DNA of 49,528 nucleotides from Cytophagales bacterium (GTDB lineage: Bacteria > Bacteroidota > Bacteroidia > Cytophagales > Cyclobacteriaceae). The notes beneath the pieces were generated by a model that was not told where the DNA came from, searched no databases, and worked only from the letters and a program-made list of their open reading frames with translations. The translations under genes and the position numbers were made by a program. Location of the stretch: contig WGNT01000021.1 of NCBI GenBank assembly GCA_016124425.1, forward strand, positions 1-49,528, in the 5' to 3' direction. Every line of letters starts with the position of its first letter. Position 1 is the first letter of the stretch. Shown here piece by piece: positions 1 through 49,528 of this stretch.

Positions 1-735
1 ACATCTTTGCTCAGAATATCAAATCCCGTGTGCATGTCAAGCGAAAAATGGAACGCAAACACCGCCATTTTATCCGGTGACGTCATGTTGGTCCGCGCTT
101 ACGACATGTTGCTGCACATTGCGCCGGATAAGTTGGGACATTGTATCCGCTATTTTAACAAAACGGCAGCTGAGGTATGTGAGGGTCAGCAGCTAGATAT
201 GAACTTCGAATCGCTGGATACAGTCTCAGAAGCAGCATACCTGGAAATGATCCGGCTCAAAACAGCCGTCCTGTTGGGCTTTTCGCTACAGTATGGAGCT
301 ATACTGGCCGGTGCCCCGGAGTCCGATTGTGAGCGGCTTTACGACTTTGGTGTTAACATTGGGCTCGGATTTCAATTGAAAGACGATCTACTCGATGTCT
401 ATGCGGACAAAAACTTATTCGGTAAGCAGGTGGGCGGCGACATCATTTCGAATAAGAAAACCTACTTGCTTATCAAAGCGAAAGAACTCGCCCAAGGATC
501 CGAAGCAGCAGCTTTGGCTTCATGGATTGGGGCTAGGGCTTTCGATAAGGAAGAAAAGGTGAGAGAAGTGACCAGAATCTATGATGCACTCGGCATTCAA
601 GAACTTACCAAACAAAAAATGCAAGCCTATTTTGATAAGGGTTTTTCCCAGCTCAATGAGATCCACCCGTTGCGGATGGAAGGGAAAGATTTGTTGTCAC
701 AGGTAACCCAGGACTTGGTAAACCGGGAAAAGTAA
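1..735 (+). CDS. Polyprenyl (geranylgeranyl/farnesyl-type) diphosphate synthase, 5'-truncated
   Basis: This is the 3' part of a trans-isoprenyl diphosphate synthase, which condenses isopentenyl diphosphate with allylic diphosphates. The frame is open to the left edge, so the true start lies outside the window. From residue EKWNANTAILSGDVML on it follows the family closely, and the second aspartate-rich motif DDLLD (in QLKDDLLDVYAD) is intact with the following GGDIISNKKTYL. The first DDxxD motif is not visible. The first ~14 codons do not resemble the family, whereas another frame (from position 3) reads VHVKRK just before a five-A run at 43-47, hinting at a one-base frameshift or an assembly artefact at the edge. 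A full-length family member is about 320 residues. It could supply geranylgeranyl diphosphate to the carotenoid genes at 39852-45023, but respiratory quinone synthesis is equally possible. Confidence 0.9.
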   Translation, partial: TSLLRISNPVCMSSEKWNANTAILSGDVMLVRAYDMLLHIAPDKLGHCIRYFNKTAAEVCEGQQLDMNFESLDTVSEAAYLEMIRLKTAVLLGFSLQYGAILAGAPESDCERLYDFGVNIGLGFQLKDDLLDVYADKNLFGKQVGGDIISNKKTYLLIKAKELAQGSEAAALASWIGARAFDKEEKVREVTRIYDALGIQELTKQKMQAYFDKGFSQLNEIHPLRMEGKDLLSQVTQDLVNREK

Positions 736-752
736 CGAATTACACCCCCCTT

Positions 753-1382
753 ATGGAACTATCACTCACTATTATTTTGATTGCGGTCACTTGCCTTAGT
801 TCATACTATGCCTGGCAAAATCCGGAGTTTATGGAAAAAAGCATGTTTACCCCCTATCGGGTAAAGCATCGCAAGGAGTACTTGAGGTTTATCCTGTCCG
901 GATTTATCCATAAGGACGGCACCCACCTTCTTTTTAATATGTTTACATTCTACTTCTTTGGACAGGTAGTGGAGCAGTTTCTGGGATATATGTTTGGGCC
1001 AACCTTTGGGGTGATTGTATTTATAGCATTTTATATATTTGCAATTGTTATCTCGGACATACCTACCTATTTGAAAGAGCAGGACAATCCGCACTACCAT
1101 GCCTTGGGTGCGTCGGGAGGAACTGCGGCGATGGTTTTTGCCAGCATCATTTTGATGCCCCTGGCGGATATTTGCATATTTGGTATCTTTTGTCTTCCCG
1201 GATTCATATTGGGAACATTGTTTTTGATTTACGCCATTTACAAGGGAAGGCTAGCGGACGACCATATCAACCATGACGCCCACCTTTACGGGGCGTTGAC
1301 CGGGATTCTGTTTGTACTGATATTGTCACCCGAGAGTGGGTTGTATTTTTTGGAGGAGATTAGCGGGTATATGCCGTTTTGA
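753..1382 (+). CDS. Rhomboid family intramembrane serine protease
   Basis: A 209-residue polytopic membrane protein of the rhomboid family, which cleaves transmembrane substrates within the bilayer. The catalytic serine is Ser121 in GASGG and its partner is His177 in DAHLYGA. The oxyanion-region motif HxxxxHLLFN lies at about residues 53-62. About six hydrophobic segments are visible. The start 17 bases after the stop of the preceding prenyl synthase suggests cotranscription. The insertion around residues 100-115 (SDIPTYLKEQD) between membrane segments is hydrophilic, as in other Bacteroidota members. The substrate is unknown. It ends 166 bases before the convergent sulfatase, and no terminator hairpin is visible between them. 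Confidence 0.9.
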   Translation: MELSLTIILIAVTCLSSYYAWQNPEFMEKSMFTPYRVKHRKEYLRFILSGFIHKDGTHLLFNMFTFYFFGQVVEQFLGYMFGPTFGVIVFIAFYIFAIVISDIPTYLKEQDNPHYHALGASGGTAAMVFASIILMPLADICIFGIFCLPGFILGTLFLIYAIYKGRLADDHINHDAHLYGALTGILFVLILSPESGLYFLEEISGYMPF

Positions 1383-1548
1383 GGGTTAGCCGTTTGGATG
1401 AGCTGTTCAATTTTTTGCTAGTCGGAAAGGGCTGACCATCTTACTTGTTTCGCTACTTACGCATTTTTTTGAAAACGTCTTCTGAGTCAATTCCCTCACC
1501 GCTTTTAATCCGTTCCCTTCCAACCACTTCATCCATCCGGACAATCAA

Positions 1549-3036
1549 TCACCTTCCAACGAGCAGAGAATTCCTCCAGGATATTTCCAACAACGTATCT
1601 AACTCCGTTAACATGCTTTCATATTCGGGTAAAATGGCTAGATTTTGATGTGCCAAAGAATTGTCTTTATGTTGATACAGTTCTTGTGCCAGGATATTTC
1701 CGCTGCTAAGTTCTTCCCATCGGGTGTAGCGGTATTGTTCTGTACGCATTGAATAACCCATAACCTCTCCATTGTTTCGGGGAAATTGACTTAGCGCTAC
1801 TTCCTTCCATTTTTGATCGGGATGCTGTAAAACAGGCACAAAACTTTTTCCTTGTAGGTGTGCCGGTTTTGGTAAATTAGCCAATTCCGATAGTGTAGGA
1901 TAAATATCCACCAATTCAACAAGTGAAGCGGTACGGTGCCCTTTGTCTGTCATCCGCGGTACACATACCATGAGTGGTGCCCGGGTGTCGATTTCATAAT
2001 TGGTATGTTTGCACCAGTCCCCATACTCCCCCACTTTAAAGCCATGGTCACCCCACAGGACAATAATTGTATTATCCGCTAGGTTTAACCTTTCCAGTTC
2101 GTCCAACACTTTCCCGACTTGTGCATCCACGTAGCTGACGCAGGCCCGGTATCCGTGAATAAGCTTTCGGGTGAGCGCAGTATCCAAATCTCCTTCCGGA
2201 GGCACGGAATAATAGGCGCGTAATTCTCCCCAGTTGGAAGGCGCGATTCCAGGCGTACCAACTGGCAATACAGGCTTGGGAAGGATTATGTCCGAAGCTT
2301 GGTACATATCCCAATATTTCTTGGGAGCATTGAAGGGGAGATGCGGCTTATAAAAACCTATTCCCAGAAAGAAAGGCTTCTTCTGTTCACTCATTTGACG
2401 CAGCGATGCTATCGCACGCGCTGCAATCACGCCATCAGGGTAAGCGGTATCCGGCAAATCGGCCATTTCATAGGGCAATCCTCCCCCGTTATTCAGATCT
2501 GCAATGGCATTGCTTGTATCCAAGGCATAAGCCCGCCAGTTTTCCATGGGCCATTGAGGCTCTATACGGCGGTCTTGGTCATTTCCACCTACGCTCCAGG
2601 AAGCGCTGTCTAAAAGCGCTGCATGGTAAATTTTACCCCAGAATTCCGTATGATACCCGTGCTGCAGGAAATGCTGCGGTAAGGTAACCACATTTGGTAC
2701 CACGTCCCTGAAATGGGTTTGCAGATCATAGATGCCGGTAATATCCGGGCGAAGGCCGGTCATCACACTGGTACGGGAGGGCGAACAAACACTCTGTTGA
2801 CAATAAGCCCGTTCAAAAAGGACACTCCGCCGCGCCAGTCGATCAATGTTGGGAGAGTGGATGTGATTCTCACCATAGCAGCCAAGTTCAGGTCTAAGGT
2901 CATCCACAGCGATGAACAGGATATTCACCGGAGGAGGAGTTTCCAAGGAATTCCCTGAATTTTCAGCCGGCCGACAACTAGAAGAGAGTACCAGAATACA
3001 TAGTAGCGTAACGAAGTAAATTGGGTTTTTTTGCAT
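1549..3036 (-). CDS. Lipoprotein sulfatase, iduronate-2-sulfatase-like
   Basis: A 495-residue type I sulfatase that hydrolyses sulfate esters, probably of sulfated polysaccharide. The N-terminus is a lipoprotein signal with the lipid-accepting Cys21 in LSSSC. The metal-binding Asp pair is at 45-46 (VDDLRPE) and the formylglycine signature CSPSR is at 84-88, so Cys84 is the residue to be oxidised. FWGKIYH and a GDHG motif further on fit the iduronate-2-sulfatase-like group. No sulfatase-maturing enzyme is in the window; the FGE-fold protein at 22181 lacks the catalytic cysteines. The gene starts only 32 bases after the LTA-synthase-like gene on the same strand, but its base composition is less A/T-rich than the cluster upstream, so I treat it as native flanking sequence that could be read through. 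The exact substrate cannot be told. Confidence 0.92.
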   Translation of the reverse strand: MQKNPIYFVTLLCILVLSSSCRPAENSGNSLETPPPVNILFIAVDDLRPELGCYGENHIHSPNIDRLARRSVLFERAYCQQSVCSPSRTSVMTGLRPDITGIYDLQTHFRDVVPNVVTLPQHFLQHGYHTEFWGKIYHAALLDSASWSVGGNDQDRRIEPQWPMENWRAYALDTSNAIADLNNGGGLPYEMADLPDTAYPDGVIAARAIASLRQMSEQKKPFFLGIGFYKPHLPFNAPKKYWDMYQASDIILPKPVLPVGTPGIAPSNWGELRAYYSVPPEGDLDTALTRKLIHGYRACVSYVDAQVGKVLDELERLNLADNTIIVLWGDHGFKVGEYGDWCKHTNYEIDTRAPLMVCVPRMTDKGHRTASLVELVDIYPTLSELANLPKPAHLQGKSFVPVLQHPDQKWKEVALSQFPRNNGEVMGYSMRTEQYRYTRWEELSSGNILAQELYQHKDNSLAHQNLAILPEYESMLTELDTLLEISWRNSLLVGR

Positions 3037-3068
3037 AATTGTCGGTCTGGGTTTACGCTATGTAAGTG

Positions 3069-4778
3069 TTAGTGACTCTTCTTTTCAAAGACTATGCCTT
3101 CGGGAAATATAGGCAGATTGACAGTACTTTCGGAGTAAACCTGTAAGAAAGACTTCATGAATAAGGAGTAGAATCCTTCGTGTCTTATAGTATTATTAAT
3201 ATTAGTTAGCCCTTCATGAAAACCTTCGCTTCTAAATCCATCAATCAATTTCTCATTTGTCGACAATACATACAATGGTGTTTCGAAACCTAGTGAATCA
3301 GTAGGGATATATGGAGGTTGATGGTCTCCAAAGATAACATAGATCTTATTGGGATTTTTAGATACATAATCAAAAACCACTTCTAATTGATAAACAATTG
3401 ACTTAATATAATTTGCTTTTCTTGGCTTATTTATTTGTGTTGTTGTGTCAAAATTCTCAATAATGTTAAGGGTTTTATAATCTTCTTCTAATTGTAGAGG
3501 AGTATGCCAGTTACAATGGGAATTGAGTGTAGAAAAAAGTGAAATTTTGGGCTTAATGGATTTTGAATTGATAATCTCCATTCCTTTCCAAAGAGAGAAC
3601 TGATCGGGCGGACTGTAGGAAGCATTCATAAAATCGAGTGTTTTTCCACGATATTCTAAATCATCCCATTTAATAAAGGAATCCATAGGATACACATTTT
3701 TCACCTTTTCCCAATCAACCTGAAAATCATCATATCCCCCTAATGTAGCAATCATAGAAGCGTCGTATCCCTGATCTTTAAAATAATGGATCATTGATTT
3801 ATATCTTTTAAAATTAGATTGAATTTTAAAGATAGCATTGTACTGAATGTCATGCTCCATTTTGTATCCATAAACTAAGGATCCAACGCTCAACCAAGAA
3901 CCTCCACCATATTGTGGTGCTGTGGAATAGCTAGATGCAATGTGTATACCTTTACTTGAGAATTTCTCGTGATAATCTGATAGTGTCTTTTTGATTTCGG
4001 CATAAATTTCCTCATCCTTATAAGCTACCGAACCAAAAGATTCTATAGATATGATTACAATGTCTGGCTTTTCTATAAGGTTGTAATTTGAATAGATATT
4101 TTTTGATAATACATCATTTATATCAAAATTTAACATACTCAGATATTTCTTTGAATTGATTATATTTTTAAAAAAATGAATACTTGGCGAGAGTACACCC
4201 CTCAAATGATAAATATGAAATCGAAAGCTGAAAATATCTTTGAAACCTAAAACGACTAAACCAGAAACTAGTAAGAGATAGGTAATAGTTGATACTTCTA
4301 GGGAAAGTAATGATTTCGATATATAATAAAATAGGCTGTAAAATAGGATTAATACTAAAAATAACGCAAAGAAGATAATGTACTTTTTCTTCTTCATAAG
4401 TGTTAATCCAACTTTTATAAAACTTATATCTGCCTTTATCATTGGAACTCTTTTAAAGAAAAAGGTAATTGTAAAAATGTATGTAATATAAATCAGGCTC
4501 CAAAGACTAACAGCAGCGATCAAGTGAGAGGCGAGATTACTTTCTATTTGAAAAACCTTGAATAGCAATATGAGAAATGAACATTCCAAATTTATCCTTA
4601 AGAAGTCACTTGAAACTCTACAATAGTGTTGACCTAGAAAATACCTTATATTCAGTATACTGATTTTTAGAAAATAGATTGGATTAGGTTGCTGCTTAAT
4701 ATTGGAAAGATATCCAAGAAAAAAGCAAAGAAAATTAATTGACAGAAAAAGTAAGACAAACTTTACATCCTGATTCAT
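3069..4778 (-). CDS. LTA synthase / phosphoethanolamine-transferase-like membrane protein (sulfatase superfamily)
   Basis: A 569-residue protein with about five membrane segments in the first 190 residues, then an extracytoplasmic alkaline-phosphatase-fold domain. Visible motifs are IVIISIESFGS (metal-binding Glu247), APQYGGGSW at 287-295 (a Ser/Thr nucleophile is expected here, probably Ser294) and IFGDHQPPY near residue 495. This is the layout of lipoteichoic acid synthase and related enzymes that move phosphoglycerol or phosphoethanolamine from a phospholipid to a sugar or lipid outside the membrane. It is the last gene of the A/T-rich cluster, 11 bases after the PTPS-like gene. By inference it adds a phospho-headgroup to the exported product. 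The substrate is unknown and a non-transferase role is possible. Composition is strongly A/T-rich compared with the sulfatase that follows. Confidence 0.8.
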   Translation of the reverse strand: MNQDVKFVLLFLSINFLCFFLGYLSNIKQQPNPIYFLKISILNIRYFLGQHYCRVSSDFLRINLECSFLILLFKVFQIESNLASHLIAAVSLWSLIYITYIFTITFFFKRVPMIKADISFIKVGLTLMKKKKYIIFFALFLVLILFYSLFYYISKSLLSLEVSTITYLLLVSGLVVLGFKDIFSFRFHIYHLRGVLSPSIHFFKNIINSKKYLSMLNFDINDVLSKNIYSNYNLIEKPDIVIISIESFGSVAYKDEEIYAEIKKTLSDYHEKFSSKGIHIASSYSTAPQYGGGSWLSVGSLVYGYKMEHDIQYNAIFKIQSNFKRYKSMIHYFKDQGYDASMIATLGGYDDFQVDWEKVKNVYPMDSFIKWDDLEYRGKTLDFMNASYSPPDQFSLWKGMEIINSKSIKPKISLFSTLNSHCNWHTPLQLEEDYKTLNIIENFDTTTQINKPRKANYIKSIVYQLEVVFDYVSKNPNKIYVIFGDHQPPYIPTDSLGFETPLYVLSTNEKLIDGFRSEGFHEGLTNINNTIRHEGFYSLFMKSFLQVYSESTVNLPIFPEGIVFEKKSH

Positions 4779-4789
4779 AATTGAATTAT

Positions 4790-5164
4790 TTAATTAGATT
4801 CATATCCAGCCCATGCTGAATGTGTCTCACCGAGGTTCACAGCGATGGTACCCATAAAAAATGAGCTGACTTTATTTTTTACCTCATCGTGGATATACTT
4901 TGCCATAAATTCAGTGGTCGTCAGTTTACCATTGAAAATTTCCAAGGCATCTAAGTTTTGATACGACAAGGGAGATAATACCTCTTTGATGACATTGTGA
5001 GCCAGTCCTATGTCTATTACTACGTTGTGCTCATCCAAGTTTTCACTTCTGAACGTAACGTCTACGACAAAGGTAGCCCCATGCATATTCTGGGCGGGGC
5101 CAAAAAAGGGATGTGGCAGTGAGTGTGCAATCATTATCGAATCTCTAACAGTAACGTGGTACAT
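4790..5164 (-). CDS. 6-pyruvoyltetrahydropterin synthase / QueD-fold protein lacking catalytic residues
   Basis: A 124-residue T-fold protein of the PTPS/QueD family. Against E. coli QueD the alignment is clear: His14 (IAHSLP) and His28 (NMHG) match two zinc ligands, but the third ligand is Ala30 (HGA in place of HGH). The catalytic cysteine of the CxxxHGH motif is Ala24, and the catalytic His of the LDHHYLN motif is replaced in NLDALEIFNG. The pterin-anchoring Glu in the C-terminal ETHSA motif is kept. It therefore probably binds a pterin- or pyrimidine-like ring but is unlikely to carry out the normal zinc-dependent reaction. From memory, S. coelicolor SCO6650 shows the same losses. It sits between the FkbM methyltransferase and the LTA-synthase-like gene. 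Confidence 0.85.
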   Translation of the reverse strand: MYHVTVRDSIMIAHSLPHPFFGPAQNMHGATFVVDVTFRSENLDEHNVVIDIGLAHNVIKEVLSPLSYQNLDALEIFNGKLTTTEFMAKYIHDEVKNKVSSFFMGTIAVNLGETHSAWAGYESN

Positions 5165-5182
5165 AAAATTATTGTTTATAGT

Positions 5183-5926
5183 TTATATATGATATGTTCT
5201 GGCATAAATATCACCCGTGTATAATTTCGAGTTGTTTGTAAGGTGGGTTTTTATATCATCTGCTTCGACCCAGTCCTTAAATGTCATTTTAAACGTTTCT
5301 CGTAAAGAGAAATTAAATTGTGTATATCCTAATTTCGATAATATCAATATACATTCCTCCATAAGGTCGATATTGAAACTTAGCACTTCGAAAGAAATAT
5401 AGTTAACTGGTTGACTCAGTCCTTGCAATACTTCGGATTCATATCCTTCCACATCGATTTTGATAAAAACAGGTTTTCCATATTTGGTGATTAACTCATC
5501 TAACGTTAGCACATTTATTTCAATAGTCTCGTCATACGGAATAGTTAGCGGAGTTGCGCGATTGATCTTGTTTCTCCATTCTTTACCGGACAGTGTGCTA
5601 AGCGTAGGGAATAAATTGCTGATATGTAAGGTAGAGGTTGCTTTTGTGGCACCAAGTGCAATTTCCTCATTGTAATAATTTTGGTTTCCTTTAAACACCG
5701 ATGCTAAGTAGGCGGAAAATCTGGGTTGCGGCTCTACCCCTACTACTCTGGCATCCAAACTTAACCAAGCTGCCGATCTGTCCCCGAGGTGAGCACCAAC
5801 ATCAAAACATAGATCGCCTTTTTTTATAAACTGACTATAAAATGCTTTAGCCCTTTTTTTCTTCCATGGATTACCTTCATAGAGAACTTTAGAAATCCAC
5901 CATCCAATAGCTCTTTTTATGTTCAT
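5183..5926 (-). CDS. FkbM family SAM-dependent methyltransferase
   Basis: A 247-residue class I methyltransferase of the FkbM family, which typically O-methylates hydroxyls of sugars or natural products. The SAM-binding motif FDVGAHLGD is at 41-49, followed by an acidic strand-2 residue in VVGVEPQP, and the family-typical IKIDVEGYE lies near residue 155. Its start overlaps the end of the MDR oxidoreductase gene by 4 bases, and it ends 18 bases before the PTPS-like gene, so it belongs to the same transcript. It is one of four methyltransferase-like proteins in this cluster. The acceptor is unknown, probably a sugar hydroxyl. Confidence 0.88.
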   Translation of the reverse strand: MNIKRAIGWWISKVLYEGNPWKKKRAKAFYSQFIKKGDLCFDVGAHLGDRSAAWLSLDARVVGVEPQPRFSAYLASVFKGNQNYYNEEIALGATKATSTLHISNLFPTLSTLSGKEWRNKINRATPLTIPYDETIEINVLTLDELITKYGKPVFIKIDVEGYESEVLQGLSQPVNYISFEVLSFNIDLMEECILILSKLGYTQFNFSLRETFKMTFKDWVEADDIKTHLTNNSKLYTGDIYARTYHI

Positions 5927-6864
5927 GACCTAGTATAGTTAATTAGATCGACCAAGGCATGCTTGTTTCCCGGTGTCTTCAATGCGTCAAAATGGGCGGG
6001 TGTATTTTCGAATGGAATCTCATTTGAAATTAACTCATCATAGGATTCATGCAGCAGTAAGTCACAGGCTGCTTGCTTTCGTTCTTTATACTCTTTAAAT
6101 GGAGCAAAAGGAGAAACAGTCGATACCTGACTACTTATGAGTTTCACTCTATTGTAGTGGAAGTTTCCTCCCAATTGGAGGTTCACCGCTTTATTTCCGT
6201 ACCAGCTTAGTTCTATTACGGAACCACCTTTTTTTACATGATCCAGAGCATATTGCAACCCGTTGTTCGAGGCTGAGGTGTGAAATATCACATCAAAATC
6301 ACTAGTTTCCATTGGAAACCCCATTTGTTGCGCCTTTGAAAGCTTGTCCTTATCCAGTTCCTTAACGCATGGATTTATTCCGGTATAGTGCTTGACTGTT
6401 AGTGCCAATAGGGCACCGATGCCACCAAACCCAATCACTAACACTTTTTCCTTACCAGTCAATTGTGCATCCCACACGGCGTTTACAGCCGTTTCCATGT
6501 TTGATAGCAAAGCAGCCCTTCTGTTGGGCAAATTCTGGGGGATGGTAAACAAATCTGATTCTTTGGCGTATAGAAAGTTTTGATGTGGATGCATTAAATG
6601 TACATTTCTGCCATCTTCAGTTTTTCCTACTAAAGAGTATCCGTATTTTACAGGAAAGTTAAAATTTCCACCCATGTAATTGACTCTCATGTTTTCTTTA
6701 AGTGCGTTCGGAACAAGGCCACTAGCCACAAGGGTTTCAGTGCCAGTGCTTATGCATGAATAGTCGGCTTTTACTAGCACGTTTTCTTCTCCGGTAGGAA
6801 TGATTACCTCTTCGAGAACGGCTGTTGTCTTTTGATCTATATGCCACAATGCCCTAGATTTCAT
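5923..6864 (-). CDS. Medium-chain (MDR) oxidoreductase, zinc-independent looking
   Basis: A 313-residue protein of the zinc-binding-dehydrogenase superfamily. It has an N-terminal GroES-like domain and a Rossmann NAD(P) domain (GFGGIG at 145-150). The usual catalytic zinc motif GHE is replaced by GYSLVG (75-80), and SCISTGTET (36-44) stands where classical members have GxCxSD. This matches the subfamily with SxxSxGTE and GYSxxG signatures often found in glycan and natural-product clusters. It probably oxidises or reduces a hydroxyl or keto group without structural zinc. It starts after a 117-base gap holding two hairpins, so it may head a secondary transcript or processed RNA. The substrate is unknown. 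Confidence 0.8.
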   Translation of the reverse strand: MKSRALWHIDQKTTAVLEEVIIPTGEENVLVKADYSCISTGTETLVASGLVPNALKENMRVNYMGGNFNFPVKYGYSLVGKTEDGRNVHLMHPHQNFLYAKESDLFTIPQNLPNRRAALLSNMETAVNAVWDAQLTGKEKVLVIGFGGIGALLALTVKHYTGINPCVKELDKDKLSKAQQMGFPMETSDFDVIFHTSASNNGLQYALDHVKKGGSVIELSWYGNKAVNLQLGGNFHYNRVKLISSQVSTVSPFAPFKEYKERKQAACDLLLHESYDELISNEIPFENTPAHFDALKTPGNKHALVDLINYTRS

Positions 6865-6899
6865 CTGTTTATAATTTGTTTTTCAGCGGTCATAACTTG

Positions 6900-6967
6900 T
6901 CCCGAGTATCGGGATGGAATCTTCGCATGAATTATAATCATCCCTCCGTGTGAGGTTTTCCTCATGC
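6900..6967. other. Two intercistronic hairpins
   Basis: The gap between the flippase and the oxidoreductase holds two inverted repeats: TCCCGA/TCGGGA with a 3-base loop (6900-6914), and TGAGG/CCTCA with a 4-base TTTT loop (6951-6964) that extends with wobble pairs to 6967. On the minus strand neither is followed by a clear T-run, so they look more like RNA-processing, stability or attenuation elements than standard terminators. The other spacings in the cluster are far shorter, from slight overlaps up to 18 bases. Confidence 0.5.
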
Positions 6968-6981
6968 TCGATTTCATGTGA

Positions 6982-8289
6982 TCAGAATTGAGTCCAGTAA
7001 ATAAAGAGAGCTGCACAAAAACCGAAATTGATCATGAGGTCATATGTCGGTCTTACGTTAAGCTTATGCTTGTGTTTTATTAACCAGTAGAACACCGATG
7101 TGTTGACAACATTGGCGATAAAAAGTGATAGTAGGATGCCGTCGATGCCGTATGATGGCACAAGTAAGTAAAAAACAGGAACTAAAACCAGTAACTTCAA
7201 AAATGAAATTAACGTCAAATTTGCCGAGTCTTTTTTATATGAAAACAATAGTGCAAAGTACCTGACATAAACAAGGGGTATAATGCTCATACCAAACAGC
7301 GGTATGCTCTTTATCAAAGTAAAGTATTTTGGGTTGTTTATCCAGTAAGGTAGAATAAATGCCAGGGTCATCACACTAAGTACTACAAGTAATGCGACAC
7401 CCACATATATAACTTGGTAGTAGGTTATGTTATGTTCCGATTCTTTGTTTTTTAAGCTAGTGAATAACCTAGGCCTCACTGCATTGTCCAGTGAATTTAT
7501 TATCGTCGAAAAAATCCCACCTGTCGTGAGTAATAGAGCATATATACCTAATAGTTCAAGTGTGTGATATTTTTTTAGAAAAAACCGGTCTAATTGTTGT
7601 TCAGCTGTTAACAGAAACAAAAATGGTATCAGCGGTAAGGTATATTTAAGACTTGTCCTTAACATACTATTATCTATCTTTCTGATCTTGAACTTGCCCT
7701 TATACACTATATAGATTAATTGAACGCATCCCGTAACTAAAAGGGCTACAAAAAAGGATAAAATTCCAAAACCCAATAAGACGATGCCAATGTATTGAAG
7801 ACAGATGGTAATAGCCGAAGCTGTTAGTGAGTACCATAGATATTCTTTTCGGTTTTCGCGGTTTTGGCAGTCTATGGCATATAAAATATTCATTGATCCA
7901 ATGAAGATGTTGACTACTGAGAGTAGGCCATACGGAAAGAAATTTACACCTGTACCAAATGCAACATCAAAAATAGATTCTCCAAATACCATTATTAAAA
8001 TTGATATAATGCTGGAAATGACCAATATCGATGTGAATAAAGTTTGAAAATACTTTTCTCTTTCAATTTCATAACTGTAGTCAAAATAGTAAACTCTATA
8101 TGCGGATTCCAATTTGAGACCCATCACTACACCTAATATAGCAGAGAAGGAATTTATTAAAGCATAGATCCCGTATTGCTCTACTGATAATATATTTAAA
8201 TATACTGGAAGCAAAAGGAATCCAATTATTGCCGGTAATATTGACGCTAAAGAATATAATGCGGTTGAAGTAAACACATTTTTAAACAT
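6982..8289 (-). CDS. Polysaccharide/oligosaccharide flippase (Wzx/MATE-like)
   Basis: A 435-residue protein made almost wholly of hydrophobic segments (about 12-14), beginning MFKNVFTSTALYSLASILPAIIG, as in Wzx-type flippases of the MOP exporter superfamily, with the typical AEQQLDRFFL motif near the middle. Such proteins turn lipid-linked glycans from the cytoplasmic to the outer face of the inner membrane. It starts 6 bases after the methyltransferase at 8296. Its presence says that the cluster product is a membrane-anchored molecule that is exported. The specific cargo cannot be read from the sequence. Confidence 0.85.
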   Translation of the reverse strand: MFKNVFTSTALYSLASILPAIIGFLLLPVYLNILSVEQYGIYALINSFSAILGVVMGLKLESAYRVYYFDYSYEIEREKYFQTLFTSILVISSIISILIMVFGESIFDVAFGTGVNFFPYGLLSVVNIFIGSMNILYAIDCQNRENRKEYLWYSLTASAITICLQYIGIVLLGFGILSFFVALLVTGCVQLIYIVYKGKFKIRKIDNSMLRTSLKYTLPLIPFLFLLTAEQQLDRFFLKKYHTLELLGIYALLLTTGGIFSTIINSLDNAVRPRLFTSLKNKESEHNITYYQVIYVGVALLVVLSVMTLAFILPYWINNPKYFTLIKSIPLFGMSIIPLVYVRYFALLFSYKKDSANLTLISFLKLLVLVPVFYLLVPSYGIDGILLSLFIANVVNTSVFYWLIKHKHKLNVRPTYDLMINFGFCAALFIYWTQF

Positions 8290-8295
8290 GTAAAT

Positions 8296-9054
8296 TTATT
8301 TATGTTTCTTTATTTCCAATATCATATAATTCATCTTTTTTTGTGTATATAGAATATCTAAATAAATCCCACCCCGAAAGATGTCCGTGTACGATTCAGA
8401 TACAAACGACTTTAGCATGACTAGGCCTAACAATTTTAACCTAGATGATAGGATGGACTTACTACTTACGTAGTTTGTAATATCTATGGTAGTACCTGCG
8501 GGTAAGTCTTGAATGTCAATTAACTTTTCTAGACGCCAATCTTCAATCAATTTTTGTTCGGGCTTTTGGCTGACTGTACTTCCACAATAGAAGTCGTCAA
8601 CAACGATTAGGCGGCCATTTAATCTTAGGCCGTCCATTAGTGAATGTACAGATGAATGTATTGGGATAGCGTGTTTCAGAGATTCTACACAAATAATGGT
8701 ATCGAAGGAATTTTTCGGTATGTCTTCAAAGGAAAGGATATCAAATGAGCAATTTTCATTACCTAGTTGAATCAGGTTTTGTCTAGCTTGATGAATTTCT
8801 AAAGGGCTAATTGAGATCCCTAACACGTTGGCTGGTGTACTTTGTGCCATTTTCAGACTCCCATAGCCTACACCACATCCAGCATCTAATATGCTTTTAG
8901 ATTCGTTCAGGTTAAAGTGCTTAATGAGGAAGTCATAAATATCTTGGTTATCCGGCAATGATAGTTGTTTGTGTATGGGATATAACCGAAATCTCTTCGT
9001 CCTTTTCTCAATCTTAAACAAGTCGTTATATAGACGTGAAACTTTGTCTTCCAC
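8296..9054 (-). CDS. Class I SAM-dependent methyltransferase
   Basis: A 252-residue methyltransferase with SAM motif I LDAGCGVGYG at 56-65 and a post-I region LGISISPLEI. The arrangement resembles the cyclopropane-fatty-acid-synthase / tocopherol-methyltransferase type of fold, enzymes that often act on hydrophobic or small-molecule acceptors. VESLKHA occupies the position of the usual ESxxHh motif. It starts 4 bases after the end of the neighbouring methyltransferase, so the two are cotranscribed. Acceptor unknown; N-, C- or O-methylation cannot be distinguished. Confidence 0.85.
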   Translation of the reverse strand: MEDKVSRLYNDLFKIEKRTKRFRLYPIHKQLSLPDNQDIYDFLIKHFNLNESKSILDAGCGVGYGSLKMAQSTPANVLGISISPLEIHQARQNLIQLGNENCSFDILSFEDIPKNSFDTIICVESLKHAIPIHSSVHSLMDGLRLNGRLIVVDDFYCGSTVSQKPEQKLIEDWRLEKLIDIQDLPAGTTIDITNYVSSKSILSSRLKLLGLVMLKSFVSESYTDIFRGGIYLDILYTQKKMNYMILEIKKHK

Positions 9055-9058
9055 TTTC

Positions 9059-9757
9059 TTATTGTTTCTTTTCTAAAATGAATACAAACTCATAAGCATA
9101 TCGTAATGGTATCCACCCTTTATGGATTCGAAAATATCCATTCCAAGTACCTAGGGATAAATACCTTTTCCATTTCATCAACGGCCATTGATCTTTATAA
9201 ATCTTTATTATATTAAAACCTGATTCGCGAAACAAAGAAGACCACTCATCCAAGTTCATAGCGTCCTGATGACCTCTCTTGTTCACGAATCCAAAGGGGC
9301 GTTGAATAAATTTCCAAAACCAAGACTCTGAATTTCTTACCATGAGACAAATCTTTCCGGTATCAGTTAGTACTCTTTTCATTTCTTGTAATGCTTTGTT
9401 CCGATCGAGCATTCGTTCTAATGATCCTAGACAGGTCACGTAATCAAATGTACCATCCACATAGGGTAAATCTTCAGCGTTGCCAACACGGATGTCGGCT
9501 TTTTGGTACTTCGCCTTGGCTTTTTGGACCGCGATGTCTGAAATGTCTATGCCCGTCGGTTTCAAGCCGAATTCATTGCTAACAGCTATAATTCTCCCAA
9601 GTCCACAGGCTACATCTAGAATGGATCTATTCTTTTCGACCTGTAACATGGTGAGAAAAACCCTATAAGCGGCAATTGGTCTTAAATACAATTCGCCGTG
9701 GCTTTCATAGGTCTTGTCAAACCATTCTTTAATTTCCAATTGCGTTTGCTTCGTCAT
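9059..9757 (-). CDS. Class I SAM-dependent methyltransferase
   Basis: A 232-residue methyltransferase of the Methyltransf_11/UbiE type. Motif I is ILDVACGLGR (46-55), then GIDISD, then AEDLPYVDGTFDYVTC, the usual motif II region. Its start overlaps the stop of the membrane methyltransferase by 4 bases. A different subfamily from its neighbour at 8296, so the two probably act on different positions or at different steps. Acceptor unknown. Confidence 0.87.
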   Translation of the reverse strand: MTKQTQLEIKEWFDKTYESHGELYLRPIAAYRVFLTMLQVEKNRSILDVACGLGRIIAVSNEFGLKPTGIDISDIAVQKAKAKYQKADIRVGNAEDLPYVDGTFDYVTCLGSLERMLDRNKALQEMKRVLTDTGKICLMVRNSESWFWKFIQRPFGFVNKRGHQDAMNLDEWSSLFRESGFNIIKIYKDQWPLMKWKRYLSLGTWNGYFRIHKGWIPLRYAYEFVFILEKKQ

Positions 9758-10308
9758 ATATAAAGAGAACTTCGGGTTCTGTTTTTGTAAGCTACATATT
9801 GGTTACCAAAGGCCTCTAAAAGGAATTTTTCTTCCAACTTTGCTCTATTTTTTAAATAAATGAAAACCAATATGCATCCTGAGAAGAAGATTATACTCGG
9901 CATTAGAACACACATACAAAATAAAAAGGTGGTAGTACCGTCAATATTAGGATTTCTTGTCCATTTAAAGTAGCCATCGTTATGCAATTTTTCTGGGTTT
10001 TTTCTTAATTGTACCATAGCTCCAAATGAGAGGACTCTTCCAAGCACAACGAGTATCAATCCAGTAATGATTACCCAGCTTGAGGTTGAGAGTGAATGCA
10101 AATGGAAGTAAATATTAACTAGAGGATAGGCGATAATTCCAAGTACCAGGAGATTGGAGGACAAAGCCAAAATACTTCCTATTAGTCCAGTTTTCCTGCC
10201 CTTTAGTATCCGAAACGTACTACCTTGGCTAGTTACTGGAAAAAACACCAATTCAATTAATAGGGTTAAATATGCCAAACTGATGAAATATGGAAGGAAT
10301 TGAATCAT
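9754..10308 (-). CDS. Isoprenylcysteine carboxyl methyltransferase / PEMT-like membrane methyltransferase
   Basis: A 184-residue integral membrane protein with about four hydrophobic segments. The C-terminal half has the ICMT/PEMT family signature: GYFKWTRNPNIDG at about 112-124 (in place of the common RHPxY), then Glu residues at 159-160 and FGNQYVAYKNRT at 168-178. These enzymes methylate lipidic carboxylates, amines or phospholipid headgroups at the membrane face. Overlaps of 4 bases with both neighbouring genes show tight translational coupling. Here it probably methylates a membrane-anchored intermediate; this is inference from context. Confidence 0.78.
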   Translation of the reverse strand: MIQFLPYFISLAYLTLLIELVFFPVTSQGSTFRILKGRKTGLIGSILALSSNLLVLGIIAYPLVNIYFHLHSLSTSSWVIITGLILVVLGRVLSFGAMVQLRKNPEKLHNDGYFKWTRNPNIDGTTTFLFCMCVLMPSIIFFSGCILVFIYLKNRAKLEEKFLLEAFGNQYVAYKNRTRSSLYI

Positions 10309-11276
10309 AGTTCAGTAAACATTTTCGCGGAATCCGTCCAGGTGTTTACTGGAAATTTCAGAACAGACTCACATTGGTCCTTATAATAAAGGGGATCTGA
10401 ATGCATCTTTATTATTGCCCCTGATAATTCATCTACCTCAAAGCCAGCTAAGACATGCCCTATCTGTTGTTTTTTGAAAGCCACGTAATTTCCGGTAGGC
10501 GTTGTAATTATGGGAATTCCTGAAGCTATACTTTCTAACAAGGCCATGCTGTTATTTTCTTCTTCCGAAAAGGAGATGACCGCATCAAATTTTAATATGA
10601 ATTCATTCATTTGGGGAAATTCTACTTCTTTATTCAGAATTACCCTACCCCCGGCTTCCTTGCTTTTCTCGATAATCCGTTTGCTGTAATCCCTCTCGCT
10701 GTGTCGTCCTACTAGTGTCAAGTTGATTGGATAGGCTAAGGACATAAATAGTTTGACAACTTCCAATTGCCTTTTTCTTTTGCATAGATTTCCTATCATC
10801 AAAAAATTTGTAGCTGAATTCGAATAGACGCTTTTTTTCTGCCATCCGGAAGCTACCCCGGGAGGAATGATGAAGTGCTTCTTAAGCGTGCCAGTGTAGA
10901 ATAAACTGCATTGGTTTAGCGAATGTTCACCAGCGAAAATAAGGGGGACTTTTTGACATATTTGGCGTTGTTTTTTAACTATATTTAGTCTTTTATGTGT
11001 TTCTATCTCCTTGTTAACGGATGGCCAAAGATGTATTAAAAAGTATATGGTTTCATTTTTGTAACTTTCTAGGTTTAAGAACTCATCTATGATGATACTA
11101 TCCAAAATTATAATAAAGCCTTTTTTTAGATACTTCTTTGCGTATATGTCTTTCGTTTGATGAACTTCGTGGCCTAATACTTTTAAACTGTCGGCTATAT
11201 TGGTATTGTAGATATTGCCTCCGCTCTGATAGTCAGATTTATTGTTGACAAAAACAAATGTTTTATATGAGCTCAT
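10305..11276 (-). CDS. Glycosyltransferase family 4 (GT-B fold)
   Basis: A retaining GT-B glycosyltransferase of 323 residues from the chosen start. The C-terminal donor-binding half is clear: FLMIGNLCKRKRQ begins the Rossmann domain, and SMALLESIASGIPIITTPTGN holds the family-4 E(x7)E-type region. I chose the ATG at 11274-11276 (MSSYKTFVFVNN) because it opens directly on the first beta strand and overlaps the previous gene by only 14 bases. An upstream ATG at 11324 would give 339 residues and a 62-base overlap. It adds a sugar to the cluster's product. Donor and acceptor are unknown. Confidence 0.85.
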   Translation of the reverse strand: MSSYKTFVFVNNKSDYQSGGNIYNTNIADSLKVLGHEVHQTKDIYAKKYLKKGFIIILDSIIIDEFLNLESYKNETIYFLIHLWPSVNKEIETHKRLNIVKKQRQICQKVPLIFAGEHSLNQCSLFYTGTLKKHFIIPPGVASGWQKKSVYSNSATNFLMIGNLCKRKRQLEVVKLFMSLAYPINLTLVGRHSERDYSKRIIEKSKEAGGRVILNKEVEFPQMNEFILKFDAVISFSEEENNSMALLESIASGIPIITTPTGNYVAFKKQQIGHVLAGFEVDELSGAIIKMHSDPLYYKDQCESVLKFPVNTWTDSAKMFTEL

Positions 11277-11928
11277 TAGACCATTTATAAAACCGGTAAT
11301 AAGATTTCGCAAATGATAGTACAATCAGAATGCTGCTGACTACTAGAAAAGTAGACGCCCATTCATTTTGGAAAAAGTAAAAAATTATTAATGCTATAAA
11401 GTAATTTCCTGCAATAATACTCGCATATTTTTCTTTAGCTTCCACAAACTTTTGAGCGCGATCCATGATGTCAAGCGTAAATTTATAGAAGTAGCGTAGA
11501 AAAGCAGGGATTAAAACAATCCACATAGATGGGTAATTCATAAAGACTAGTATTGACGCTACCATGACAAATAGGGCGTCAACTTCCATGTCATAGTACA
11601 TTCCAAATTTTGATTGTTCATTCCTGAACCTTGCGACAAACCCGTCAATGATATCTAATACTGGAATGATCAAAACAATGCTTAATAGGTAGTAGTCGGT
11701 AAAGTTGAGTTTTCCAGAAATAAAAACTAGTAGTACTACCAGAAGCAATCGTGATGTTGTTATTAAATTTGCTAGTCCAAAATAAGCTAAATTTTCCCAA
11801 GCAGATTTGTTCTGAGCGATAAATAGCGAAAAAGAAGTGGCGATTAAAAGAATTGCTACAACATAAAAATTGCTTAATAGGAGAATTAAGCCGGCAACTA
11901 CAATTAATATACACTGTGTTGATTTCAT
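11263..11928 (-). CDS. CDP-alcohol phosphatidyltransferase family protein
   Basis: A 221-residue integral membrane enzyme with about six hydrophobic segments and a complete family motif D-x2-DG-x2-AR-x8-G-x3-D-x3-D: D92, D95-G96, A99-R100, G109, D113 and D117 are all present. Such enzymes displace CMP from a CDP-activated alcohol and form a phosphodiester, as in phosphatidylglycerol-phosphate or phosphatidylinositol synthesis. The sequence is far from the housekeeping PgsA and PssA types as I know them. It directly follows the reductase gene with no spacing. Its presence next to GTP-cyclohydrolase and pyrimidine-reductase genes is the strongest hint that a GTP-derived alcohol is attached to a lipid, or that a CDP-polyol is used. 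Substrates are inferred, not shown. Confidence 0.88.
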   Translation of the reverse strand: MKSTQCILIVVAGLILLLSNFYVVAILLIATSFSLFIAQNKSAWENLAYFGLANLITTSRLLLVVLLVFISGKLNFTDYYLLSIVLIIPVLDIIDGFVARFRNEQSKFGMYYDMEVDALFVMVASILVFMNYPSMWIVLIPAFLRYFYKFTLDIMDRAQKFVEAKEKYASIIAGNYFIALIIFYFFQNEWASTFLVVSSILIVLSFAKSYYRFYKWSNELI

Positions 11929-12843
11929 TTATACGTTGTATATAGGTTTTCCATGATACAAAATGTGATTATCTGAACTTGAGAAAAAACCGTCTAGCTT
12001 TAAGGATTCACTCACCTCATCAATTGGAGCCATTTCAAAGGCACATTTGCCTGATCCAAAAATAACAGGAGCAATATGAATTTGCATCAAATCAATCAAT
12101 TGTGCTTCATAGAAATTTGACAGCGTAATACTTCCACCTTCTATGAAAATTGAACTTACACCGAAATCCTTTAATTTGGCTAATACTTCCTTAATTGGTT
12201 GATTTTCCTTTGAATAACTTATGTGGTGATCTATTCCCTTTGGTTTTCTTTTTATTATATCTTTGTCTGCGATCAATATGGTGAAGGTATCGTGAGCGTG
12301 ATAAGAAGAGTAATCATGTATGGAATTACACCAAAATATGCGTTTTGGGTTGTTACCTTTGACCCTTCGTACCGTTAGTTTTGGCTTATCGGCCTTTATT
12401 GTTCCTCCGCCTACCATTACGGCATCCACCATTGCACGGAGCCGATGGCTGTGATTCAGATTATCTTCGTTGCTTATCCATTTAGATTTTCCGCTTGATG
12501 TGCAAATCTTACCATCTAAGGATTGTGCGAAGTGGGTGATAATGAGTGGTCTCGATGGCTTTAATTTATTTGCCATCAATAATGGGACATATAATCTTAT
12601 ATAGGATACCAAATCGTTTGGAATTTCATCAAATTCTGCAAATAATAGGTTATTATATAAATCTAATGTGTTACTATAATCACCACTTTTTTGAAAGGTG
12701 ATTTTGAATAGATCCTGCTTGCTTGGCTTTTTGGAAAAACCTTCGAGAATTGAATAATGCAGACTTTGATAATCGATATGCTCTGGAATTTTTTGCTCCT
12801 TGGCTTTTATCAAATGGAGCCAAAAGACGTTTAAGGATGTCAT
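11929..12843 (-). CDS. RibD C-terminal-type pyrimidine reductase without deaminase domain
   Basis: A 304-residue protein whose residues ~98-304 match the RibD_C / dihydrofolate-reductase-like reductase that converts the ribosylaminopyrimidine of riboflavin synthesis into its ribityl form with NADPH. Visible motifs are FAQSLDGKI (105-113), VGGGTIKADKPKLTVR (144-159), FIEGGS near 235 and APVIFGSG. The first ~95 residues are not the zinc deaminase of bifunctional RibD: no HAE or PCxxxC motif is present, and I do not recognise them. Its start overlaps ribA by 4 bases (ATGA). This pairing without deaminase points to a branch leaving the riboflavin route at the diaminopyrimidine stage. Confidence 0.87.
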   Translation of the reverse strand: MTSLNVFWLHLIKAKEQKIPEHIDYQSLHYSILEGFSKKPSKQDLFKITFQKSGDYSNTLDLYNNLLFAEFDEIPNDLVSYIRLYVPLLMANKLKPSRPLIITHFAQSLDGKICTSSGKSKWISNEDNLNHSHRLRAMVDAVMVGGGTIKADKPKLTVRRVKGNNPKRIFWCNSIHDYSSYHAHDTFTILIADKDIIKRKPKGIDHHISYSKENQPIKEVLAKLKDFGVSSIFIEGGSITLSNFYEAQLIDLMQIHIAPVIFGSGKCAFEMAPIDEVSESLKLDGFFSSSDNHILYHGKPIYNV

Positions 12844-13439
12844 TTGATATGAATTAGGTGGTGACCTAAATTGAATTTCTTGGTCTTTAAATACGCTAGG
12901 TTCTCTATTTTCGGCTCAATCTCCAAAGGCATCCTTTCAACCTTCTCAAAACCGGCGTCAATCAATGAGGCTAACTTATCTGGATTATTCGTTAATAACC
13001 TTATTTTTTGAATGTTCAACTCCTTTAATATGTCGACCGCGATATCGTATTTTCTTGCGTCTATCTCGAATCCAAGCTTTTTGTTCGCTTCAATGGTATC
13101 CAAGCCGTTTTCCTGTTCACGGTATGCGTGTAATTTATTGATTATACCTATCCCTCTACCTTCCTGGCGTAAATAAATGATTACACCTCCCTCCAAACCA
13201 ATAATTTCCATAGCCTTATTGAGTTGTTCGCCACATTCGCATTTTCGAGAGCCAAATAGGTCGCCGGTAATGCACTCTGAATGGATTCTCACATTAACTG
13301 GATTGTCGAGATTTGTTTGGGGGTTGTAAATCACAATTGTTGGGACGTAGTCATCAACTTTATTGGAGTAGGCGCGCATTCTAAAATTTCCAAAATCTGT
13401 GGGAATATCTGCTTCACCTTGAAGTATTACTTTGCTCAT
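12840..13439 (-). CDS. ribA: GTP cyclohydrolase II (ribA-like, stand-alone)
   Basis: A 199-residue zinc enzyme that opens the imidazole ring of GTP to give 2,5-diamino-6-ribosylamino-pyrimidinone phosphate, formate and pyrophosphate. The three zinc cysteines are Cys56, Cys67 and Cys69 (HSECITGD...KCECGEQ). The active-site run LRQEGRGIG is at 90-98 and Tyr106 (in NKLHAY) corresponds to the E. coli Tyr105 position, which favours full hydrolysis rather than stopping at the formamide. LLTNNPDK is at 148-155. Unlike most Bacteroidota RibA it is not fused to a RibB domain. It is the first gene of the cluster, so it probably feeds the dedicated pathway rather than riboflavin supply. No FMN riboswitch is visible upstream. 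Confidence 0.92.
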   Translation of the reverse strand: MSKVILQGEADIPTDFGNFRMRAYSNKVDDYVPTIVIYNPQTNLDNPVNVRIHSECITGDLFGSRKCECGEQLNKAMEIIGLEGGVIIYLRQEGRGIGIINKLHAYREQENGLDTIEANKKLGFEIDARKYDIAVDILKELNIQKIRLLTNNPDKLASLIDAGFEKVERMPLEIEPKIENLAYLKTKKFNLGHHLIHIK

Positions 13440-13907
13440 GGTTTTTAAGAGTGTTTTTCATAAACAAATTAGTTTAACTATTGTTCCCCGTCATTTAATA
13501 TTCCGGAAATACCCCAATGCAAAACATCTAGGCAGCTTTACAAATTTATCCAATTGGTGAATTCGGTTCCAGTTTCTTGATTTCGAAAGCTGTCCTTTCG
13601 GAAGAATTAGGCAATCGGCATTCTCTCGGGAAGCGGTCGTCCACTGCCCCGATTAGTAAAATACTTGTGTAGCGAGGCCTTTTCGGCCTCAGGATAATTG
13701 GCTTAGCTTCTATCTTTGCTAGTTACCTTAGGAAGGATGATCTTACATGCTCATTTTCCCAGAGCGAAAAAACTAGAAGCACGAAATATAGGACTAAAAT
13801 TTGAATGGACGGCTAAGTTTGTGGTTGTATCTGTTGGATTCCTGTCATGAATTTAGCGGGGCCGTGAATGAAGTTCTTTCTTCAAGGATCACATTAACCA
13901 AAATTTG
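13440..13907. other. Intergenic region without recognisable gene
   Basis: About 470 bases between ribA and the tRNA terminator. I find no coding frame with family resemblance on either strand. It holds a GAGGCC/GGCCTC hairpin (13674-13690) and presumably the promoter of the cluster near its left end. No strong TTG...TAnnTTTG pair is visible there, only a weak TAATTTG about 30 bases before the ribA start. No RFN (FMN) element or other riboswitch core was recognised. A decayed gene cannot be excluded. Confidence 0.5.
13674..13690. other. GAGGCC/GGCCTC hairpin
   Basis: A perfect 6-bp stem with loop TTTTC lies inside the non-coding stretch upstream of the cluster. There is no T-run on either side, so it is not a classical terminator. 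Function unknown. Confidence 0.4.
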
Positions 13908-13943
13908 AAAAAAAACCCCCAAATACAGTCTGTATTGGGGGTT
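13908..13943 (-). terminator. Rho-independent terminator of the tRNA-Arg gene
   Basis: Read on the minus strand, CCCCCAATACAG pairs with its complement across a very short turn, with one bulged base, and is followed by a run of eight T (A at 13908-13915 on the plus strand). It lies 4 bases after the 3' end of the tRNA, so it ends that transcript and keeps it apart from the ribA cluster. Confidence 0.85.
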
Positions 13944-13946
13944 GTG

Positions 13947-14018
13947 TAGTCCCGACAAGAATCGAACTTGTATCTAAAGTTTAGGAAACTTCTATTCTAT
14001 CCATTGAACTACGGGACC
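13947..14018 (-). tRNA. tRNA-Arg (anticodon CCT)
   Basis: A 72-nt cloverleaf on the minus strand. The acceptor stem GGTCCCG pairs with CGGGACT (the first pair is G-T wobble), the discriminator base is A, and the T-arm contains GTTCGATTC. The anticodon loop TTCCTAA holds CCT at the middle, with stem GAAGT/ACTTT, so it reads AGG codons as arginine. CCA is not encoded: CAC follows instead. A 5' partial copy lies just upstream at 14047-14069. Confidence 0.93.
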
Positions 14019-14046
14019 AAATTACTACCTCCAGGCTACTATATCC

Positions 14047-14069
14047 ATCCATTGAACTACGGGACCAAA
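14047..14069 (-). repeat. 23-bp direct duplicate of the tRNA-Arg 5' part
   Basis: The 23 bases at 13999-14021, the tRNA 5' end with three flanking bases, recur exactly at 14047-14069, offset by 48 bases. The copy contains the acceptor 5' strand and D-arm start only, so it cannot form a tRNA. It may be a remnant of a tandem duplication or of integration next to the tRNA. The same sequence was not seen at the other end of the A/T-rich cluster. Confidence 0.85.
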
Positions 14070-14221
14070 CATAAACGCAATCAAGCTTTTGGTTTGTCAG
14101 TCATGTAAGAAAATGCAATACCTTTTGTAAAACGGCATTCTAACGCATTGCAAGTTAAAACATAAATACCCATTTGCGCAAATATTGTCGGGGGATATTA
14201 TTCTTTTTAATATTATTAATC

Positions 14222-14229
14222 TATCTTTG
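14222..14229 (+). promoter_or_regulatory. Promoter -7 box of the rpsP operon
   Basis: TATCTTTG matches the Bacteroidota -7 consensus TAnnTTTG exactly and lies 55 bases before the rpsP start. No convincing TTG -33 element is present; the upstream spacer is A/T-rich instead. Confidence 0.6.
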
Positions 14230-14284
14230 CAGTCCAAAAAAACGGATGGACGGGATCCATCAATTCACTAAATATCAATAGAAT

Positions 14285-14851
14285 ATGGCAGTAAAAATCA
14301 GATTAGCGCGTAGAGGCCGGAAGAAAATGGCCATTTACGACGTAGTAGTAGCTGATGCAAGAGCTCCACGAGATGGACGCTTTATCGAAAAAATCGGATC
14401 TTACAATCCGAACACTGACCCTGCAACAATCTCCATCAACAACGACAGAGCCCTAAAATGGCTTCTGAACGGAGCTCAGCCTACCGACACGGTGAAGGCA
14501 ATGCTTTCGTATAGGGGTGTGATGTTGAAGAAGCACCTTCAGATTGGTGTCCTGAAGGAAGCCATTACGCAGGAGCAAGCAGACGAAAAATTCCAGTCAT
14601 GGTTGGATTCAAAAGAGCAGGCTATCGCTACCAAGTTAGATAAAATCACCCAGGCTAAAGATACCGCTAAGAAAGATGCGTTCGCAGCTGAAGTTGCGAA
14701 AAACCAAGCGAGGCTGGATGCCATTAAGAAAAGAGAGGACGATGCTGCCGCTGCTGTTGCCGCCGCAGAAGCTGAGGCTAAGGCCGCAGCTGCTCCCGCA
14801 GCAGAACAAGCTCCCGAAGCTCCTGCCGCCGAAGAAGGTGAAAACGCATAA
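14285..14851 (+). CDS. rpsP: 30S ribosomal protein S16
   Basis: A 188-residue S16, a small-subunit assembly protein. The core starts [14 protein letters not shown] and matches the family over about the first 80 residues. The remaining ~100 residues are a Lys/Glu and then Ala-rich tail ending in AAEEGENA, an extension of the type seen in many Bacteroidota S16 proteins and absent from E. coli (82 residues). First gene of the rpsP-rimM-trmD-rplS operon, with the stop 13 bases before rimM. Confidence 0.97.
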
Positions 14852-14864
14852 TTGACCTATCCCC

Positions 14865-15395
14865 ATGAACAAGGACAATTGTTTTCAATTGGGCTACATA
14901 GCCAAAGTTCATGGACTACAGGGTGAGGTAGTTTTAGTGCTGGATGTCGACTTCCCCGAGGACTATGAAGATGTCAAGCATCTTTTTGTAGAAAATAACA
15001 ACCGCCTAATACCGCATTTTCTGGAGCATTTGGTGCCCCAGCCAAATAACCGGTTTTTGGCAAAGTTCGAGGAATTTGATCATGTCGACCAGGTAAAAGG
15101 CCTCGTCGGGACAGCACTTTACCTTCCGCTTAAAGAGCTTCCGGAACTCGATGAAGACCAATATTACTTCCATGATCTGGTGGGATGCCAGGTTATCGAT
15201 GAGGTACTCGGAGCACTTGGAGAGGTAGCGGTAATCTACGATTTGGAGACCCAGGATTTGATCGGAATGAACTATCAGGAAAAGGAAGTTCTCATCCCGA
15301 TTCAAGAAGGAATCATCCAAAAAGTGGATAAGACAGCAAAAAAAGTTTTCTGTCGATTGCCTGAGGGCTTACTTGACATATATCTGAACGATTAA
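14865..15395 (+). CDS. rimM: Ribosome maturation factor RimM
   Basis: A 176-residue 16S processing factor that binds S19 during 30S head assembly. The N-terminal RimM domain has [14 protein letters not shown], and the PRC-barrel C-terminal half has [11 protein letters not shown] and [14 protein letters not shown]. It is placed between rpsP and trmD as in most bacteria, with trmD starting 1 base after its stop, which implies translational coupling. Confidence 0.96.
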
Positions 15396-15396
15396 G

Positions 15397-16116
15397 ATGC
15401 GCATTGATATCATCACGGTGGTACCCGACTTGCTGAAAGGCCCTTTTGACCACTCTATCCTGAAAAGGGCAGAGGAAAAAGGACTAGCAAAAGTTGTGGT
15501 ACATAACCTCAGACAATTCGGAACCGGAAAGCAGAAAAGCGTAGACGATTACGCATTTGGCGGCGGGGCGGGAATGGTCATGATGATAGAACCAATCGCC
15601 AATTGCATCCGTTCGCTTCAAAGTGAAAGGGAATACGATGAGGTAATCTACATGAGTCCTGATGGGGAGACGTTTCAACAGTCGATGGCCAACGAGCTTT
15701 CGCTGAAGGCAAACCTTATCATTCTCTGTGGTCACTACAAAGGTGTGGACGAGAGGGTCAGGCAGCATTTTATCACCCGTGAAATAAGTGTGGGAGACTA
15801 CGTTCTTTCAGGCGGGGAGCTCGCTGCGGCAGTAGTCACTGACGCAGTAATTCGCCTTATTCCTGGCGTTCTCAATGACGAAACTTCGGCATTGACGGAC
15901 TCCTTTCAGGATGGGCTATTAGCCCCGCCAGTATATACGAGACCGGCTGAATATGAAGGTATGAAAGTCCCTGATGTCCTGCTTTCAGGACATGCGGCAA
16001 AAATAGAAAACTGGCGATTTGAAGAATCGGTACGTCGCACCCAGGTCAGAAGACCGGACTTGTTGATAGAAAAAGGCAGTCAAAATGCGACGGTAAGGAT
16101 AAGCAAAAAGAAATAA
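15397..16116 (+). CDS. trmD: tRNA (guanine-37-N1)-methyltransferase TrmD
   Basis: A 239-residue SPOUT methyltransferase that makes m1G37 in tRNAs reading CNN and GGG-type codons and so prevents frameshifting. The knot that binds SAM is seen in [13 protein letters not shown] and [15 protein letters not shown]. The C-terminal region has RRPDLL. Length and operon place are typical. Confidence 0.97.
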
Positions 16117-16176
16117 TATAGTAAACACATATTGCTCCTAGGCAATTTAAACGCGATACGCAAAAATATTAAAGCA

Positions 16177-16545
16177 ATGAGCGAACTACTAAAAATTGTA
16201 GAAGAGGAATACAAGGACGTAAGGGCCAAGTTTCCTTCTTTTAAGGCCGGAGATACGATCAATGTTCACGTGAAAATCACGGAGGGTAACAAAGAACGTA
16301 TTCAGCAGTTCCAAGGCACTGTGATCCAGCGGAAAAACCCTAATACGAACGGAGAAACATTTACCGTAAGGAAAATATCCAATGGCATCGGAGTCGAGAG
16401 GATTTTCCCTATAATCTCTCCTGCACTTGATAAAATTGAGCTGCTTCGAGAGGGCCGCGTAAGACGAGCAAGGTTGTTTTATCTTAGAGGACGTCAAGGT
16501 AAATCTGCTAAAATCAAAGAAAAAATCAGACCTAGAAAAAGCTGA
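16177..16545 (+). CDS. rplS: 50S ribosomal protein L19
   Basis: A 122-residue L19 at the 30S-50S interface. I chose the ATG at 16177 ([12 protein letters not shown]) because it aligns with the family N-terminus; the in-frame upstream start at 16132 would add 15 residues not seen in L19. [16 protein letters not shown] and [18 protein letters not shown] are diagnostic. Last gene of its operon and followed by a strong terminator. Confidence 0.97.
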
Positions 16546-16552
16546 TTTCGAC

Positions 16553-16579
16553 AAAGGGCCATTTGGCCCTTTTTTTTTG
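16553..16579 (+). terminator. Rho-independent terminator after rplS
   Basis: AAAGGGCCA and TGGCCCTTT form a perfect 9-bp stem (16553-16561 with 16564-16572) with a 2-base loop as written. The right arm runs into a T-tract that continues to the next T-run. Confidence 0.9.
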
Positions 16580-16639
16580 TTTTTTTTTTCAGTACTTTCA
16601 TTTTTGAGATTTTATAAATACATATTAAAATTTTGCTAA

Positions 16640-17185
16640 ATGAATATTTTGCTCGTTGTATTGGTTGTTTTAGCCGTGGCCACCATAATAATTTATAACC
16701 AACTTGTCCGTCTTAGAAACCTAGCTGATGAAGGCTGGAGTGGAATCGACGTGCAGCTAAAGAGACGGGCTGACCTTATTCCCAACCTGGTGCAAACTGT
16801 CAAGGCGTATGCAGCTCACGAGAAAGCGCTTTTTGAAGAGGTAACCTCTATTCGCAACGAGGCGCTCAAACCACACTCCGTAGAGGAGCAGGGGAAAACG
16901 GAGGCCGCACTTTCGAAGGGATTGCGAAAGATACTTATCGTTGCGGAAGCCTATCCCGACTTAAAAGCAAATACCAATTTTCTGGAGTTACAAAAGGAAC
17001 TATCAGCAATCGAAAATACCCTGCAAAAAGCGCGAAGATATTACAACGGTACGGTAAGGGAGTTAAATACGAAGATCGAAACGATTCCTTCTAGTTTAGT
17101 TGCCCGTATGTTTTCCTTTTCTAAAAAGGCTTTCTTCAGCTTAGGGAGTGAAGAAGAAGGTAATATTCCTCAAGTAAATCTGTAA
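16640..17185 (+). CDS. LemA family protein
   Basis: A 181-residue protein with one N-terminal membrane anchor (about 1-18) and the LemA core: WSGIDVQLKRRADLIPNLVQTVKAYAAHE, then a helical bundle with ARRYYNGTVRELNTKIETIP. LemA proteins are small, membrane-anchored helical proteins of unclear role, commonly paired with a DUF2207 or TPM-domain protein, as here: the DUF2207 gene begins 5 bases after the stop. Confidence 0.93.
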   Translation: MNILLVVLVVLAVATIIIYNQLVRLRNLADEGWSGIDVQLKRRADLIPNLVQTVKAYAAHEKALFEEVTSIRNEALKPHSVEEQGKTEAALSKGLRKILIVAEAYPDLKANTNFLELQKELSAIENTLQKARRYYNGTVRELNTKIETIPSSLVARMFSFSKKAFFSLGSEEEGNIPQVNL

Positions 17186-17190
17186 TATCC

Positions 17191-19110
17191 ATGAAGAGAC
17201 TGCTTATTATTTTCCTACTCTGTTACGCGCCTTTTGTGGCCAAAGCACAGGATCGTGAAGAAATCCTAGAATATGTAAGTGACATCGAAATCCTCTTGGA
17301 CGGATCACTTCGAGTAAAGGAAACAATCACGGTAAATAGCGAACAAAACGAAATTAGACGCGGGATATTCCGAATTTTTCCAGTTATCTACCGAGACAAA
17401 TACAATAATCGTGTACAAGTAGGGTTTGACGTGGAAGCGGTGTTAAAGGATGATGAACCGGAGCCGTTTGTGGTATTGACAGAAGGTGATTTTAAAGAAA
17501 TTAGAATTGGGAATCCTGACGTCATCATGCCAAAGGGGGTGTATACCTATACTATTATGTATACGACAAACCGGCAGATTGGCTTTTTTGAAGAATATGA
17601 CGAATTGTATTGGAATGCTATAGGGGACAGTTGGGCGTTTCCGATTCGTAATGCAAGTTCCCGCATTCACCTTCCGGAAGGAGCAGATATGATTCAATAT
17701 GCAGCTTATTCCGGTCCTTCCGGAAGTACGGAATGCGCTTGTGAAATAAGAAAAGTCGATAGCGGTACACTACTTGTAACGCTTACTGAACCACTAAATC
17801 CTCGTGAAGGATTGACGATAGCAGTTGCGTGGCCTAAAGGGATAGTGGAAGCTCCATCTTCTATGGATCAAAAGCGACAGTTTCTGGTAGACAATTATGG
17901 GATCTTGATAGCGGTCATCGGTTTGCTTTTCACTTTAATATATTACCTCTATGCATGGAATCGCGTTGGTAGAGACCCAAGGAAGGGAGGAATTTACCCG
18001 CAATTTGAAGCACCTTTAGGATTAAATGCAGCTGCAATTCGGTATATCTACCATATGGGTTTTGATCAAACCGCATTTACCGCAGTGATGATTCAGCTTG
18101 CTACGAGAGGCATTATCAAAATTGTAGAGGAAAAGCGTGGCAGGTATGCTCTTCAGTTACTGTTTCGCGAGGACAGTTCGATTGATCAGATGGAAAGGAA
18201 CGTGATCAACAGCTTATTTCCTGATGGGACCTCCGTGATTACCTTGCACCAAAAAGAGTATAAAAAAATTGGAAGTGCCTTGAAAGTAGTTCGGGATTTT
18301 CTAAACGCAAATTTTAAAGAGGGTTATTTTCAACTTAATCACCTTTGGATTGTCCCGGCCATTCTAATCAGTGCGGCGACCCTTATACTCTCACTGAGAG
18401 CTACATTGCCGATGCGGTTTGAAGAAGAAAGGGCCTTTTTGGTTGTCGGGACGGTAATCGCACTCCTACTCTCCGGTGTGGTGTCTAACTTGTTAATTAA
18501 GGTTTATGAAATCACACAGGGTGAACGGGTAAAGCCATTGACGATTTTGGGCAGCCTATTTTCCGTACTTTTGTTTCTGGGGGCGCCAATATTTTTGAAC
18601 ATTAGTTTTGGGGTGCAGTTCGAGTTTGGCTTGCTTTCGCTTTTTTTGCTTTTGGGAATTATAAATTACCTCTTTTTCTATCTGATGAAAGCGCCGACGG
18701 AAAAAGGGCGAAAGGTAATGGATGAAATCGAAGGCTTTCGCATGTACCTGAATGCCGCTGAAAAACCTCAGATACAACAAATGAATCCTCCAGGGCTTAC
18801 TCCGGAAATTTTCGAAAAGTATCTGCCGTACGCCATCGCACTGGGTGTAGGGGTTGCTTGGGGCAAGAGCTTTGAACGAAGTCTAGAGGTCATGGAAAAA
18901 AGCACGGGCAGTGCACGCCATTATGTTCCGGCATGGTATGCGGGTAGGGCGTTCAACGCCGCGTCCATGGGCGGCTTTTCTAAAGAATTGGGACAGAACT
19001 TTAGCAGTGTGCTCAACAATTCAGCCGCCGCACCCGGATCAAAATCAGGTAGTGGAGGCGGAGGCCGTTCAGGTGGCGGGGGCGGTGGAGGCGGTGGAGG
19101 CGGCTGGTAA
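17191..19110 (+). CDS. DUF2207 domain-containing membrane protein
   Basis: A 639-residue protein with a signal peptide (about 1-19, cleavage after AKAQ), an extracytoplasmic DUF2207 domain (about 25-215), a membrane segment near 235-250, a cytoplasmic-looking stretch and three to four further hydrophobic segments between about 390 and 500. The C-terminus is extreme: SGSGGGG, then about a dozen Gly, ending in Trp. Such Gly-rich tails occur in TPM and DUF2207 proteins. Partner of LemA in a two-gene operon; function not established for the family, though membrane or envelope homeostasis is often proposed. Confidence 0.88.
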   Translation: MKRLLIIFLLCYAPFVAKAQDREEILEYVSDIEILLDGSLRVKETITVNSEQNEIRRGIFRIFPVIYRDKYNNRVQVGFDVEAVLKDDEPEPFVVLTEGDFKEIRIGNPDVIMPKGVYTYTIMYTTNRQIGFFEEYDELYWNAIGDSWAFPIRNASSRIHLPEGADMIQYAAYSGPSGSTECACEIRKVDSGTLLVTLTEPLNPREGLTIAVAWPKGIVEAPSSMDQKRQFLVDNYGILIAVIGLLFTLIYYLYAWNRVGRDPRKGGIYPQFEAPLGLNAAAIRYIYHMGFDQTAFTAVMIQLATRGIIKIVEEKRGRYALQLLFREDSSIDQMERNVINSLFPDGTSVITLHQKEYKKIGSALKVVRDFLNANFKEGYFQLNHLWIVPAILISAATLILSLRATLPMRFEEERAFLVVGTVIALLLSGVVSNLLIKVYEITQGERVKPLTILGSLFSVLLFLGAPIFLNISFGVQFEFGLLSLFLLLGIINYLFFYLMKAPTEKGRKVMDEIEGFRMYLNAAEKPQIQQMNPPGLTPEIFEKYLPYAIALGVGVAWGKSFERSLEVMEKSTGSARHYVPAWYAGRAFNAASMGGFSKELGQNFSSVLNNSAAAPGSKSGSGGGGRSGGGGGGGGGGGW

Positions 19111-19168
19111 GCAGTCCTTGGTTCAGCCGGACTATCGCCGCAAACCGTTATTTTTGTTGATTGTCACC

Positions 19169-21973
19169 TTACTGTATCCAGATCGTTTTAGCGTACTCAT
19201 TGGTTCGGGTCCGTAGGACAACCGTCAAAAAGCCCTTGGGAAGATGATAGATGCCAACTTCTTCTTGACCATCTACGACGGGTATATCCTTTAGTTCTTG
19301 TCCAAGTGCGTTGTAAATTTTCAGCTCCCGCAGACCGCCTATGCCCCTGGTTGAGATCTTAATGTTGCCTTGGGAAGGATTTGGATAGACACGGAATGAA
19401 GCCCCAACCGTCAGCACTTCAGGGAGTGAGGTTATGAGATTTACATTGACAGGAAGCGTCTGTGAAGGGCCTGAGTCGCATGCATTCATAGGTGTTGCCG
19501 TCAACTGGAAATCGCCTTCATTTTCCCAAGAGACCCTGACCCGTCCTGTGCCCTGTCCACTGATAATGGTTCCGCCGCCGCCTGTAGACCATTGATAGTT
19601 AATGTCTGCTACTGTAGGTATTTCATAATCTGCCTGTTGCAGGCCTACCCGGGTACTCCCCGTAATGGCCCCTGGTCGCGCGGGGGAAGTTAGTACACGG
19701 ATGGTTTTTTGGGACACGGGACCCTGCCCACAGGGGTTGCTCGTAGACACCCGAAGCGTTTGGTTGCCGAGGCTTGTCCATTCGACATCTACCCTGGAAG
19801 AGCCTTGCCCTCCGCGTATTAGACCTCCGGTAACTGCCCATACATATTCGGTTCCCGGGACTGAATCTACATAAAACTCGTTTATTGCGCTTAAACAAGC
19901 TACTCCTTCACCTTGAATAGGCGGTGCTTGGTTTGGCTGCTGTGATACCACGACCTCTAGAGCCGAGGTGGGGCCGTTACCGCAGGTATTCTTTCCACGT
20001 ACCATAATAGCGTTTCTCCCCGCAATATCCCAACGCACCACCAATCTGTTTGTCCCTTGTCCTTCAAGTATTGTTCCGCCATCTACCCGCCATTCATAGG
20101 TAGTTCCGGGTTCATCGCCTTGTTGAATGGTATAGAGTTGTTGGCTTAGGCAGATGTTATTTTCACCAAAAATAGCAGTCGGCTGCTGAGGCACCTGGCA
20201 GGTGTATTGGAAAAGCATTCCCTTCTCCCCTATGGCATACCCTACATTAAGGTCACCAAAACTGATGCCTGTAAGGTTTTGAAACGTTCCCGTAGCAAGT
20301 TTTTCCCACGTTAGTCCACCATCAAAAGTACGCATCATAAGCCCATTGGTCCCGGTAATGAATCCTACTGATTCGTCCAAAAAATCAACGCCAGTCAAAT
20401 TCTCCTGTATGCCTGAATTGATCCGTTGCCATTGACGCCCGCGGTCGGTTGTTTTGAAAATTGTTCCCTGGTTTCCGACGACAATGGCGCTGTTGTCATC
20501 CAAAAGCGTAATGGAATTAAGTGATGCCGTGGTCGGTAGGGTTACTCTCGACCATTCGGTCCCATTTTCGGACCGGGATATATAGCCTCTTTCACCGATG
20601 ATAATTCCCTCATCTGGTTCGAAAAACGTAATTGCATTAAAATCCAACATATTTTCTCCCGATGCGATGATGGACCAGTTCACCCCTCGGTTTACGGTAG
20701 TGGCGATATATCCACGCTCGCCTACCACATATCCCCTGTTGATATCGAAGAAAAACACGCCGTTGATGCTGCGGTTGGTTCCAGGATTGAGTGTGGTCCA
20801 ACTCGCTCCGGAGTTTGTTGTACTAATGATGTTTCCGTTTGCTCCGGATACATAGCCCACTCCTGCCGTGAGAAAGTGCAGGGCTTTGAAAGCAACGGAT
20901 AAGGGTCTTGATCTATCAACATAGGTGGAACCCCCATTGGCAGTCAGTAATATTAGCCCATTCTCTCCGGTAATATATCCTCTTAGGTCTGAAGTAAATT
21001 GAACTGCAGTATAGTCCGTAGACCTACCCGAAAGGCGTAAAGTCCATGAGGCACCAGAATTCGTAGATGAACCAAGAAACCCACTATTTGCAACATAAAA
21101 TATGTTGTTGCTTTCCTGTCGAAAGTCCAGTGCGTTAATATCCTGTACGGTACGGCTTACAATTTCGATGAATGTCAACCCTCCATTTGTCGTTCTTAGG
21201 ATTTTCCCGTTTTTTCCGGTTACGACACCAATTAGCGGATTGTTTCGACTGAAGGATACGGCAAGAAAATCGGTGTCAATACCACTGTTGATAAACTGCC
21301 AGGTGTTGCCTCCGTTTTCCGTCTTGATAATTGCACCAAGGTCACCAACGGCGTAGCCAATAGTATCGTTTGTAAAATACAGGCTATTCAGCCTTACGTC
21401 AAATCCGATAGGAAGGCGTTGCCAAGTAGTTCCTCCGTTAGTTGTTTTGAGGATTTCCGCAGCAGCGGTTGCCATGTAGCCCAACTGCGAGGTTGAAAAA
21501 GACATGGACTTAAGATGGGCTGTTGTTCCTGTTTCCCGGATCGACCATGTTTGTCCAGCGTTAGTAGATGCAAATAGTGCCCCATTTTCTGCTGTAATAA
21601 GGACATTATTCTGAGATAGATACTGAATGTCAGAGAGGCGCTCCGTCCCTGGAAGCGTTCTGCTTTGCCAGCTTGTGCCTCCATTCGTCGTTCTATAGAT
21701 CACCCCGGATCCGGCAAGAAGGATCCCGTTGTTTTCATCATAAAATGCCATCTTGACCAAATTGGGACCAGGCACTAAAAGCTCGGTCCAACTTAGTCCT
21801 CCATCTATTGTTTTTAGAAAAATGTTCTCCCCAGTGATGTATCCAACTTCATTGTTTATCCACGTGATATCGCTAAAACTATTGCCCCAGCTACCAACTC
21901 TTCTCCAGCTTTGCCCGAAGGAATTAGAAAGCACCCACCAACACATTATAGCTAAAAGTATACCTTTTTTCAT
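19169..21973 (-). CDS. Secreted YCF48-repeat (beta-propeller) protein with PKD-like domains and T9SS sorting domain
   Basis: A 934-residue secreted protein with signal peptide (MKKGILLAIMCWWVLSNSFG). Residues ~20-610 hold 13 clear repeats of about 43 residues with the pattern G-ENG-I--T-NGG-SW, plus one partial repeat: the YCF48 / BNR-like beta-propeller type. Residues ~620-850 contain three PKD-like domains, each with CGNGP- or CDSGP-like turns (TYEWRVDGG, EYVWAVTGG, NYQWSTGGG). The last ~75 residues, with VYPNPSQGNIKIS and LPKGFLTVVLRT, form a type A T9SS C-terminal sorting domain. The protein is probably exported and anchored or released at the cell surface. Fourteen blades would fit two seven-bladed propellers. 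Role unknown. Confidence 0.9.
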   Translation of the reverse strand: MKKGILLAIMCWWVLSNSFGQSWRRVGSWGNSFSDITWINNEVGYITGENIFLKTIDGGLSWTELLVPGPNLVKMAFYDENNGILLAGSGVIYRTTNGGTSWQSRTLPGTERLSDIQYLSQNNVLITAENGALFASTNAGQTWSIRETGTTAHLKSMSFSTSQLGYMATAAAEILKTTNGGTTWQRLPIGFDVRLNSLYFTNDTIGYAVGDLGAIIKTENGGNTWQFINSGIDTDFLAVSFSRNNPLIGVVTGKNGKILRTTNGGLTFIEIVSRTVQDINALDFRQESNNIFYVANSGFLGSSTNSGASWTLRLSGRSTDYTAVQFTSDLRGYITGENGLILLTANGGSTYVDRSRPLSVAFKALHFLTAGVGYVSGANGNIISTTNSGASWTTLNPGTNRSINGVFFFDINRGYVVGERGYIATTVNRGVNWSIIASGENMLDFNAITFFEPDEGIIIGERGYISRSENGTEWSRVTLPTTASLNSITLLDDNSAIVVGNQGTIFKTTDRGRQWQRINSGIQENLTGVDFLDESVGFITGTNGLMMRTFDGGLTWEKLATGTFQNLTGISFGDLNVGYAIGEKGMLFQYTCQVPQQPTAIFGENNICLSQQLYTIQQGDEPGTTYEWRVDGGTILEGQGTNRLVVRWDIAGRNAIMVRGKNTCGNGPTSALEVVVSQQPNQAPPIQGEGVACLSAINEFYVDSVPGTEYVWAVTGGLIRGGQGSSRVDVEWTSLGNQTLRVSTSNPCGQGPVSQKTIRVLTSPARPGAITGSTRVGLQQADYEIPTVADINYQWSTGGGGTIISGQGTGRVRVSWENEGDFQLTATPMNACDSGPSQTLPVNVNLITSLPEVLTVGASFRVYPNPSQGNIKISTRGIGGLRELKIYNALGQELKDIPVVDGQEEVGIYHLPKGFLTVVLRTRTNEYAKTIWIQ

Positions 21974-22006
21974 ACAAAAACCCTTATAACTAGTGAATTA
22001 CCTTTA

Positions 22007-22037
22007 CAAAAATATAACTATTCACAAGAAAAAACAG
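22007..22037 (-). promoter_or_regulatory. Candidate promoter of the YCF48-repeat gene
   Basis: On the minus strand TATTTTTG (22007-22014) matches TAnnTTTG. A CTG at 22035-22037, one mismatch from TTG, lies 20 bases upstream. The leader to the start codon would be about 30 bases. Confidence 0.45.
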
Positions 22038-22121
22038 CATCTTTTACGATCACTCACCGCTGGGAATACCAAGTCCACTTTTTATATTGTGAAGGAGAAT
22101 AAACTTGTCACCAATGAATAA

Positions 22122-22159
22122 AAAAAAGCTGCCTCACGTTTAGTGTAGGCAGCTTTTTT
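22122..22159 (-). terminator. Rho-independent terminator after the gldJ-like gene
   Basis: AAAAAAGCTGCCT pairs perfectly with AGGCAGCTTTTTT across a 12-base loop. The flanking A- and T-runs make it usable from either strand; the gene ending just above it on the minus strand is the GldJ homologue. Confidence 0.85.
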
Positions 22160-22180
22160 AAAAAGATCACGTCATAATGA

Positions 22181-23410
22181 TCAATAGTCTTTTTCTCCCA
22201 CGGCAATCATCGCACATCTAAAACCAATATGGTTGGTGGCTGAATCCTGATGCATAAATCTTCTTGCGCCAGGCGCTAGCCAGTAGGCAACGTCTTTCCA
22301 AGATCCGCCTTTGAACACGCGGAACTGGTCATTTATCATCGTCGTTTGGTAATTCTCTTCTTCGTCAAATAATCCATCTCTACGGAGCGGGTTTAGGTCG
22401 TCAAAATCCTGAAACGATAAGGGACGATACACATCCTGAACCCATTCGTTCATATTACCGGCCATATTATAAAGACCGAAGTCGTTCGGAGGGTAATTGT
22501 AGACGTTAGTTGGAATGATGTCGCCATCATTAGAAATCGATCCGGAGATACCGGCATAATCGCCTCTTCCTCGTTTGAAGTTGGCTAAGAAGTCACCCTG
22601 CCTAGAACTACGTTTTACATTGTAGGGGTTACGAGGGCCTCTTCCATCCCAAGGATAGATCCGGCCGTTTTCCTGATTCTCATCCATGTATTGCGTGCCG
22701 ACCATCGCCTTTGCAGCAAATTCCCATTCAGCCTCGTTGGGCAGTCTGTAATCGGGAAACACGACCCCTCGTTCGATTAACTGTCCCTGAGACAATGCGG
22801 AATCAAGCTCATTTTTCTCACGGTTCAACTCATTAACGTAAAGTGTCCTCCATTTACAATAAACATTCGCCTGATTCCAGCTTACTCCAGCCACAGGGTA
22901 GAAATTAAACCCTGGATATTTAAAGTAGTAGGTAGCATAGACATCATTATAGGAAAGCAAGCCATCCCATACTCTGTCGTTGGGCTGCAACTTCTGGAGG
23001 GAATCTTCTGAGATTCCCCTTTGCGTGTTGTTGGCTATTTCGAATAAAAATTCTTTGTAGTCAACATTCGTTACTTCTGTTTCATCCATGTAGAAGGATG
23101 CTACCGTCACGGTGCGTTCTACATTGTCCCTGAAGCCCATAATATCCTGCTCTTGTGAACCGAGTACAGCCCGTCCACCTTGGATGAATTTTAATTTAGG
23201 GCCGATTACTTCCCGCGGTAATCGAAACACCTGAAATTGCGTTGTATCGTCTTCATCAAAGCTGTATTGGGCACCGGTTGACGCGCTTGTTCCTCCTGGA
23301 TTGCTTGCTGTCCTTCTACTCGACCGATTTCCACAGGAATATAAAACCAAGCTGAAAATAAGTAGGGCTGCCACTGAGGACAAACCGTTGATTTTGTTCA
23401 CCAATTTCAT
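22181..23410 (-). CDS. gldJ: GldJ-family gliding-motility lipoprotein (SUMF1/FGE fold)
   Basis: A 409-residue lipoprotein (Cys26 in LVLYSC) with a formylglycine-generating-enzyme-like fold: FYMDETEVTNVDYKEF, GVSWNQANVYCKWR, YRLPNEAEWEFAA, NDFGLYNMAGNMNEWVQDVYRPLS and VFKGGSWKDVAYWLAPGARR. The run from GDYAGISGSISNDGD to the C-terminal IGFRCAM resembles GldJ more than GldK as I know them. It lacks the two catalytic cysteines of true FGE, so it is structural, not a sulfatase activator. GldJ supports gliding and the type IX secretion machinery. It is shorter than the ~560 residues of Flavobacterium GldJ. GldK is the main alternative. It is monocistronic here, bounded by a terminator. Confidence 0.7.
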   Translation of the reverse strand: MKLVNKINGLSSVAALLIFSLVLYSCGNRSSRRTASNPGGTSASTGAQYSFDEDDTTQFQVFRLPREVIGPKLKFIQGGRAVLGSQEQDIMGFRDNVERTVTVASFYMDETEVTNVDYKEFLFEIANNTQRGISEDSLQKLQPNDRVWDGLLSYNDVYATYYFKYPGFNFYPVAGVSWNQANVYCKWRTLYVNELNREKNELDSALSQGQLIERGVVFPDYRLPNEAEWEFAAKAMVGTQYMDENQENGRIYPWDGRGPRNPYNVKRSSRQGDFLANFKRGRGDYAGISGSISNDGDIIPTNVYNYPPNDFGLYNMAGNMNEWVQDVYRPLSFQDFDDLNPLRRDGLFDEEENYQTTMINDQFRVFKGGSWKDVAYWLAPGARRFMHQDSATNHIGFRCAMIAVGEKDY

Positions 23411-23442
23411 GCGAAAATAATTTGGTTGTGCGCTTTAAAACG

Positions 23443-23473
23443 CTAATATATGATCAATAATGTACTTTAACAA
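23443..23473 (-). promoter_or_regulatory. Candidate promoter of the gldJ-like gene
   Basis: On the minus strand TTG (23471-23473), 20 bases, then TATATTAG (23443-23450), one mismatch from TAnnTTTG, about 32 bases before the start codon. Confidence 0.4.
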
Positions 23474-23579
23474 TATTCTTTTCAAGCCGATAGGGTGTTG
23501 AAATACCATTTATGTGTAAATCATGTATCAATTTTCGAAAAATAAGTTTTGAAACTCATTTTCTTTGGGAAAAAATTTT

Positions 23580-26500
23580 TCACAATTTAAATTCCGAAAG
23601 CCATTTGATACCGTTTTTAATGGTTGTAACCCCATCGATTACTAATATCAAACGGTTCTTGGACTCCTTTATTTTACAGTATCTTGCCTTCTCTTGGATT
23701 TTTTTCATAATATTTCCAAAAACGGCAGATTGATAATACTTATGCCTTTCTGAAGGAACGAAATAACATTTCATTTGTTTATTTTTCAAGGTCAGTTTTT
23801 CAAAACCCAGGCGTTCCGCTAACCACCTCAGGCGAACGGTTTCGAAAAGTGCGTGTACTTCATTAGGTACCGGTCCAAACCTATCTTTGATGTTTTGTTC
23901 AAATTTCTCAAGCGCACTTTCCTCCTGGATGTTGTCAAGTTGGGAGTACAGGTTAAGGCGCTCAGAAATGTTAGACACATAGGTCTCCGGGATGAGCAGT
24001 TCAAGGTCCGTTTCGATCACGCAGTCTCTTACTAGGACCTCAACTTTTTCCTTTAGATCAACTTCAAAAAGCGCCGCAAATTCATTTTCCTTTAGTTCCT
24101 GAACGGCTTCATCCAGGATTTTATGGTACATTTCAAACCCAAGATCAGTTATGAAACCGCTTTGCTCGGCACCAAGTAGGTTGCCTGCACCTCGGATATC
24201 GAGGTCTCGCATGGCTACCTTAATACCGTCACCGAGGTCTGAAAATTCTTCCAAGGCCTCTAGGCGCTTACGGGACTCAGGAGTAAGGGTGGCCGTAGGG
24301 GGAGTCAGCAAGTAACAATAAGCCTTTTTGTTGCTTCTTCCCACCCTTCCTCTCATCTGATGGAGATCACTTACACCAAACATGTGTGCCCTATTAATAA
24401 TGATTGTATTGGCATTAGGGATATCTAATCCCGATTCTATAATATTGGTCGAAATCAGCACATCATATTCTCCTTCTATGAAGCTGATCATTATTTTTTC
24501 CAACTTTTTGCCGTCCATTTGTCCATGAGCTCCGATCACTTTGGCATCCGGCACAAGTCGAAGAATTAGGTTTGCGATGGAATCAATTTCTGCTACCCTA
24601 TTGTGAACAAAAAAGACCTGACCTCCCCGGCGAAGCTCAAAAGCAATCGCATCACGGATTACCTCCTCTTGAAACGTGTGTATTTCGGTAGTGACAGGCT
24701 GTCGGTTTGGCGGCGGTGTAGCGATGACTGACAGATCCCTCGCCCCCATGAGGGAGAAATGCAAGGTGCGCGGTATTGGCGTAGCCGTCAGGGTAAGTAC
24801 GTCAACATCAACACGCATCTGTTTTAGTTGGTCTTTTACTTTAACGCCAAATTTTTGTTCTTCGTCAATTATCAACAAGCCAAGGTCTTTGAATTTTATG
24901 TCTTTATTTACGATGCGGTGCGTACCGATAAGGATGTCGATCTCTCCGGAATTTACTTTGCGAATGATCTCTTTGATCTCTTTTGCAGTGCGAAAACGGT
25001 TGATGTAATCGATCTCTACCGGAAACTGGGCAAGTCTCTCCTTGAAGGTTTGAAAATGCTGCATTGCCAAAATGGTGGTGGGAACCAAGACAGCTACCTG
25101 TTTACGATCATTTGCTGCCTTAAATGCTGCCCGAATGGCTATTTCTGTCTTACCAAAACCAACATCCCCACACACCAAACGGTCCATTGGATGGGGTTTT
25201 TCCATGTCTTTCTTCACATCAAAAGTGGAAGCTGCTTGATCTGGAGTGTCTTCATAGATAAACGAGCTTTCAAGCTCCACCTGCAACACACTGTCGCGAG
25301 AGAACGCATGTCCAGGAGCTCCCAGCCGCTTAGAATAGAGGGCAATCAGATCTTTCGCGATGTCCTTGACTTTGCTCTTTACCTTGCGCTTTTTGTTTTC
25401 CCATTCCGGCGAACCCAGTTTTGACATCGTTGGATGGGTGCCCTCTTGACCACTGTACTTTGAAATTTTGTGTAGCGAATGAATGTTCAGGTACAATAAA
25501 TCATCATCCCGAAAAACTAAACGGATAGCCTCTTGATGTTTTCCATTGACATCTACCCGCTCCAAACCAGCAAACCTCCCTACACCATAGTCAACATGTA
25601 CAATAAAGTCTCCAGGTTGGAGACTATTCAGTTCCTTAAGTGTTAATGCCTTGGACTTACTGCTTCTCTTTTTGCTTTTGTATCGATGAAAGCGCTCAAA
25701 GATCTCATGATCTGTATAACATGCGATTTTCAACAAAGGAAAAATAAACCCGCCCCTGAGACTGAGCGGCAAAGACTGCGTCCTTAGCGTAGGGTCTAGT
25801 TCCTCTAATATATTCTTGAGCCGCTCGATTTGTTTTTCACTTTCAGAGCTGATAATGTTCATCAGACCCTGATGCTCATTGCCAAGTAAGTCAGCTACCA
25901 AAAGGTCGAAGTTTTTGTTGAAAGAAGGTTGTGGCTTCGTATCGAAAGGGAAGACCTTAGCTGGCCCTGATGTAAACACATGGCCAAACTCCACTTTTCT
26001 AAAGGAGGCTGTCTTTTCTAAAAAACCTTTTTTATCATCAAAAAGACGACTGGGATGCATCAGTAGCGTTGCATTGACAGCATTTTTTTGTCCCAATGCA
26101 TCATGCCTATGCAGTGCCCGTTCGTAAAGTTCCTGAATTTGACCTAACGCATGCGTCTGATCCTTAAACCATATGTACGATTCTTTGGGCAGAAATTCCA
26201 ACATGGATTGCCTTACCTCATCTAGCAGCCGTGTCTGCATATTCGGAATGATGCTTATTTCGGTAATCGCATCAAGCGAAAGCTGTGTCTCCGCATCGAA
26301 AGTACGGATGCTTTCTATTTCCTTTCCAAAAAGCTCGATTCTGTAAGGCAGTTCATTAGCAAACGAGAATACATCAATGATTCCTCCTCGAATGGCAAAC
26401 TGGCCTGCTTCGTACACAAAGTCTGATTTTTCGAAGTCGTAGGTAATAAGCAATTCTTCGATAAATGGAAGATCGATCTTTTCGCCCACCTTCACGGCAA

Positions 26501-26933
26501 ACGTATTGTCTTTTAGGCTTTTTTTGTTTACAACCTTCTCATATATAGCCTCGGGATAGGTCACGATCACGTAACTTGAAGCCTCCTTACCGGCTATTGT
26601 ATTCAAAAGTTCTGCCCGCATAAGGACGTTCGCATTGTCCAGATCGTCATACTGATAGGGTTTTTTTACCGACGCCGGAAAGAACAAAGGCTCAATGTCC
26701 AACGTCAATGCTTCCAAATCGCCCAACAGATAGGCTGCCTCTTCCTTGTCGTGTGCCATGATAACGTGGACTCCGCCGATAACTCTAACGACTGAGTGTA
26801 CGACAATCATGTCAGCACTTCCGGAGAGGCCCCTGAACTGAAAAGTGCGATGGCTGCCTGTTCGGAGCTCTTCGTGAAGGGTTTTTATGAATGGATCCTG
26901 ATCAAACAGGGTAATGAAGGCTTGTTTATCCAA
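23580..26933 (-). CDS. mfd: Transcription-repair coupling factor Mfd
   Basis: A 1117-residue translocase that removes stalled RNA polymerase at DNA lesions and recruits the UvrA repair enzymes. The N-terminal UvrB-like region includes FRGLSGSADMIVV and QFAIRGGIIDVFSF. The polymerase-interacting domain begins at LQPGDFIVHVDYGVGRF. The RecG-like motor has Walker A GDVGFGKTE, DEEQ, TATPIPRT and the helicase motif QMRGRVGRS, and the TRCF C-terminal domain closes the protein. Length is close to E. coli Mfd (1148). Single gene with no obvious operon partner. Confidence 0.97.
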   Translation of the reverse strand: MDKQAFITLFDQDPFIKTLHEELRTGSHRTFQFRGLSGSADMIVVHSVVRVIGGVHVIMAHDKEEAAYLLGDLEALTLDIEPLFFPASVKKPYQYDDLDNANVLMRAELLNTIAGKEASSYVIVTYPEAIYEKVVNKKSLKDNTFAVKVGEKIDLPFIEELLITYDFEKSDFVYEAGQFAIRGGIIDVFSFANELPYRIELFGKEIESIRTFDAETQLSLDAITEISIIPNMQTRLLDEVRQSMLEFLPKESYIWFKDQTHALGQIQELYERALHRHDALGQKNAVNATLLMHPSRLFDDKKGFLEKTASFRKVEFGHVFTSGPAKVFPFDTKPQPSFNKNFDLLVADLLGNEHQGLMNIISSESEKQIERLKNILEELDPTLRTQSLPLSLRGGFIFPLLKIACYTDHEIFERFHRYKSKKRSSKSKALTLKELNSLQPGDFIVHVDYGVGRFAGLERVDVNGKHQEAIRLVFRDDDLLYLNIHSLHKISKYSGQEGTHPTMSKLGSPEWENKKRKVKSKVKDIAKDLIALYSKRLGAPGHAFSRDSVLQVELESSFIYEDTPDQAASTFDVKKDMEKPHPMDRLVCGDVGFGKTEIAIRAAFKAANDRKQVAVLVPTTILAMQHFQTFKERLAQFPVEIDYINRFRTAKEIKEIIRKVNSGEIDILIGTHRIVNKDIKFKDLGLLIIDEEQKFGVKVKDQLKQMRVDVDVLTLTATPIPRTLHFSLMGARDLSVIATPPPNRQPVTTEIHTFQEEVIRDAIAFELRRGGQVFFVHNRVAEIDSIANLILRLVPDAKVIGAHGQMDGKKLEKIMISFIEGEYDVLISTNIIESGLDIPNANTIIINRAHMFGVSDLHQMRGRVGRSNKKAYCYLLTPPTATLTPESRKRLEALEEFSDLGDGIKVAMRDLDIRGAGNLLGAEQSGFITDLGFEMYHKILDEAVQELKENEFAALFEVDLKEKVEVLVRDCVIETDLELLIPETYVSNISERLNLYSQLDNIQEESALEKFEQNIKDRFGPVPNEVHALFETVRLRWLAERLGFEKLTLKNKQMKCYFVPSERHKYYQSAVFGNIMKKIQEKARYCKIKESKNRLILVIDGVTTIKNGIKWLSEFKL

Positions 26934-27152
26934 AGCTTAACTTAAATAAAGGTGAAGCGGATGTCAGAAAATACTCCTAGAGACGCTAGGTTGCAACTCA
27001 AACAGGACCAAATCCCAACAACCTAAAGGGGGGCCGTTTTGGGAACGTAAAAATACAATTTATTTAGGTTTTAAAAGGCCGTAATACGATTAAGTTGGTA
27101 TTGCGGATGAACCATCAGACTCGATTTTTGTTTTACATCCAAACAAACATGC

Positions 27153-27764
27153 ATGGTTTCTGAAAATAAAACACACTGGTTTACCCGCATAGAGAATATG
27201 CATCCCTACCAGACGATGATGTATTTGGGGATGGTAGGCAGCGGGTTGATTTTTTCGTTTCTGTTAGTCGCATTTTTACTTTCCCAAGCCACGTTCTCCT
27301 TTTTCAATCCGCTATACTTTCCCAAATTTTTTGTAGTAAGCTCCTTCGTCTTGTTGCTGAGCGCGTATACGGCATCCCAGATCGTTCCTCAGTATTGCTT
27401 GGATCAAACAGTGAAAGTTAGGCAATATTTGTGGGCAACACTTTTACTGGGTTTGGGCTTCACCGGTTTTCAACTGCTCGGATGGAAGGAGTTGGCGGAT
27501 AATGGCATTAATTTTCAAGGATTACCATCTGGAAGCTTTCTTTATGTATTGAGCGGAATCCATATCGTCCACTTAGTGGGAGCGATGGTTTTTGCGGGGA
27601 AGCTTATTTACAAGGTTCGTGCCTGCGAAAAGGACCATGTCCGTAATTTAATTTTTCTTTCCAACCCATTTGACAAAATGGTCTTCCGGCTCTTTGCTAC
27701 CTACTGGAAGTTTATGGATTTAATATGGATCATTCTCTTTTTTACGTTGATCTGGGTGATCTGA
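27153..27764 (+). CDS. Heme-copper oxidase subunit III-like protein
   Basis: A 203-residue protein with five hydrophobic segments that matches cytochrome c/quinol oxidase subunit III: YLGMVGSGLIFSF in the first, LGFTGFQLLGWKEL near 107, and SGIHIVHLVGAMVF around 134-147, the typical histidine-containing helix, then YWKFMDLIWIILF. It belongs to the five-helix type. Subunits I and II are not in the window, so it is either an orphan copy or serves an oxidase encoded elsewhere. An in-frame ATG at 27153 directly precedes the conserved sequence. No operon with hflK is certain: 128 bases and a candidate promoter intervene. Confidence 0.85.
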   Translation: MVSENKTHWFTRIENMHPYQTMMYLGMVGSGLIFSFLLVAFLLSQATFSFFNPLYFPKFFVVSSFVLLLSAYTASQIVPQYCLDQTVKVRQYLWATLLLGLGFTGFQLLGWKELADNGINFQGLPSGSFLYVLSGIHIVHLVGAMVFAGKLIYKVRACEKDHVRNLIFLSNPFDKMVFRLFATYWKFMDLIWIILFFTLIWVI

Positions 27765-27828
27765 ACCATGTTTTTTTGGTACTCTCCGGTGGAGGTAGAA
27801 TATTACGGTAACTTCATCGGGGTTTCGG

Positions 27829-27858
27829 TTGGAATAGGGTTATGCCGTGTTAACTTTA
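27829..27858 (+). promoter_or_regulatory. Candidate promoter of hflK-hflC
   Basis: TTG (27829-27831), exactly 19 bases, then TAACTTTA (27851-27858), one mismatch from TAnnTTTG. The leader to hflK would be about 28 bases. Confidence 0.55.
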
Positions 27859-27892
27859 CAGTATTGATTTAAACTAAAATAAAAAAATAAGA

Positions 27893-28873
27893 ATGGCACA
27901 AGAACAATATGAAATCAATATAAATCCAGACTGGATAAAAAAATATCTTGTCAAAATTATTATCGGGATTGTTGCGGTGGTCATTTTAGGTACGGCTATT
28001 AAGACTGTCGGTCCAGAGGAAGAAGGTGTCGTCATTCAGTTAGGGCAGTATGACAGAACAGTTCAGCCCGGATTGAATTTTATCATTCCATTTGTAGAAA
28101 CTATGTATAAAATCCCCGTTCAGCGCCAGCTTAAGCAGGAGTTTGGGTTCAGGACATCGGACCTTTCCAACCCGTCGGAGTACGCCAAAACGGGATACGG
28201 TGACGAAAGCATGATGCTGACGGGGGATCTTAACCTGACCGATGTTGAATGGGTAATCCAATACCGGATCGTTAATTCATACAACTTTCTTTTCAGGGTA
28301 AGAAACGCCGAAAAAACGCTCAAAGATATGTCCGAAGCAGCAATGCGGAAGATTGTCGGAGACAGGACAGTAAATGAAGTACTAACTGTTGGTAGACAAG
28401 AAATAGCTACCAGTGTCGAGGTATTGCTTCAAGAAATGTGCGATGAATACGAAAACGGAATCCGGATCGACCAAGTAGTACTTCAGGATGTAAACCCGCC
28501 AGAACCGGTAAAGCCTTCTTTCAATGCTGTAAATGAGGCACAACAGGAGCGGGAAACGCTCATTAACCAAGCAGAAGCCGAATATAACCGGGTAATCCCA
28601 CGGGCGAGGGGTGAAGCATCGGAGACAATACAGCTCGCGGAGGCGTATGCCCTAAATAGGGTAAACCGCGCTAAAGGAGAAGCAGATAGATTTAATTCAA
28701 TCTACGAAGCCTACATCAAGGCCCCAGAGGTAACAAAGCAACGCATATATCTGGAAACCATGGAAAGGGTGCTTCCAAAGATAGGCAATAAGATCATTAC
28801 CGACGATAAAGGGAGTAATGTGTTGCCACTATTAAACCTAAATCAAGCCACACCTACAAAAATTAATCCATGA
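27893..28873 (+). CDS. hflK: FtsH protease activity modulator HflK
   Basis: A 326-residue SPFH/band-7 protein. After one membrane segment (about 18-40) it has the family start KTVGPEEEGVVIQLGQYDRTVQPGLNF and a long helical region rich in Glu, Arg and Ala with AEAEYNRVIPRARGEAS. HflK with HflC forms a large membrane complex around FtsH and restrains its proteolysis. The hflC start overlaps its stop by 4 bases, which fits stoichiometric production. Confidence 0.94.
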   Translation: MAQEQYEININPDWIKKYLVKIIIGIVAVVILGTAIKTVGPEEEGVVIQLGQYDRTVQPGLNFIIPFVETMYKIPVQRQLKQEFGFRTSDLSNPSEYAKTGYGDESMMLTGDLNLTDVEWVIQYRIVNSYNFLFRVRNAEKTLKDMSEAAMRKIVGDRTVNEVLTVGRQEIATSVEVLLQEMCDEYENGIRIDQVVLQDVNPPEPVKPSFNAVNEAQQERETLINQAEAEYNRVIPRARGEASETIQLAEAYALNRVNRAKGEADRFNSIYEAYIKAPEVTKQRIYLETMERVLPKIGNKIITDDKGSNVLPLLNLNQATPTKINP

Positions 28874-29808
28874 AAAAGAGCGCAATAGGATACATTATCG
28901 TGGTTGTAGTAGTACTGATCACCTTGAGCGATACAGTGTTTATTTTGGATGAAACCCAACAAGCCATTGTAACCCAGTTTGGAAAGCCAGTGGGTGAGCC
29001 TAGATCTACTCCGGGTCTGAATTTCAAGACTCCCTTTATTCAAAAGACCCAGTTTTTTGACAAAAGATACCTTGAATGGGATGGAAACAAGAACCAAGTC
29101 CCAACCAAGGACAAGAAGTTTATATTCGTAGATACCTACGCACGGTGGCAAATCACAAATCCGCTGCAGTTCTTTATCAGACTGCGGGACGAGCGGTCTG
29201 CACAGTCTAGGCTCGATGATATTTTGGATGGCGAAACTCGGAATGCCATAGCCAGCAACGAATTGCTGGATATCGTGCGGTCTTCGAACAGGGATCCCGA
29301 AATTACCGAAGAATTTATGGAGCAGATCGAAGTGCTTGAGGATATTAGCGTTGGGAGAGCGGCTATAGAGAAAATAGTCCTTGAAAAGGCAAATGAAAGG
29401 TGTGCTGATTTGGGAGTTAGGATTCTAGACTTCAGGTTCAAGCGTATGAATTACGTCGATGAGGTCAGGGATAGAGTCTATGATCGGATGATCAGTGAAA
29501 GAAACCGTATAGCGGATCAGTTTCGGTCTGAAGGTCAGGGAGAGGCACGTGTTATCGAAGGAAATAAAGAGCTAGACCTTGCACTTATTCAATCGGAAGC
29601 CTATCAAAGGGCGGAGGAGATTCGTGGAAAAGCAGATGCGGAAGCCTCCGAAATCTATGCCTCCGTATTCAATAGAAACAGGCAGTCTATCGATCTATAC
29701 CGTTTCCTGAGAACCATGGAGGCTTTTGAGAAATCCCTTGATGAAAATACCAGTTTGGTTATATCCTCGGACAGCGAACTTTTCAGGTACTTAAAACAAC
29801 TTGATTAA
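28870..29808 (+). CDS. hflC: FtsH protease activity modulator HflC
   Basis: A 312-residue SPFH protein with an N-terminal membrane segment (residues ~5-22), then FILDETQQAIVTQFGKPVGEP and a helical region with RMISERNRIADQFRSEGQGEA. Partner of HflK. Its transcript ends in the hairpin at 29817-29853. The FtsH gene itself is not in this window. Confidence 0.94.
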   Translation: MKKSAIGYIIVVVVVLITLSDTVFILDETQQAIVTQFGKPVGEPRSTPGLNFKTPFIQKTQFFDKRYLEWDGNKNQVPTKDKKFIFVDTYARWQITNPLQFFIRLRDERSAQSRLDDILDGETRNAIASNELLDIVRSSNRDPEITEEFMEQIEVLEDISVGRAAIEKIVLEKANERCADLGVRILDFRFKRMNYVDEVRDRVYDRMISERNRIADQFRSEGQGEARVIEGNKELDLALIQSEAYQRAEEIRGKADAEASEIYASVFNRNRQSIDLYRFLRTMEAFEKSLDENTSLVISSDSELFRYLKQLD

Positions 29809-29816
29809 CGTGTAAG

Positions 29817-29857
29817 AAGGATGATTCCCCAAGCCGAAAAGGGAATCATCCTTTTTG
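29817..29857 (+). terminator. Rho-independent terminator after hflC
   Basis: AAGGATGATTCCC pairs with GGGAATCATCCTT across an 11-base loop and is followed by a T-run (CCTTTTTG). Confidence 0.88.
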
Positions 29858-30002
29858 TATTCTTAAATTTATGTCTTGGAAATCAAGCTTATGATAAACA
29901 TTTGGTAATGAGTTGTCTCTGCTATGGTTCTCGTATAGTGACGGGGTATTGGGTCCAAAAGCGGAAGACACGTTACAACCGCTGACAGAAAACGTTAAAC
30001 AC

Positions 30003-30452
30003 ATGAAGATCACAATAGCTACCAAGGTGGGTCAATCCCTTTCCGACGTGAAGCTAGGTTTTGACAAAGACCTCTTTTCAGCACTTAGTCCCCCGTTTCC
30101 ACCCGTGAAGCTCCTACGATTTGATGGATCCAAAAAAGGAGATATTGTCAGCTTAGAGTTGGATTTTTTCCTGTTCAAACAGGTTTGGACGAGTGAGATT
30201 ACGGACGATAACGATCAGGAGCATGAGTTTTACTTTGTAGATAAAGGTGTAAAGCTCCCGTTCTTTCTCGGTGCTTGGGAACATAAGCACCGCATTATAC
30301 ATCTGGGAAATTCACAGACTGAAATAAGGGATGAAATTTCCTTTCAGGGGTCTTGGAAGGTATTGACACCCCTGTTATATCCGGTTCTATACCTTCAGTT
30401 TCTATACAGAAAACCAATCTATAAGCGCATCTTTGCAGCTAGGCGGACCTAG
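30003..30452 (+). CDS. SRPBCC-fold ligand-binding protein
   Basis: A 149-residue protein from the ATG at 30003 (MKITIATKVGQS). A longer frame opens at 29913, but its first 30 residues lack family resemblance. The pattern fits the SRPBCC / polyketide-cyclase-like superfamily: VGQSLSDVKLGFDKDLF, LLRFDGSKKGDIVSLELDF, then strand-rich WTSEITDDNDQEHEFYFVDKG and a C-terminal helix with YRKPIYKRIF. Members bind hydrophobic ligands. Nothing in the context shows which. It is convergent with the Fur gene, 14 bases away. Confidence 0.75.
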   Translation: MKITIATKVGQSLSDVKLGFDKDLFSALSPPFPPVKLLRFDGSKKGDIVSLELDFFLFKQVWTSEITDDNDQEHEFYFVDKGVKLPFFLGAWEHKHRIIHLGNSQTEIRDEISFQGSWKVLTPLLYPVLYLQFLYRKPIYKRIFAARRT

Positions 30453-30466
30453 ACTAACTCGCGTAA

Positions 30467-30937
30467 TCATACAAGGGTCAGATTTTCGCAGTTGGGTAAC
30501 TTGCAGTCGCCATAGAGAACAAGGGAATGGCTGGTTATCGAAGATACAAATTCCTTACCCATGGCATCCTTTATCAGATTGATTCGTTCATCGGAAAACT
30601 CTTTGATTTTTCTGCATTGATTGCAGACGTAGTGGTCGTGGTGTTTGTAGGTCAATGCCTGTTCGTAAAGGGCGACTTTATCCTTGAATTGATGCTTCAC
30701 CGCTAAACCACATTCAACAAGAAGGTCCAATGTGTTGTATATTGTCGCGCGACTTATTGAGTACCCTTTGTTTCTCATTAACAAAAACAATCCCTCAACA
30801 TCAATATGTTCATCCTGTGGAAGTGCATAAAGCTCGTCAATTACCGAGAATCTTTCAGGGGTTTTGCGACTGCCTTGGCGGAGTAGATAATTTTCAAAAA
30901 TCTTTTTTGCTTTTTCAATAAGTGACTTTTCTGCCAT
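30467..30937 (-). CDS. Fur family metal-responsive transcriptional regulator
   Basis: A 156-residue Fur-type repressor. The winged-helix part has KGYSISRATIYNTLDLLVECGL (about 58-79) and the dimer/metal part has YKHHDHYVCNQCRKIKEF. Structural zinc cysteines are Cys105, Cys108, Cys145 and Cys150. Whether it senses iron, zinc or peroxide cannot be told. No neighbouring metal-transport genes are present to suggest a regulon. Confidence 0.92.
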   Translation of the reverse strand: MAEKSLIEKAKKIFENYLLRQGSRKTPERFSVIDELYALPQDEHIDVEGLFLLMRNKGYSISRATIYNTLDLLVECGLAVKHQFKDKVALYEQALTYKHHDHYVCNQCRKIKEFSDERINLIKDAMGKEFVSSITSHSLVLYGDCKLPNCENLTLV

Positions 30938-31144
30938 AATGCTTAATTCTGGAGATTAAATATGCAGTATTTTTTAGATTAATTCAAATTAAGCCAGCAT
31001 TCCAAGTGAAAATTGCCCTTTATTTGTTGGAATTCTAAATTGGGAAAAGATAAACGAAAAGTTCACTAAACTTTCTACAGGTTTCAATTAGGACTCAATT
31101 TTATTTTTTAACTTAACAAAATATTGGAGAAGCCACTTACGCGT

Positions 31145-32395
31145 ATGCACCCTTTCAACCGGTTATTTGTTTTATTCTTTTTTATCGGAAGTGTTTCCTT
31201 CGCGCAGGTTCCGGGGTTTTATATGAAAAAGGAATCTAGACGGGTAAAGGTACCTTTCATTGATTCCAATAGCCTTGTGATTATACCAGTATCCATCAAT
31301 GATGGCCCGCCGGTTAATTTCCTCTTTGATACCGGCGTCAAATCCAACATTTTCTTTAGTAGGACAATAGCCGATGAACTTGGGATGCAATACACCCGAA
31401 AGCTAAACTTGGTAGGCGCAGATGGGCAGACGGTGCTTAGCGCTTCTGTGTCTCCGAACAACTTTTTTGACCTAGGTGATATAGAAGGGATTTACCAGGC
31501 TATCCTCGTTCTGGATGAAGATTTTCTAGAACTTGAAAAGGTTATCGGCATCCCGATCTATGGGGTTATAGGGCATGAATTTTTTAAAAATAACCCCATC
31601 AAAATTGATTATGACAATACAACGTTAACGTTCTACAAAACGTCAGCCCTGAAATGGAAACCTTTTGGATTCCGGTCAATGCCTATAGAGATGGTCGGCA
31701 GTAAGCCCTATATTACAACGAAGATCCGTCAGGTTAAGGGAAGGGAATTGGAAGCAAAGCTGTTAATTGATACAGGTGCAAATCACGGCTTATTGTTAAA
31801 CAGAGAGACCTCAGATGAGATCGTATTGCCCCCGCTTACCATAGAAACGGATCTTGGAAGGTCTCTTGGTGGGGATTTGTTTGGCTTAGTAGGCAGGGTC
31901 AGGAGAGTGGATATACAAGGTCTCAAATTCAGAAACGTTGTTACTTCTTACCCTGATCAAACGGAATTTTCAGATGTTATTGTGGAAACAGGAAGACAGG
32001 GAAGCATAGGTTCTGAGTTACTCAACAGGGTTAAGCTGATTTTGGATTATCCAAGAGAGCGTTTGCTTTTTAAAAAAGGTGCAAAATTTAGCGAACAATT
32101 CGATTACGACATGAGCGGAATGATGGTTCGAGTCTTTTCGGCAGAAGAAAAGCGGTTCTACGTGAGTCAGGTAAGAGAGAACTCTCCTTCCGGAAAATCG
32201 GGGGTTCAGCTCTATGATGAGATTACCGCAATCAATAAAATACCCTCTTTTTTTTGGGAGTTGGCAGACATAACCAAACTGCTTCGATCTGAGGAAGGTA
32301 AAGTAATCACCCTCGATATCCTCCGGGGCACAGGAAACGAGGAAGATCCGCCTGAGAGCCTAAGACTTACCTTTGTCTTGGAAAAACAGTTGTAA
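31145..32395 (+). CDS. Retropepsin-like aspartyl protease with PDZ domain
   Basis: A 416-residue secreted or periplasmic protein from ATG 31145, which gives a good signal peptide ending SFAQ; a TTG at 31124 would add seven residues. Two retropepsin half-sites are visible: FLFDTGVKSN (about 63-72) and LLIDTGANHG (about 208-217). A PDZ domain (about 320-410) contains YVSQVRENSPSGKSGVQLYDEI. This two-site plus PDZ architecture is common in Bacteroidota, but substrates are unknown. Monocistronic. Confidence 0.88.
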   Translation: MHPFNRLFVLFFFIGSVSFAQVPGFYMKKESRRVKVPFIDSNSLVIIPVSINDGPPVNFLFDTGVKSNIFFSRTIADELGMQYTRKLNLVGADGQTVLSASVSPNNFFDLGDIEGIYQAILVLDEDFLELEKVIGIPIYGVIGHEFFKNNPIKIDYDNTTLTFYKTSALKWKPFGFRSMPIEMVGSKPYITTKIRQVKGRELEAKLLIDTGANHGLLLNRETSDEIVLPPLTIETDLGRSLGGDLFGLVGRVRRVDIQGLKFRNVVTSYPDQTEFSDVIVETGRQGSIGSELLNRVKLILDYPRERLLFKKGAKFSEQFDYDMSGMMVRVFSAEEKRFYVSQVRENSPSGKSGVQLYDEITAINKIPSFFWELADITKLLRSEEGKVITLDILRGTGNEEDPPESLRLTFVLEKQL

Positions 32396-32558
32396 GTTTT
32401 AAAAATACCTCAAAAAATTATAGTTCGGTTTACAATCGACATTTTTGTCATGACAAACGACATCTCCCGTAATTATATTTCTATTATATTTGGGAAAATC
32501 TTGATAAATCGGTTCCAATTAGCTTTTTCAAGGATTCGGGTTAATTTTGGTGGTGTTC

Positions 32559-34031
32559 ATGGTACAAATGTTTGTTGAGGGAGTAAGTAGCCTGCTAGTC
32601 ACATTCAAAAGGATTGGCAAGCACAACTATGAGTGGGTGTATCTGAACGCAGCGATGAACGGGGCAACAAGTAACGGCGGTAACCCGAAAATAATTGAAT
32701 CCCATTTTGAGGAACGTTTTCCTTCAGTCGACAGGCCGTTTTTTGAAACAATTTACAGGGCTATAGTGGAAGGAAAAAATATGGATGCCGTTTATGAGCC
32801 GATTCGTGGCCTACGGTCCATGGTAAAACTGGAAGGCCATGTAATCCCCCAACCGGATGGTTCATTGCTAGTCTCCTGTGCGTTTATCCCATTTCAGCAG
32901 AAACCAACCCCATTTGCGAATCCTGTATTCCCATCTACGGATGGCGTGGAGAGTGGACGCTTTGAGGCGGGACAACTGTATCAAAGTATTGCACAGAATT
33001 TTCCAAGAGGTACAATTGATGTATTGGATACCTCTCTTAGGTATATTTATACTGATGGCACAGAATACCGCTTATTAGACCTCGATCCCGCTCAGCTGGT
33101 AGGTACCTATCACTTGGACTTATACGAGGGGAAAAATAAGCTCGTTTCCCAAAAAAACCTGGAACTTGTACTTGAAGGCGAGATGGTGAACTATGAAGTT
33201 CAGTTTAGAAAGCAGTTTTACCTAAAAAGTGGTGTCCCCTTACGGAATGAAAAAGGTGAGATAGACCGTATTCTTTTAGTTCAGCAGAACATCACAGATT
33301 CAAAAAAACTGGAGGCTGAACGAGAGGTGCTTATTAAAGACTTAAAATCGCATAATGAGGAACTCTTGCGCTTTGCCTATATCGTCTCTCACAACTTAAG
33401 AGCCCCCATTGTAAATATCTCCTTATTACTCGACCTTTATAATGAATCAAATCCTGCAGATGCGGAAAATGTCGAGGTGATCGAAAACCTGAAGATATCC
33501 ACCAATCTACTACATGCTACGCTACAGGATCTCATTGAAGTAGTGTCAATAAAAAAGCAAAAGATACCAAAGGTTGAGCGGGTGAATTTTAATTTACTTC
33601 TCAACAATGTAGAAAAAAGCCTATTCAATCAGCTAAAGGAGTCCGGCATTAAGATTCACAAGGACTTCACCCATATGAACGAGATGAACTATATCTACGC
33701 CCATCTGGAAAATTTTTTCATGAACTTCCTCACAAATTCGGTAAAATACCGGCATCCGGATCGGGATCCTGAAGTATGGATTACCACGTACCGATTAGGA
33801 GAGTACAGGATTATTGAGTACAAAGATAACGGTATAGGGTTAGACTTGGAGAGATATGGAGATCGGCTTTTTGGATTGTACCAACGCTTTCATAATCATG
33901 TCGAAGGAAAAGGTCTCGGGCTTTACCTCGTGCGCGAGCAAATTCGTGCTAATGAAGGTAAAATAGAAACGGAGAGTGTTGTCGGAGAGGGCTTGCTCTT
34001 TCGCATTTACTTGAGAAACCTTATTCTCTGA
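32559..34031 (+). CDS. PAS-domain sensor histidine kinase (cytosolic, orphan)
   Basis: A 490-residue histidine kinase from ATG 32559 (TTG 32547 and ATG 32568 are alternatives). No membrane segment is seen. PAS-like sensory regions occupy roughly residues 10-265 and end with LVQQNITDSKKLE. The dimerisation helix has the phosphate-accepting His in YIVSHNLRAPI. The ATP domain has the N box NFLTNSVKYRH, the G1 box YKDNGIGLD and the G2 box GKGLGLYLVREQI. No response regulator is adjacent, so its partner is elsewhere. It converges with nagB, 21 bases apart, without an evident terminator. Confidence 0.9.
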   Translation: MVQMFVEGVSSLLVTFKRIGKHNYEWVYLNAAMNGATSNGGNPKIIESHFEERFPSVDRPFFETIYRAIVEGKNMDAVYEPIRGLRSMVKLEGHVIPQPDGSLLVSCAFIPFQQKPTPFANPVFPSTDGVESGRFEAGQLYQSIAQNFPRGTIDVLDTSLRYIYTDGTEYRLLDLDPAQLVGTYHLDLYEGKNKLVSQKNLELVLEGEMVNYEVQFRKQFYLKSGVPLRNEKGEIDRILLVQQNITDSKKLEAEREVLIKDLKSHNEELLRFAYIVSHNLRAPIVNISLLLDLYNESNPADAENVEVIENLKISTNLLHATLQDLIEVVSIKKQKIPKVERVNFNLLLNNVEKSLFNQLKESGIKIHKDFTHMNEMNYIYAHLENFFMNFLTNSVKYRHPDRDPEVWITTYRLGEYRIIEYKDNGIGLDLERYGDRLFGLYQRFHNHVEGKGLGLYLVREQIRANEGKIETESVVGEGLLFRIYLRNLIL

Positions 34032-34052
34032 TTGCTCCAAGCGCATGCTTGT

Positions 34053-34775
34053 CTACAGCAAAGATGCGGCTTCTTTGTCCAATAAAACGCTCACATTGGG
34101 ATGCTTTTGTAAAATGGACGCAGGTAGGGCCGTGGTTATCGGTCCATTTACCATACCTGCTATGGGTTTTGCCTTGCTTTTTCCGAAAGCTACCATGATG
34201 ATCCGTTTTGCATCCATAATCGATTGAATTCCCATTGAAACAGCTTGTTTTGGAATGGCCTCTTCGGACTCAAAATACTTTGAGTTGGCTGCAATGGTTT
34301 CGATGCTTAGTACAGCGATGTGGGTTTTGCTGTCAAAAGGGGTACCGGGCTCATTAAACGCGATATGGCCGTTGGTACCAATTCCTATGAGTTGAATATC
34401 AATCCCTCCAACTGCTTTTATAAGTTTCTCGTAGGATTCACAGTTTTCGGTCAGATTTCCTATTCCGGAAGGTACGTGTGTGTTTGTCGGTTCGATATCT
34501 ATATGCTTGAAAAGGAATTTGTCCATAAAATACCTATAGCTTTGTTCACTCGCCCCGTCAAGACCTACATATTCATCTAGGTTGAAGGTGATCACATCTT
34601 TGTAGCTAGTACCATTTGTTTTGTGGTCCTGTATTAGCATTTCATATACACGCATTGGAGAATTTCCCGTAGATAATCCCAATACAGTCTTGGGGTTTCT
34701 GCGGACAGCTTCGATGATCTCGGCCGTTGCTGCGTTTGCTATTTCCTCTTCGGTAAGGTAGGTAGTAATATTCAT
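34053..34775 (-). CDS. nagB: Glucosamine-6-phosphate deaminase
   Basis: A 240-residue enzyme that converts glucosamine-6-phosphate to fructose-6-phosphate and ammonia. LGLSTGNSPM, FNLDEYVGL and GIGTNGHIAFNEPG match the family; the active-site Asp lies in FNLDEY and the ring-opening His in NGHIAFN. No nagA or other amino-sugar genes adjoin it. Confidence 0.94.
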   Translation of the reverse strand: MNITTYLTEEEIANAATAEIIEAVRRNPKTVLGLSTGNSPMRVYEMLIQDHKTNGTSYKDVITFNLDEYVGLDGASEQSYRYFMDKFLFKHIDIEPTNTHVPSGIGNLTENCESYEKLIKAVGGIDIQLIGIGTNGHIAFNEPGTPFDSKTHIAVLSIETIAANSKYFESEEAIPKQAVSMGIQSIMDAKRIIMVAFGKSKAKPIAGMVNGPITTALPASILQKHPNVSVLLDKEAASLL

Positions 34776-34890
34776 TGATGGTTTGTTGTTTTGACGTTCT
34801 AGTATTACTTTTAATCAGTACAATGGACTTTTCTAATTAACAAAATTTAGTGAATAGACACCAGATTTTATACATTTAGCAACCCCATGT

Positions 34891-35493
34891 CTATCCTAAT
34901 GTCGGTAAACTAAGTTTGAATTTTACCGCTACAAGTCGGATACTTATAATTAGGCTGATGGATAGCAAAAGGTTAATGTCACGGTTAAGGCCAAAATGGT
35001 TAGCCACTACATAAAGGATAGCTCCTGTCAGACAAGCGGAGGCATAAATTTCTTTTCGAAATAAGATCGGTATCTCATTGGTGAGGGTATCTCGAATCAC
35101 GCCTCCCATAACCGCTGAAAACATGCCCATAATTGCCGCTACTTCTACACTAAACCCTAAGCTGAGCGTTTTCTCAACTCCCAAAACCGTAAAAAAACCT
35201 ATTCCCAACGTGTCAAACAAGAATAGTGTTTTTCGGAGTTTGGACACAAAGCGGAAGAAAAGGAAGGTAATGAGTATTCCGGCTAGAATAGCATATAGAA
35301 AATAAACATTTCCAATCCACACAAGTGGATGGGCACCTAGTAGAATATCACGTAAACTCCCTCCTCCAATAGCGGTAATAAATCCAGTAAATCCAGCGCC
35401 AAACAAATCGTGTCCCTTATCTTGTATAGCGAGTGCCCCAGAAATGGAGAAGACAAAGGTGCCGACCAGCTCCAGTGCATATTGTAGTTCCAT
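34891..35493 (-). CDS. Trimeric intracellular cation channel (TRIC/UPF0126) family protein
   Basis: A 200-residue membrane protein from the ATG at 35493 (MELQYALELVGTFVFSISGA). Starts further upstream would run into the neighbouring methyltransferase gene. The two repeated glycine-rich TRIC motifs are clear: GFITAIGGGSLRDILLG and MGMFSAVMGGVIRDTLTN. Bacterial homologues form trimeric potassium-permeable channels. About seven hydrophobic segments are seen. Confidence 0.9.
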   Translation of the reverse strand: MELQYALELVGTFVFSISGALAIQDKGHDLFGAGFTGFITAIGGGSLRDILLGAHPLVWIGNVYFLYAILAGILITFLFFRFVSKLRKTLFLFDTLGIGFFTVLGVEKTLSLGFSVEVAAIMGMFSAVMGGVIRDTLTNEIPILFRKEIYASACLTGAILYVVANHFGLNRDINLLLSISLIISIRLVAVKFKLSLPTLG

Positions 35494-35530
35494 TCGCTTT
35501 TTTAAAGATTTGCGGCAAAGATAGGTGGTT

Positions 35531-36175
35531 TTAGGGTATTGACCTGCTTTTTTCAAAAACAAAAACGCCCATGGAACGCAGTTCATGTACCAATACCGAT
35601 TTAGGAGGTTCTAGATGGATGAGCATAAACTGTTCCATCATCTTAGCAAGAAGCTTCGCGGTCAGCACGAAACGCTCACTTCCGTCCGGAAGCAAATAGC
35701 GATTGTTTCCTAGGCTTTCAGCTTTTTCAAGTATGTTCCCTGCATCGGTACACATCCGAAGCCAGAATATCCCTTTGGGTTTCAGAGCCCTAATCATTTC
35801 GCCGACCATTTCCATGAAATGTGCTTCATTTTTGGCAAAATGTAAGACCGCACTGCTTAGCACGGCATCAAAAGCCGCGTCATGGAACATCAGCTTCTCC
35901 AAGTCGTTTACCTGAAATCTATGGATGTCAAAATCCTTCCGAATAGAATAGGCATACATGCGCGCCATTTCTATGGATGTTTTGTCTCTGTCTATTCCGA
36001 AAATGTGAAACCCTTCTCGAATGAAATAGTGGGTGTTTCGGCCCTCTCCGCATCCCGCGTCCAAAATCTTCATCGAAGACGTAAACCTGCCCTTAAGTAT
36101 CTGATCCAAGAGGTAGATATCGATGTTGCCAAGAAGCTTATTTAATTCCTTAACGTCCATGAGTAGTTTTGTCAA
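35531..36175 (-). CDS. Class I SAM-dependent methyltransferase
   Basis: A 214-residue methyltransferase with motif I ILDAGCGEGRNTHYF (about 37-51), GIDRDKTSIEMAR and AVLSSAVLHFAKNEAHF. A class I fold of the Methyltransf_11/25 type. Substrate unknown. It lies between the TRIC gene and the outer-membrane barrel gene on the same strand. Confidence 0.85.
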   Translation of the reverse strand: MTKLLMDVKELNKLLGNIDIYLLDQILKGRFTSSMKILDAGCGEGRNTHYFIREGFHIFGIDRDKTSIEMARMYAYSIRKDFDIHRFQVNDLEKLMFHDAAFDAVLSSAVLHFAKNEAHFMEMVGEMIRALKPKGIFWLRMCTDAGNILEKAESLGNNRYLLPDGSERFVLTAKLLAKMMEQFMLIHLEPPKSVLVHELRSMGVFVFEKSRSIP

Positions 36176-36216
36176 AAAGAGATGGAGAAATTGACCGGCA
36201 TGATCGTAATCCGTGC

Positions 36217-37347
36217 TTAAATTACTTCATTCAACCCAAAGTAAAAAGCTCTTTGATCTCCTACGCCAATATCCAGGCGTATGTTCAACCCTTCTTCGTT
36301 TAGTCTGTAGCGGAACCCGATACCTGCCCCATACCGTAATCTACCAGCCGCAAAGGCACCCAATGTTGGCGCCACCTGTCCGGCACTTCCAAAAAGAACC
36401 AGTCCAAAAGCCTTATAAACAGGAAGGCGGTATTCCGCTTGATAGACCATCGCATGCATATCGCGGTATTTTCCTTCGAAATATCCCCTCATTAAGTTAC
36501 TGCCACCAGTCAACGAGACCTGCTGAAAGGGCGGATTACCTGTAGTTAAGCTTACCCACGCCTGTCCCACAAGCATGTGTTTAGGCTTGATTTGTAGGTA
36601 TTTGCGGAAGTCGAATTGGTACTGGCTAAACGTAAAGTTACTCCCCAAAAACCGCTGATAGGTCATTAGGGAAATTTGATGGAAAGCACCGCTGCTGGGC
36701 TGGAAAATATTGTTGCGCGTATCGTAGTTTATTTGTAACCCTAAGCCGGATATCCGCTGACCATCGCTTCCCGGGATAGCTCCGGATGATAGCAGTCCCT
36801 GATCTGTCGTTTCATAGATCGCATCAGTGCGAAATTCATAGCGAGGACCCACATATAGCCCCGAAGCGACCCTTTTCTCATAGTTGATGTGGAAATAAAC
36901 ATAGCGCGTGGCATAAATCTCATCAGTCTGAGGCCTATTGCCGATGCCGTAAAATCGGAAGGGATAGTCTGCTATTTCCAGTCTGGTATTCAGGTATCCT
37001 GTATTGCTCTTCTCCCAGAAGTCGAGCTCCGCAGTTAAAATAGCCTGACGATTTAAGGTATATAAAAAAGTAAGGGGAAGGGATGAGGGCCGTGTTAATG
37101 AATCTTGGCCGTTTACCGGGCGAAAGATCTTGAGAGCACGAACTCCTAATCCCAGGCTCGTCTCGGGAGAGTAGGTTACTGCCGGGATAAACAGCCAAGA
37201 GTCTCGGCTGATAAGATCTATGACTTTATCTGCAAGCCCAAACAGTTCATCTACAGCTCCCTCTTTTGCCGTCGAAGTAGTGTCTTGAGCCTGAAGCTCA
37301 CGCGCTACAGCAAATAAGAGCAGCACACTTAACGTTACCTTCCACAT
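36217..37347 (-). CDS. BamA/TamA-type outer-membrane beta-barrel (surface antigen D15 domain)
   Basis: A 376-residue protein from ATG 37347, giving a signal peptide MWKVTLSVLLLFAVARELQAQ; an upstream ATG at 37386 would overlap the TonB receptor. The C-terminal two thirds have a D15-like barrel: GLGLQINYDTRNNIFQPSSGAFHQI, the LMRGYFEGKYRD loop (the VRGF-like motif) and RYGAGIGFRYRL. POTRA domains are absent or strongly reduced, unlike true BamA (over 750 residues), so it is a short D15-only member. It is 28 bases after the TonB receptor gene and probably cotranscribed with it. Confidence 0.82.
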   Translation of the reverse strand: MWKVTLSVLLLFAVARELQAQDTTSTAKEGAVDELFGLADKVIDLISRDSWLFIPAVTYSPETSLGLGVRALKIFRPVNGQDSLTRPSSLPLTFLYTLNRQAILTAELDFWEKSNTGYLNTRLEIADYPFRFYGIGNRPQTDEIYATRYVYFHINYEKRVASGLYVGPRYEFRTDAIYETTDQGLLSSGAIPGSDGQRISGLGLQINYDTRNNIFQPSSGAFHQISLMTYQRFLGSNFTFSQYQFDFRKYLQIKPKHMLVGQAWVSLTTGNPPFQQVSLTGGSNLMRGYFEGKYRDMHAMVYQAEYRLPVYKAFGLVLFGSAGQVAPTLGAFAAGRLRYGAGIGFRYRLNEEGLNIRLDIGVGDQRAFYFGLNEVI

Positions 37348-37375
37348 TACGAAGCAAAGGTACCATAATCTGTGT

Positions 37376-39778
37376 TTAAAATTCAATAATCAGCCCCACC
37401 GTTGGGAGAATTGATCCTGCTGTACTGCGGATGCTTCTTAGCAAGTACCGGCTTGGATCAGCGGGATCAATCATCGGTAGCCCCTGTTCGTCGCGTATTG
37501 CCACTAGTCGCGGGGGTTGTTCAGCCTGATAGTTGTAGGCATTTTGGATGTCAAAATACCAATTGAGATTCCACCGATTGAAGAAATACTTCTTGTCTAC
37601 CCGTATGTCCAATTGATGGAAACTGTTAAGCCGAGGCTCGTTGATCCGTGAATAGTCAAAAATCCCTTGATTGAATAAATCCCAGTTGGACCTAAGCGAA
37701 GAAGCGTCTTGGTCAAAGGGAATAAATGGAGTACCCCCAAGAAAACGCCATCTGGCACCTATCTCCCAATCTCGCTTGAACCGTTTTCCGGCCGTTAAGC
37801 TTACTATGAACCTGTTGTCCCAAGCGGAAGGAATAAAACCTACTGTATTGGGGTTGGTAAACTCACTTCGGACTAAGGTAAGTGCCGCAATGCCAAAAAA
37901 ATCATTGAAAAGTCGCTGCTGTGCTAAAAATTCCAGCCCATATGCCCTTCCTTCTGCGTCAGAGCGTACGGCCTCATTTCCGATCACGCCAAAATCGGCA
38001 CCAAGGTTTGACAATGCTATTCCGTTTTGTACAGAAGTGGGGTAGTTACTGTAGCGTTTGTAAAACCCTTCGATGGTAAAACGCCGGTTTTTTTCCGGCT
38101 TTTGGATCTCTATGCCCGAGATGAAATGCGTAGCACGGATAAAACGAACGTCGTTTTCCTGATTTAAAAGTATGCCTGCGTTGTTTCGGAAGCCTAAAAC
38201 GGTGTATGGTGGCTTTTGGTAGTAAATGCCGACGTTTGACGTCCAGAATAGGTTGTTTGCAAATTGGTAACTTACGGAAAGTCTTGGACTTATCTGATTA
38301 AGAGGATTTGCGGCTGTTGACCCAAAATCGCTACCATCCATTCTTACACCACCGCTAATTAGGAGTTTTTCGTCATAGTATTTTTTGCTGCCTTGGATAA
38401 AGGCGCCATACGAATGGAAAAAAGAAGTCGCGTTCACATCGGTAGGTTCTCCGTCCGAAACAACCTGACGGCTGAAATCTTCGATATAATACCGGCTATA
38501 CTCGTAATTTATTCCATATTTCAGTGTGTACCCCTTTCCAAAAATGCTGTTCTCTGCCCGGAATTTATTTTCACTTTCTTGCGACAGGTAATTGAAAATC
38601 AGATTTGCCGGATTGGATTCATCATTGTTTAGGTATTTGTATGACCTGTTGTTCAGCATGTTTCTGCTGAGTATGTATGTCCAAAATCCGTTGGATCGGA
38701 ATTTCTTTAGCTTAACCCCGGTCGCGTAGTTCCACTGGGTGGATATGGGCAAGCTGTTTAATAAAAATAGCCGCTCTTCCCGCTCTTCTTCCGATTCCTC
38801 TGTTGGCACGTCGAAATTTAGTACAAACTGGTCTATAGCGCCCACCCCTAAGAACGTTAGTTCCGTCTTGTCGTTTATTCGGGTTTTTGTTTTTAGGGTA
38901 AAGTCATGAAAGGTAGGCAAAAAGGGAAGTCCAATAAGGCGGAATAATCCCTGCAGGTAGGATCTTCTTGCGGAAAGGATATAGGTAGTTTTCTCAGAAA
39001 GCGGACCTTCATTGGACAATGTAAGCTCACTTGCACCAATAGTTAGTTGGGTAAACATCTTATCCCGCCTACCGTCTTTCAGTTCAAACTCAAAAAAGGA
39101 ACTGAGCGAATTCATTCTGTTGGCCGGAAAGGCACCGCTTATCACGTCTACATTCTTGATCAAATTTACGTTCAAAATACCCAAAGGACCACCTGATGAT
39201 CCCTGTGTAGCAAAATGGTTGATAACAGGAACTTCTATTTCGTCAACAAAGAATTTATTCTCGTTCGGCGCACCACCTCGGATGATGATGTCATTTCGAA
39301 AGCTGGCGGTACTTGCTACCCCAGGGAGCGCTTGGATGACCCGGCTGATATCCCTGTTTCCTCCGGGGTAGCGCTCGATTTCGTTTGTGCTTAGCTTTCT
39401 TACGGAAATGGGTGTTTCCTCCGATCTTGAAAATTCTGAGGATACGACCACTTCTTCCAGATCAGACGCTTCTTCTTCCAGTTCAAAGTCAAGTTGTACC
39501 GGCCTCGCCAAGGTTACCTGTACTTCAAAAACAGTCTTTGGCTTATAGCCCACAAATGAGGCCCGGACGTTATATAAGCCTGGCGGGATATTTTCAAGTT
39601 TGTAAAACCCATTCTCATCGGTGACCGTGCCGTTATCCGAACCCTGTATCAAGACATTGGCGAAGGGTATGGGTTCATTGTTTACTGGATTAAACACCCT
39701 TCCTTGTATACTCCCCTGCTGGGCAAGCAGCGTTAAGGAAAACTGGCCAAAAAGTATCACGAGTAAAAGTTTTTTCAT
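37376..39778 (-). CDS. TonB-dependent receptor with carboxypeptidase-regulatory-like N-terminus
   Basis: An 800-residue outer-membrane receptor. It has a signal peptide (1-19), a CarboxypepD_reg-like domain (about 22-100) starting SIQGRVFNPVNNEPIPFANV, then a plug with IIRGGAPNENKFFVDEIEVP, and a C-terminal barrel ending in an aromatic-rich strand. It is shorter than SusC (about 1000) and has no SusD partner, so import of polysaccharide by a Sus system is unlikely; siderophore, metal or other small ligands are more likely. Next to the short barrel protein. Confidence 0.9.
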   Translation of the reverse strand: MKKLLLVILFGQFSLTLLAQQGSIQGRVFNPVNNEPIPFANVLIQGSDNGTVTDENGFYKLENIPPGLYNVRASFVGYKPKTVFEVQVTLARPVQLDFELEEEASDLEEVVVSSEFSRSEETPISVRKLSTNEIERYPGGNRDISRVIQALPGVASTASFRNDIIIRGGAPNENKFFVDEIEVPVINHFATQGSSGGPLGILNVNLIKNVDVISGAFPANRMNSLSSFFEFELKDGRRDKMFTQLTIGASELTLSNEGPLSEKTTYILSARRSYLQGLFRLIGLPFLPTFHDFTLKTKTRINDKTELTFLGVGAIDQFVLNFDVPTEESEEEREERLFLLNSLPISTQWNYATGVKLKKFRSNGFWTYILSRNMLNNRSYKYLNNDESNPANLIFNYLSQESENKFRAENSIFGKGYTLKYGINYEYSRYYIEDFSRQVVSDGEPTDVNATSFFHSYGAFIQGSKKYYDEKLLISGGVRMDGSDFGSTAANPLNQISPRLSVSYQFANNLFWTSNVGIYYQKPPYTVLGFRNNAGILLNQENDVRFIRATHFISGIEIQKPEKNRRFTIEGFYKRYSNYPTSVQNGIALSNLGADFGVIGNEAVRSDAEGRAYGLEFLAQQRLFNDFFGIAALTLVRSEFTNPNTVGFIPSAWDNRFIVSLTAGKRFKRDWEIGARWRFLGGTPFIPFDQDASSLRSNWDLFNQGIFDYSRINEPRLNSFHQLDIRVDKKYFFNRWNLNWYFDIQNAYNYQAEQPPRLVAIRDEQGLPMIDPADPSRYLLRSIRSTAGSILPTVGLIIEF

Positions 39779-39851
39779 ACTGGAGATTAAGTATTTCGAT
39801 ATAATAAGCAGTTGCGTGAAACTATTTGGAAATCAGCACTGTGTAGGAAGT

Positions 39852-40565
39852 CTATACGATGCTCTTTTCCTTTATCCGCCATAGGCGCCACCAAGGAGTT
39901 CCTGGAGAATCATGGTGTTCATAGTGGTAGCCGAAGAAATAGCAACTAATAAAAGCCCAAACATGGTTAGTAGACTGTGAACTAGAATGATGTTTATTGA
40001 TGTGTGTACCTCTATGTGGAAGATAGGTGCCAAAATAAAACAACTGCAATGTGGCCAAAATGGCGGGCAGCATCCAAAATACGATTAAATTTTCCTGTGG
40101 TATAAATAGCTTTAGTAGGTTAAAGGTAACTGCCATCAACAAAACTTGCCAGATGCTTACATATCCCTTGATAAAACTCCAATACCAAAGAAGAAACTTT
40201 TGTGAGGGATGATAATCGGGATCTTTTTCCGTGGCTACAAATCGGTGATGTTCATGGTGCTTTGGGAATAATTTCCAGTAAAAATTGTAGGAAAACAACA
40301 ATGCGCTAAGCCAGCCCAGGGTGTGGTTGACGCGTTTGTTTTCAGATACCAGGCCATGCATAGCATCATGGGCCGTGATAAAAAGTCCGGTATACAGATG
40401 CGTCTGTATAACAACTGCCAAATAGGTCCACCAGTTACTGAAGTCGACCTGAACCTGTAACAAATACAAAAGCGAACCAAGCCATGCAACAATTACCGTT
40501 AAAGCAATGATGACACCCTTCGGATCTATGGACGACTTCGCAGTTTTATTTAAGGAAAATGGCAT
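39852..40565 (-). CDS. crtW: Beta-carotene ketolase CrtW-type (fatty-acid-desaturase fold)
   Basis: A 237-residue membrane di-iron enzyme. The histidine clusters are AHDAMHG, PKHHEHHRF and GYHYEHHDSPGTPWWRL, of which the last is typical for CrtW 4-ketolases and related carotenoid hydroxylases. These introduce keto groups at C4 of beta-ionone rings. It is the last gene of the pigment operon, after ispH. A 4-ketolase would give echinenone or canthaxanthin-type products. A fatty acid desaturase-like alternative exists, but operon and sequence favour CrtW. Confidence 0.82.
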   Translation of the reverse strand: MPFSLNKTAKSSIDPKGVIIALTVIVAWLGSLLYLLQVQVDFSNWWTYLAVVIQTHLYTGLFITAHDAMHGLVSENKRVNHTLGWLSALLFSYNFYWKLFPKHHEHHRFVATEKDPDYHPSQKFLLWYWSFIKGYVSIWQVLLMAVTFNLLKLFIPQENLIVFWMLPAILATLQLFYFGTYLPHRGTHINKHHSSSQSTNHVWAFISCYFFGYHYEHHDSPGTPWWRLWRIKEKSIV

Positions 40566-40596
40566 ACTGAAAAAACAATAAACTTGTTCTTTTCAT

Positions 40597-41442
40597 TCAA
40601 AATTTAACAATTCTATCCTTTACTTGCTCCATTAGCCACATGGGTGTAGATGTGGCCCCACATATTCCTATGGATTGATTGGCTTGAAACCAAGAAGGGT
40701 CAACCTCATCAGGGTTGGAAACAAAGTAGGTATTTGGGTTCTTCTCCCTGCATACGTTAAAGAGCACCTTTCCGTTAGATGATTTTGTTCCACTTACAAA
40801 AACAATATGGTCAAACTTCGAGGAAAAATCCCTCAACTCTTTGTCCCTGTTTGATACCTGCCGGCAAATCGTGTCATTTGTATTTATTGTGATGCCGTTT
40901 TCCCGCAGGATTTGATTGATTTCGTAAAATTTGTCCGTGCTTTTCGTTGTCTGACTGTACAGCGTGATATTACGGGGTAATGATGGAATGTCCAATTCCG
41001 AGATATCCTGAAAAACAATCGCTTTATTACCTGTTTGCCCAAGTAGGCCAATTACTTCGGCATGCCCGTGTTTCCCATAAATGTAGATTGTTTCTTGTTT
41101 GTCAAACGAGTTCTTTATCCTGTTCTGAAGCTTTAGCACAACGGGACAGCTCGCATCGATGAGCGTTAAGTTATTATTTATGGCTAATTCGTACGTGGAG
41201 GGAGGTTCACCATGCGCCCTTATGAGGACTTTTTCTCCGGTGAGTTTTTTAAGGTCTTCGTGGTTGATGATGATGAGGCCCTTCTTGGTGAGTCGTTTGA
41301 CTTCCTCATCATTATGTACAATATCGCCTAAGCAGTACAGATATCCTTCATTATCCAGTATTTCTTCCGCCATCTCAATGGCATATACCACGCCAAAACA
41401 GAAACCCGAATGTTGGTCAATATGTACGTCGAGATTTAACAT
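40597..41442 (-). CDS. ispH: 4-hydroxy-3-methylbut-2-enyl diphosphate reductase
   Basis: A 281-residue 4Fe-4S enzyme, the last step of the MEP pathway that makes isopentenyl and dimethylallyl diphosphate. The first cluster Cys is in HSGFCFGV, the second in DASCPVV, and the third in the region of GICGATSTP. It lies inside the pigment operon between the lycopene cyclase (4 bases upstream) and crtW, so precursor supply is coordinated with carotenoid synthesis. Confidence 0.95.
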   Translation of the reverse strand: MLNLDVHIDQHSGFCFGVVYAIEMAEEILDNEGYLYCLGDIVHNDEEVKRLTKKGLIIINHEDLKKLTGEKVLIRAHGEPPSTYELAINNNLTLIDASCPVVLKLQNRIKNSFDKQETIYIYGKHGHAEVIGLLGQTGNKAIVFQDISELDIPSLPRNITLYSQTTKSTDKFYEINQILRENGITINTNDTICRQVSNRDKELRDFSSKFDHIVFVSGTKSSNGKVLFNVCREKNPNTYFVSNPDEVDPSWFQANQSIGICGATSTPMWLMEQVKDRIVKF

Positions 41443-41445
41443 AGT

Positions 41446-42156
41446 CTATAAACTTCCGGCCTTTCGAAATGTTTTGGTTTCTTTTATCTTTTCGTATACC
41501 GTGTTGACGAATAAAAGCATGCTGAGGTTATATACCGTATCTTCTATGGGCACAGTTCCTATACGTATTCCCAGATTTTCGGCGTTGTTGTAGTACACAA
41601 TTGGCTCATCTATCCACGAACCGGTAAGTACTCCGTTAACCAACATAAAAGGAATAAGGGTCACCAAATACGCTAGAAGAAATCGCCCGAAATGTCTGTC
41701 GTTAAATATAATGAAATGTATCGACAACATGGCTGCAGCAAATATAAAATTTACTGAAGTATACATTTTATCACTATGAAGGATGCCCAAAACCAAAAAT
41801 GAAGGTATCAAGGCAAAAATAATATACTTCGAAACGGATTTGAAGATGTCTTTCTTAACAAAGTATTTAAGCACTTCATAAATGAACACACAGGAATAGG
41901 GCACGAGAAGGAAAAATGACCACTCTTCTATGGGTAGCTCCAAAAAATAGATGCCAAGGATATATCTGGGATTAAATTCCCAAACGCCGGATATCGTGAA
42001 CCAATGATCCCAAGCGATAAACACTATGGCCATCGCAACCGTTGCCGGTAGAAGCGCATAAAGATTACCGGCAAAGTAAATACGGTGCTCAAACGAGCGA
42101 ATTAGCGGATAGGACAGGGTAAACACCATCAGACCTAGGTAATAGTAGCTTTCCAT
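41446..42156 (-). CDS. Lycopene cyclase (CrtYcd-type, two fused domains)
   Basis: A 236-residue membrane protein of the heterodimeric-type cyclase family found fused in Bacteroidota and Archaea. Seven hydrophobic segments are present, each half carrying a cyclase-domain motif: GIYFLELPIEEWSFFLLVPY in the first, with the conserved PxEE. It cyclises lycopene to beta-carotene. It is 3 bases after crtB and 3 bases before ispH, in one operon. Confidence 0.87.
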   Translation of the reverse strand: MESYYYLGLMVFTLSYPLIRSFEHRIYFAGNLYALLPATVAMAIVFIAWDHWFTISGVWEFNPRYILGIYFLELPIEEWSFFLLVPYSCVFIYEVLKYFVKKDIFKSVSKYIIFALIPSFLVLGILHSDKMYTSVNFIFAAAMLSIHFIIFNDRHFGRFLLAYLVTLIPFMLVNGVLTGSWIDEPIVYYNNAENLGIRIGTVPIEDTVYNLSMLLFVNTVYEKIKETKTFRKAGSL

Positions 42157-42159
42157 GGG

Positions 42160-43005
42160 TTAGTTGATTCCAAACTTTAACCCAAAATACGTTTTTATCA
42201 TAAGGGAAATCTTTCTGGCGTTTGGGATGCGTATTCGCTCGCAGGTAATTACCTCAGGAGACAGACCTCTGATCTTGTCAAACAACTTCAAGTAGTACAA
42301 ATAGGCAATTTTTACACCCATCACCGTCCCTGCCGGAAGCTGATGGATACCAATTAGGGCCTCGTCGAAGTCGTGTTGTATATCTTCTTCAATACGTTTC
42401 TTTGTAGGATCGTCAAATTTGTTGAAATCTACACCTGGAAAATAAACCCTTCCCCTTTCTTCGAAATCGCTCTTAATATCTCGAAGGAAATTCACCTTTT
42501 GAAAAGCAGCGCCCAACTTACATGCAGGCGCTTTTAATTTGTTGTATATGTCCTCATCTCCCTCACAGAAGACCTTGAGGCACATAAGGCCAACCACTTC
42601 TGCGGATCCGTAAATGTACTCCTCATACTTGCTGTCCGAGTATATCGTGAAGTCAAGGTCCATTTCCATGCTATGCAAAAAAGCCTTTATGAGATCCTGC
42701 CCGATATTGTAGCGGTTCACAATGATCTGAAATGCATGAAGCACCGGGTTTAAGCTTATCTTTTGTTCTATTGCTTTGAATGTATCCTTTGCAAAGTCAT
42801 CCAGTAAGGCCTTTTTGTCAAAGTCATGAAAAGTATCTACGATTTCATCCGCATAGCGAACAAACCCATATATGGCATATATTGGCATGTGATACTTTTT
42901 GTCCAGCGTCCTTATACCCAATGTAAAAGAGGTGCTATACCGTTGGGTAATCAGTTTGCTACACGCGAAGGTAGTCTCCTCAAAAAGCAGCTTTGGATCT
43001 ATCAT
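42160..43005 (-). CDS. crtB: Phytoene synthase
   Basis: A 281-residue squalene/phytoene synthase that joins two geranylgeranyl diphosphates. The two aspartate-rich motifs are YADEIVD (in RYADEIVDTF, about 52-61) and NFLRDIKSDFEERGRVYFP (about 168-186). Length typical. It follows crtI by 22 bases. Confidence 0.95.
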   Translation of the reverse strand: MIDPKLLFEETTFACSKLITQRYSTSFTLGIRTLDKKYHMPIYAIYGFVRYADEIVDTFHDFDKKALLDDFAKDTFKAIEQKISLNPVLHAFQIIVNRYNIGQDLIKAFLHSMEMDLDFTIYSDSKYEEYIYGSAEVVGLMCLKVFCEGDEDIYNKLKAPACKLGAAFQKVNFLRDIKSDFEERGRVYFPGVDFNKFDDPTKKRIEEDIQHDFDEALIGIHQLPAGTVMGVKIAYLYYLKLFDKIRGLSPEVITCERIRIPNARKISLMIKTYFGLKFGIN

Positions 43006-43027
43006 GTCGGTTAATATATGGAAAATA

Positions 43028-44509
43028 TCACATTTTATGCTCTTTCTCTACTTCATTCGCGACAACTCCTCCTGAAATTAACGAAGGAGGAACTCCAGGG
43101 CCGGGTACCGTTAGCTGCCCAGTGTAGTACAAATTAGATACTTTTTTGCTTTTTAGAGACGGCTTTAGAATAGCTGTTTGGGTAAGTGTGTTGGCAAGGC
43201 CATAGGCATTCCCTTTAAACGCGTTGTAGTCGCGAATGAAATCTGTATGCGCATAGGACTTTTTGAAAATCACGTGCTCGCGTATTTTTTGTCCGGTAAG
43301 GAATTCAAGCCGATCCATGACAATGTCATAATATTTTTCCCGTATTTCTTCTTCATCAGGTAAGTTGGGGGCTAGTGGAATTAACAGAAATAAGTTCTCC
43401 ATGCCAGCAGGCGCCACAGTAGGGTCCGTCACAGACGGTACAGATGCATAAAAGAGCGGTTTTTCCGGCCACCTTGGATTGGTATAGATGGCATCGGCAT
43501 GTGGACCAAGCGGTTCGTCAAAGAATAGGTTATGATGCAGAAGATTTTTTAGACGTTTATTTACCCCTAGATAAAAAAGTAGCGATGAGGGAGCTAAGGT
43601 ACGTTTGTCCCAATAGGCAGGGGAGTAATTGCGGTATTTCTCGTCCAATAAATGAGCATCCACATGGTGATAATCAGCACCCGCAACCACCACATCAGCA
43701 GTAAGCTCCTCTCCTGTCTCCAGCGTGACGGAAACTGCCTTCCCTTCGCGTACGTTGATACTTTTTACCGGTGCCTGATACCTGAAGACGACTCCTTTTT
43801 CTTCCGCTAGAGATACCATTCCCTCAATTATCTGGTGCATTCCTCCTCGGGGATACCAGGTCCCCAGAGCGATATCTGCGTAGTTCATTAGACTGTATAG
43901 CGCTGGAATTTTCTCCGCTGTCTCGCCGAGAAACAGTACCGGAAATTCCATCAATCGGATAATGCGGTCATCTTTAAAAAATTTTCGCACGTGGCTGGAC
44001 ATGGATTGAAAGATGTCCATGCGAAACAAATCCCTTAACAGAGATAGCCGCGCAAATTCTAATAAGGAGCGGCTTGGTTTTTTTACCAGATCGTGGATTC
44101 CCACCTGATACTTATATGCTGCCTGATCGAGAAATTTGTCAAGCTGTGCAGAAGCTCCCGTTTCGATTTCTTCCAACATCGCCCGAAAAGCCTGAAGATC
44201 TGCCGGTATGTCGAGTCGGTTATTTTCGCCATAGATGACTGCATAGGAAGGGTCAAGTCGTATTAGATCGTAATAATCACTTACTTTTTTTCCAAAGCTG
44301 CCGAAGTAATTATCAAATACATCGGGCATCCAGTACCAACTAGGGCCCATATCAAAAACAAACCCCTCGGTGCTGAACTTTCTAGCTCGGCCACCGGGGG
44401 TCGTATTTTTTTCCAGTAATGTAACGGTATATCCTTTGTCGGCAAGATGAGTAGCAGCGGAAATTCCGGCAAAGCCGGCACCAATCACAACCACGTGTTT
44501 TGCGGTCAT
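43028..44509 (-). CDS. crtI: Phytoene desaturase
   Basis: A 493-residue FAD enzyme that desaturates phytoene, probably to lycopene. The start at 44509 (MTAKHVVVIGAGFAG) places the dinucleotide-binding GxGxxG at the very N-terminus, as usual, and leaves 1 base to the sigma gene; an upstream in-frame start would overlap that gene by over 100 bases. The C-terminal LTVPGPGVPPSLISGG is the family signature. Number of desaturation steps (three or four) cannot be told. Confidence 0.95.
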   Translation of the reverse strand: MTAKHVVVIGAGFAGISAATHLADKGYTVTLLEKNTTPGGRARKFSTEGFVFDMGPSWYWMPDVFDNYFGSFGKKVSDYYDLIRLDPSYAVIYGENNRLDIPADLQAFRAMLEEIETGASAQLDKFLDQAAYKYQVGIHDLVKKPSRSLLEFARLSLLRDLFRMDIFQSMSSHVRKFFKDDRIIRLMEFPVLFLGETAEKIPALYSLMNYADIALGTWYPRGGMHQIIEGMVSLAEEKGVVFRYQAPVKSINVREGKAVSVTLETGEELTADVVVAGADYHHVDAHLLDEKYRNYSPAYWDKRTLAPSSLLFYLGVNKRLKNLLHHNLFFDEPLGPHADAIYTNPRWPEKPLFYASVPSVTDPTVAPAGMENLFLLIPLAPNLPDEEEIREKYYDIVMDRLEFLTGQKIREHVIFKKSYAHTDFIRDYNAFKGNAYGLANTLTQTAILKPSLKSKKVSNLYYTGQLTVPGPGVPPSLISGGVVANEVEKEHKM

Positions 44510-44510
44510 A

Positions 44511-45023
44511 TTAATTTTTGGTTTGATATACGCAAAGATCGTCCTTGAGTAGTTTCCTTGCAATATGGATACGATTTTTAACAGTTCCAATCGGTATCTC
44601 CAACTTTTCGGCAATCTCATGATACTTGTACCCTCTGAAATGCATCATAAAGGGATCTTTGTATACATGATCTAATTTTGATATGGCTTTCGTAATGTCT
44701 TTCATCGCAAACCTGCCATAGGCGTCATTCTCTATAATCGCAGCACCAGAGTTGATGAAGTGTAAGTTGTCAGACGTATCTACGAACGTACCCCGCCTCA
44801 CCATTCGCTGATAATTTGTGATAAAGGTGTTCTTCATTATCGTATAAAGCCAGGCTTTTAAGTTAGTGCCATCGGTAAATTTGTCCTTGTTTGTGAATGC
44901 TTTGACCATAGTATCTTGTAGGAGATCGTTAGCATCATCCAAATCCCTTGTTAATTTTAAAGCAAATGGCTTCAAAGACTTGGTCAATTTTGTAAGTGAA
45001 TAACTAAATTCAAGCGTTGTCAT
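44511..45023 (-). CDS. ECF-type RNA polymerase sigma factor, first gene of the carotenoid operon
   Basis: A 170-residue sigma-70 family protein of the ECF type. Region 2 contains DLDDANDLLQDTMVKAF and region 4 YHEIAEKLEIPIGTVKNRIHIARKLL. No anti-sigma gene is next to it, unlike most ECF pairs. It sits directly before crtI, so it probably controls the pigment operon, possibly by autoregulation. Light or oxidative-stress signals are known inputs for carotenoid ECF systems in other bacteria; here this is inference. Confidence 0.9.
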   Translation of the reverse strand: MTTLEFSYSLTKLTKSLKPFALKLTRDLDDANDLLQDTMVKAFTNKDKFTDGTNLKAWLYTIMKNTFITNYQRMVRRGTFVDTSDNLHFINSGAAIIENDAYGRFAMKDITKAISKLDHVYKDPFMMHFRGYKYHEIAEKLEIPIGTVKNRIHIARKLLKDDLCVYQTKN

Positions 45024-45024
45024 G

Positions 45025-45090
45025 AGCTTTAACGTTTTGTTTAATCAAATGTATTAAATCCTAAACAAAGCTCAAAACATTTTGTCTAAT
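45025..45090 (-). promoter_or_regulatory. Repeated TTTGTTTA-type operator candidates around the crt promoter
   Basis: An 8-bp perfect inverted repeat, TTTGTTTA (45036-45043) and TAAACAAA (45062-45069), flanks the -7 box. In addition 45025-45045 and 45069-45090 form an imperfect direct repeat sharing AGCT, then TTTTGTNTAAT. A third TTTTGTTTAACGAATCAAAT copy lies at 45217-45236 region. This arrangement suits a repressor or activator that binds next to the start of transcription. Confidence 0.5.
45046..45077 (-). promoter_or_regulatory. Promoter of the sigma-crt operon
   Basis: On the minus strand TTTTG (45073-45077), exactly 19 bases, then TACATTTG (45046-45053): a full match to the Bacteroidota consensus TTTG/TAnnTTTG. 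Transcription should begin about 15-20 bases before the sigma start codon at 45023. Confidence 0.75.
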
Positions 45091-45096
45091 AATTTT

Positions 45097-45126
45097 AAAA
45101 AAAAATTCCACATTTTTTTAATGTGG
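45097..45126 (-). terminator. Rho-independent terminator of the dipeptidase operon
   Basis: On the minus strand CCACATT pairs with AATGTGG across 5 A, followed by AA and a run of nine T. It lies after the dipeptidase gene and just upstream of the crt promoter, isolating the two operons. Confidence 0.85.
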
Positions 45127-45267
45127 TTATTAATTTCCCTAAAAACACCCTTTAGTGGCTTTTTTAGCGGGTTAGCGGTACGAGATAATCATTGATAACC
45201 GGGAGAAGAATTTTTTTTGTTTAACGAATCAAATCAAATGTTAAAAAAAATACAGAGAAATTGGCAC

Positions 45268-46338
45268 CTATGCCCAAGCTTTTCTTAAAAATCGAATCCA
45301 GTTGCCATGCATCACCAGATGAATTTCTTCAGTGCTATATCCGCGTCTATGCAACATTTCAGGAATTCTACCCAGATCGGTAATCGTTTCTAAATCGTAC
45401 GGGCTTTGTTCCCTTCCATACGCCCCATCCAAGTCAGAGCCGATTCCGATGTGGTTCGCATTTCCGGCAATCTGACAGATATGGTCCATGTGGTCAATGA
45501 CTTTTTCTAGATCACAATCCATTTCCTTGGGTTGTGATTTTCCCCGGATCCATCCGGGTACCATCATCCACGCATCCAATGCACCGCCAATGACAGATCC
45601 CCGGTCAATTAGCGCTTTGATTTGGTCGTCACTGAACTGCCTGTTGTGGTTTACTAATGCCCGGCAGTTGTTGTGGCTAGCCCATACGGGTCCATGGAAA
45701 TGGTCCAACGCTTCCCAAAAACTATCGTCGCAGAGGTGGGTCGCATCCAATATAATGTTCAGGGATTCCATAAGTTTTAGCAGCTCCCTGCCCTTGGTAC
45801 CCATAAAGCCTGTGGCGTCAGTGCCCTGCGCGTAGCGACCTGGCCCGTAATGTGCTGGTCCTAATGCTCTTAGGCCCGACGCATAACTCTTCTCCAAATA
45901 GCTAAGGTCGACAATCGAGTCAGCACCCTCCAGCGACAATATATACCCGACAGGTAAATCAGCAGTTGGTCCTTGTCCCATCCACCGGTCTAGATGGCTA
46001 TCCAAACCAGTGCGATCGATGATCTGAACCATTTCGCCAGCATCTTCCATCGCGCGGTACCAGGCAAGTTGGCCTTGTGTCTGTGCCCAGGCCTGTGCCG
46101 GAGAGTGCCATCCGGGAAGCGGATTCCCGGGAGCAACGTACCTCGCAATCTGAGTTGCAACAACTAATCCTATATTTCCCGCTCTAAGTGCCGGCAGGGA
46201 TACGGTTGCATTTCCCCGGTCTGGCTTATCAGTCAATCCGTGTTCCCGCGCATTAATGGCTTGTACGGACTGTGTGAGATCCCTGTTCCATTCAAGGGCA
46301 TTCATACTAAGGTCTAAATGGGCATCTATCGTGAACAT
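45268..46338 (-). CDS. Membrane dipeptidase family protein (peptidase M19)
   Basis: A 356-residue zinc dipeptidase of the renal-dipeptidase family. The metal-binding HxD is in DAHLDLSM (residues 6-13), further ligands in DATHLCDD and the ASHNN motif, and SDLDG closes the site. Such enzymes split dipeptides with a free C-terminal residue that may be D-configured. No signal peptide is seen, so it is probably cytosolic. It is the last gene of a four-gene run with a GntP permease, RidA and D-threonine aldolase. Confidence 0.9.
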   Translation of the reverse strand: MFTIDAHLDLSMNALEWNRDLTQSVQAINAREHGLTDKPDRGNATVSLPALRAGNIGLVVATQIARYVAPGNPLPGWHSPAQAWAQTQGQLAWYRAMEDAGEMVQIIDRTGLDSHLDRWMGQGPTADLPVGYILSLEGADSIVDLSYLEKSYASGLRALGPAHYGPGRYAQGTDATGFMGTKGRELLKLMESLNIILDATHLCDDSFWEALDHFHGPVWASHNNCRALVNHNRQFSDDQIKALIDRGSVIGGALDAWMMVPGWIRGKSQPKEMDCDLEKVIDHMDHICQIAGNANHIGIGSDLDGAYGREQSPYDLETITDLGRIPEMLHRRGYSTEEIHLVMHGNWIRFLRKAWA

Positions 46339-46382
46339 AATTAATTTTTTATTCTTATGTTATGGTAAGCCAAATCCTTGAA

Positions 46383-47504
46383 TTAGAAAGTGAGTCGTTT
46401 ATCCCTTGCGGCTACATTCCATTCCCCGGATTGTTTTCCGTCAACAACCGTAAACACACGGTCATGAAGCGCAACGGTGGGACATATATGATAGGGAATG
46501 CCATAGAAGAGATCTCCTATTTTATAGGAGTGGTCCTCAGAAGTCTTAAGGACGAGGTGTTCTTCACTTTGGCTGATGGGCACTAGCCCAGGGGCATTCA
46601 GAAAAGAGACCCGGTTGGCAAGTGGGTTTTCAGCGGCAATGGACTTGTGGCCCAAGTCAAGGCAAATAAGGCCCGGTGCAGGCAATGAAATTACCCGGGT
46701 GATGACGAGGGCGGCAGGAATAAAGGGCTGTTCGGGAAGTCCGTCCCCATAGCCCTTATCCCAATAGACGAAGGTGCCAGGTGAACAGACCGTTTCTTCA
46801 CGAGCTGCGTGAATGGTAAATGTAGTAGACCCTCCAGCGATAACTTCAATGGTATGTCCCAGCGCACGAAGTCGCTTGTAGCTGGATAAAACTGGAGCGT
46901 AGCCTTCGTCACAGGCTTTCGTCCGCTCTTTTATATCCGTTTGCCTGAGGTGTCCGTCATAGACGTGAAAACCCCTCACGCGGATTCCTGGCATCGGAAC
47001 GGTGTCAAGAAAAAGGTTTTCCGCCGCCTCACCCGTACTGATTCCAGTCCTATTGGTACCGGCATTGAGGTCTATGTATGCGTTGATTATAAGGTTGTGC
47101 TGTTGCCCAAGATCAGAAAGCTGTTGGGCAACAACATCATTGTCAATAAGACAGGAGAAAACAACCTCAGGGGCTGACTGTATCAAACGCAACCAGCGTC
47201 CTTGTTTGGGGCCAACTGGTTGATAAGCGAGTAGGATATCCTTTGCTCCTGCCCTTACCAGCATTTCCGCTTCAGCAACCGTTGCGCATTTAAAGGAACG
47301 AATACCGGCCTCCATCATCATTTGGCAGGCTTCTATACTTTTATTTGTCTTTACATGAGGTCTTAGCCGCGAGGGGTCTTTTACTACGGAGACCGCCTTT
47401 TCAATGTTCTCTTTTACCCTGGAGACATATACCAGTAATGCCGGGGTATCGATCTGCTCGGGATTTGAGATGGTATACCAGTCGCTTCTCGTATCAACCA
47501 TCAT
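46383..47504 (-). CDS. D-threonine aldolase-family PLP enzyme
   Basis: A 373-residue fold-type III PLP enzyme, like alanine racemase at its N-terminus. The PLP lysine is Lys52 in RPHVKTNKS, and the metal site typical of D-threonine aldolase is seen as His339 and Cys341 in PYHICPTVALHD. Family members cleave D-threonine or D-3-hydroxy amino acids to glycine and an aldehyde with Mn or Mg. It follows ridA by 1 base. The precise substrate (D-threonine, D-hydroxyaspartate or a related compound) is inferred from family. Confidence 0.87.
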   Translation of the reverse strand: MMVDTRSDWYTISNPEQIDTPALLVYVSRVKENIEKAVSVVKDPSRLRPHVKTNKSIEACQMMMEAGIRSFKCATVAEAEMLVRAGAKDILLAYQPVGPKQGRWLRLIQSAPEVVFSCLIDNDVVAQQLSDLGQQHNLIINAYIDLNAGTNRTGISTGEAAENLFLDTVPMPGIRVRGFHVYDGHLRQTDIKERTKACDEGYAPVLSSYKRLRALGHTIEVIAGGSTTFTIHAAREETVCSPGTFVYWDKGYGDGLPEQPFIPAALVITRVISLPAPGLICLDLGHKSIAAENPLANRVSFLNAPGLVPISQSEEHLVLKTSEDHSYKIGDLFYGIPYHICPTVALHDRVFTVVDGKQSGEWNVAARDKRLTF

Positions 47505-47505
47505 A

Positions 47506-47976
47506 TTATACCAATTCGAACAACGCCTCTATCTCCACCGGAATATTCCCTGGTAAGGATCCGAAGCCTACCGCTGATCTTGTCCCTATACCGTTTTCCT
47601 CACCCCATACCTGGGCGAAAAGTTCGCTGCACCCATTAATGACAAAGGGATGCTCTCCGAAATCAACGGTACTGTTCACCATTCCTAGTACTTTAATGAC
47701 CCGCTTTACTTTGTTTAGGCTGCCAAGGTGCGACTGAATCGTGGATAACATGGTTAAGCCTACTTGTTGGGCAGCGGCTTTTGCTTCATCCTTTTCCATG
47801 TCCCTTCCAACCTTGCCGGTCAGGAGTGAACCGTCATCGGTCACTGGACCATGTCCGGATAGATATAGGTGTTTGCCGTCAATGAGGTAGGGCTTGTATA
47901 CCCCCATTGGTTTGGGAGCAGGGGGTAGGTTTAGCCCTAAGGCATTGAATCTGGACTCTGCGGATTCGATTTCCAT
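47506..47976 (-). CDS. RidA family protein (YjgF/UK114)
   Basis: A 156-residue Rid-superfamily protein that hydrolyses reactive enamine or imine intermediates released by PLP enzymes. LYLSGHGPV and ENGIGTRSAVGFGSLPGNIPVEIEALFE match the family; the usual catalytic-arginine position is GIGTRSAVG. It is longer than canonical RidA (about 130) because of an N-terminal extension, as in the clade linked to D-threonine-aldolase-type genes. Fits detoxification for the neighbouring PLP enzyme. Confidence 0.88.
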   Translation of the reverse strand: MEIESAESRFNALGLNLPPAPKPMGVYKPYLIDGKHLYLSGHGPVTDDGSLLTGKVGRDMEKDEAKAAAQQVGLTMLSTIQSHLGSLNKVKRVIKVLGMVNSTVDFGEHPFVINGCSELFAQVWGEENGIGTRSAVGFGSLPGNIPVEIEALFELV

Positions 47977-48020
47977 AAGTGATCTTTTTTACAGGATGTC
48001 TGGTTTGTTAATTCACGAAG

Positions 48021-49343
48021 TTAAACAAATAAATTCAATGCCAAAACTCCCAACAGGCCCATAATCGAGATCATCGTTTCTATAAGCGACCATGACAGGA
48101 GTGTTTGTTTGATGGATAAGTTAAAATACTCTTTGACAAGCCAGAAGCCTCCGTCGTTGAAGTGGGAGAATATCAGGCTACCTGATCCGATGGCAAGTAC
48201 CATCAGATTTGGATCTACCAGCGTGCTGTTTGCAAGCATGGGTCCGATGATTCCCGCAGCCGTGAGCGCGGCGACAGTAGCGGACCCGATAGAGACCCGA
48301 ATGATGGCGGCAATCATCCATCCCAGAAAAAGGGGATTGACATCCCAGCCTTTCAGGAACCCGGCGATTTGTCCGCTTACCCCGCTTTCCACAAGGACCT
48401 GTTTAAACGCACCTGAACCGGCAATGATCAGAATGACAAGTGCCACGTCCTTTACGGCGGCACCGTACTCTTCCATTATCGGTTCGATCTTTTTCTGCAT
48501 GAGGATTCCCAAGCTAATTGTTGCCCAAAGCAGGGAGATAAGCATCACCACCGACGGATCACTAAAAAATTTCAAATAGGGGTAAATGGAATGGGTAGTT
48601 TCGACTTGGAGAAGTGCAAGGGAGGTCACAATCAGAAGAAAAACAGGAAGCAAGGAAGTAACAAGACTGTTAGCCAAGCCTGGAAGCGATTCCGGGGTTT
48701 TGTTTTCACCTCTAAAGGAGGCTAAGGGCTGAAATACCATTTCCTGAATCCATCTTGATTTTGCATAAAGTGGACCTGCAATGATGATGAGGGGAATGCT
48801 AAGGAGTATGCCATAGATCAAGGTTATCCCCATATTCGCCCCGAACTGTGCCACTAGGGCCACGGGTGCGGGATGTGGGGGCAGCAGTCCGTGGATAACC
48901 GATAGGGCGGCCAACATAGGTGCTCCGACCACCATGGTAGGGACCTTGTACTGATACGCGACGGTAAATACAATTGGCACAAGCAAGACAAAACCCACGT
49001 TGAAGAAAAGCGGAATTCCTACAATCAGTCCCGTAAGTGCGATTGCCCAGTGGATGTTCGATTTGCCGAACAACTGCATAAGAAAGGCCGAGATGCGCTG
49101 GGCAGCACCGCTGGAAGCAACAATCTTTCCCAACATCGCTCCTACAGTGATCACGATAATCAACGACCCCAGTAAGTCGCCAATTCCCCGTTGAACGGCA
49201 GTCATTATAGCCGGTAGCGGAATGCCGAGAAAAAGTCCCGCGTAAATAGAGACAATCAAAAAGGAAATAAAAGGTTCTATTTTAAGCCATACAATTAACA
49301 GAACAAGTAAAAGAATGCTTGAAGCGATGATAAGGAAGGTCAT
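48021..49343 (-). CDS. GntP-family permease (gluconate / D-serine-type transporter)
   Basis: A 440-residue transporter with about 12-14 hydrophobic segments. Motifs such as VHGLLPPHPAP, ITVGAMLGKIVASSGAA, GVSGQIAGF and SATVAALTAAGIIGPM are typical of GntP/DsdX. Family members carry gluconate or D-serine with protons. Because it heads a run with a D-threonine-aldolase-family enzyme and a dipeptidase, a D-amino-acid substrate is more likely than gluconate; no gluconate kinase is present. 44 bases before ridA. Confidence 0.9.
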   Translation of the reverse strand: MTFLIIASSILLLVLLIVWLKIEPFISFLIVSIYAGLFLGIPLPAIMTAVQRGIGDLLGSLIIVITVGAMLGKIVASSGAAQRISAFLMQLFGKSNIHWAIALTGLIVGIPLFFNVGFVLLVPIVFTVAYQYKVPTMVVGAPMLAALSVIHGLLPPHPAPVALVAQFGANMGITLIYGILLSIPLIIIAGPLYAKSRWIQEMVFQPLASFRGENKTPESLPGLANSLVTSLLPVFLLIVTSLALLQVETTHSIYPYLKFFSDPSVVMLISLLWATISLGILMQKKIEPIMEEYGAAVKDVALVILIIAGSGAFKQVLVESGVSGQIAGFLKGWDVNPLFLGWMIAAIIRVSIGSATVAALTAAGIIGPMLANSTLVDPNLMVLAIGSGSLIFSHFNDGGFWLVKEYFNLSIKQTLLSWSLIETMISIMGLLGVLALNLFV

Positions 49344-49430
49344 AAAATAGCGCCGATTGGGTGGAAAGTAACAACTGCGCGAAAAAAATAGGGTATTCTA
49401 ACCAAAATGTCTACCTATTTGGTGAATTAA

Positions 49431-49528
49431 TTAGCGCTTTATCCATTTTAGTTGTTGGGACGCCTCTGAAGTCAGGAGCCGTAAAAAGTATACCCCACTG
49501 GGTAGCGCCTGCAATTTTATGGTTACGG
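49431..49528 (-). CDS. C-terminal fragment of a T9SS-secreted protein
   Basis: The last 31 codons of a gene that continues beyond the right edge. The reading frame gives VTIKLQALPSGVYFLRL, then a polar stretch and SQQLKWIKR followed by a stop (TAA, at 49431-49433). LPSGVYFLRL with a basic C-terminal end is typical of the type A sorting domain of Bacteroidota type IX secretion. The identity of the cargo is off-window. Confidence 0.8.
   Translation of the reverse strand, partial: VTIKLQALPSGVYFLRLLTSEASQQLKWIKR

Follow-up and report, generated by a model that had tools for sequence, protein, structure and literature searches.

A conserved operon that may channel GTP into a glycosylated, methylated and membrane-anchored heterocycle

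The window analysed here is a 49,528-nucleotide stretch of Cytophagales bacterium DNA. The open reading frame list and Pfam profiles place twelve genes between positions 3,069 and 13,439, all in one direction on the reverse strand (Table 1). At ten of the eleven junctions the genes overlap or lie no more than 18 bp apart, the exception being 117 bp between the MDR dehydrogenase and flippase genes. The twelve-gene operon described in the sequence-only reading is real. The domain assignments made there were upheld by Pfam with two exceptions: the PEMT-like protein falls just below cut-off, and the MDR protein has no Pfam match but is placed by its MDR relatives and its fold. Alignment with homologues suggests that the GT4 gene probably starts at an inner ATG near 11,276 rather than at the TTG at 11,324. 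An Rfam scan found a tRNA but no known RNA regulator, for instance no riboswitch ahead of ribA, and scanning for promoters and terminators gave no more sites than in shuffled sequences. A defence system was rejected, as PADLOC matches were generic or weak, and so was a phage origin, the PTPS-like protein having no match in phages.

Table 1. Genes of the operon, with window positions and supporting evidence.
Feature	Position	Strand	Evidence
RibA-like GTP cyclohydrolase II, stand-alone dedicated copy, 199 aa	12840..13439	-	PF00925 3e-58; three Zn Cys and Tyr105 equivalent present
RibD_C reductase without deaminase, own group, 304 aa	11929..12843	-	PF01872 6e-33; best PDB profile match 2azn
CDP-alcohol phosphatidyltransferase, 221 aa	11263..11928	-	PF01066 1e-14; catalytic motif shared with 16 homologues
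GT4 glycosyltransferase	10305..11324	-	PF00534 2e-13
PEMT/ICMT-like integral membrane methyltransferase	9754..10308	-	PF04191 6e-5 and NCBIfam isoprenylcysteine methyltransferase 5e-7, both below cut-off
Class I SAM methyltransferase MTb	9059..9757	-	PF08241 1e-19
Class I SAM methyltransferase MTa	8296..9054	-	PF13847 6e-16
Wzx-type flippase (Polysacc_synt)	6982..8289	-	PF01943 1.5e-9
MDR dehydrogenase, BchC/polyol-dehydrogenase-like, without canonical GHE Zn motif	5923..6864	-	MDR relatives and AlphaFold2 fold
FkbM-family methyltransferase	5183..5926	-	PF05050 7e-16; TIGR01444 above cut-off
PTPS-fold protein, SCO6650 type, canonical catalytic residues lost	4790..5164	-	PF01242 2e-24; 3D7J/SCO6650 1e-31
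LtaS-like membrane phosphotransferase (Sulfatase/LtaS-like), last gene	3069..4778	-	PF00884 5e-7; E246, S294 and G484-D485-H486 conserved

The operon is one variant of a pathway that is conserved and, in the literature searched, undescribed. Its core is the association of an SCO6650-type PTPS-fold protein with an MDR dehydrogenase and a GT4 glycosyltransferase, usually accompanied by RibA and RibD_C (one or other is absent locally from some loci), and it was found at no fewer than 580 sites across seven phyla. Ten to eleven of the twelve genes occur together in Flavobacterium, in one Flavobacteriaceae MAG and in one gammaproteobacterial MAG (L039, L041 and L048). In 12 of the 13 relatives carrying the special RibD_C, the MDR, PTPS-like and GT4 genes share one locus, the thirteenth having only the MDR gene; the control neighborhoods, taken at the housekeeping RibBA in 13 relatives, contained other families of the operon in 0/13 cases. 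The association is therefore not due to chance, and the possibility that these families fail to co-occur in other genomes, which the earlier reading had named as grounds for abandoning its proposal, is clearly disposed of. In the literature searched, no product of this kind (a GTP-derived head group, glycosylated and lipid-attached) was described, SCO6650, SCO6651 and SCO6654 were not mentioned, and GTP cyclohydrolase II and CDP-alcohol phosphatidyltransferase were never named jointly; SCO6655 came up once, in a metabolic-modelling paper (PMC2853524). A cytochrome b561 gene is a neighbor in 37 of 77 loci; the model favored below does not account for it, and the local absences of RibA or RibD_C also count against that model. 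YceI was considered as a general partner and rejected, being present at 3 loci only.

On balance, and with moderate confidence, we favor a dedicated GTP branch leading to a glycosylated, methylated, membrane-anchored heterocycle. RibA would first open GTP to 2,5-diamino-6-(phosphoribosylamino)pyrimidinone; the operon protein scores above the TIGR00505 cut-off for GTP cyclohydrolase II and retains the residues listed in Table 1. RibD_C would then convert the ribose to ribityl, with no deamination beforehand. This reductase belongs to a family of 13 orthologues separated by a clear gap from ordinary RibD. Its nearest solved relative by profile search is PDB 2azn, the archaeal reductase that acts on the non-deaminated substrate. 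Scored as a single sequence, it comes no nearer to the archaeal curated model than to the bacterial one and falls below cut-off for both, which counts against this assignment.

In the third step the MDR dehydrogenase would oxidize one hydroxyl of the ribityl chain. Its AlphaFold2 model (pLDDT 90.5) matches MDR alcohol and polyol dehydrogenases in the PDB, including TarJ, and its matches are of the sorbitol, xylitol, idonate, galactitol-phosphate dehydrogenase and TarJ types; as the usual zinc motif is absent, the redox role is deduced from fold and family. Were C2' the site, a 1-deoxy-2-keto (Amadori) intermediate like that of GTP cyclohydrolase I would result, and would yield 7,8-dihydroneopterin phosphate by closing on the 5-amino group. 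Such closure of a 2'-keto chain beside a 5-amino group occurs readily and is established GTP cyclohydrolase I chemistry. The oxidation site and the pterin outcome are nevertheless the least certain part of the model and are put forward tentatively. GTP cyclohydrolase I is present in 14/14 genomes checked, which makes a redox detour to dihydroneopterin phosphate look wasteful and argues against a pterin or for another oxidation site.

The fourth step would fall to the PTPS-fold protein, which may hold the ring through its glutamate and help either to close it or to carry out a side-chain reaction distinct from those of PTPS and QueD. A residue census over 98 loci showed the ring-binding Glu113 in all 98, the catalytic Cys replaced by Ala in 98/98 and HGH changed to HGA in 98/98, with the Asp-His pair lost along with one (the third) zinc His. 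The protein thus lacks the full PTPS/QueD set of catalytic Cys, Asp-His pair and three zinc His, as the earlier description of a degenerate PTPS had it, and it scores below the NCBIfam PTPS and QueD cut-offs. It does carry the FGPAQxxHGAT motif and ring-binding Glu of the SCO6650 type, with MDR and GT4 genes in the locus. Here these two genes share the operon with the PTPS gene, yet neither directly adjoins it. The missing catalytic residues, together with a GTP cyclohydrolase I already available for pterins in every genome checked, also fit the same pathway with no pterin ring, in which the glycosylated and lipid-anchored head group would be 2,5-diamino-6-(oxidised ribityl)amino-pyrimidinone and the PTPS-like protein a pyrimidine carrier or isomerase. 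We regard this as the strongest alternative, albeit an unlikely one, because the PTPS-type ring pocket is maintained with its ring-anchoring Glu strictly kept, and because the 2'-keto chain would be prone to close.

Under the favored GTP-branch model, GT4 and the methyltransferases would next decorate the compound, before or after the CDP-alcohol phosphatidyltransferase (CDP-OH) couples its polyol (phosphate) to the phosphatidyl group of CDP-diacylglycerol; the flippase would turn the lipid-linked product outward, and the LtaS-like enzyme would add a phosphoglycerol-type group outside. The motif D-x2-DG-x2-AR-x8-G-x3-D-x3-D, noted previously as complete, is indeed present in the CDP-OH enzyme and conserved in 16 homologues, and curated models give weak matches to PgsA and to archaetidylinositol- and phosphatidylinositol-phosphate synthases. 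In the LtaS-like protein, as in LtaS-type enzymes generally, membrane helices precede a domain of alkaline-phosphatase fold that has a metal site and a nucleophile. A sequence search of the PDB gave no useful match for it, and its predicted model (pLDDT 77) has LtaP, LtaS and GacH as top fold matches (TM 0.38/0.50 to LtaP). It may be a glycerol-phosphate-type transferase, although the fold does not separate it from phosphoethanolamine transferases.

Among 77 loci, all sampled via PTPS, the LtaS-like gene occurred in 31 of 41 CDP-OH-positive loci and in 0/36 negative ones (p 4e-13), and after collapse to 47 genus-level groups in 21/30 against 0/17 (p 1.3e-6). The flippase gene followed the same pattern (24/41 against 0/36; genus-level collapsed p 7e-5). 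The three genes form one co-varying module, the latter two never being seen without CDP-OH, and the module sits within the same tight operons as the core in several phyla. The core also occurs alone: Bosea, Ancylobacter, Jiella, Hyphomicrobium, Methylobacterium and Nostoc have it with no close CDP-OH match in the genome. Lipid anchoring is thus an optional branch, and the proposal of lipid attachment, flipping and extracytoplasmic phospho-transfer stands as a module, though not as a universal feature. Nor are export and extracytoplasmic transfer an addition peculiar to this version, as had been suggested; the same genes recur in Rhizobiales and Gammaproteobacteria, and CDP-OH with a flippase in Actinobacteria. 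Those six genera would also suit a GTP-derived compound secreted in soluble form, as a glycosylated pterin or a signal, with CDP-OH, flippase and LtaS-like proteins making a separate, merely co-regulated envelope lipid. The shared operons, and the absence from this PTPS-based sample of flippase or LtaS-like genes without CDP-OH, make this a quite improbable account.

The early steps appear separated from riboflavin synthesis. From the set RibA, RibD with deaminase, RibB, RibH and RibE, the operon has RibA and RibD_C only; RibD and RibH of this genome lie elsewhere (C151 and C108). All 13 cluster-bearing relatives encode a separate long, RibBA-sized GTP cyclohydrolase II elsewhere, and 8 have the short operon RibA as well, which supports the proposal that a dedicated RibA/RibD_C pair draws GTP away from riboflavin. 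Two RibA-RibD_C fusions in Nostoc and two GT4-RibA fusions in Planctomycetota tie RibA, RibD_C and GT4 to one product. In the MAG carrying the operon, neither RibB/RibBA nor a further GTP cyclohydrolase II was found, and here, though in no other genome, the RibA of the operon might contribute to riboflavin synthesis too; that it supplies riboflavin only, beside an unrelated surface-glycan operon, is very hard to sustain given the fusions, the enzymes of the relatives and a MAG that is 88.6% complete.

If the GTP-branch model is correct, there is a widespread class of molecules whose head group derives from GTP and whose enzymes are now annotated as products of riboflavin, queuosine or alcohol-dehydrogenase genes. 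The early riboflavin enzymes would gain a second use and the solved SCO6650 structure an explanation, while MDR, PTPS-like and GT4 would be a defined gene set for product identification. CDP-OH-positive lineages would then make a new type of lipid, and the others a new glycoside that is either soluble or anchored in another way. A more speculative extension, which we consider improbable as a whole, is that bacteria of many phyla bypass GTP cyclohydrolase I by redox steps (RibA, RibD_C, MDR and the altered PTPS fold) to make a glycosylated pterin, in many of them redox-active, phospholipid-tethered outside the cytoplasmic membrane and able to exchange electrons with the neighboring cytochrome b561.

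Compared with known systems, the operon shares with the riboflavin pathway the two enzyme families that begin it, and probably two early reactions, and lacks its deaminase, RibB, RibH and RibE. The PTPS-like protein has the fold family and ring-binding Glu of the PTPS and QueD of tetrahydrobiopterin and queuosine synthesis, which in contrast keep the catalytic Cys, third zinc His and Asp-His pair. The LtaS-like protein resembles the phosphoglycerol transferases LtaS, LtaP and GacH in fold and metal-site pattern; it differs in having Ser, not Thr, as putative nucleophile and no glycerol-phosphate polymer pathway around its gene. With phosphatidylinositol mannoside assembly (CDP-OH and a PimA-type GT4) the operon shares the logic of a head group placed on CDP-diacylglycerol and glycosylated by GT4, whereas here inositol genes are absent and the head-group precursor would come from GTP. 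The suggested relation to the SCO6650-type Streptomyces locus (3D7J; RibA-type SCO6655) holds, both having the same PTPS-like subfamily; the published SCO6650 structure reportedly lacks zinc and the catalytic triad, and the protein PTPS activity. A Streptomyces fungicidicus plasmid locus is annotated with CDP-OH, MDR, PTPS-like, GT4, methyltransferase, creatininase and RibA genes but no RibD_C, and has an extra unannotated open reading frame resembling an LPG_synthase_TM flippase. The Streptomyces RibA has Met at the Tyr105 position and an adjoining creatininase-family gene; a strict rule linking creatininase to RibA without Tyr105 was rejected, as two gammaproteobacterial loci (L110 and L113) have both Tyr and creatininase. 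Relative to the Streptomyces locus, the operon described here is without a creatininase gene, retains Tyr105 in its RibA and adds RibD_C, the FkbM and PEMT-like methyltransferases, a Wzx-type flippase and the LtaS-like enzyme.

A tightly packed operon of twelve genes had been proposed from sequence alone, and this was borne out: twelve minus-strand ORFs were found, and at 10 of the 11 junctions adjacent ORFs overlap or lie no more than 18 bases apart. Because the G+C content of the operon was 0.36, compared to 0.44 for the remainder of the window, because the special RibD_C (the reductase without deaminase) was absent from the single congener genome compared, and because the syntenic site of that congener held only a remnant of the neighboring sulfatase gene, approximately 530 bases from rpsP, the operon looks like an inserted island. 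Upstream of the operon is a tRNA-Arg(CCT) gene, and 48 bases away its 5' end is repeated as a 26-nt stretch at 96% identity, possibly a scar from integration of the low-G+C island.

Coordinates of the operon, its surroundings and example neighbors at PTPS-like cluster loci of other genomes (L-numbers)
Feature	Position	Strand	Description
Twelve-ORF operon	window 13439 down to 3069	minus	RibA, RibD_C, CDP-OH (CDP-alcohol phosphatidyltransferase), GT4, PEMT-like, MTb, MTa, flippase, MDR, FkbM, PTPS-like, LtaS-like
Sulfatase gene	window 1549-3036		adjoins operon; congener counterpart at same place is a 65-aa matching remnant only
tRNA-Arg(CCT)	within window 13946-14069		
YfhO-like membrane protein	L076:13724-16045		
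Cytochrome b561	L112:13017-13553		
YceI-like periplasmic protein	L110:7537-8121		

PTPS-like genes of the SCO6650 type were found in 2/395 sampled Bacteroidota genomes, the window genome included. The special RibD_C, separated from ordinary RibD by a wide gap (E < 1e-35 versus > 1e-23), was present in 13/97 other genomes of the same family as the window genome. MDR accompanied it in 13/13 of these relatives, PTPS-like and GT4 in 12/13, CDP-OH in 10/13 and a local RibA in 8/13, whilst in these genomes the 20 kb surrounding the housekeeping RibBA held no other cluster family; the predicted co-occurrence of these families in other genomes was thus confirmed. A PTPS-like profile scan of 84,980 species genomes gave at least 580 confirmed sites, the best 80 of which came from Bacteroidota, Alpha- and Gammaproteobacteria, Planctomycetota, Spirochaetota, Cyanobacteria, Actinomycetota and Neomarinimicrobiota. 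Across the 77 loci that span 19 kb or more we counted MDR (76), PTPS-like (76), GT4 (74), methyltransferase family C0 (61), RibD_C (53), RibA (44), CDP-OH (41), prokaryotic cytochrome b561 (37), LtaS-like (31) and FkbM (31), counts that are biased to Rhizobiales and close PTPS relatives because the 80 sites were picked by similarity. The cytochrome b561 gene often adjoins RibD_C, and these neighbors suggest a redox link. A near-complete window set was seen in Flavobacterium piscinae (L039, 11/12), a Flavobacteriaceae MAG (L041, 10/12) and a gammaproteobacterial MAG (L048, 11/12), and annotated plasmid records of Streptomyces, Microbacterium, Rhizobium, Methylosinus and Thiodictyon carry the same core.

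A separate, RibBA-sized GTP cyclohydrolase II frame (373-432 aa) was located elsewhere in the genome in 13/13 relatives; the short operon RibA is additional to it in eight, and the five without a short RibA keep the long one. RibD and RibH of the window genome lie outside the operon. RibB was not found in this genome (5.5 Mb, 88.6% complete), which is best explained by incomplete assembly. These results upheld the claim that GTP is diverted away from riboflavin, and the cluster RibA and RibD_C are predicted to supply this pathway instead. Gene fusions were observed for RibA-RibD_C in Nostoc and for GT4-RibA in two Planctomycetota. RibA kept its three Zn cysteines and the equivalent of Tyr105 (E. 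coli reference sequence, PDB alignments agreeing) at every locus checked apart from Streptomyces, which has Met at the Tyr105 equivalent and a creatininase-family gene nearby. As the archaeal FAPy deformylase ArfB is a creatininase family member, and as we take SCO6655 to yield FAPy only, the Streptomyces and Tyr105-type versions would both reach the diaminopyrimidine. The best solved relative of RibD_C by profile was 2azn, the archaeal reductase acting ahead of deamination; curated models gave no decision between archaeal and bacterial types.

LtaS-like genes occurred in 31/41 CDP-OH-positive loci versus 0/36 negative ones, and flippases (LPG_synthase_TM or Wzx-like) in 24/41 versus 0/36 (p = 1.3e-6 and 7e-5, respectively, after the loci were merged into 47 groups at genus level, by hand and on the basis of record titles). 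Most phosphoethanolamine transferases ranked below LtaP, LtaS and GacH as matches to the LtaS-like model (pLDDT 77). Searching twelve genomes with a CDP-OH profile gave a strong match in two, Agrobacterium and Cereibacter (in the latter outside the 20 kb locus), and weak matches only in ten, including Bosea, Ancylobacter, Jiella, Hyphomicrobium, Methylobacterium and Nostoc, at the level expected of ordinary phospholipid synthases. Since a strong match was seen in only 2/12 genomes, the putative lipid anchoring would be an offshoot of a broader core pathway. Ten alphaproteobacterial loci, all CDP-OH-negative, encode a YfhO-like membrane protein near the cluster, which may represent another route of anchoring or glycosylation. 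Inspection of three gammaproteobacterial loci (L110, L113 and L116) also showed a YceI-like protein gene close to CDP-OH.

The MDR protein (model pLDDT 90.5) was nearest to alcohol, polyol and sugar-phosphate dehydrogenases and, among curated models, to BchC. Were it to act on the ribityl C2', the oxidation would yield the Amadori ketone known from GTP cyclohydrolase I catalysis. In the PTPS-like protein Glu113 was kept in 98/98 rows (a few near-duplicate loci among them), Ala replaces the catalytic Cys, HGA replaces HGH and the Asp-His pair is absent, with equivalences taken from PDB alignments and, for QueD, from a reference sequence. A pterin product is an appealing yet uneconomical outcome, as GTP cyclohydrolase I was present in 14/14 genomes checked.

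At the gene level there is a strong case that the pathway is real, conserved and undescribed; we have moderate confidence that its product is a GTP-derived glycoside, and less in the exact ring. We know of no lipid of this kind, and none was found in a literature search confined to open-licence papers. What is new would be the pathway and its proposed product; the enzymes all come from established families, and the Streptomyces locus itself had been recognized before, with no product assigned.
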